From Thermoanaerobaculia bacterium (GTDB taxonomy: Bacteria; Acidobacteriota; Thermoanaerobaculia; Multivoradales; JAIOJS01), in the NCBI GenBank assembly GCA_019911795.1, contig JAIOJS010000425.1, positions 1 to 32,486 of the forward strand: a stretch of DNA of 32,486 nt, written 5' to 3'. The notes below the pieces were generated by a model. The model worked only from the letters and a program-made list of their open reading frames with translations, was not told the DNA's origin and did no database searches. The stretch's first letter is position 1. Each line of letters opens with the position of its first letter. Below, one piece after another: positions 1-32,486 of this stretch. Position numbers and translations under genes: made by a program.

Positions 1-2813
1 ACGCAGCGGAGGCCTGGCGGCAGCTTTCGAACGAGGTCGAGGTTGGTCGTCAGGACGATGCGGCGTGGCTGGCCCTCGAAGAGCTGCGGGCTCGGCTGGC
101 CGATCACGACTTCGAGGCCGCCACCGCACTCGTCGCCGACCCTCGTTGGACGAGGCTCCCGTCCTCGTCCCGCGCCATGTTCTTGCAGTCGGCAGGGGAA
201 GTGTTGTTTCTGGCTGCGCGGTACGAAGACTCGCTCGCCGTCCTCGAAGAGTCGCTCCATTTGCGTCAGAACGACGACCCCACGTCAGCGGCCACTGCAC
301 GCTCGCTCCGCGAGGTCTCGCGGGTCAAGATGGCGTTGCGAGACTCGACAGGAGAGGAGAACATCGACCGGGTCTTGGACCGTTACGATACCCTGCCGAA
401 CGTGGCCCTCCAGAAAGCGCGAGCGCTCTCCATCAAAGCCGGATTCGCTTGGCACCGCCAGGCTTTCGAAGACGCGGAGTCTCAGTACCGCAAAGCTCTC
501 GACCTCAGTCTGGCCGCGGCTCCCAACAGTCCGACCCTCGGCGCCCTATGGTTCAACCTCGGGCTATTGGCGCATCAGCGGGGTGAGAACGATGTCGCCG
601 GCGACTACTACCGCCGATCGCTCGACTACGAGGAGAACTCTGACGCCGGCGGGAGAGTCACGGCCTATGCCTTGAACTCACTCGGACTGTTGGCGCGCGA
701 GATCGGCGACCTCGAACGGGCGATGGACTACTACCAGCGAGCCTTGACCATATTCCGTCGGATCTCGCCCGAAGGCATCGAAGTCGCCGGGATCCTCAAC
801 AATCTGGGCCGGGTTTACACCGGCCTCGGGGATCTGGCCTCCGCCGAAGAGTGCCATCGCGAGGCCCTCGAGTTGCGCGAAGCGATTCGTCCCGATTCCC
901 TCGATGTGGCGGCCAGTATTCACAACCTTGGGATAGTGGCACGCCTTCGCGGCAACCTTCCAATCGCCCGCCGTCAACTCGAACGTGCCTTGGAGCTCAA
1001 GAAGCATCTCGTTCCAGGAAGCCTCTTGGTGGCGACGAGCCTAAGTGAGTTAGGTGAAGTTGCGCGCTCCGAGGGTCGCCTCGCGGATGCCGAGGCACTC
1101 CACCTGGCCGCCCTCGAACTGAGACAGGCCATCGCGCCAGATCTGCCAGTGACGGCGGACAGCTTCGTTGCCCTCGGCGATATCTCCTATCAACGAGGAC
1201 GGCGCGACGAAGCTGCCGAACGATGGAGTCGAGCGCTGACAATTCTAGAGCTCCACCAAAGCCGGCTCGAACTCACTCCCGAGGAGGAGGCGGGACTGGC
1301 CGGCTCCTTTCAGGCCTACTACCGCAAGTACGCAGCCCTGCTCGCCGAGGACGGAAGAACGCGAGAGGCCTTTGAGTTGCTGGAAAGATCGAGAGCCCGG
1401 GCTCTGCGGATTCAGATCGAGCGGCGGAATCTGTCTGCGTCCAATCGTGTCCCGGCCGCGCTGCGGTCCGAGCAGCGGCGGCTGGAGAGGAAGACCGATC
1501 GCGCCAAGGCCCATATTTCTCGCCTTTCGCCGGATGCCGACGAACTCGAGCTCAAGCGCGGGGAGCTACGAGAGCTCCGTTTGGAACAGGACGACTTGGC
1601 GGTCCGAATCCGCAAGGCGGCGCCCGACATTGCCAGCCTCGGTACACCGGACCCGGTCACGGTGGAACAGATCCGAGACGCTCTCGATCCCGGGACTCTC
1701 CTCGTCGAGTTCGCGGTCGGATCGAGCGCTACCCAGCTCTTTGTCGTCCATCCTCAGGGGGATGGAGGATCCTCAGTGGATTGGTTCTCGCTGCCGATCG
1801 GGGAAACGGAGCTGGCCCGTCGCGTCGATCTCTACCGGGCCTTGATCGCCCGGGGACGAGGCGATCGGGGTCACAGCGCCGTCGAAGCCGCTCTCCTCGT
1901 TCAAGGTGCACGGCTCTTCGAGACTCTCTTCGGTCCGATCCTCGAGGAGGTCGACCGAGCCGAACGGGTCCTGATCGTAGCCGAGGGACCCCTTCTGGTC
2001 TTGCCCTTTGCCGCCCTCGTCGTCGACCTGCCGTCGGTCCGCTACCTGGGGCCCTCCAAACCACTCCACTTCAGTCAATCGGCTGGCCTCTACGCTCAGC
2101 TCCTCGCCAGGCGTCGTGATTCAGGCGCTGAATCACAGACGCTCACCATCTTCGCTGATCCTGAGTATCCCGAGAGTTCAGCTCTGGTCCGAGCTCATCA
2201 GCTTCGGCCGCTACCGGCGAGCCGTCGCGAGGCGGAGAGAATTGCTGATCAATGGCCGCAACCGACGACCCTCTACTTGGGCTCTGAGGCCTCGGAAGAG
2301 AACGTCAAGTCGTTGGCTCCCATCGGAGTTCTCCATTTTGCTACCCACGCGCTGCTGGATTCTCGGCGCCCCCTCGAGTCCGCGTTGGCGTTGGCGATGG
2401 CGCCCGATGTGTCCTCGATGCATCGGTCCGGAGGCGACGACCTCCCGATGGCAGAGAACGGGCTCCTTCACGCCTGGGAAATCATCGGGAGTCTGGACCT
2501 CGCGGCCGAACTCGTGGTGCTCTCTGCCTGCGACACTGGGAGGGGACTCGAAGTGCGGGGCGAGGGCTTGATCGGCCTCGCCCGGGCCTTCCACCACGCC
2601 GGGGCTCGTTCGCTGCTGGTTTCTCAGTGGCAGGTCGAGGATCGGCTCACCGGAGAGTTGATGGTCGACTTCTACCGCCACCTCGGCGCCGGCGTGACCA
2701 AGGACCTAGCTCTGTCCCGCGCCCAGCGGGAGTTCCTTTCCGGCTCTCTCGGAACGGAGGCGCAACATCCCTACCACTGGGCCGGCTTTCAACTTCTCGG
2801 CGACTGGCAGTAG
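1..2813 (+). CDS. TPR-CHAT domain protein, putative caspase-like peptidase (5'-truncated)
   Basis: The reading frame is open from base 3 to the TAG at 2811-2813, so the gene begins outside the window. The first in-frame ATG (177) is internal, because the codons before it read as ordinary helical protein. From about base 530 to 1250 come at least five tetratricopeptide-like repeats of the two-helix type (for example ALNSLGLLAREIGDLERAM and ILNNLGRVYTGLGDLASAE). A charged linker follows, then a C-terminal CHAT domain. Its expected catalytic dyad is present: the second His of HFATHA (codon near 2346) and the Cys of LSACDTG (codon at 2529). CHAT is a caspase/separase-clan peptidase fold, and TPRs usually recruit the target or regulator. 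No signal peptide can be judged because the N-terminus is missing. It converges with an ECF sigma/anti-sigma pair, a common partner of TPR-CHAT genes. The substrate is unknown. Confidence 0.9.
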   Translation, partial: AAEAWRQLSNEVEVGRQDDAAWLALEELRARLADHDFEAATALVADPRWTRLPSSSRAMFLQSAGEVLFLAARYEDSLAVLEESLHLRQNDDPTSAATARSLREVSRVKMALRDSTGEENIDRVLDRYDTLPNVALQKARALSIKAGFAWHRQAFEDAESQYRKALDLSLAAAPNSPTLGALWFNLGLLAHQRGENDVAGDYYRRSLDYEENSDAGGRVTAYALNSLGLLAREIGDLERAMDYYQRALTIFRRISPEGIEVAGILNNLGRVYTGLGDLASAEECHREALELREAIRPDSLDVAASIHNLGIVARLRGNLPIARRQLERALELKKHLVPGSLLVATSLSELGEVARSEGRLADAEALHLAALELRQAIAPDLPVTADSFVALGDISYQRGRRDEAAERWSRALTILELHQSRLELTPEEEAGLAGSFQAYYRKYAALLAEDGRTREAFELLERSRARALRIQIERRNLSASNRVPAALRSEQRRLERKTDRAKAHISRLSPDADELELKRGELRELRLEQDDLAVRIRKAAPDIASLGTPDPVTVEQIRDALDPGTLLVEFAVGSSATQLFVVHPQGDGGSSVDWFSLPIGETELARRVDLYRALIARGRGDRGHSAVEAALLVQGARLFETLFGPILEEVDRAERVLIVAEGPLLVLPFAALVVDLPSVRYLGPSKPLHFSQSAGLYAQLLARRRDSGAESQTLTIFADPEYPESSALVRAHQLRPLPASRREAERIADQWPQPTTLYLGSEASEENVKSLAPIGVLHFATHALLDSRRPLESALALAMAPDVSSMHRSGGDDLPMAENGLLHAWEIIGSLDLAAELVVLSACDTGRGLEVRGEGLIGLARAFHHAGARSLLVSQWQVEDRLTGELMVDFYRHLGAGVTKDLALSRAQREFLSGSLGTEAQHPYHWAGFQLLGDWQ

Positions 2814-2858
2814 CTCCTACGACTGCAGTAGTTCCCGGAGCTGCAGTAGTTCTCGGCA
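2805..2858 (+). repeat. 18-bp tandem repeat spanning the CHAT stop codon
   Basis: Two near-identical 18-nt units, CTGCAGTAGTTCYCGGMR, start at 2823 and 2841. A more diverged copy starts at about 2805 and contains the native stop (CTGGCAGTAGCTCC). The period is a multiple of three, so the TAG recurs in frame at 2811, 2829 and 2847. The CTGCAG palindromes could also pair with each other as a weak hairpin between the two convergent genes. Confidence 0.75.
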
Positions 2859-2872
2859 CCGCAGCCGTCGGG

Positions 2873-3541
2873 TCAGTTCGGATCCTGCCCGGCAACTTCG
2901 AAGATCACCAGATCGGACGCCACGGATCGGCCCGAATCCAGCTCAGCGAGCACCCGCCAATAGTGGACTCCAGCCTCCAGCGGCAAGGTCGCCGGCCAGG
3001 GTATGGCGGTGTTTGTGGCCTCGCCAGTCCACTCGAGTTCACCTTCGTCGTCGAGGAGCTGGACTCGATAGGAGCGAGCCTCGGCGACCGGCTTCCAGGA
3101 GAAGACTGGCTCCCCACTCACCGCACCGAGTGGACCCACGGGCACTACGGACTCGATGCGAGACGTCGAACGCCAGACAACTTCCTCGGGGGTTTCGGTC
3201 GTTTCGAGCGGACTAGACTGGGGCTGGGATACCAGAAGGAAGGCGCACCCCGCGGCCACAGCCGCGGCCGCAGAGAGCCAAACTCTGGGCCGGCTCCAGG
3301 CTCTTGTCCTGACGGCGTCTGGCAGGATCACCGCATCTGGTGCCATCGGGTCGACGTCGGAGGCCCCCGCCTCGACCGCGACCAGCACGCGGAAGATCTG
3401 TGCGCAGTCGGGGCAGAGACAAACGTGGTCCATGAGCGCTAGACGTTGCTCCGAGGAGTACTCCCCCATGGCGAGGCGCTCCCAGTCCTCATCGCTAGGG
3501 TGACTACCGCTCCGCGACACCGCCTCAACGTGAAGGGTCAT
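2873..3541 (-). CDS. Membrane anti-sigma factor with N-terminal zinc finger
   Basis: A 222-residue protein with a ZAS-type zinc motif H39-x3-C43-x2-C46 in an N-terminal cytoplasmic domain. One membrane segment lies at about residues 87-105. The C-terminal domain (about 135-215) is outside the membrane and looks like an Ig/fibronectin-III-type sandwich (FSWKPVAEARSYRVQLLD, then YWRVLAE). Such proteins bind and inhibit their partner ECF sigma factor until a signal releases it. The ATG overlaps the end of the sigma gene by 17 nt, with GAGG about 5 nt upstream, so the two are translationally coupled. The beta-sandwich outside the membrane suggests an envelope signal, but no ligand can be read from the sequence. 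Confidence 0.85.
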   Translation of the reverse strand: MTLHVEAVSRSGSHPSDEDWERLAMGEYSSEQRLALMDHVCLCPDCAQIFRVLVAVEAGASDVDPMAPDAVILPDAVRTRAWSRPRVWLSAAAAVAAGCAFLLVSQPQSSPLETTETPEEVVWRSTSRIESVVPVGPLGAVSGEPVFSWKPVAEARSYRVQLLDDEGELEWTGEATNTAIPWPATLPLEAGVHYWRVLAELDSGRSVASDLVIFEVAGQDPN

Positions 3542-4085
3542 CGATACCTCGCTTTCGCAGTCCTCGACGAAGGTCGGCCATGCCCCTCGAAACCAGATTT
3601 CGCGCCGTTTGATACGACCATCCGTACATGCTCATGATCTCTTGAACCTTAAACCCAGCGAGGTGCGCTCGAATGGCTCGGGCGCGATCCTGCGCCAGCT
3701 CCCCCAAAACCTCGTCAATAGTTCGCGCCAACTCCTTCGACTCCAAAGCCCGGTCTGGACCCACTTCGGTCCTCGTCGCCTCCGTCAGTGAGACGGCTTG
3801 CCGAGTCATTACTTCCTGCCGCTGTTCGCGCCGCAGGACTCTCAGCGTCTCGCGGACGGCAGCTCTATAGATATAAGAGGAGGGGTGATGGATAGTCTGC
3901 TCACCCGACACCTGTTTCCATAGGGCCGTCAACACCCGTTGCTCGATCTCGCCACCATGCAACTCGGCTCCGGCTCCCCCGGCTCGCGACACCGCCGCTC
4001 GGATGAGTCGGGAGTATCCTCGCACCAGGTTCTCGAAACGTTCTTCGAGCGGCGGCAAGCAGGCGCTCAGCGGCTTGGACGGCAC
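3525..4085 (-). CDS. ECF-family RNA polymerase sigma factor
   Basis: A 186-residue protein of the two-domain sigma-70 type. The region 2-like part (about residues 14-88) ends in SSYIYRAAVRETLRVLRRE. A linker follows, then a region 4 helix-turn-helix (about 120-180) with FKVQEIMSMYGWSYQTARN and MADLRRGLRKRG. An in-frame TAA lies four codons upstream, so the GTG at 4085 is the earliest possible start; GAG sits directly against it and no good Shine-Dalgarno is visible. Neither region 1 nor region 3 is present. It pairs with the downstream overlapping anti-sigma gene. Autoregulation is usual for such pairs, but I see no convincing promoter between 4086 and 4251. The likely regulon includes the convergent CHAT gene or relatives, by inference only. 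Confidence 0.85.
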   Translation of the reverse strand: MPSKPLSACLPPLEERFENLVRGYSRLIRAAVSRAGGAGAELHGGEIEQRVLTALWKQVSGEQTIHHPSSYIYRAAVRETLRVLRREQRQEVMTRQAVSLTEATRTEVGPDRALESKELARTIDEVLGELAQDRARAIRAHLAGFKVQEIMSMYGWSYQTARNLVSRGMADLRRGLRKRGIDDPSR

Positions 4086-4210
4086 CTCGGTAGCTTACCA
4101 TCCGCCCACGGATCAGACCGGCCGGCCAGAGGCCAGCTGACTCGGCGCTGACCCCCTGAAGCGGCGGCGGCGAGCAACCCGTCGTTGTCCCGACAGGAGC
4201 TGGTTCGCTC

Positions 4211-4231
4211 CCGAGAGCCTCAGCCTCTCGG
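4211..4231 (-). terminator. Possible terminator hairpin after apt
   Basis: A perfect 7-bp inverted repeat (CCGAGAG, 7-nt loop, CTCTCGG) lies about 20 nt past the apt stop codon. No U-tract follows, so an intrinsic terminator is uncertain; it may instead protect the 3' end. Confidence 0.35.
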
Positions 4232-4251
4232 TCTCATGAAGCAGCCGCTGA

Positions 4252-4767
4252 TCAGTACTGGATCAACGACACCAGGTTCCGGCCCGCGAGGCGCTTCCGC
4301 GGCTCGAGGAAGGTCAGCTCGACGAGGAAGCCCATGCTGACCACCGTGCCGCCGAGCTTCTCCACCAAGGCTGCCGTCGCCTCCGCGGTGCCGCCAGTCG
4401 CCACCAGGTCGTCGATGATGAGGACCTTTTCACCCGGCTTGATGGCGTCGGCGTGAATCTCCAGGGTATCGGAGCCGTACTCGAGGGCGTAGGAGGAACT
4501 CTCGGTGTCGGCGGGCAGCTTGCCCGGCTTGCGCACCGGTACGAAACCGGCATTGAGGTTGTAGGCGACAATCGGCGCGAGAATGAAGCCGCGGGATTCC
4601 ATGCCGATCACCTTGTCGATGGTCTGTCCGGCGAAGAGCCAGACGAAGCGGTCAACCGTCATCCGCAGAGCCTTGGGGTCGGCGAGGAGGGTGGTGATGT
4701 CGTAGAACAGGATGCCGGGCTTAGGAAAGTCGGGCACTTCGCGGATATATGTCTTGAGATCTTCCAT
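4252..4767 (-). CDS. apt: Adenine phosphoribosyltransferase
   Basis: 171 residues, the normal length for Apt. It converts adenine and PRPP to AMP in the cytoplasm. The N-terminal [19 protein letters not shown] block and the PRPP-binding loop [14 protein letters not shown] (115-128) are characteristic. The ATG has a strong AGGAG about 8 nt upstream. It is the last gene of the mtnP-surE-pcm-yqaA-acyP-apt run. MtnP, at the head of that run, can release the adenine that Apt uses, though no direct coupling is shown. The 78-nt gap to acyP holds nothing I recognise. Confidence 0.95.
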
Positions 4768-4845
4768 GATCTATTCTCCTCTTGGGGTCATCTTTGATTC
4801 GGTAGTCGGGTCGACGTCGCGGGACGGCCAGCCCGTGGGTTTGAT

Positions 4846-5130
4846 TCAGAACTCGATGCGAAAGACGTCGTCCTCGATCTCACCGGAGGGTTCGACCACC
4901 CGGCAATCGTCGACCCTTCCAGCGGGAGGACCAATCGCCAACTTGGCTCCAAACGAATCGAGGGCCTGGACGCTACCGCGGGCCGCGACGTCGACGGTGC
5001 CATCGGGGTGGTTGGATGCCTTGCCGGCTAGACCGAGAACCTCGGCCTCGCGTCGGGCAAAGTATCGGAAGCCCACTCCCTGGACCTTGCCGACAATAAG
5101 CCAGCGACGCGTTGTCGTCTTCTTGCTCAT
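4846..5130 (-). CDS. acyP: Acylphosphatase
   Basis: 94 residues, the family's usual size. It hydrolyses acyl phosphates such as carbamoyl phosphate. The signature VGKVQGVGFRYFA carries the phosphate-binding Arg22, and the second motif SNHPDGTVDV carries the catalytic Asn40. The usual aromatic/valine just before this Asn is replaced by KAS, a small deviation. The ATG overlaps the stop of the upstream VTT-domain gene as ATGA, with GGAGG just upstream, which implies coupled translation. Confidence 0.93.
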   Translation of the reverse strand: MSKKTTTRRWLIVGKVQGVGFRYFARREAEVLGLAGKASNHPDGTVDVAARGSVQALDSFGAKLAIGPPAGRVDDCRVVEPSGEIEDDVFRIEF

Positions 5131-5771
5131 GCTTCCTCCACTCTCTTAGGTCTGGAGGCTCCCTGTGCACCCCGTTTGACGAACCAGAAGCCCAGGACCA
5201 GCAGGACGACGAAGATCACGGTGATCCAGTTCAAGTAGGTGTGGAGAAACTCACTGATCTTGGGTCCAAAGAGGTAGATCAGTCCGGCCACGGCGAAGAA
5301 CCGCAGGGAACGGGCGACGATCGACGCGAAGACGAAGATCTTGAAGTTGATGGCAAAGGCGCCGCCGGAGATGGTGAAGAGCTTGTAGGGAATGGGCGTC
5401 AGGCCGGCGATTCCGGTCGCCCAGGCGTTGTACTTCTCAAAGTAACGCTCGACGGCAGCGATCCGCTCACCATGGAACAGGCGCTTGAGAATGGGGCGAC
5501 CTCCCCAGAAGCCGATACCGTATCCCGCCATACCTCCCAGGACCGACGCCACCGAGCACACGGCAGCAAATAGAAAAGCCTTCGATGGATCCCCGATGCA
5601 GAGCGCGATCAAGAGGACGTCTGGAGGGATGGGAAAGAAGCTACTCTCGGCAAACGAGATGGCGAACAGGGCCCAGACTCCGTAAGGGGTCGAGGCAAAG
5701 CTCTCGACCCAAAGCAACATGTGGTGCAGAGAGTCTCCTAGCTGGTCCCAAAGAGCTCGGATCGATTCCAT
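5127..5771 (-). CDS. YqaA-like VTT/DedA-superfamily membrane protein
   Basis: 214 residues with several hydrophobic segments. The VTT (SNARE-associated/DedA) hallmarks are present: FAESSFFPIPPDVLL near residue 40, a glycine-rich GYGIGFWGG near 85, and FEKYNAWATGIAGLTPIPYK with a re-entrant-loop proline pair. The length and the final membrane helix with a basic tail match the YqaA branch. The family is linked to lipid transport or flipping across the inner membrane, but no substrate can be assigned here. The ATG lies 3 nt after the pcm stop, with GGAGGGAG upstream. Confidence 0.85.
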   Translation of the reverse strand: MESIRALWDQLGDSLHHMLLWVESFASTPYGVWALFAISFAESSFFPIPPDVLLIALCIGDPSKAFLFAAVCSVASVLGGMAGYGIGFWGGRPILKRLFHGERIAAVERYFEKYNAWATGIAGLTPIPYKLFTISGGAFAINFKIFVFASIVARSLRFFAVAGLIYLFGPKISEFLHTYLNWITVIFVVLLVLGFWFVKRGAQGASRPKRVEEA

Positions 5772-5774
5772 TAT

Positions 5775-6434
5775 CTACTCTCCCTCCGGCATCCAGCCGT
5801 GTCGTCCCACCAGGGGAACGAAGGCCACTCCGCCGTGCTCTTCGCGGAGGAAGCTGCCGTCCTCCTTCTTCTGGTAGCAAGCCAGAGTTTGCTGTTCGAG
5901 ATCACCTTCGGGGATCACTAGACGACCGTGAATCGCCAATTGGTCCAGAAGAGGTTGCGGCACGCCCGGCGCACCCGCCGTCACGACGATGCGATCATAC
6001 GGTGCCATCTCGCTCCACCCGACCGTGCCGTCAAAGGTCTGAATCTTGATGTTGTCCACTCCCATCGCTCGCAGTCTTCGATTGGCACTGCGGGCGAGCT
6101 CTCCGATCCGTTCGAGACTGAACACCCAACGAGCCAGGAGTGCGAGAACTGCAGTCTGGTACCCGGACCCGGTGCCGATCTCCAGGACCCGGTGGTGGGG
6201 TTCCACGCGAGCGAGTTCCGACATGCGGGCCACCACCCACGGTTGGGAGATCGTCTGGCCACTGGAGAGTGGGAGGGCAAAGTCTCGGTATGCCTGCGGC
6301 CAGAGGTGCCGACGAACGAACTCGTGGCGGGGAACCCTCTGGATCGCGTCGAGCACTCGCTGGTCGCGAATGCCCCGTTGCTCGAGGAGACGCACTAGCT
6401 GTTGACGCTGGTAGGCGTAATCGGCGGCCGCCAT
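5775..6434 (-). CDS. pcm: Protein-L-isoaspartate O-methyltransferase
   Basis: A cytoplasmic protein-repair enzyme that methylates L-isoaspartyl residues using S-adenosylmethionine. From the chosen ATG (6434) the protein is 219 residues. Visible motifs are the substrate-loop motif SSGQTISQPWVVARM (about 57-71) and the SAM-binding motif I VLEIGTGSGYQTA (83-95). An upstream in-frame ATG at 6485 would add 17 residues, but the 6434 start overlaps the surE stop as TGATG and matches family length. The surE-pcm pairing is widespread and is tied to stationary-phase survival in other bacteria. Confidence 0.93.
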   Translation of the reverse strand: MAAADYAYQRQQLVRLLEQRGIRDQRVLDAIQRVPRHEFVRRHLWPQAYRDFALPLSSGQTISQPWVVARMSELARVEPHHRVLEIGTGSGYQTAVLALLARWVFSLERIGELARSANRRLRAMGVDNIKIQTFDGTVGWSEMAPYDRIVVTAGAPGVPQPLLDQLAIHGRLVIPEGDLEQQTLACYQKKEDGSFLREEHGGVAFVPLVGRHGWMPEGE

Positions 6435-7201
6435 CACTCGACCCAAGTGAGGGCCGCCTCTTCGATCTGTCGTCGTACGTCGCAACAGCCCTCCAGCACA
6501 TCGTAGTCGGTCAGATCGAGATGGAGTGGGGTCAACGTCACCTTACGCTGAGAGAGAGCGGCATGGTCGGTACCGGCCTCATCCTCCCACTCCGGAGTGC
6601 CGGCAATCCAAAAGTACTTGCGACCCCGCGGGTCGGTCTTCTCCACCACCGACTGTACGTAGCGTCGGTGTCCGAGGCGGGTCCACTCGACACCGGTGAA
6701 CTCCTCGCAAGGGAAGTTCACATTGAGGAGAAGCCCGGCTGGCAGCGACGCAGCAAGTAGTGTCGTCGCCAGACGCCGAGCGAAGTCGGCCCCTCGGGCA
6801 AACGAGAAGTGCTCGCCGATCTCCTGGCTGAAGGCGACCGAGGGGATGCCGAGCAGGCTCCCTTCGAAGGCGGCACTGACCGTTCCCGAATAGGTGACGT
6901 CGTCGCCAAGGTTGAGACCGAAGTTGATCCCAGACACGATGAGGTCGGGAGGGTCGTCCTTGAGCAGGGCCATCACAGCTAGGCTCACACAGTCAGTGGG
7001 GGTCCCATCGACGGTATACCAGTCGTCCTCGATCTTGCGCATGCGCAGGGGGCGATGCAGGGTCAGCGAATGTCCGCTGGCGCTCTGCTCACGGTCCGGC
7101 GCCACGACGACGACCCTCCCCAGGGAGGAGAGCTCCTTGGCCAGGAGCTTGATCCCCTCGGAGAAGATCCCATCGTCGTTGGTTACGAGAATTGTGGGCA
7201 T
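6434..7201 (-). CDS. surE: 5'/3'-nucleotidase SurE
   Basis: 255 residues, full length. It dephosphorylates nucleoside monophosphates with a divalent metal. The metal-site residues are visible: D9 and D10 in TNDDG, S40 in SASGHS, and N93 in SGINFG. It lies between mtnP (45-nt gap) and pcm (1-nt stop/start overlap). The nucleosides it produces are potential substrates for the purine nucleoside phosphorylase at 21.3 kb. The Shine-Dalgarno before the ATG is weak. Confidence 0.95.
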   Translation of the reverse strand: MPTILVTNDDGIFSEGIKLLAKELSSLGRVVVVAPDREQSASGHSLTLHRPLRMRKIEDDWYTVDGTPTDCVSLAVMALLKDDPPDLIVSGINFGLNLGDDVTYSGTVSAAFEGSLLGIPSVAFSQEIGEHFSFARGADFARRLATTLLAASLPAGLLLNVNFPCEEFTGVEWTRLGHRRYVQSVVEKTDPRGRKYFWIAGTPEWEDEAGTDHAALSQRKVTLTPLHLDLTDYDVLEGCCDVRRQIEEAALTWVE

Positions 7202-7246
7202 ACCGATGTACTAAGAGTCAGGGACTAGAGAAGCGAGGGACCTCGG

Positions 7247-8116
7247 TCAGTCGATGTAGCGGCCGATGATCGGCGCCAGGTTCTTCTTGGTCTGCTCCGG
7301 AATCATCGAACGTTCGGTGATCAGGGAATGGGCGAGCGCATCCTTGCAGGCGCAGGTCCGAGGACCGGACTTGGCCAGTTGAGTGACGACCTCTTTGACG
7401 ACCTCCTGGGCCATCGTTGCGTTCTGCTGCACGACTTCCATTACCGCCATGCCGCTCACGTCGTCCTCTTCCTCGTGCCAGCAATCGTAGTCCGTCACCA
7501 TCGCGAGAGTGGCGTAGCAGATCTCCGCTTCGCGGGCCAACTTGGCTTCCTGCAGATTGGTCATACCGATGATGTCCATTCCCCAGGCGCGGTAGACCTC
7601 GGATTCAGCTCGGGTCGAAAAGGTAGGGCCTTCCATGCAGATGTAGGTGCCGCCCTCGTGGACGGTAGCGCCGGCCTTGCGGGCACCGCCGACGAAGGTC
7701 GGGATTAGATCGGGGCAGACCGGGTTGGCGAAACCGACGTGGGCCACCAAACCGTCGCCGAAGAAGGTATCCACCCGGTGACGGGTACGGTCGAAGAACT
7801 GGTCGGGCACCACGATCTCGGTCGGGGCGTACTCCAGCTTCATCGAGCCGACCGCACTCACCGAGATGATGCGCTCGACACCGAGGGTCTTGAAGGCCCA
7901 GATGTTGGCCCTAAAGTTCAGTTCCGACGGCAACAGGCGATGGCCACGCCCGTGGCGCGGCAGGAAGGCGACCTTCTCACCCTCGAGGGTTCCCAGGACA
8001 AAGACGTCCGATGGATCCCCGAACGGGGTTTCGATTCGACGCTCTTCATCGATGACGAGGCCTTCCATTCCGTAGAGGCCGCTGCCTCCCAACACTCCAA
8101 TACGATAGTTGTCCAT
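7247..8116 (-). CDS. mtnP: S-methyl-5'-thioadenosine phosphorylase family
   Basis: 289 residues from the chosen ATG. It splits methylthioadenosine (or the inosine analogue) with phosphate, yielding a base and methylthioribose-1-phosphate. Family motifs: GVLGGSGLYG (8-16), FLPRHGRGH (51-59), MEGPTFSTRAES (161-172), and MTNLQEAKLAREAEICYA followed by TDYDCW. The frame stays open for 67 more codons upstream, but that extension runs into the neighbouring oxidoreductase and looks non-coding. The ATG at 8116 follows GGAGA at good spacing and begins the conserved first strand. Substrate choice between MTA and MTI is not certain; TDYDCW favours the MTAP-like group. Confidence 0.92.
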   Translation of the reverse strand: MDNYRIGVLGGSGLYGMEGLVIDEERRIETPFGDPSDVFVLGTLEGEKVAFLPRHGRGHRLLPSELNFRANIWAFKTLGVERIISVSAVGSMKLEYAPTEIVVPDQFFDRTRHRVDTFFGDGLVAHVGFANPVCPDLIPTFVGGARKAGATVHEGGTYICMEGPTFSTRAESEVYRAWGMDIIGMTNLQEAKLAREAEICYATLAMVTDYDCWHEEEDDVSGMAVMEVVQQNATMAQEVVKEVVTQLAKSGPRTCACKDALAHSLITERSMIPEQTKKNLAPIIGRYID

Positions 8117-8223
8117 GCTCTTATCTCCGATCATTCTGTCGTTGACTGTGGTTCTACGACTGTCTCTGTCTGCCTCGGACAGCCGTGCCGTGTTACTTCG
8201 AATTGGGGTCTCGGAAGCCGAGC

Positions 8224-9159
8224 CTACCCCTGAATGGCGTCGAGAATCTCGAGCGCGGTGGCTAGCGCCCGCCGTCCCTCGACTCCGTCGACGAAACGCC
8301 CGGCCTGCCCACGGCACGCAGCGAGAAACGCCTCCTGCTCGCGGACCAGGGGCTCGGCCTTCTCCACCGCAAGTTCCAGGGGTTCGATGCGAGGGCCGCT
8401 GTCCTCACGATGCAGGCGGTAGCCCTTGATCTCCTGGGCTTGATAATCCAGCGAAAAGTAGGTCGACGGATAGATCGCCCGTAGCTTGCGGGCCCGCTCG
8501 AACGAGACCCTCGAGGCGGCGAGATTGGCCACACAACCGGATTCCATCTCGAGCCGAACGGTGGCGAGGTCGATTCTCGGCGACAGGACGTCGATGCCGG
8601 TGGCCCGAATCTCACGCACCGGCGTGGGATCCAACGTGTGCAAGATCTGCAGGTCGTGGATCATCAGGTCGAGAACGACGTCCACGTCCAAGCTGCGGGG
8701 GCTGAAGACGCCGAGCCGTTCGACCTCGAGGAAACGGGGCGCCCCCTCAGACTGATCCAAAAGGCGCTGCACGGCCGGGTTGTAGTACTCGACGTGTCCC
8801 ACCGCCAGAACCCGGCCGGCAGCTCGCGCCGCGGCGACCAGCGAATCGGCCTCCTCCAACGAGGCCGCGATCGGCTTTTCGACGAGAAGATGACAACCCC
8901 GCTGGAGAAGCTCCACTCCCAGTCGAGCGTGATCCACCGTAGGCACGGCAAGGATGGCAACTTCGAGTTCCCGGGCCAACGACTCAAAGGAGGGGAAGAC
9001 CCTCACGCCATGTTCAGCCCCTATCGACGCCGCAACCTCCGGATTCGCATCAAAAAGGCCAACGCAGTCGACGCCCTCCATCTGCGACAGTATCCGAACG
9101 TGGTGACGCCCGAGGGCGCCAGTGCCGAAGACTCCTGCCTTGAGACGGACCTCAGCCAC
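8224..9159 (-). CDS. Gfo/Idh/MocA oxidoreductase, possible UDP-GlcNAc 3-dehydrogenase (GnnA-like)
   Basis: 311 residues. An N-terminal Rossmann fold shows GTGALGRHH (12-20), followed by the family's EKP motif (E94-K95-P96) with the sugar-site Lys. D164 and H168 in LDLMIHD match the catalytic D-x3-H pattern. The GTG start overlaps the lpxA stop by 8 nt, so it is translated with lpxA. Oxidoreductases of this family next to lpxA include GnnA, which oxidises UDP-GlcNAc on the way to 3-amino lipid A with amide-linked acyl chains. The partner transaminase GnnB is not in the window, so a lipid A or other envelope sugar role is inferred from position only. Confidence 0.82.
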   Translation of the reverse strand: MAEVRLKAGVFGTGALGRHHVRILSQMEGVDCVGLFDANPEVAASIGAEHGVRVFPSFESLARELEVAILAVPTVDHARLGVELLQRGCHLLVEKPIAASLEEADSLVAAARAAGRVLAVGHVEYYNPAVQRLLDQSEGAPRFLEVERLGVFSPRSLDVDVVLDLMIHDLQILHTLDPTPVREIRATGIDVLSPRIDLATVRLEMESGCVANLAASRVSFERARKLRAIYPSTYFSLDYQAQEIKGYRLHREDSGPRIEPLELAVEKAEPLVREQEAFLAACRGQAGRFVDGVEGRRALATALEILDAIQG

Positions 9160-9970
9160 CCCGGCTCCCGCGTTTGCGACCGGGTGGGTGGCGGATCACT
9201 CCGCGTTGCGTGCTGGAAACGAAAGTGATGAGGTCGCCGACCACGGGATGAGGCGAGGCTAGGGAGTTCAGTTCCTCGAGAGCGCTAGACAGGCTTAGCC
9301 CGCGGCGAACCAGAACCCTATAGGCCTGCTCCAAGGCCTCGAGACTGGCTTCGTCGAATCCCTTGCGCTCCAGCCCGATTCGATTCAAGCCGTAGCACGC
9401 GGGCTTGCCGCCGACCGTCTTGACGAAGGGCAGAGCGTCCTGGGTTACCACCGAGTACCCGCCGACGTAGGCGTGACGTCCGACGCGACAGAACTGGTGG
9501 ATCGATGAGAAGGCGGAGATCGTCGCATCGTCGCCCACCTCCACGTGGCCGGCTAGGGTCGCGGCGTTGGCGAACACCACCCGGGATCCGACCACGCAAT
9601 CATGGGCAATATGGGAATAGACCATAAACAGGCCGTCGTCTCCAACCCGAGTCAGCCCTCCACCCTTCTCAGTTCCTCGGTGGACGGTACAGAACTCGCG
9701 AAACTGGTTACGATCGCCGATCTCGAGTCGAGTGCGTTCACCGCCGAACTTGAGGTCCTGTGGCTCGAAACCGATACAGGCGTTCGAGAAGACGCGATTC
9801 TCGCGCCCAAGGACGGAAGGGCCTTCGACCATGGCGCCGGCGCCGATCTCGCAGCCGTCGCCCAGGGTGACGTCCGCGCCGATCACGGCAAACGGTCCGA
9901 CCGTGACTCCCGTTCCCAGCGAAGCGCTTGGATCGACCACCGCGGTGGGGTGTATCGTCGTCGTCATCAT
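9152..9970 (-). CDS. lpxA: UDP-N-acetylglucosamine acyltransferase LpxA
   Basis: 272 residues. It performs the first step of lipid A synthesis, moving a 3-hydroxyacyl chain from ACP to UDP-GlcNAc. Hexapeptide repeats of the left-handed beta helix fill the N-terminal two thirds. PQDLKFGGERTRLEIGDRN and SHIAHDC, with catalytic His123, are diagnostic. The C-terminal helical domain follows. Two adjacent ATG codons (9970 and 9967) could start it; the Shine-Dalgarno is weak. It lies 19 nt after fabZ and overlaps the following oxidoreductase by 8 nt. Confidence 0.95.
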   Translation of the reverse strand: MMTTTIHPTAVVDPSASLGTGVTVGPFAVIGADVTLGDGCEIGAGAMVEGPSVLGRENRVFSNACIGFEPQDLKFGGERTRLEIGDRNQFREFCTVHRGTEKGGGLTRVGDDGLFMVYSHIAHDCVVGSRVVFANAATLAGHVEVGDDATISAFSSIHQFCRVGRHAYVGGYSVVTQDALPFVKTVGGKPACYGLNRIGLERKGFDEASLEALEQAYRVLVRRGLSLSSALEELNSLASPHPVVGDLITFVSSTQRGVIRHPPGRKRGSRGG

Positions 9971-9989
9971 TCGACCCAGGTGCGAGAAA

Positions 9990-10466
9990 TCAACGATCCA
10001 CCATGGCCGAGGACATCACGGCCTCGGTCACCAGCTGGTCGTTGACGTAGGCCTTGCCTTCGATCTTGCTGAAAGTACGGCGGAGCTTGAGAATCTTGAC
10101 CTCGAGAATGAGCTGATCCCCAGGAACGACCGGTCGACGAAAGCGCGCGCGGTCGACGCCGGTGAAATAGATCAATTTGCTCTCGCGATCGGGGACGTCG
10201 TGCAGCATCAGGAGACCACCGGCCTGAGCCAAGGCCTCGAGGATCATCACCCCCGGCATGACCGGCGAACCGGGGAAGTGACCTTGGAAGACCTCCTCGT
10301 TCATGGTGACGTTCTTGAGAGCTCGAATCGACTCCCCCGGCACCATCGCGAGGACCCGGTCGACGAGCAGCATCGGATATCGATGCGGCAGAATCTGCTG
10401 AATCCACCGACTGTCCCACTCGACGGTCGATGGCGCCTTGCTGTTCTCCTCGCCTTCGTTACTCAC
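9990..10466 (-). CDS. fabZ: 3-hydroxyacyl-ACP dehydratase FabZ
   Basis: 158 residues with a hot-dog fold. It dehydrates 3-hydroxyacyl-ACP in fatty acid elongation and competes with LpxA/LpxD for that pool. [13 protein letters not shown] near residue 26, then [20 protein letters not shown] with catalytic His63 and Glu77, identify it. The start is GTG, overlapping the lpxD stop by 8 nt, with GGAGG a few bases upstream. The lpxD-fabZ-lpxA order is the classic lipid A arrangement. Confidence 0.96.
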
Positions 10467-11538
10467 TCAAACCTCCAGAATCTTTGCCGGAACTAGCTTC
10501 AGGGCCTGCGACCCGATCGGTCTCTCGGTAGCGCTCGAGGGCCCGTAGCCGCCTAAACAACTCTGGAAGTCGAGCGACCAGGAGTGCGGCTCGACGCCAG
10601 TGTCCTAGCGGGGTCGCCGGAATCCCACCGACCTTCTGTCCCGCCTCGACGTCCTGCAGTACCGCCGCGGCGCCCGCGACCTGAACGCCATCGCCCAGTT
10701 CGAGGTGGTCTGCCGATCCCGACTGCCCCCCCATCACCACTCCGCGTCCCAGCCGAGTGCTTCCGGCGATACCCGCCTGGCCGCAAATAACGCATCCTTC
10801 ACCGAGGCGGACATTGTGCCCCACCTGAACGAGATTGTCGAGTTTGCTATGAGCCCCGATGAAGGTCTCGTCGAGGGTGGCGCGATCGATCGTCGTGTTG
10901 GCACCAATCTCGACGTCGTCGCCGACGACTAGGCGTCCGATCTGTGGCACCTTCATCATGCGACCGCCGTGAAGAACGTAGCCGAAACCATCCGAGCCGA
11001 GGACCGCCCCCGCGTGAACGATCACCCGCCGTCCCAGTTCGGTATCGCGATAGAGCACGACCCGTGGATGAAGGACGCTCCCCTCCCCCACGCCGCAGTT
11101 CTCGCCGACCACGACACCGGCGTGAAGCACGGCATCGGCGGCGATGTGAGTGCCCGCGCCCACCACCGCGAAGGGTCCGATCGAGGCGGACTCCGCGATC
11201 TCGGTGTTCGGGTCGATCACCGCGGTGGGATGCCGCCCGGGCATCTGAACGCTCTTCGCCTCGAAGCGTCCCAACAGCGTGGCCATGGCCCAGCCGACAT
11301 CCTCGCAGACCAGTTGGTCACGCTGAAGGCCGGACTCGAACTCAGCGACCAGGAGGGCGCCCGCCCGAGACTGAGCGATCTCGCCTCGGTAGCGGGGGTC
11401 GGTGAATGGAGCGATGTCGAAGGGATCCGCCGCCGTCAGCGACCGAACCCCTCGAATCTCACGCGTTCCATCTCCGTGTACCCGCCCGCCGAGAAGTCCA
11501 GCCAGTGCGCTCAGGGAGATCCCTGATTCCACCATCAC
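10459..11538 (-). CDS. lpxD: UDP-3-O-acyl-glucosamine N-acyltransferase LpxD
   Basis: 359 residues. It adds the second 3-hydroxyacyl chain in lipid A synthesis. The N-terminal uridine-binding domain (about 1-100) is followed by many hexapeptide repeats ([24 protein letters not shown] onward). GSDGFGY (181-187) and VQVGHN with catalytic His241 are family hallmarks. A basic C-terminal helix ends the protein. The start has two adjacent ATGs (11538, 11535). A 44-nt gap separates it from the Skp-like gene. Confidence 0.95.
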
Positions 11539-11582
11539 TCGCCGCCCCCTCGACCCATCATCGGTTCAGGATGATCCTGGTG

Positions 11583-12125
11583 CTAGCCGCTGACCGCGTC
11601 GAACCGCTGAATTACCTGACTGGTGATGTCGACAGAATCCTCCGCAAACAGCAGGCCGCTCCGGAACTTGTTGAAGATGAGACTGTAGCCACCCTCCTTG
11701 CCGATGCCATCGATGATGCCGATAACGTCCTTCTCGATCGCGGCCAAAGCCTCGTCGCGAAGCTTGTTCAGTTCGCTATCCGCATCCTCCTGAAAGCGCC
11801 GCAGGGCAACCGCCTTGCTCTCGTACTCTTTCTTCATCTCGGCGAGGCGATCGGGCGAAAGCGACTGGGCGCCCTCTTCGAGGCGCTTGGCGAGGTCGGC
11901 GAGACCCTGCTGCAGGGTACGACCCTCGGCCAGCTTCTCATCCTGACGAGCCTTGATTTTCTCCAGTGCGGCCTTGCCCCGCTTGCTCTCCATCACGATA
12001 CGGTCGGAGTCGATCACGGCGATCTTCTGCTGCCCCTGGGCGGCGGCGGGGACGATACTCACCACGGCTCCGACAATCGCAAACAGTAGGGTGGCTCCGA
12101 GGGTCTTCTTCATCTTGCCAAACAT
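11583..12125 (-). CDS. skp: OmpH/Skp-family periplasmic chaperone
   Basis: 180 residues. A signal peptide (MFGKMKKTLGATLLFAIVG to about AAAQG, residue 30) precedes the OmpH start motif KIAVIDSDRIVMES. A long, charged coiled-coil region (about 50-135) makes the Skp tentacles. Skp trimers carry unfolded outer-membrane proteins across the periplasm to BamA, whose gene lies just upstream in the same direction. The ATG at 12125 follows AAGGAG at about 9 nt; the internal ATG at codon 5 lacks its own site. Confidence 0.9.
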   Translation of the reverse strand: MFGKMKKTLGATLLFAIVGAVVSIVPAAAQGQQKIAVIDSDRIVMESKRGKAALEKIKARQDEKLAEGRTLQQGLADLAKRLEEGAQSLSPDRLAEMKKEYESKAVALRRFQEDADSELNKLRDEALAAIEKDVIGIIDGIGKEGGYSLIFNKFRSGLLFAEDSVDITSQVIQRFDAVSG

Positions 12126-12166
12126 TGGACTGGCTCCTTGACACTGGTCATGTTGTTGTAGAACTT

Positions 12167-12192
12167 GGCACGCTCCCGGTAGGGTCGGTGCC
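12167..12192 (-). other. Inverted repeat between bamA and skp
   Basis: GGCAC and GTGCC flank an inner CCC-GGTA-GGG stem in the 101-nt gap, about 35 nt past the bamA stop. It could fold as an mRNA hairpin that tunes skp expression or RNA decay. There is no U-tract, so a terminator is unlikely. Confidence 0.3.
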
Positions 12193-12226
12193 TCGGAAGA
12201 TTGGGCGCTTCTTAGACGATCCCGCC

Positions 12227-14644
12227 TTAGAAGCTCGTCCCAACATCGAACTGGAAGGATTCAAAGCGGTCGCCCGGCTTTTCATCCAGATTACTCGCGT
12301 AGATGAATCGTAGCGGCAGGCCGAAGACTGGTACGAACATCCTCAGCTCGGCGCCGGCCGAGTAGCGGAAGCTGTCTCGCTCGTAGTCGACCCCGAGACT
12401 CGGGTCGAACACCCCACCGGCGTCGGCAAAGAAGACGACGCGGAAAGGTCCCCCGAGCAGCACATGGTACTCCAAACCGAGTTCGGCGAACTCGGTACCA
12501 CCGAGGATGTTTCCGAACTGGTCGCGAATCGCATTGCCGTTGTCATCGCGCAGGAAGAGAGACCGGTTGGCAAAGCCACGCACGCTCCTCGACCCTCCGA
12601 TGTAGTAGCGCTCGAGAAGGGGCAGATCCTGGTCGCCAAATGGCTTGAGGTAGCCGGTCTCGGCGTTGATCCCGACCACGGTGCGCACCGGCGCCCGAGT
12701 GACCGGGCGGTAGTAGGTGAAGCTCACTTCTGGGCGCCAGAACTCGACCTCGCCACCGAGGAAGCCACCCGCGTATTCGACCGAAGCGTCGAACCGCATG
12801 CCTCGGGTCGGCTCGATCCGGCTGTCCTGGCTATCGTAGAGCCAGGCCGGACGCAGGGTCGACTTACGGTATGAATCCGTGAAGGTATCGATGCCGCCCG
12901 TGGCATTGGTGCTCTCGATCCGCGAGCTCAGATCGGTCAGCGAATAGCTCGTGCGGAAAGAATGGAAGAGGCCGACGCTGCGACCGTAGGTCAGGACCAC
13001 ACCGGTCTGGTCCTGACGCTGTCGTTGGTCGATGAACCGGTAGTCGAACGAACGGTCGAAGATCTGGAAGCCCGCCGACTGGGGACGATCACGGATCCAC
13101 GGAATGAAGTAGGAGAAGTCGTAGCGATCGGAGGTGCCACCGGTCTGGACCGCCACCGAAAGTGTCTCTCCGCGGCCGAGGAAATTCTGGGTGCGGATCG
13201 AGAACTGTCCGAAAAAGCCATCCAGCTCGCTCCAGCCACCGCCAAAGAGCAGCTCGGTGCGGTCCGCCTCCTCGCCCTGAACGCGTAGGTCGACGGTGTG
13301 CTTCTCGGTATCGAAGTTCTCGAACTCGACCGGGTTGTCCTCGTCGAGTTTGAAGTAGCCCAGCTGATTCAGTTTGTAGAGGCTGCTGCGCAAGGCGCCC
13401 ATATTGAGAACGCGGCCCTCTTGGACTCGGAATTCACGCCGTAAGACGCGGTCGCGGGTCCTATCATTACCAGAGAATTCGAGGCGCCCTACCGTGTACT
13501 GGTCGGCCTCGGCGACGTGGATGAGGATGTTGGCGACGTTGTCCGCCGCCTCCTTGAGTTCGACATCGACGGTCGAGTAGATGTAGCCCGAGTTGCGATA
13601 CAGGTCGCCGATCGACTCGACGCCCTTGTCGATGGCCGACGCCTTCAGCCACTCGGTGCGCGGCCGGTCGAAGGCGCGCAATAGCAGTTCGTCTGAATAC
13701 ACCTCGTTGCCGTCGACCGAGATTTCACCGAACTTCCAGCGCTCTCCTTCGTCGATCGGGATGGTGAGGAACAGCCGCCGCTTCTGCTCTTTGACCGATG
13801 CCGCATCGGGTTTCAGAGCGCGGATCTCGAGTTCCGGTTCGCCGATGAGCAGGTTCTTGTAGCCCCGCTCCCGGTAGAGCTCGCGAACTCTCTCCATGTC
13901 CTCTTCGTAGGTCGCTGGGTTGTAGAGATCGCGCTTCAGCATCTTGCTGAACACCCCGGTAGGACGAGTCTTGCGCATGGCGAGGCTGAGCCGAAAATCC
14001 GAAAATACGGTATTGCCCTCGAAGTTGACGTCTTCGATCTTGACCTTGTCGCCTTCATCGACCGAGAACTGAACCCGTACCTCACCGACGTTCACCTTCT
14101 CGATGGTGTGACTCACTTCGGCGAAGCGGTAGCCCTTCTCGGCGTACATGTCCACGACGGCGCGCTCGAGTCGAACCAGTTCTCCCGTCTCCAGGGGCAA
14201 TCCCTCTCGGACCCGGATGCGATCTCGATCGACCCGGTCCTCGACGTCCGAACGGTTCAGCTTCTTCAATCCCTCGTAGTCGACGGACCTGAGCAGAGGA
14301 CGCTCTTTCAGGGTGATCTCGAGCACGATGCCGTCACCCTCGGAGTGCTCCGAGATCACCAGGTCATCGATCAGGCCGCGGTCCCACAGAGTGTGGATCC
14401 TGCGGTTCAACTCTAGGATATCGAGTGGCTGTCCGATCTCGAGACCTAGGTAGTAACTCACCGTCTCCGCCGAAAGCGAGGTCAAGCCCTCGTATTCGAC
14501 GCCTTTGATCACCGGCCCGCTAGTTGGCGGGGCAAGTTGCGCCACCGACGCTCCTGCCATGACCAAACACCAAAGGGCCATGCCCGCCACCCTTGTCGCC
14601 AGGGCGCCAATTCGGCCCTCGCACAGATTCCCATTGTCAGTCAT
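12227..14644 (-). CDS. bamA: Outer membrane protein assembly factor BamA
   Basis: 805 residues. A signal-like segment (about 13-36, MALWCLVMAGASVAQ) leads into five POTRA repeats (about 44-455; for example IEDVNFEGNTVFSD and VGRLEFSGNDRTRDRV). The C-terminal barrel runs from about 460 to the final Phe. The lid-loop signature is present as GGSRSVRGF (VRGF at 688-691). BamA inserts beta-barrel proteins into the outer membrane. The ATG at 14644 has only a weak Shine-Dalgarno; Met22 is an alternative that would shorten the signal's basic region. It heads the envelope cluster that continues into skp and lpxD. Confidence 0.95.
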   Translation of the reverse strand: MTDNGNLCEGRIGALATRVAGMALWCLVMAGASVAQLAPPTSGPVIKGVEYEGLTSLSAETVSYYLGLEIGQPLDILELNRRIHTLWDRGLIDDLVISEHSEGDGIVLEITLKERPLLRSVDYEGLKKLNRSDVEDRVDRDRIRVREGLPLETGELVRLERAVVDMYAEKGYRFAEVSHTIEKVNVGEVRVQFSVDEGDKVKIEDVNFEGNTVFSDFRLSLAMRKTRPTGVFSKMLKRDLYNPATYEEDMERVRELYRERGYKNLLIGEPELEIRALKPDAASVKEQKRRLFLTIPIDEGERWKFGEISVDGNEVYSDELLLRAFDRPRTEWLKASAIDKGVESIGDLYRNSGYIYSTVDVELKEAADNVANILIHVAEADQYTVGRLEFSGNDRTRDRVLRREFRVQEGRVLNMGALRSSLYKLNQLGYFKLDEDNPVEFENFDTEKHTVDLRVQGEEADRTELLFGGGWSELDGFFGQFSIRTQNFLGRGETLSVAVQTGGTSDRYDFSYFIPWIRDRPQSAGFQIFDRSFDYRFIDQRQRQDQTGVVLTYGRSVGLFHSFRTSYSLTDLSSRIESTNATGGIDTFTDSYRKSTLRPAWLYDSQDSRIEPTRGMRFDASVEYAGGFLGGEVEFWRPEVSFTYYRPVTRAPVRTVVGINAETGYLKPFGDQDLPLLERYYIGGSRSVRGFANRSLFLRDDNGNAIRDQFGNILGGTEFAELGLEYHVLLGGPFRVVFFADAGGVFDPSLGVDYERDSFRYSAGAELRMFVPVFGLPLRFIYASNLDEKPGDRFESFQFDVGTSF

Positions 14645-15005
14645 ACCAGTCTCAGTTCCATTTGTATTCTTGGGCAGCCGAAGGATCCTCGGCGCGATTC
14701 CGGGCGGGCCGGACGCCCAAATATACCCTCAGTACGGCGGGAGCGCCATCGGGGTTCGATGGACGACCACGACGAGCACCCCTTGGACTCCCGCCGGAGC
14801 GCGGGATTAGTCAGCAAGAGCCGGGCCACCCGCCCGCCGCAGCGATCGATCCCGATAGCCTACGAACGGGCGGAGACCGTGATCTCTCGACAAGACGATG
14901 TCCCGGCGAGACTGGATTCTAGCGAAACTTGGTCCTGGCGAAACTTGGTCCTGGCGAGACTTGGTCCTGCTGCACCATCACACGGCGATAGAACTCGGCT
15001 GGGGA
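14645..15005. other. 361-bp intergenic region between clpC and bamA
   Basis: No gene is supported here. On the bamA side, the minus-strand hexamer TATATT (14720-14725) with a poor -35 (TGGCGC, 17-bp spacer) is a weak candidate promoter about 75 nt before the ATG. CCATC/GATGG (14746-14762) makes a small hairpin. The clpC side holds a four-copy 16-bp tandem repeat, listed separately. Confidence 0.5.
14905..14968. repeat. 16-bp tandem repeat, four copies, downstream of clpC
   Basis: Units start at 14905, 14921, 14937 and 14953. The last three are nearly identical (consensus GGCGAAACTTGGTCCT); the first matches at 13 of 16 positions. The array begins 38 nt past the clpC stop. The 16-nt period does not preserve a reading frame. 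It is too short, and has no spacers, to be a CRISPR. Confidence 0.85.
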
Positions 15006-17528
15006 CTAGGGCTCGGCGAGAACCTCCGACTCCGACTCGGCCGTCCCTGACTCGGGTTCCGAGTCAGATCCTGAATCCGCTGCCCGATCGTCCTCCGCAG
15101 CGCTCTCCAACCGCTTCGACTTCGAGAACTCGCTGACCCTGAGATCCAGGCCTTCGGCACCACGGTCGACCTCGATGCGGACAATGGTCTCACTGCGACG
15201 CGAGATAAGAATCTCGGAGACAGCGTCCTGCACATAACGCTGAATCGTCCTACGGAGAGGGCGGGCACCGGTCGAGGGTTCGATACCAGCCTGCTCCAAC
15301 AGCCAGTCCTTCGCGACCTCTGAGACACCGACACTCAGGCCTCGCTCCGCCAGAGTCTCGTTGACGTCCTCGAGGAGAATATCGACGATCGACCGCAGGG
15401 AAGCGGCCGACAGCGGCTTGAACACGATGACCTCGTCGAGGCGATTGATGAATTCGGGACTGAACTGACGTTGGAGTTCGCCGAGAATCTCCTCCTCCAG
15501 GAAGCGGAAGTTCTCGTCTTCACTACCGTCCCCGAAACCCATCCGACCCTTGTGCAGGACCAACTTGCTGCCGACATTCGACGTCATCAGCACGATAGCG
15601 TTGCGGAAGTCGACGCGGTTGCCGTAGCTATCGGTGAGCACTCCGTCATCGAGGATCTGGAGCAGCAGGTTCGAAACGTCGGGGTGTGCCTTCTCGATCT
15701 CGTCGAACAGGACGAGAGAGTAGGGCTGGCGGCGGATCCGCTCGTTGAGCTGTCCTCCCTCCTCGTGCCCAACGTATCCCGGTGGGGACCCGATCAGCTT
15801 CGACACGGCATGCTTCTCCATGTACTCACTCATGTCGAAACGCACCAGCGACTCCTGAGAACCAAAGAGGAAGGACGCGAGTTGGCGAGCGACCTCCGTC
15901 TTGCCAACGCCCGAGGGGCCAAGGAAGATGAACGATCCCACCGGACGCCGAGGGTTGCTGACCCCGAGACGAGAACGTCGAATGGCCCGGCTCATCGCCG
16001 CGATCGCCTGGTCCTGTCCGACGATCCGGCGACGGAGGATCGCTTCCATGTCCATCAACCGCTCTGCCTCTTCGGCTTCGAGACTGGCGACCGGGACCCC
16101 CGTCCAGGACGCAATGACGTCCTCGACGTCCTCGGTCGTCACCAGCAGCCGGCCCGATTCCTCGGCGGTGCGGGTGAGGCGTTCGAGGTCCTCGCGGAGT
16201 TCGATCTCCCTCTCGCGGAGGAACACCGCACGCTCGAAGTCCTTCTCCGAGATGCCGCGCTTCATGTCCTGCACGACTTCCTGGATCTCACGTTCCAAGC
16301 GGCGAATGTGCTGCGTGTCACGGACCCGGCGCAGCTTGACCTTGGCCCCGGCCTCGTCGATGACATCGATCGCCTTGTCGGGCTGGTGCCGATCTGTGAT
16401 GTAGCGCGAGGACTGCAGGATGGCGACTCTCAGCGCCTCGGTGCTGTAGCGCACCTTGTGGAAAGTCTCGTAGCGCTCGCGAAGTCCCTCGAGAATCTCC
16501 AGCGTCTCCTCTTCGTCGGGAGGCTCGACCTTGACCGACTGAAAGCGCCGCATCAGCGAGCGATCGCGTTCGATGTACTTGCGATACTCCTTGAGGGTGG
16601 TAGCGCCGATACAGGAGATCTCACCGCGGGAGAGAGCGGGTTTCAGAATATTGGCAGCGTCCAGCGACCCCTCGGCGGAACCGGCCCCCACCAGCGAGTG
16701 GATCTCGTCGATGAAGACGATGACGTCGGGACTGCCCTGTAGCTCGGTGAGAATCCCTTTGAGACGCTCCTCGAATTGACCGCGGTACTTGGTTCCGGCC
16801 ACGATGAGCGAGAGATCGAGGGCGACCAGACGCTTGGTGGCGAGCGACATCGGTACCTTGCCCTCGACTACCCGCTGGGCCAAGCCTTCGACGATCGCGG
16901 TCTTACCCACCCCTGGTTCGCCGAGCAGGATCGGGTTGTTCTTCGTCCGCCGAGAGAGGATCTGGACGATTCGCTCCAGCTCGCTGTCGCGACCGATCAG
17001 CGGGTCAAAGGCGCTCTGAGTCGCGAGAGCGGTCAGGTCCCGGCCGTACTCGGCGAGGAAGGGAAGGTCCTTCTTCTGCTGCGAGGCCTCACGTTCCTTG
17101 GAGATACGTGTCAGTTCTTCTCGCACACTGTAGAGGTCGAGTCCCTGCTGCGTGAGGATGCGCATAGCCAGAGATCCTTCGACCCGCAGCAGCCCGACCA
17201 ACAGATGTTCCGAGCCGACCGACTGACTCATCATGCTCTCCGCCTCGTGCGAAGCGTAGGCGAGAATCTTCTTCGATTCTTCGGAGAGCGGCAGCTCGGC
17301 GGTCGAGGAAATGCGGTCGACGAATACCCGCTCGCCTTCGATCTCGCGGCGCACATCTTCGGGCTTCACGCCGAAGTGGCGAAGGAGCTCGCTGACGGTT
17401 TCCTCTCCTTCTCTCAGGATTCCGAGGAGCACATGCTCGGACTCGATCACTCGGCTCCCCAACTTACTCGCCTCGTAGCGAGCGAAGAAGAGAGCTCGTC
17501 GCGCCTTCTCATTATACTTCTCGAACAT
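15006..17528 (-). CDS. clpC: ClpC-type ATP-dependent protease ATPase subunit
   Basis: 840 residues. A double Clp N-domain (1-140) is followed by AAA module 1 with Walker A GEPGVGKT (203-210) and Walker B VFIDE (271-275). A UVR-containing middle region (about 410-450) separates it from AAA module 2, with Walker A GPSGVGKT (537-544) and Walker B LVLFDE (605-610). The ClpP-docking loop is present as MGF (663-665), so it should feed ClpP, which is not encoded here. The last 35 residues are an unusual acidic Ser/Glu/Asp-rich tail. GGAGGG precedes the ATG. It lies 24 nt after lolD on the same strand. Confidence 0.94.
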
Positions 17529-17552
17529 ACTTGATCGACCCTCCCTGCGCGA

Positions 17553-18263
17553 TCAGCGCCGTCCCGAGTCCGCAGAGTCCAAGCGGCTGGATTCGCCGAG
17601 CAGACCCTCATCCAGCAACAAAACTCTACCACACCGGTCTGCGATCTCCGGGTTATGGGTAACCAGTACCATGGTCGTTCCATGCCGTGAAGCCATGGAC
17701 CGCAAGAGCTCGAAGACGTGATCTCCCGTCTCCGGATCCAGGTTCCCAGTTGGCTCGTCTGCCAGCAGTAGTGGCGGTTCGAGAAGAAGAGCTCGACAAA
17801 GCGCCACGCGTTGCCGTTCACCTCCCGAGAGCTCGGATGGGTAGTGATCCTGGCGCTGTTTCAGTCCCACTTCGGCCATGAGTTCCTCCGCCCGTTGTCG
17901 TATCCAGTCGAACGGTCGCCCTGCGATGCGCCCCGGCAACATGACGTTCTCCAAGGCATCGAAATCCGGGAGGAGTTGGTGAAACTGAAACACGAAGCCC
18001 ACTTGCAGGTTGCGAAACCGAGCCAGAGCGCGACCGTCCAGACGGGCGACTTCCTGTCCCCCGACGGTCACCTCGCCCTCGTCTGGTACATCGAGTCCGC
18101 CGAGGATATGGAGTAGGGTCGATTTGCCCGACCCCGATGGGCCAACAATCGCAATGCGCTCTCCCGGCTGGATCGAAAGGTCGATGCCGCGCAGCACCTC
18201 CACCCGACGTCCGGCGTCGACGAAAGTCTTGACGACGCCTCTGGCCTCGACTCCAACGCTCAT
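17553..18263 (-). CDS. lolD: Lipoprotein-releasing ABC transporter ATPase LolD
   Basis: 236 residues from the chosen ATG. It powers extraction of lipoproteins from the inner membrane. Walker A GPSGSGKS (41-48), Q-loop Gln93, signature LSGGE (145-149) and Walker B LLLADEP (165-171) are intact. VFQFHQLLPDF is typical of the LolD/MacB branch. The frame is open 56 codons upstream, but the ATG at 18263 overlaps the permease stop as ATGA and starts the conserved region. It pairs with the permease immediately before it. Confidence 0.92.
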   Translation of the reverse strand: MSVGVEARGVVKTFVDAGRRVEVLRGIDLSIQPGERIAIVGPSGSGKSTLLHILGGLDVPDEGEVTVGGQEVARLDGRALARFRNLQVGFVFQFHQLLPDFDALENVMLPGRIAGRPFDWIRQRAEELMAEVGLKQRQDHYPSELSGGERQRVALCRALLLEPPLLLADEPTGNLDPETGDHVFELLRSMASRHGTTMVLVTHNPEIADRCGRVLLLDEGLLGESSRLDSADSGRR

Positions 18264-19525
18264 CGCCGCAGTGCCTCCACCGGCGGCGCTTGCCCCACAC
18301 GCTGAGCGACGAAGTAGCAGCTCGCCCAGGCCAACACCATGGTCAAGCCGAGAACGGAGACGAGATCTGACGACTGAACGTGGAACGGGAGGTACTCGAG
18401 AAAGTACACGCGGTCCGGCAATCGCACCCACTGCTGAGCATCCAGGATCCAGGCCAACCCGCCTCCCAGGACGCCACCAACCAGAGCCCCAGCTCCCGCC
18501 AGCATGCCGCCCAGGAGGAGGAACGCCCAGCGCAGCTGACGCGGTTCGGCTCCCATCGCTCCGAGCATACCGATCTCGGTGCGCTTGTTGGTGATGAGGA
18601 GAGCGAGGTCGGCGACCAGAGCCAGAGCGGCCACGAGAATGATCAGCGAGACCGCGACAAACATGACGGTCTTCTCCAATCTAAGGGCGAAGAAGAGAGG
18701 TCGATTGAGTTCCTTCCAGGTACGAAGAGTCGAGCGCGGCGGCAAGAGTGCACGGACCGGTTCGACCAAGGCCGTGGCTGCTTCCAGGCTCCCGGTTGTC
18801 ACGACGATCGAAGAGCGTCCAGTGGCCGTCAGCGTCCGCGCCATGTCGATCGGCAGGGCGAGTCGTTCGACTTCCTCGGTGCGTCCGCTCTCGAAGGTGC
18901 CGATGAGCGGAAGACTCCTCACCCGGGGCTGAGGCCCGAGGGGACCCAGAGTCGGTAGCGGCGAGATCACCTCGAGCTGGTCACCGACCTGCAGACCCCA
19001 TCGCGTGGCCATATCAGCCCCGATGTAGAGCCCCTCGACCGTTCCTCCGGCGCCGGGAAAGAACGACGGAAGATCGCCGGAGAAGCCGAGTATCTCCGCC
19101 GGCTGCACCAGTCCGCCGCTACGCAGCCAGCCCCGCCCGCGAACGATCTCCTGGACCCTCACCACGCCGTCGAGTCCCTCGAGGCGCTCGCGAACAGCGG
19201 CGACGTCAGCGCCGACCGGCAGTTCGATCTCCAGGTGGGGCGTCCGCTCAAGCACCTCGGAGCGGAGCGCATCCTGAAGTCCAGCCAAGGCGGCCAAGGC
19301 CAGGACCAGCGCCGCCACCCCGAGCGCGATACCTCCGGCGGCGACCGACGAGAGAAAGTTGACGAACGCGTCGCGACGGGCGCTGCGCAAGAACCGCAGC
19401 GCCAGCAACGCCGGGAGAGGCAGTTTCCAGGGCCAGATCGTCAGCCGACTACTCCGTCCTGGGAAGTGCTGCCCATCTCGGTCACTGATCCTCGGGACTG
19501 GAGTCGCTCTCGGAGCCCGGATCAC
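18260..19525 (-). CDS. LolC/LolE-family lipoprotein-releasing permease
   Basis: Up to 421 residues. A first membrane helix (about 56-84) precedes a large periplasmic MacB-type domain, then three C-terminal helices. The FtsX-family motif KRTEIGMLGAMGAEPRQL follows the second helix. Only one permease gene is present, so the complex may be a LolF-like homodimer or the partner may lie elsewhere. The ATG at 19525 makes a 44-nt overlap with lysS. A CTG at 19444, preceded by GGACGGAG, would begin nearer the family's usual N-terminus, so the start is uncertain. The gene is coupled to lolD by ATGA. Confidence 0.87.
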   Translation of the reverse strand: MIRAPRATPVPRISDRDGQHFPGRSSRLTIWPWKLPLPALLALRFLRSARRDAFVNFLSSVAAGGIALGVAALVLALAALAGLQDALRSEVLERTPHLEIELPVGADVAAVRERLEGLDGVVRVQEIVRGRGWLRSGGLVQPAEILGFSGDLPSFFPGAGGTVEGLYIGADMATRWGLQVGDQLEVISPLPTLGPLGPQPRVRSLPLIGTFESGRTEEVERLALPIDMARTLTATGRSSIVVTTGSLEAATALVEPVRALLPPRSTLRTWKELNRPLFFALRLEKTVMFVAVSLIILVAALALVADLALLITNKRTEIGMLGAMGAEPRQLRWAFLLLGGMLAGAGALVGGVLGGGLAWILDAQQWVRLPDRVYFLEYLPFHVQSSDLVSVLGLTMVLAWASCYFVAQRVGQAPPVEALRR

Positions 19526-21059
19526 CGTCGGCAGTGGACCCCTCGCCGGGAGGTTCCGCCTCCGAGGTTTCGTCCCGCGGCGCCACGGGGCGCATAAGGG
19601 GAAAGAGGATGACGTCGCGAATCGACTGTCGGTCCGCGAAGAGCATGGTCAGTCGATCGATACCGATCCCCTCACCGCCGGCCGGAGGCATGCCCATCTC
19701 CAACGCCTCGATGTAGTCCGCGTCGAAGCCGTGGGCCTCGACGTCTCCGGCGTCGCGAGCCGCGAGCTGCTCGCGAAAGCGGTCCGCCTGCAACCGCGGG
19801 TCGTTGAGCTCGCTGAAAGCGTTGGCCACCTCCATACCGCCGATAAAGAGTTCGAATCGCTCGACAAAACGTGGATCATCCTCGCGCTGCTTCGACAGAG
19901 GCGAGATGTCGACCGGGTAGTCCACGATGAAGGTCGGCTGCACGAGGTGACGCTCCACCGTTTCATCGAAAAGGGCCATCAACAGGTGACCGTACGAGCG
20001 CGTGGCCGGCAGGTCGATCGATCGCGCCTTCAACTCAGCCTCGACGTCTTCGATCGTCTCGAGTCGTTCGGCCACGATACCCGCAAAGTGGGTGATCGCC
20101 TCCCGCACACTGTAGCGGCGCCACGGGCGGGTCAGGTCGAGGCGCTCGCCGTTCCAGCGTAGTCCGGAGTCGTCCAGCAGGCGCTCCTCCAAGTGGCAGA
20201 AGAGTTCCTCCGTCAACTGGATGAGAGCCTCGTAGTCGACAAAGGCCCAGTAGAACTCGAGCATGGTGAACTCGGGGTTGTGTTGGGTCGAGATCCCCTC
20301 GTTGCGGAAGTTGCGATTGATCTCGTAGACCCGATGGAAGCCCCCCACCGTCAACCGCTTGAGGAAGAGCTCGGGCGCGATGCGCAGGTAGAGTTCGAGG
20401 TCGAGGGCGTTGTGGTGCGTCGCGAACGGCTTGGCCGCCGCCCCCCCCGCCATCAGGTGCATCATCGGGGTCTCGACCTCGAGGAACCCGCGGTCGTCGA
20501 GGAAGCGTCGGATCTCGCGCACCAGGCGCGAACGAAGCTCGAACACCCTTCTCGACTCCTCGTTGACCATCAGGTCGAGATAACGCTTGCGGTAGCGGAC
20601 CTCCACATCGGTCAGGCCATGCCACTTCTCCGGCAGCGGGCGCTGCGCCTTGGCGAGGAGTACGAGATCCTGCAGCAGTAGGGAGAGTTCCCCCGCCCGG
20701 GTACGCATGACGACGCCGCGAGCGCCGACCACATCACCGAGGTCGAGGCGGTCGAGCAGGGCCAAGACCTCGTCCGACATCTGCGGCCGTCGGACAAAGA
20801 GTTGCAGCTTGTCGTCGCCCTCTCCAAGATCGATGAACTGGACCTTACCGTGGCCCCGAATCGCGCGCACTCGCCCGGGGACCCGCACCACCGTCGCCGC
20901 GGCGTCGAGCGCATCGCCATCGAGATGCCCGAAGCGGCGGTGAATCTCCGGAGGCTCGCCGTCGTGATCGAAGGAGTGCGGGAAGGCCTGGACCCCCAAC
21001 TCGACCAGTTCGTCGAGCTTGCGACGGCGGTTAAGGATCTGTTCGTTGAGTTCGGACAT
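19482..21059 (-). CDS. lysS: Lysyl-tRNA synthetase, class II
   Basis: 525 residues. An N-terminal OB-fold anticodon domain (about 55-140) is followed by a class II catalytic core. Motif 2 has FRNEGISTQHNPEFTMLE (251-268) and motif 3 has GGEGIGIDRLTML (461-473). The protein continues past the usual LFPLMRP end with about 33 acidic Ser/Glu/Asp/Pro-rich residues (493-525). The DNA coding part of this tail also carries the possible start of the next gene. AGGAG lies about 8 nt before the ATG. lysS followed by lolC/lolD occurs in several diderm lineages. Confidence 0.95.
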   Translation of the reverse strand: MSELNEQILNRRRKLDELVELGVQAFPHSFDHDGEPPEIHRRFGHLDGDALDAAATVVRVPGRVRAIRGHGKVQFIDLGEGDDKLQLFVRRPQMSDEVLALLDRLDLGDVVGARGVVMRTRAGELSLLLQDLVLLAKAQRPLPEKWHGLTDVEVRYRKRYLDLMVNEESRRVFELRSRLVREIRRFLDDRGFLEVETPMMHLMAGGAAAKPFATHHNALDLELYLRIAPELFLKRLTVGGFHRVYEINRNFRNEGISTQHNPEFTMLEFYWAFVDYEALIQLTEELFCHLEERLLDDSGLRWNGERLDLTRPWRRYSVREAITHFAGIVAERLETIEDVEAELKARSIDLPATRSYGHLLMALFDETVERHLVQPTFIVDYPVDISPLSKQREDDPRFVERFELFIGGMEVANAFSELNDPRLQADRFREQLAARDAGDVEAHGFDADYIEALEMGMPPAGGEGIGIDRLTMLFADRQSIRDVILFPLMRPVAPRDETSEAEPPGEGSTADGDPGSESDSSPEDQ

Positions 21060-21079
21060 GCAGTTTCTCCTGCCGTCGA

Positions 21080-21107
21080 CAGAGATACCTCACCAAAGAC
21101 ACCTCAC
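21080..21107. repeat. 14-bp tandem duplication in the lysS leader
   Basis: Two copies of CARAGAYACCTCAC-type sequence start at 21080 and 21094 (12 of 14 match), 21 nt before the lysS ATG. On the transcribed strand each copy carries GTGAGGT, a Shine-Dalgarno-like stretch. A small CGGCG/CGCCG hairpin (about 21113-21127) sits just upstream. Confidence 0.65.
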
Positions 21108-21323
21108 CGTCACGGCGTAAAGCGCCGGCGAGGATCCCCTGCGGCACCCTGGAAAGATATCAGAGTCTCTGCTGTCCCGTTTGATCAACTCCGTGTGCTT
21201 TGGACGCCCCGTTTTCGACTAAGCCCACGGGATCAACCAGACGGAAGACCGGGTGGTCGTGTCTCGCTTGGCCGGTCTCCGAGGAGGTCGCTTCGGATCA
21301 CGCGCCCGGTTCCGAACTCGCCT

Positions 21324-22172
21324 CTAGCCAGTCTCTGACACCGACCGAAGGAGGTTCTCGTCGGACAGTACTCGACTGAAGAGCGACTGCAACTTGCCGG
21401 CGGCCTCCCGACCTGCAACCAGGACCTCGTCGTGGTCGAGGGGAACATCGAGCAGTCCGGCTCCGAGGTTGCTCACCACCGAGACCACCGCACAGCGCAT
21501 CCCCATATGATTCGCCGCGATCACCTCCAGGACGGTCGACATGCCGACCAACGTCGCCCCGAGAGTGCCGAGCATCCTCACCTCAGCCGGTGTCTCGTAG
21601 CTAGGTCCCGACACGCCCGCGTAGACTCCGTCGTGGAGTCCGATCGATGCCGCTTGGGCATTCACGTGCAACAGAGCGCGGAGCTCCCGATCGTAAGCCG
21701 TCGTCATATCCGGGAAACGTGGACCCCATTCACTCGGAGGATCTCCCTCGAGCGGATTCTTCCCCATCAGGTTCAGGTGGTCTTGCAACAGCACCAGGTC
21801 GCCAGGCCGCAGCGACGGATCGACCCCACCCGAGGCGTTGGTCATGATCAAGACCTGGGCCCCGAGAAGGGCGCCTAGTCGGACCAGAAAGACCGTTTGG
21901 GCCGCGGTAAGCCCCTGGTAGCCATGGACTCTTCCCCGGTAGTAGAGCACCACTCCACTCGGAGTCGACAAGAGCTGGAACTCCATCGGGTGCCCGACGA
22001 TTCCGTGAGCCGGGAAGGGAAGTAGCTCTTGGATCGCACCGCTCGCCAGCACCTCCGAGCCCAGGTCGATGGCGAGTCCAGATCCGGAAACGAGTACGGT
22101 GGACGGGCGGGGCCAACCCCTCGCATCCCAGTCCGATACCGCGGCGTCGAGTTCTTTGACGAGATGATTCAT
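21324..22172 (-). CDS. Purine nucleoside phosphorylase (trimeric type)
   Basis: 282 residues. It cleaves purine nucleosides with phosphate. Family motifs in order: GSGL (30-33), GHP with His61, YYRGRVHGYQG (77-87), TNASGG (111-116), DHLNLMGKNPL (131-141), GVSGPSYETPAEVR with Glu193, and GMSTVLEVIAA (210-220). Asn235 in SVVSNLG sits where human PNP has its base-reading Asn, which favours inosine/guanosine over adenosine. It is distinct from the MtnP paralogue in this window. The 264-nt gap on its downstream side, toward lysS, shows no gene. Confidence 0.9.
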   Translation of the reverse strand: MNHLVKELDAAVSDWDARGWPRPSTVLVSGSGLAIDLGSEVLASGAIQELLPFPAHGIVGHPMEFQLLSTPSGVVLYYRGRVHGYQGLTAAQTVFLVRLGALLGAQVLIMTNASGGVDPSLRPGDLVLLQDHLNLMGKNPLEGDPPSEWGPRFPDMTTAYDRELRALLHVNAQAASIGLHDGVYAGVSGPSYETPAEVRMLGTLGATLVGMSTVLEVIAANHMGMRCAVVSVVSNLGAGLLDVPLDHDEVLVAGREAAGKLQSLFSRVLSDENLLRSVSETG

Positions 22173-22284
22173 AGCGCGCTGAGAATAACCCGCCGCGCCC
22201 TCGGTCGCCTAACCCAGGCGCTCGAAGAGCGGCGTGGCACCCTCTCGGCCGCTCCGGCGGACGCCTCGACGAGACCCGCTTATG

Positions 22285-22348
22285 GACTGCCTTGAGCTCT
22301 AGTGACTGCGTTGAGCTCTAGCAACTGCGCTTAGCTCTAGCAGCTGCG
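22285..22348. repeat. 19-bp tandem repeat, three copies plus a partial fourth, after the 526-residue gene
   Basis: Units begin at 22285, 22304 and 22323 with consensus RACTGCGTTGAGCTCTAGY; a fourth start (AGCTGCG at 22342) runs into the stop codon of the adjacent gene. Each unit holds AGCTCTAG, giving a TAG on the minus strand about every 19 nt. The 19-nt period shifts frame. Confidence 0.85.
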
Positions 22349-22349
22349 T

Positions 22350-23930
22350 CTATTTGTTGCGGTGCACCTGCAACCAGAGGCCGGTGTACTCCCGAAGCAG
22401 TCGCATCCGCAGCAGTTGGAGATCCTGGGCAAGGGGAAGATCGCCGTGCGTGATTGCCTGCGAAATCTCGTGATCGAAGCGGCTGACGAAGAGGTCCGAC
22501 AACCGTGTGGTGAGCCGGGCCCGCAGGAACACCGGAGCCTCTTTGGTGATCGCCGTATCGTCGAGAATGCCGCGGATCTCCTCACTCTCCTCCATCGACC
22601 GAGACCGCAACGCCGCTCCCCAGACCAGGAAGTCCTCCAAGGTCCGGTTGCAGTCGGTGGCGCCCTGGGTCAGATTGCGGTAGGCCATCACCTCGCGCGG
22701 TTCCAGTCGGTAGGGAAAGAGTTCGGGCGACAGCACGGCACTTTTGGGGTCGATGTCCTCATCGACGCCGTCGAGGGCGTTGACCAGTTCGCGTCGGTAC
22801 TCGAAGAGCAACTCTTCGTCCCAGCCGGGACGACGACTCAGAACCTCGTCGATGGGGGATGCCTCCAGCGTCTCCGTCCCATCCTCTTCCGTCTCGGCGG
22901 CTTCGAGCCGCGACAGACTGTCGTCGGGAACGAAGAGCGCCTCTCCCTCGCGCAGTCCGTTGAGGCGCGGGATCAGATCGCGCACATGCTGCCGGAGCCG
23001 AGCCAACTCCTCGAGGCTCAACGTCTCGTTCTGCAGGTTCTTCTCGAAGCTCTCGACCTCCTGACGGAAGGTGGACAGTTCGGTGTCGAGGGCGGAGTCG
23101 ACGGTGACCTCGCGCTCGAGCTCGAAGATACGTTGGTAGTCGGCGACGATTCTCTGTTCCTCGCGCCGATACAGATGCTGGATGTGGTTACGAAGATCGA
23201 TGTTCGTCTCGACGATGGACATCAACACGTCGGGATGGAAGAACAGCTCACCCAGGCCCACCTTGCACTCGCGATACTGATGAATCAACCGCGGTTCGAT
23301 CAGGGAGTCAAACGTCTCGACCCCCATCATCCTCCGACGGAACTCGTCGACCTGATGCTGAGCCGCTTTCAAGTCGTCGGGACCGAAGTCGCTACTGCCG
23401 ACCATCTCCCACAAGCTCTCGAAGATCTGTCGCATCTGCGACTTGCTCCGCAGAATCCAAGGTCCCTGCGGTCCCTGTGCCTCCTCCGCAACCTTGGTGA
23501 TGAGGAAGTCGATCTTGTCGTTGTGGTCCTGCGACCAGTTCATACTCCGATAGCCGTAGAGGTAGAACTTGACGAGCTGCACGATGATGCTGTCGTTGTA
23601 GTTCTTGACCCGTTGGAAGAAGAGTCTCAGCAACGAAGGCGAGACCTTGCTATCCTCCTCCAGCAAGAGGCGGGTGAGCTCCATCAGACGGCGTTCCGCC
23701 ATCTCCAGTTCACTGCGCACACGGTCTGTCTCGGACGCATTGAGATTCTGAGAAACCTCTTTCAACAATCCATAGACAGCCTGAAAATCTGCCGAGGATT
23801 GGCTAAACTCACCATCCATCAGGAGCTTGTGAAGTCCCTGGAGGAACTGGTGAAACGTCCAGGCTGACTTAAACTTCGCCGACAGATCGATGTAGCGCTG
23901 ATGCAGGCTGTTTAACTCTTCCACAGACAT
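22350..23930 (-). CDS. Uncharacterised 526-residue, mainly helical protein
   Basis: I do not recognise this family. The protein has no signal peptide or membrane segment and looks soluble and almost wholly alpha-helical. A heptad-like, charged stretch (about 250-320) may form a coiled coil, and an acidic spacer (about 340-360) separates two halves. Trp, Tyr and Phe are well spread (for example VKFYLYGYRSMNWSQDHND near 120-139), which argues for a folded protein. The ATG has GAGGA about 9 nt upstream. It is divergent from hpt across only 60 bp. A long open frame on the opposite strand is most likely a GC-rich shadow. No catalytic motif is evident. Confidence 0.8.
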   Translation of the reverse strand: MSVEELNSLHQRYIDLSAKFKSAWTFHQFLQGLHKLLMDGEFSQSSADFQAVYGLLKEVSQNLNASETDRVRSELEMAERRLMELTRLLLEEDSKVSPSLLRLFFQRVKNYNDSIIVQLVKFYLYGYRSMNWSQDHNDKIDFLITKVAEEAQGPQGPWILRSKSQMRQIFESLWEMVGSSDFGPDDLKAAQHQVDEFRRRMMGVETFDSLIEPRLIHQYRECKVGLGELFFHPDVLMSIVETNIDLRNHIQHLYRREEQRIVADYQRIFELEREVTVDSALDTELSTFRQEVESFEKNLQNETLSLEELARLRQHVRDLIPRLNGLREGEALFVPDDSLSRLEAAETEEDGTETLEASPIDEVLSRRPGWDEELLFEYRRELVNALDGVDEDIDPKSAVLSPELFPYRLEPREVMAYRNLTQGATDCNRTLEDFLVWGAALRSRSMEESEEIRGILDDTAITKEAPVFLRARLTTRLSDLFVSRFDHEISQAITHGDLPLAQDLQLLRMRLLREYTGLWLQVHRNK

Positions 23931-23956
23931 CAGTTGTTCCTCATTGGATCTTGGTC

Positions 23957-23962
23957 ATTCTA
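23957..23962 (-). promoter_or_regulatory. Candidate -10 element for the 526-residue gene
   Basis: TAGAAT on the minus strand matches the -10 consensus at five of six bases and would give a leader of about 19 nt. The -35 region 17 bp upstream is poor. The hpt promoter must lie in the same 60-bp gap or inside the neighbouring gene. Confidence 0.3.
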
Positions 23963-23990
23963 AGGGAACCACTCAGAAAAGGAAAACCAG

Positions 23991-24503
23991 ATGCATCAGA
24001 CGCTTATAGCCCGCGAAGATCTCGAACGACGAGTTACCGAGCTGGCCGCCGACATCGACCGTGACTACCAAGACTGCGAAAATCTGCTCTGTATCGGAGT
24101 GCTCAAGGGTTCGGTCTTCTTCATGGTCGATCTTCTAAAGCAGCTCCAAGTGCCGCTCGCGGTCGATTTCTTCCAGACCGCGTCCTATGGCAGCGACACC
24201 GAACCGGGTGAGGTCCGGATCCGCAAGGATCTCGACCTGGCGGTGCGCGGCAAGCATGTCCTGCTCATCGAGGACATCGTCGACACCGGATTCACTCTGC
24301 GCACCATCCTCGATCTGCTCAAGTTCCGTGGCGCTGCGTCGGTCAAACTGTGTGCACTACTCGACAAACCGTCCCGTCGTCAGATCGACGTGCCGATCGA
24401 CTATCGGGGGTTCGCCATCGAGGACAAGTTTGTCATCGGCTATGGCCTCGACTACGACGAGCGCTACCGCAACCTCCCCTACATCGCTGTTCTCGAAGAA
24501 TGA
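23991..24503 (+). CDS. hpt: Hypoxanthine (guanine) phosphoribosyltransferase
   Basis: 170 residues, standard length. It converts hypoxanthine or guanine and PRPP to IMP or GMP. The PRPP motif VLLIEDIVDTGFTLRT (90-105), the flexible-loop region FFQTASYGSDTEPGEV and the C-terminal FVIGYGLDYDERYRNLPYI are all present. A GGAAAA purine run precedes the ATG. It is followed by ridA 22 nt later on the same strand. It complements the purine nucleoside phosphorylase encoded 1.8 kb away. Confidence 0.95.
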   Translation: MHQTLIAREDLERRVTELAADIDRDYQDCENLLCIGVLKGSVFFMVDLLKQLQVPLAVDFFQTASYGSDTEPGEVRIRKDLDLAVRGKHVLLIEDIVDTGFTLRTILDLLKFRGAASVKLCALLDKPSRRQIDVPIDYRGFAIEDKFVIGYGLDYDERYRNLPYIAVLEE

Positions 24504-24516
24504 TCGGACCAGGAGC

Positions 24517-24546
24517 TCGACCAAGATGAATTCGACCAAAATGAAC
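24517..24546 (+). repeat. 15-bp in-frame duplication of the ridA start region
   Basis: Two adjacent copies, TCGACCAAGATGAAT (24517) and TCGACCAAAATGAAC (24532), match at 13 of 15 bases and each contains an ATG. The period keeps the frame, so either ATG gives RidA. AGGAG (24511-24515) lies upstream of the first only. Confidence 0.8.
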
Positions 24547-24921
24547 GCAACCGAGACCTACCACACCGACCAGGCTCCGGCCGCCATCGGTCCCTACTCC
24601 CAAGCGATTTCCGCCGACGGTGTGCTCTACACCTCCGGACAGATCGGCCTGGTCCCCGGGACCAAGACCCTGGCCAAGGGATTCGAGGCGCAGGCCAAGC
24701 AGGTCCTCGCCAATCTCCAGGCCGTCCTCGCCGAGGCGGGATGCACAACAGCCAACGTGCTCAAGACGACGGTCTACCTCGTCGACTTCGCCGACTTCCC
24801 CCGTCTCAACGAACTCTACGGCGAGGCGATGGGGAGCCACCGTCCCGCCCGTTCGACGGTCCAGGCGGCGGCTCTTCCCATGGGGGCCCTGGTAGAGATC
24901 GACATGGTGGCGAAACTCTAG
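24526..24921 (+). CDS. ridA: RidA-family reactive intermediate deaminase
   Basis: 131 residues from ATG 24526, or 126 from ATG 24541. RidA hydrolyses reactive enamine/imine intermediates left by PLP enzymes such as threonine dehydratase. The APAAIGPYSQA block, LYTSGQIGLVPGT, and ARSTVQ with the catalytic Arg (109 from the first ATG) are diagnostic. The first ATG has AGGAG at about 10 nt and is preferred; the second lies nearer the usual family start. The N-terminal MNSTKMN is a product of a 15-bp duplication. The same frame is open far upstream through hpt, which is fortuitous. It follows hpt and converges with znuB. Confidence 0.92.
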   Translation: MNSTKMNATETYHTDQAPAAIGPYSQAISADGVLYTSGQIGLVPGTKTLAKGFEAQAKQVLANLQAVLAEAGCTTANVLKTTVYLVDFADFPRLNELYGEAMGSHRPARSTVQAAALPMGALVEIDMVAKL

Positions 24922-24960
24922 GTTTCAGGAACGGACCTAGCCCCGATCTGGCTCCACGCG

Positions 24961-24985
24961 ACACGGTATGGGCCGACCCACGTGT
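24961..24985. terminator. Hairpin between convergent ridA and znuB-like genes
   Basis: ACACG-gta-TGGG, loop CCGA, CCCA-CGTGT makes a nine-pair stem with a three-base bulge in the 74-bp convergent gap. It could act on both transcripts. Neither side has a T-run, so it is a weak terminator candidate. Confidence 0.4.
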
Positions 24986-24995
24986 TCTCGAGACC

Positions 24996-25847
24996 TCAGG
25001 ACTCGGCGATCGGATCCTCCGGATCTGCGGTCCGTCCGCGCAGCATGCGTACCGACGAGTGGGCGAGGAGGATGAGTCCAAGGGTACAGACCACCGCCGG
25101 GCCACTTGGAAAATCCCAATGGTACGAAGCCCCCAATCCCACCGCGGTGGCCGCACCCCCCACGAGCCACGCGATGAGGATTCTCACCGGCCAACGCGAA
25201 CTGGTTCGAAGCGCGATGATGGCTGGGGTTACGAGGTAGGCAAAGACCATCAAGACACCGGCGATCTCCACCGCCAGGGTCACCACGAGCGCGAAGGTCG
25301 CGTAGAACACGAAGTCCCAGCGTTTCAATCCCAGTCCCTGACGGGCCGCCTCCGCAGGCTGCTCCGAGATCGCAATGAGCTGACGTCGCACCGCAAAGTG
25401 GACGGCGCCGACCGCCGCCACTACCAACAGGTTGCGAATCACCGTGGGCCAGGTGACCCACACGATGGCGCCCGCGAGCATCTCCTTGATGTGCTCAGCC
25501 CCCTCCGGAGCTCGATCCGCGAGGAGAATGCCGAAAGCAGAGGCGATCACGTAGGTGATCCCGATGATCGCCTCCTGGGGAACACGTCCCTTGTCGTTGC
25601 GCGTGACGCTAAAGATGAGCGCCCCGAGGAGAGCCGCGCCTAGAGAGAAGCCGAAAGCAGCCGGACTCCCCGGTTCGTGATGGAAGAGGAACGCCACCAG
25701 GGTTCCGACCGCCGCGATCTGAGCCAGGGCGAGGTCGACGAAGACGACGCCGCGCAAGAGGACGTGGAGGCCCAGGTATCCGAGAATCGCAACGAGCACG
25801 AGACAAGCGAACAAGGGCGCCGCCATGAAGACCAGGGCATCGGTCAC
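24996..25847 (-). CDS. ABC-3 family metal (zinc/manganese) transporter permease
   Basis: 283 residues, strongly hydrophobic, with seven to nine predicted membrane helices. The ABC-3 family pattern is visible: GYLGLHVLLRGVVFVDLALAQ near the N-terminus, GITYVIASAFGILLADRAPEG in the middle, and EIAGVLMVFAYLVTPA near residue 200. It would pass the metal delivered by the binding protein across the inner membrane. The GTG start overlaps the binding-protein stop as GTGA. The usual ATPase gene (znuC-like) is not adjacent; the downstream neighbour is ridA on the other strand. Zinc or manganese cannot be told apart from this gene alone. Confidence 0.88.
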   Translation of the reverse strand: MTDALVFMAAPLFACLVLVAILGYLGLHVLLRGVVFVDLALAQIAAVGTLVAFLFHHEPGSPAAFGFSLGAALLGALIFSVTRNDKGRVPQEAIIGITYVIASAFGILLADRAPEGAEHIKEMLAGAIVWVTWPTVIRNLLVVAAVGAVHFAVRRQLIAISEQPAEAARQGLGLKRWDFVFYATFALVVTLAVEIAGVLMVFAYLVTPAIIALRTSSRWPVRILIAWLVGGAATAVGLGASYHWDFPSGPAVVCTLGLILLAHSSVRMLRGRTADPEDPIAES

Positions 25848-26893
25848 GGCGTCCGCCTTCCGCTCGGGGCTTCACTCACTGCATCGGCAAGGCCGCCGAC
25901 CCAGGCATCGACCAGGGCAAAGTAGTCCTTGATGGCACCACCGGTCTGCAGCGGAGCGATCACCACCCTCGCGCCGGTCCGATCAGCGATCTGAGCCGGC
26001 TTCCGCGGATCGAAGTAGTCGGCGCTAAGGACCAGCGGGACCTTGTTCTCTTGCATCGTTTCGATCAGCTCTTTGACGTGGCGTGCCGAGGGTGGGATGC
26101 CCGGTTTGGGTTCGACGTAACCCACGACGTCGAGACCGAGTAAGTCGACGAGGTAAACCCAGTTCTTGTGGTAGGTGACGATCTTCTGCCCTCGGAGCGA
26201 ACGGGCGCGACCGAGCCATCCGCCGAGGCGGCCGATCAGCGGACGCCCCTCGAGTTCCTTGGAGCCGAGGAAATCGATCAGCTGTCCGCTGCGAGCCAGT
26301 GGGTCCAGAACCTCGGCGCCGAGGAGGGTCACCAACTCCTTTCCATAGAGGGCGACATCAATGCGGTGCTGGAAGTCGGCCAAGCGGCGACGGTAGTCCT
26401 CGGCCCCCGAGGGATCGACCCGCTCCAGTCCCGCCGCAATATTGGCCGCGATGATCTTGACGTTGAGTGGACTGGTGTGCAGGTGAGGATTGCCATAGGC
26501 GTGCACGTCCCCACCCTCGCGACTGGTGCTGCCCGGCACATCGAGCAGGGGGACATTCTGGCTGGCGGAAACAAAACCCGGCTGCCCGTCCCGAATGGAG
26601 CGGTTTCCTGACTTGTCGACCAACACCGGCGCCCACAGTTCCAGGTCGAGACCCGTCGTCACAAAGACGTCGGCATCCCTCAGCATCAGAGCGAATGAGG
26701 GCTTCGGCTTGACGAAGTGAGCGTCCTCTCGCGGTTCCGAGATCGCTTCCACCGTCACCCGATCACCACCGATCTCCTGGGCGACGGAGGCGAAGACGGG
26801 CAGGGTTGTGACCACTCGAACGGTTTCCCCGAGCAAAGGGGAGGTCCAGACAGCGGCAAAGAACAGGGTCATTGAAGTCATCCGTCGTAACAT
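25844..26893 (-). CDS. ZnuA-type periplasmic metal-binding protein
   Basis: 349 residues from the chosen ATG. A signal peptide (about 1-23, MTLFFAAVWTSPLLGE) precedes the cluster A-I fold. The expected ligands are present: His in EDAHFVKPKPS (59), His in GNPHLHTSP (137), His in TYHKNW (242), and an Asp in SADYFDP (292 or 295). Three His plus Asp suits Zn or Mn. The acidic/His-rich loop of many ZnuA proteins is lacking, although DVHAYGNPHLH is a short His cluster. The ATG at 26893 follows GAGGAG at 6 nt. An earlier ATG at 26926 overlaps the porin and has no site. Confidence 0.9.
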   Translation of the reverse strand: MLRRMTSMTLFFAAVWTSPLLGETVRVVTTLPVFASVAQEIGGDRVTVEAISEPREDAHFVKPKPSFALMLRDADVFVTTGLDLELWAPVLVDKSGNRSIRDGQPGFVSASQNVPLLDVPGSTSREGGDVHAYGNPHLHTSPLNVKIIAANIAAGLERVDPSGAEDYRRRLADFQHRIDVALYGKELVTLLGAEVLDPLARSGQLIDFLGSKELEGRPLIGRLGGWLGRARSLRGQKIVTYHKNWVYLVDLLGLDVVGYVEPKPGIPPSARHVKELIETMQENKVPLVLSADYFDPRKPAQIADRTGARVVIAPLQTGGAIKDYFALVDAWVGGLADAVSEAPSGRRTP

Positions 26894-26915
26894 CGTCATC
26901 TCCTCTCGAATACGC

Positions 26916-28343
26916 TTAGTAGGCATCGTGCTTGTGAGGGCCGGCCGCCCACGTCAACTGCAATGTGAAACGATTCTCCGCTCCCTCGCGGAACTCGGAG
27001 TCGAGGTATTGGTAGGCGGCCCGGAGCCGAACGTATTCGCTCTGCCACCACGAGAGATAAGGCTCGACTGCCCAGGTCTTGGCGTCGGGCGAGAAGGGAT
27101 CCTCCAGCCAGTCGTAGCGCACTCCGGCGTACAGATTGCGACGGAGAAGTCCCTCGAGGTAGGTATATCCACCCATGGCCTCTTGGGTGAGACCCAATTC
27201 GTCATCCCGTTGGGAGAGCAACAGCTCGCTACGCCAAGTTAGCTCCCGGTACTTGCCACGACCGGGTGGCTGCCAGTGCAGGGTGACGTCGGTGCCCCAG
27301 ATTCGCGTGTCGCGATCCTCGGTCGGACGACCGACGACTCCCGACAATCCCCACTCGAGGTAGGTGCTGGGCGAGAGGTCCCAGTAGTTCTTGAGATGTC
27401 CAAGAACAACCAGATCCTCGAAATCCTCTCCGCCAAAGGGTTCCGCGGACCCATCGGTCACTTGGAGGGTGATCTCGTTGGCACTGGCCCAACCCCGCGG
27501 CAGGAGCCAGCTCGCCGACAAACCCGTTTGGGCTAGCCCCTCTTCGCCGAAGTAGGAAGCCAGTACCAGCGGGTAGTCGACCTGGGGAAGCGCATGGAGG
27601 TGGGTCCGGTTCAGGGCGCCAAACGTCTGTCGCATCTTCCCCGCCCGCAGTTCCAAACCAGGAGCCAGCCCGGCGTAGCGGATGTACCCCTCCTCGATCT
27701 CCACCCCCTCTTCCGAGAAGGCCAAGGTCCACTTGGTGGACGAATAGGGATCCAGCGACGCCTGCAGGTCGAGTTCGAACTCGCGGGCGACAAAGCTCTG
27801 GTGTCCAGACTCGACCAGGGCAAGGATGTCGCCAGTGAATGAGATCTCCGGGTTTAGGGCGCTGAGGTTGCGTTCCCGTCCGGATGTCGCACCCGCCGTG
27901 GGCGGCGACGGCCCAACCGCGACCATGGCCTCGGCGCTCGCGGTTGCGGCGGCTCTTCGAAGAGCGGCCAACTCGTCCTCTACCGTCTGCTCCTCGGCTC
28001 CTCCCTCGCTCTCAGAGAGCCGATGCTCGAGTTCTACGACGCGATCCTCCAGCGCCCGAATGCGTTCCTCGTAGAGACTTCGTAAGGCATCGATCTGTGC
28101 CTGAAGATCATCACTCTCACCGCTCGTGCCGTCCACCCCAACCGCCTTCTCATCGACGGCCTCTCCGGCATTCGCTCCGACCCATCCAGCCGCTCCGACC
28201 GGCCAAGCGGTCAACCACAGTCCGATCCCCACCACCACTAGGCTAGGCAGTCCGATCGTTCGATTCTCTCGCTTCCAACTTCTCGCCCGAACGCCGTCCA
28301 TACGGACATCCGAGACACCGCAATTCCTTCGAATACGCTCCAT
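26916..28343 (-). CDS. Coiled-coil outer-membrane porin, metal-uptake cluster
   Basis: 475 residues from the chosen ATG, which follows GGGAGGG. A long basic N-terminus leads to a signal helix (about 31-51). A coiled coil follows (about 79-132, ALRSLYEERIRALEDRVVEL), then a beta-barrel of alternating aromatic strands (about 160-475) that opens with LNPEISFTGDILALVESGH and ends in Tyr. The trimer-forming coiled coil plus barrel resembles phosphate-selective OprP-like porins. It lies 22 nt before the binding protein, so it probably admits the metal, or a metal complex, through the outer membrane. The protein ends HKHDAY, an unusual His-bearing C-terminus. Function is inferred from context. Confidence 0.78.
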   Translation of the reverse strand: MERIRRNCGVSDVRMDGVRARSWKRENRTIGLPSLVVVGIGLWLTAWPVGAAGWVGANAGEAVDEKAVGVDGTSGESDDLQAQIDALRSLYEERIRALEDRVVELEHRLSESEGGAEEQTVEDELAALRRAAATASAEAMVAVGPSPPTAGATSGRERNLSALNPEISFTGDILALVESGHQSFVAREFELDLQASLDPYSSTKWTLAFSEEGVEIEEGYIRYAGLAPGLELRAGKMRQTFGALNRTHLHALPQVDYPLVLASYFGEEGLAQTGLSASWLLPRGWASANEITLQVTDGSAEPFGGEDFEDLVVLGHLKNYWDLSPSTYLEWGLSGVVGRPTEDRDTRIWGTDVTLHWQPPGRGKYRELTWRSELLLSQRDDELGLTQEAMGGYTYLEGLLRRNLYAGVRYDWLEDPFSPDAKTWAVEPYLSWWQSEYVRLRAAYQYLDSEFREGAENRFTLQLTWAAGPHKHDAY

Positions 28344-28422
28344 CGTGGACCCTCCCTGGGTTCTCACTCACTGATTCATCCTCGACGCAGGGCAATACCC
28401 CTCCGTCTACTTAACGAGGCGA

Positions 28423-28818
28423 TCAGGCGATGGGAGGGCCGCGAGCGGGTTCGAGAAGCTCATCGGCGGACAAAGGCGGCGTCCGCAGGCTGTCGGCGAC
28501 GAGGTCCTGGAACCAATCTCGAGGGGCACCGGCGATGAGGGCGAGATCCGCCCCCGACCGGGCGTGCGAGAGGCAACCGGGACATGTCGAGGCGGAGCCC
28601 GGTTCCGCCAACTCGAAGCTGGGCGGATGATCGAGTCCGCAGTCGCTGACCATGGTCTCGACCTGAACCGACTCGTCGTGCAGGGTCCCGCCGTGCTGCT
28701 CGGTTAGACCGGGGAGCAGAAGAGCCACCGTTGCCAGAAGGGCAACGGCTGGTCTGCACCAAACCGCGGATCTAAGCCACCCGCGGAGTCGTCTGGATTC
28801 AGTCTCTACCATAGGCAT
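28423..28818 (-). CDS. Small secreted Cys/His protein, DUF2946-like
   Basis: 131 residues from the ATG at 28818; TTG 28821 and ATG 28812 are alternatives, and no strong Shine-Dalgarno decides. A basic N-terminus and a hydrophobic helix (about 22-40) look like a signal peptide or anchor. The mature part carries HGGTLHDE, a CPGC pair in TCPGCLSH, and a C-terminal ARGPPIA. A CxxC-type pair and an RGPP end are typical of small DUF2946-like proteins found in copper and zinc gene clusters. It sits about 80 nt before the porin and shares its direction. A role in metal sensing or delivery is inference. Confidence 0.6.
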   Translation of the reverse strand: MPMVETESRRLRGWLRSAVWCRPAVALLATVALLLPGLTEQHGGTLHDESVQVETMVSDCGLDHPPSFELAEPGSASTCPGCLSHARSGADLALIAGAPRDWFQDLVADSLRTPPLSADELLEPARGPPIA

Positions 28819-28871
28819 CAAAGACTATAACTCACTCGACTCCAAGAATATTGCCTGCCCCCCAATCTGGA

Positions 28872-28892
28872 CACCAGTTAGAGTTCACCAGT
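28872..28892. repeat. Paired CACCAGT motifs upstream of the metal cluster
   Basis: CACCAGT occurs at 28872 and 28886, 14 bp apart, in the 121-bp gap before the small Cys/His protein. It could be a regulator half-site pair, but it does not match a Zur box that I know and may be chance. TATAGT on the minus strand, at about 28824-28829, is a possible -10. Confidence 0.25.
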
Positions 28893-28939
28893 CCGCCCGC
28901 AGGACACTCGAGATCCGGAAAACCAAGGGTTCGATCGGG

Positions 28940-29971
28940 CTAACCGTCGATGCTGTCGAGCCGCGCAAGGGCCACCTCGATCAACTCCCGCGGTGCATCC
29001 CGATGGGTGACACAGCGGATCGAGTCGGGGCCGAGTTGGATGGCGCGGAGGCCCGCCCGCCGTAGGAGGCTCAGCGTCGCGACCGGATCGACCGTCACGG
29101 CTACGACGATGTTCGTCACGATGGAAGCCGGGGGACAGCGGACGCCTGGCAAGCGATCGAGAGCCAGCGCCACCCGCCGCGCGTTGTCGTGGTCCTCAGC
29201 CAGATGGCCGAACCCGCGCGACAAGGCCTCGAGTCCAGCCGAGGCCAAGATCCCGACCTGACGCATCCCGCCACCAAACATCTTGCGCACGCGGCGCGCC
29301 TCTTCGACGAAAGCGGTCGAGCCACCGAGCATCGACCCGATAGGCGCCCCCAGACCCTTCGAGAGAGCCACCATGACCGAGTCGAAGCCGCGTACCAGAG
29401 TCGCCGGCGCCACGTCGAGGGCGACGGCCGCGTTGAACAGACGAGCACCATCGAGATGAGTGGCAACGCGGTGTCGTTGCGCCACCGCGAGGAGTCGGTC
29501 GAGCTGGTCCCGATTGGTCACCGTGCCTCCGCCGAGGTTGTGACTGTTCTCGACGACCAGGAGTGCCGTCGAAGCGATGTAGTCGAGCCGAGGATTGATC
29601 GCTGCCTCGACCCGAGCGGGATCAAGTTGCCCACGATCGCCGACCACCGGCCGCGGGATCATCCCTGAGAGAGCGGCCATCGCCCCCATCTCGAAGCGGA
29701 AGATGTGACTCGAGGCCTCACCCACCACCTCGCTCCCCGGCTTGCCAAGCACGTGGAGGGCCACCTGGTTGCCCATCGTTCCGGTCGGCATGAAGAGAGC
29801 GGACTCGGTACCGAGGAGGTCCGCCATCGTTTCCTCGAGTTCTCGAACGGTAGGGTCCTCGCGATAGACATCGTCGCCGACCGCCGCCGTCGCCATCGCG
29901 CGCCGCATCGCTTCGTCCGGTCGGGTGACGGTATCGGACCGAAGATCTACGACTGGGGGCTGTGGGTTCAT
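28940..29971 (-). CDS. ltaE: Low-specificity L-threonine aldolase
   Basis: 343 residues, full length. A PLP enzyme that splits threonine (and allo-threonine) to glycine and acetaldehyde. LRSDTVTRPDEAMRRAM at the start, His89 in SSHIF stacking on PLP, D174 in HLDGARLFN, and the PLP lysine K205 in LSKGLGAPIGS are all present. The ATG overlaps the stop of the unrecognised 336-residue gene as ATGA, so it belongs to the ribD-ribE transcription unit. The metabolic link to riboflavin synthesis is not obvious. Confidence 0.93.
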   Translation of the reverse strand: MNPQPPVVDLRSDTVTRPDEAMRRAMATAAVGDDVYREDPTVRELEETMADLLGTESALFMPTGTMGNQVALHVLGKPGSEVVGEASSHIFRFEMGAMAALSGMIPRPVVGDRGQLDPARVEAAINPRLDYIASTALLVVENSHNLGGGTVTNRDQLDRLLAVAQRHRVATHLDGARLFNAAVALDVAPATLVRGFDSVMVALSKGLGAPIGSMLGGSTAFVEEARRVRKMFGGGMRQVGILASAGLEALSRGFGHLAEDHDNARRVALALDRLPGVRCPPASIVTNIVVAVTVDPVATLSLLRRAGLRAIQLGPDSIRCVTHRDAPRELIEVALARLDSIDG

Positions 29972-30978
29972 CGAGTGTCCTCCACCGCACTCTCCTCTCT
30001 CTCCTCATCGGAGAGGAGGGCGGCGTAAAGCTCCTGCTTCAGACTCGAGGGCTTCCCTGCCGCCCATTCCTCGAGGAGGCACTGTGACTCACTGCCCACC
30101 CACGGAAGGACACTCAGATGGCCGTCACGCACCAGGCCCCGCAGATCCTGCGGCAACTCCTCGGCGAACCGTGCCGCCCGCAGAAGGTCAGCGGCCAAGG
30201 CGGGTGATCGATCGAGAACGTGCAACAACTCGCCCACCAGGTGGAGGCGTCCCGCCACCTCGAGGTTGCCGGCGCCCATCAGCGGCGGCCGGGGTAGCGG
30301 GCGATCGAGGTAGGGACTCAGCCCCGCCTCCAACAGAGTTCGGACGAAGAGTCGCATCGAAGCGGGGGCCGCATGGAAGAGGCCAAGGCCAGAATCCTCG
30401 GGAAGATAGCCGGCCAGAACCCGAAGGTCAGGGGGATCGAGCTCGAGGGGAACGGCTTGCACGCAGCGGTACCCGAGCTCGGCGAGACGGATGGCGAGGT
30501 CCGGCCAAAACTCCACTCCCGGACCGCCGGGAAGTAAAGGCCAAGCCGCCACGGTTCCCGGCGTGATCCTCCCGAGGGGGAGTTGCCCTAGCGCCACCGG
30601 CAGGAGGTCGACTACCTTGGTGACGGATCCAGTCGCGTCCTCGCCGCTACACTGCGACCCACTGGCCAGAGCCGACCCGTCGGCCAGAGCCTGCACGACC
30701 ACCGGTACTCCCCGCTCGATGTGCGCCGCCACCAGATCGTCCATGGCGACCTGGTGAGCGTCGGACACGGGAGGCAGATAGACCACGTCGTCGGCAGAAA
30801 AGTCGAGGAGTTCCACCAGCGCGGTGGCATCCTCGGACCACGATCCCAAGCGCCTCCGGGAGAGGTCAATCCAGGGAACTTGCGGCGTAGGCCAGCGCCG
30901 TGGCGCATAGCGGATCCAGAAGTTGTGGGGTTCCGGAGGGGTCTGACGAACCGCCGAAGAGCGTCGAGCGGGGCTCAA
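29968..30978 (-). CDS. Uncharacterised 336-residue protein in the rib operon
   Basis: I do not recognise this family. The protein is soluble, with no signal peptide or membrane segment. An N-terminal block reads FWIRYAPRRWPTPQVPWIDL, then a Ser/Ala/Gly-rich middle leads to TPGTVAAWPLLPGGPGVEFW (about 150-170). A helical C-terminal half includes LPRPPLMGAGNLEVAGRLHLVGELL and LSVLPWVGSESQCLLEEW. The start is TTG, overlapping the ribE stop as TTGA, and the stop overlaps the aldolase start as ATGA, so it is tightly built into the operon. Two alternating alpha/beta-like halves are possible, but no catalytic motif stands out. Confidence 0.75.
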   Translation of the reverse strand: MSPARRSSAVRQTPPEPHNFWIRYAPRRWPTPQVPWIDLSRRRLGSWSEDATALVELLDFSADDVVYLPPVSDAHQVAMDDLVAAHIERGVPVVVQALADGSALASGSQCSGEDATGSVTKVVDLLPVALGQLPLGRITPGTVAAWPLLPGGPGVEFWPDLAIRLAELGYRCVQAVPLELDPPDLRVLAGYLPEDSGLGLFHAAPASMRLFVRTLLEAGLSPYLDRPLPRPPLMGAGNLEVAGRLHLVGELLHVLDRSPALAADLLRAARFAEELPQDLRGLVRDGHLSVLPWVGSESQCLLEEWAAGKPSSLKQELYAALLSDEEREESAVEDTR

Positions 30979-31595
30979 GTCGAAGCGACTCCGAGCCTAC
31001 CTCGCTCCACCAAGCGTTGGAGGTACTTGGCGAGGATGTCGACCTCCAGATTGAGGCGAGCCCCCACCTTCTTGGCTCCGAGCGTGGTCACCTCGAGGGT
31101 GTGGGGGATCAGGGCAACACTGAAGGTATCGCGGTCGATGCCTGCCACCGTCAGGCTCACCCCGTCGAGGGTTACGGAGCCCTTCTCGGCGACCCAGTGG
31201 GCCATCGCTTCAGGGAGGCGCAGGGTCAGTTCTCGATGGTCGTCGAGATCCCGACGCCCGACGACGAGTACGGTGCCGTCGACATGACCCTGGACCCAAT
31301 GCCCGCCGAGGGCATCCCCGACCCGCAAGGCCGGCTCGAGATTGACCTCGTCGCCAGCCCGCAACTCGCCGAGTTGCGTCCGCGACAGGGTCTCCGGGGC
31401 CAGTTCGACGACCGAGTGCCCCGCCGCCAACTCCGTGATGGTCAAGCACACGCCGGACACGGCCAAGCTGGCCCCGATCTCGAGGGCCTCGGAAAGGTCC
31501 TCGCTGTGCTCGAGCTGCAAACGGACACCGCCCTGACCCGATCCCTCGGGATCGGCGGCTACGCGCCCACGCTCTCGTATAAGTCCAGTAAACAT
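30975..31595 (-). CDS. ribE: Riboflavin synthase alpha chain
   Basis: 206 residues. It makes riboflavin from two molecules of 6,7-dimethyl-8-ribityllumazine. The invariant MFTGLI start, SGVCLTI in the first lumazine domain, GGHWVQGHVDGT at the domain junction, and the second-domain VTLDGVSLTV and IPHTLEVTTL define it. The ATG lies inside ribD (37-nt overlap), fixed by the conserved N-terminus. It overlaps the next gene by 4 nt. Confidence 0.95.
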   Translation of the reverse strand: MFTGLIRERGRVAADPEGSGQGGVRLQLEHSEDLSEALEIGASLAVSGVCLTITELAAGHSVVELAPETLSRTQLGELRAGDEVNLEPALRVGDALGGHWVQGHVDGTVLVVGRRDLDDHRELTLRLPEAMAHWVAEKGSVTLDGVSLTVAGIDRDTFSVALIPHTLEVTTLGAKKVGARLNLEVDILAKYLQRLVERGRLGVAST

Positions 31596-32486
31596 CCGTT
31601 GCGAAATCCCGTGATGATGACGTCGCCGCCGCGCCGTCGAAACTGCATTTCCTCCAGTCGAGGGGCATCTTCCAGGTTGGGAATGCCGACTCCCGCGACC
31701 GCTCCCTGAGCGGTGCGGCCCCCGAGGAGTAGAGGGGCACAGTCTACGGCAACTCGATCAAAGGTTCCGGCGGCGACGAAAGCGCCGTGGATCTCCCCTC
31801 CTCCCTCGATCAGTACGCTCTGGATATCCCGGCGGTGCAAGGAAGCGAGTACCGAGGGAGGATCGACGGTTTCGAGACACTCCACCTCCGCGCCCACCGC
31901 TTGCAAGGGCCCGATCGTCTCCGGGTCGCGGTTCTCGGTCAAGAGGATCACCGGACCCGGCACCTCGAAGAGCCGCGCCTGGGGCGAAACCCGCAGGCGT
32001 CGATCGAGAACAACCCGGGTGATCGGACCCGACGCCTTGCCCCGTCGACGATTGAGTCGCGGATCATCAGCGAGGATCGTGCCGCTGCCGACGAGGATGG
32101 CGTCGTGCGTCTCCCGCTGGTCGAGGGACCAGCTTCGTCCTCCGGGGGAGGAGATCCACTGACTCTCCCCACTGACGGTGGCGATCTTGCCGTCGAGACT
32201 CATCGCCCACTTGAGCGTCACCGCCGGACGCTGGTGCACTCGCGAGGTGAGGTACTTCCAGTTCAAACGTACCGAGCGTTCCCGCTGCAGTCCGACCTCG
32301 ACCTCGAGGCCCGCCGCGGCCAGAGCCGCCAAGCCTCGCCCCCCGACCCTAGGATCGGGATCGACGTGAGCCGCGACCACCCGTCGCACTCCCGCCGCAA
32401 TCAGGGCATCGACGCAAGGAGGGGTCCGACCATGGTGGCTGCAGGGCTCGAGGGTCACCCACATCGTAGCGCCTCGGGCCCGATCG
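31559..32486 (-). CDS. ribD: Bifunctional riboflavin deaminase/reductase RibD (5'-truncated)
   Basis: The frame is open to the right edge, and codons before the first in-window ATG (32464) read DRARGAT, matching the conserved RARGATMWVTLEPCSH run, so the real start lies beyond the window. The deaminase zinc ligands in EPCSHHGRTPPC are visible; the earlier HAE motif is off the end. The reductase domain (KWAMSLDGKIAT, WISSPGGRSWSLDQRETHDAILVGSGT, LIEGGGEIHGAF) is complete. It carries out the second and third steps of riboflavin synthesis from GTP. It leads the ribD-ribE-unknown-ltaE run. Confidence 0.94.
   Translation of the reverse strand, partial: DRARGATMWVTLEPCSHHGRTPPCVDALIAAGVRRVVAAHVDPDPRVGGRGLAALAAAGLEVEVGLQRERSVRLNWKYLTSRVHQRPAVTLKWAMSLDGKIATVSGESQWISSPGGRSWSLDQRETHDAILVGSGTILADDPRLNRRRGKASGPITRVVLDRRLRVSPQARLFEVPGPVILLTENRDPETIGPLQAVGAEVECLETVDPPSVLASLHRRDIQSVLIEGGGEIHGAFVAAGTFDRVAVDCAPLLLGGRTAQGAVAGVGIPNLEDAPRLEEMQFRRRGGDVIITGFRNGCLLDLYESVGA

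Follow-up and report, generated by a model that had tools for sequence, protein, structure and literature searches.

A conserved cassette of probable leader ORF, porin, binding protein and ABC-3 permease in Acidobacteriota, mostly without an ATPase gene: a possible leader-controlled route of metal import

How could an ABC-type metal importer work when no ATPase gene accompanies it? The question is raised by four genes in the window, i.e., the whole stretch of 32,486 nucleotides from a Thermoanaerobaculia bacterium analysed here (Table 1). Their order, a small Cys/His ORF followed by a porin, a binding protein and a permease gene, all on the minus strand, and the missing ATPase were pointed out in an earlier note, and both hold. 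The only ABC ATPase detected by profile search in the window was considered as a partner and rejected: it is LolD-like, adjoins a LolC/E-like gene and lies 6.4 kb away. The answer proposed here, to which we assign a probability of about 50%, is a metal import cassette controlled by its leader, with a permease that works without a dedicated ATPase. What the sequences themselves support is the cassette and its spread, the lack of an ATPase in 68 of 73 loci, the better match of other classes to the 24 ATPase ORFs of one single-contig genome, and, for the leader, its motifs and a codon signature. Neither an intrinsic terminator nor a sigma-70 promoter was found between positions 28100 and 29100, and no Rfam family between 24500 and 29500.

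Table 1. Features of the cassette in the window (positions in the window).
Feature	Position	Strand	Remarks
CruR/CutF-like leader ORF (uORF), 131 aa, putative	28423..28818	-	ATG at 28818; hydrophobic N-terminal segment, CPGC, RGPP
CPGC motif codons (residues 79-82)	28573..28584	-	presumed metal sensor, by analogy with CruR (PMC9426467)
RGPP codons CGC GGC CCT CCC (residues 126-129)	28432..28443	-	presumed arrest motif
CCCTCCC	28432-28438	-	complementary to the porin Shine-Dalgarno
Porin Shine-Dalgarno GGGAGGG	28350..28356	-	predicted to pair with the uORF 3' end
Outer-membrane porin	26916..28343	-	coiled coil and 16-strand barrel (predicted); C terminus GPHKHDAY; start chosen by the analyst from its Shine-Dalgarno
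Periplasmic metal-binding protein, ZnuA fold (PF01297)	25844..26926	-	putative start codon
ABC-3 permease (PF00950)	24996..25847	-	no ATPase in the cassette

The comparison covered 73 loci: the one in the window, 12 earlier ones and 60 picked, mostly for contig room, from 105 matching genomes. Three loci cut by contig ends (L081, L084 and L089) and two that share their contigs with L079 and L082 (L045 and L046) were omitted, and the weaker matches L022-L031 (20 to 47 bits) were taken as other solute-binding proteins (SBPs), with an ATPase adjoining and no porin in sight. The 73 loci are non-duplicate, yet close relatives such as L133/L134 and L130/L131 are not independent. According to a script, the order and strand of the porin-SBP-permease trio are kept in 72 of the 73 loci, the exception, L160, being due solely to an additional SBP that lies upstream; the median gaps between the profile matches within the trio are 28 and 32 nt. 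An ATPase is present within the trio in five loci (L175 and L177-L180). The 60 phylum-wide loci were chosen by the SBP alone and every one of them has a porin match, which supports the suggestion of the earlier note that a porin is joined to the importer as a dedicated route. The neighbours vary, no flanking gene family common to the loci having been found, and a search for a conserved fifth gene with a home-made gene caller gave no family in more than three loci, apart from ABC ATPases of various kinds, which flank eight loci on one side or the other. The gene set is thus kept in many Acidobacteriota and is not an accident of one contig, and the reality of the conserved cassette is practically beyond doubt. 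L044 and L047 are records labelled Armatimonadetes and Binatota. Among plasmids the SBP of the window had only matches below 60% identity (24-28% among the 15 matches listed), and a 1-kb stretch of L154 had no DNA match.

The binding protein matches PF01297 (ZnuA) with 158 bits against a curated cut-off of 29, and its nearest solved chains are iron/manganese and zinc SBPs; its residues 192-232 have no counterpart in the family's short form. In SBPs of cluster A-I the metal ligands are three histidines plus a carboxylate, and a three-His-plus-Asp site had been read from the window. The histidines stand, since His70, His148 and His253, together with an additional one, His142, are invariant across the SBPs of the 68 ATPase-less loci, that of the window among them; an Asp ligand is not supported, as beyond residue 272 no position has Asp or Glu in 90% or more of the same set. 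The porin, described earlier as a coiled-coil protein, is indeed modelled by AlphaFold as an N-terminal coiled coil followed by 16 strands (mean pLDDT 73.8, below 50 for residues 1-81). OmpT heads its Foldseek matches, with OprP and OprO in rows 2-4; no Pfam family exceeds its cut-off, Porin_O_P (PF07396) scoring 13.2 against 20.9 bits. His256, His258 and His478 (numbering of the 483-aa form) are present in 73, 72 and 73 of 73 relatives.

The permease of the window matches PF00950 (ABC-3) with 107 bits against a curated cut-off of 20.1, and the top Foldseek match of its fold is PsaBC of S. pneumoniae (TM 0.77). The ATPase-less permeases share polar residues of their own: H28 is found in 67, D38 in 68, E118 in 68 and H150 in 65 of 68 (one being cut by a contig end), as compared with 0, 0, 2 and 0 of the five ATPase-bearing permeases and none of ten canonical ABC-3 permeases at any of the four positions. 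W177-D178 is also specific to the ATPase-less group, and a His present in 10/10 canonical permeases is Gln in 68/68 ATPase-less ones. Most of the latter keep a loop resembling the L-loop of BtuC (A167 in 57/68, G171 in 61/68), as if a partner still docked there; this equivalence rests on weak hhalign matches and on two short helices predicted at residues 154-162 and 164-169, and the letters of the BtuC L-loop presumably correspond to those of the FecCD loops to which they were matched. L181 and L183 have lost the loop altogether and L176 its A...G motif, and in L145 and L158 it is shortened.

The strongest rival explanation is an ordinary ABC importer that borrows its ATPase in trans, of the Mnt type, the FecE type or another class, as several Bacillus subtilis importers share YusV, which a table of PMC11466899 pairs with at least two permease sets. 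The earlier note took the ATPase to be necessarily shared or located elsewhere, and had proposed a search of the rest of the genome. In the genome of the window, contig C320 carries a Mnt-type ATPase together with two ABC-3 permeases, and C314 another SBP; an ATPase encoded elsewhere may serve here, and in the genomes whose ATPases were scored by profile search. As a rule the statement is not supported, on two counts. The cassette permease is the only PF00950 match in 16 of the 24 cassette genomes searched, and in the genome G049 (a single contig of 2.4 Mb, 95% complete, with masked stretches) none of the ABC ATPases found is of a fitting class. Its 25 PF00005 matches lie in 24 ORFs, whose best NCBIfam models, many of them matched below their curated cut-offs, are LptB, ProV, MsbA and related exporters, LolD/MacB, OppF/DppD, FtsE, PotA, MlaF, GldA/DrrA, ABC-F, SufC, TagH and CcmA; a ZnuC, MntB, AztA or FecE-type model tops none of the 24. 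Since these ORFs match other classes best, an ATPase elsewhere fails as an explanation in G049.

ATPases were named in G049 only, those of the other genomes being scored by profile search. In eight of the 16 genomes with a sole permease (G050, G002, G162, G066, G132, G109, G323 and G025) the best ATPase reaches 178-207 bits; the one of G049 reaches 149 bits in the same search. The high-scoring ATPase of G162 adjoins the FecCD permease of L150, and the remaining ones, unplaced, could serve in trans. The profile (A3) includes the C320 ATPase and three of the five in-cassette ATPases, the scores of which are therefore high by construction. It cannot exclude divergent ATPases, as the in-cassette ATPases of G284 and G207 (170 and 162 bits) score level with the best of G206, G251, G252 and G275 (164-169 bits). 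In L138, L140 and L150 an ATPase lies just upstream of the leader; it was rejected as the ZnuC of the cassette because it stands behind a FecCD-like permease (classes read by eye), and the same ATPase would suit borrowing of the FecE kind. Borrowing in trans is also in keeping with the coupling-type loop retained by most permeases; against it stand, besides G049 and the sole permeases, the group-specific polar residues and the five permeases with an altered loop. On balance, we regard borrowing as a possible explanation with somewhat less than even odds, and give a permease working without a dedicated ATPase an even chance. The dedicated outer-to-inner membrane metal import set without an ATPase of its own, as originally described, is supported.

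The small ORF heading the set had been described as a secreted CxxC/His protein. Its position and the CPGC motif are confirmed; in place of a secreted part of the transport route, its ending, RGPP followed by two residues and the stop, 43 residues after CPGC, favours a regulatory leader. A search allowing a spacing of 20-80 residues and up to 20 residues after R.PP returned a much narrower pattern (C..C, 41-47 residues, R.PP, 1-10 residues, stop) ahead of the porin in 61 of the 73 loci, with a spacing of 43-44 in 44 of the 61. The pattern occurs in 61 of 219 ORFs near the porin, compared with 2 of 9,414 other ORFs. Among the 12 loci with no leader matching the pattern, L139 and L181 have little sequence before the porin (3 and 215 bases), L145 has an upstream ORF with a RAPP ending and no CXXC, and the other nine include both G236 and G251 relatives. 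DUF2946 (PF11162) matches 15 of 52 leaders, with a best E of 0.0015 and two scores of 12.8 and 10.3 against a gathering threshold of 23.7; the leader of the window has no Pfam match, this family included, at E up to 1. It has nonetheless the traits of the CruR type, i.e., CXXC, a spacing near 45 residues, a RAPP-like motif by the stop and the place of first ORF in a putative operon; in CruR the spacing between the cysteine motif and the RAPP-type motif is given as 45 (PMC9426467, available text). Judged by these motifs, the small ORF is very probably a regulatory leader, an arrest peptide of the CruR/CutF kind.

The codons of the arrest motif carry a signature of their own. CCT serves as the first Pro codon in 32 of the 61 leaders, with 6.0 expected from a background of 9.7% (P 5e-19 if the loci were independent). 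In the window the porin Shine-Dalgarno (SD) is predicted to pair with the 3' end of the uORF with a probability of 0.88-1.00 in all 40 fold windows, and with CCCTCCC itself with 0.26-1.00 (below 0.5 in four of the 40); the pairing falls to 0.43-0.44 once the stretch under the stalled ribosome is removed. With a z of -1.2, the folded leader end of the window has no exceptional stability. Over 57 loci SD accessibility is 0.17 in the free RNA and 0.35 with the stalled part removed, and the excess over shuffled leader ends is positive in 39 of the 57 (mean 0.056, Wilcoxon p 0.003). SD-to-PP pairing of at least 0.5 is predicted in only 15 of 54 loci, all 15 with CCT, which is partly built in because CCTCC is the SD complement. 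The CCT bias suggests that the arrest motif can act as a protein stall and an RNA switch together.

We infer stalling, a response to metal and the sense of that response, transport and the direction it takes, and ATP independence. The leader would act during its own synthesis, the ribosome stalling at RGPP near the C terminus, and the CXXC motif and histidines of the nascent chain would sense the metal and so alter the stall. The stalled ribosome would cover CCCTCCC, which otherwise masks the porin SD; with the SD freed, the porin and the genes behind it would be translated, and once the stall is relieved, in the metal-replete state as with CruR, the stem would close and import be turned down. 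Metal would then be admitted across the outer membrane by the His-marked 16-strand porin, captured by the ZnuA-fold protein at its His-rich site and moved into the cytoplasm by the ABC-3 permease, in a facilitated or ion-driven manner, with the binding protein as a feeder and with use of the group-specific His, Asp and Glu residues. That the cassette imports metal is probable. More tentatively, the system may be a former ABC importer that has shed its ATPase and is now ATP-independent and SBP-fed, marked by H28/D38/E118/H150, a porin of its own and an arrest peptide with anti-Shine-Dalgarno Pro codons.

Which metal is carried is a separate matter. Zinc, sensed by the leader as well as imported, would suit the ZnuA fold and the nearest solved chains, and zinc SBPs bind through three histidines. 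DUF2946 genes are moreover among those that a zur mutant of Caulobacter expresses at altered levels, as far as the available text of PMC4176598 goes. Copper is pointed to by the leader: most CutF-like leaders that bear Cys motifs stand at the head of copper operons (PMC9973294, available part), and CruR responds to copper (PMC9426467, likewise). Copper is accordingly favoured by a little, zinc is rather unlikely, and any other metal is improbable.

Could the small protein be instead a working secreted metal chaperone and no leader at all? A hydrophobic N-terminal segment is found in most leaders, all 60 leaders read (of the 61) have a His within 45 residues before CXXC, and H47 and H64 are nearly invariant in the 52 that were aligned. 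In the same alignment only C79, C82, R126, P128 and P129 are invariant and the mean column identity is 15%; this, the fixed spacing between the cysteines and R.PP and the CCT bias at the first Pro make a chaperone a distinctly poor explanation. A decayed operon that has lost its ATPase and is on its way out, for which the existence of ATPase-bearing forms might speak, was already disfavoured and is scarcely credible given the shared invariant residues and a tree that places 67 ATPase-less permeases in one group by a single change (weak support, 71/69, with midpoint root and long branches).

With ZnuABC, PsaBCA and MntABC of cluster A-I the cassette shares a ZnuA-type SBP and an ABC-3 permease; it differs from them in lacking the ATPase, in the change of the canonical His to Gln and in H28, D38, E118 and H150, which are new here. 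SBP-fed import is known from TRAP transporters, the membrane parts of which, as far as the sources at hand describe them, belong to another family and include no metal ABC-3 permease. ATPase-free import is also known from solitary BioY and CbiMN, neither of which is a metal ABC-3 permease. ABC importers are taken to need an ATPase, and a widespread lineage with the permease and the binding protein, but with no ATPase of a fitting class in at least one single-contig genome, opens ATP-free import through an ABC fold to a direct test; the cassette would also extend the range of arrest-peptide leaders to ABC-type metal importers of Acidobacteriota.

The closest parallel to the leader is CruR-bfrG of Bordetella pertussis as presented in the available text of PMC9426467: a short leader with predicted export heads an outer-membrane import operon and has CXXC and, at a fixed distance from it and close to the stop, a RAPP-like motif. 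There, the leader is a DUF2946 protein, the next genes encode a TonB-dependent transporter and a membrane protein, and regulation uses Rho-dependent termination, while here the leader of the window has no match to that family, a porin, an SBP and an ABC-3 permease follow, and SD masking is predicted. The terms ABC transporter and zinc do not occur in the main texts of PMC9426467, PMC9973294 and PMC12992588, nor does the term porin in those of the last two. CutF of cutFOG in Rhodobacter capsulatus, as available in PMC9973294, likewise carries a Pro motif at its C-terminal end, and a stem in the mRNA covers the ribosome-binding site of the following gene; copper there favours synthesis of the multicopper oxidase CutO, whereas the cargo here is an import set, and unlike in CutF it is the Pro codons that are predicted to act as the anti-SD. 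For the window, all 40 fold windows predict such a CutF-like stem over the ribosome-binding site, the picture over 54-57 loci being mixed.

The genes in the table form the minus-strand set described in the earlier note, in the order given there; they lie on contig C266 of a source genome of 5.4 Mb (606 contigs, 94% complete) and are flanked by housekeeping genes (HGPRTase, Rid family, GntG-type aldolase). At 12227-21059 of the window a LolD-like ATPase adjoins a LolC/E-like permease, in the same run as lysyl-tRNA synthetase, ClpA/B-type and BamA-type genes.

Genes of the cassette in the window
Gene	Position	Strand	Remark
Small ORF (putative leader)	28423-28818	-	First of four in reading order
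Porin	26916-28343	-	Start with the best Shine-Dalgarno
ZnuA-type binding protein	25844-26926	-	Third in reading order
ABC-3 permease	24996-25847	-	Fourth in reading order

A profile of the binding protein (SBP) matched 105 of 396 Acidobacteriota genomes (E ≤1e-25), and 73 non-duplicate loci were assembled from the window, 60 of these genomes and 12 earlier loci. Porin, SBP and permease profiles were all matched in every one of the 73 loci, the median distances from match to match being 28 and 32 nt, and a script found the trio in this order on a single strand in 72; the exception, L160, has an extra SBP upstream of an ordered trio. The neighbours of the cassette vary between loci. In a named collection, eight of 11 related loci bear the label Acidobacteriota, Acidobacteria or Thermoanaerobaculia. 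The four-gene set is a cassette and not a fragment.

The small ORF of the window, previously taken for a secreted protein, consists of CPGC, 43 residues, RGPP, two residues and a stop codon, and by its sequence is read here as a leader instead. An ORF of this pattern lies immediately upstream of the porin in 61/73 loci; the pattern occurs in 61 of 219 ORFs near the porin versus two of 9,414 other ORFs of the same loci, one of those two resembling a genuine second leader. In L148 another leader-like CXXC...RAPP ORF is located at a distance from the cassette (3051-3428, minus strand). Among the 12 loci without the pattern, hardly any sequence precedes the porin in two, a third carries RAPP but no CXXC, and in the remaining nine no leader was seen. 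The CXXC-to-motif spacing, 41-47 residues and mostly 43-44, agrees with the 45 residues between CXXC and RAPP in CruR of Bordetella pertussis, in which expression is reported to require RAPP and the copper response CXXC (PMC9426467). CutF-like leaders and RAPP/RGPP peptides are described as widespread (PMC9973294, PMC12992588). In 52 aligned leaders five columns are invariant and H47 and H64 nearly so, with a mean identity of 15%; such low conservation outside the motifs is expected of a peptide working inside the ribosome.

CCT encodes the first proline of the motif in 32 of 61 leaders, while 6.0 are expected from the 9.7% CCT among prolines of the cassette genes (P 5e-19; P 1e-13 against the 12.9% elsewhere in the leaders; loci treated as independent in both). 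The complement of the Shine-Dalgarno (SD) sequence is CCTCC, and in the window GGGAGGG (28350-28356), the SD of the porin, is complementary to CCCTCCC (28432-28438). Over 40 fold windows this SD is predicted to pair with the leader 3' end with a probability of 0.88-1.00 and with CCCTCCC itself with 0.26-1.00 (below 0.5 in four); when the part that a stalled ribosome would cover is taken out, the probability that the SD is paired at all is 0.43-0.44. The stability of the leader-end fold is ordinary (z -1.2). Across 57 loci the same removal raises mean SD accessibility from 0.17 to 0.35, a rise exceeding that of shuffled leader ends in 39 (p 0.003, a modest effect). Strong pairing of the SD with the proline codons is predicted in 15/54 loci, all 15 with CCT.

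Leader-controlled import is the simplest account of the cassette: a ribosome stalled on the leader would leave the SD open, so that porin, SBP and permease are made, and sensing of the metal would relieve the stall and let the stem close over the SD. That metal relieves the stall is borrowed from CruR, control by CutF of Rhodobacter capsulatus being of the opposite sign, and the identity of the metal would likewise follow by analogy. In the SBPs H70, H142, H148 and H253 are invariant in 68 sequences, D140 is present in all and E272 in 99%, the nearest solved chains being YfeA, ZnuA and similar metal-binding proteins; the porins have H256 and H478 in 73/73 and H258 in 72/73, and end in GPHKHxxY (22), GAHGAHPF (20), another GxHxxHx(F/Y) form (26) or otherwise (5). 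These histidine patterns are consistent with the handling of a His-loving metal. Taken singly, the parts resemble known CruR/CutF leaders, 16-strand porins, cluster A-I binding proteins and ABC-3 permeases; the portions of the open-access literature searched showed neither such a combination, nor a cassette stably without its ATPase, nor an anti-SD formed by proline codons.

The cluster had been noted to lack an ATPase, which holds for 68/73 cassettes, that of the window included; five (L175, L177-L180) have one within the trio. The strongest rival to an ATP-independent permease is an ATPase borrowed in trans, as the earlier note supposed. By eye, L138, L140 and L150 have an ATPase upstream of the porin behind a FecCD-like permease, the pair immediately preceding the leader, in the same orientation, with no obvious binding protein between. 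On contig C320 the window's genome has a Mnt-type ATPase accompanied by two ABC-3 permeases, both permeases apparently carrying C-terminal MntR/DtxR-like regulator domains (L090, by eye). Orthologues of this ATPase match at 1e-136 or better, and family f2 cassette genomes such as G002, G018 and G025 have nothing close (no match or ~1e-31). In the one-contig genome G049, whose cassette (L174) has a leader, the 25 PF00005 matches are distributed over 24 ORFs, assigned by best NCBIfam model, many with scores below the curated cut-offs, to lipid, lipoprotein, peptide, osmolyte, polyamine, phospholipid, polysaccharide, ABC-2, multidrug-type, cell-division, FeS-assembly, cytochrome-assembly and ABC-F classes; an ABC-3- or FecE-type model is the best match of none. 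The supposition of an ATPase shared or encoded elsewhere is thus not supported in G049, while the other cassette genomes may have a fitting one.

The cassette permease is the sole PF00950 match in 16 of 24 cassette genomes (E ≤0.001). With an ATPase profile run on 32 genomes, ATPases adjoining ABC-3 permeases score 214 bits or more, but two in-cassette ATPases score 170 and 162. The best ATPase of the sole-permease genomes scores 149-169 bits in seven (G049 149, G236 155, G156 160, G206 164, G275 166, G251 167, G252 169) and 178-207 in eight, of which one, that of G162, was placed: it is the ATPase upstream of L150. For G294 an E value of 1e-41 is listed without a bit score.

An ATP-independent permease is suggested mainly by the ATPases of G049 and by permease residues, compared between 68 ATPase-less permeases, five ATPase-bearing ones and 10 canonical homologues. 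H28 (67/68), D38 (68/68) and H150 (65/68) of the ATPase-less set occur in none of the five or the 10, and E118 (68/68) in two of the five and none of the 10; a His of all 10 canonical permeases is Gln in 68/68 and 5/5. As predicted (mean pLDDT 87.9), the permease structure has matches in the PsaBC permease (TM 0.77) and in BtuC-like permeases. A loop equated, through a weak alignment, with the BtuC L-loop, which lies between TM6 and TM7 (PMC5117765), is retained in most ATPase-less permeases; L181 and L183 have lost it, in L145 and L158 it is shorter, and in L176 it lacks its A...G motif. As evidence the permease changes are mixed: the new residues and the losses in the loop favour a permease that manages without an ATPase, and the retained loop argues against it. 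A tree places 67 ATPase-less permeases in a single, weakly supported group (71/69).

By eye, the permease ORF at L084:1-1562 (G024 contig C28; 520 aa, still open where the contig ends) continues in frame into coiled-coil, porin-like sequence, as would result from a fusion of an inner-membrane permease with an outer-membrane porin or from read-through between them. The cassette permeases at L083:9799-11229 and L044:9088-10581 appear, also by eye, to be extended at the C terminus by ~200 residues that include His-containing stretches and a repeat-like domain.
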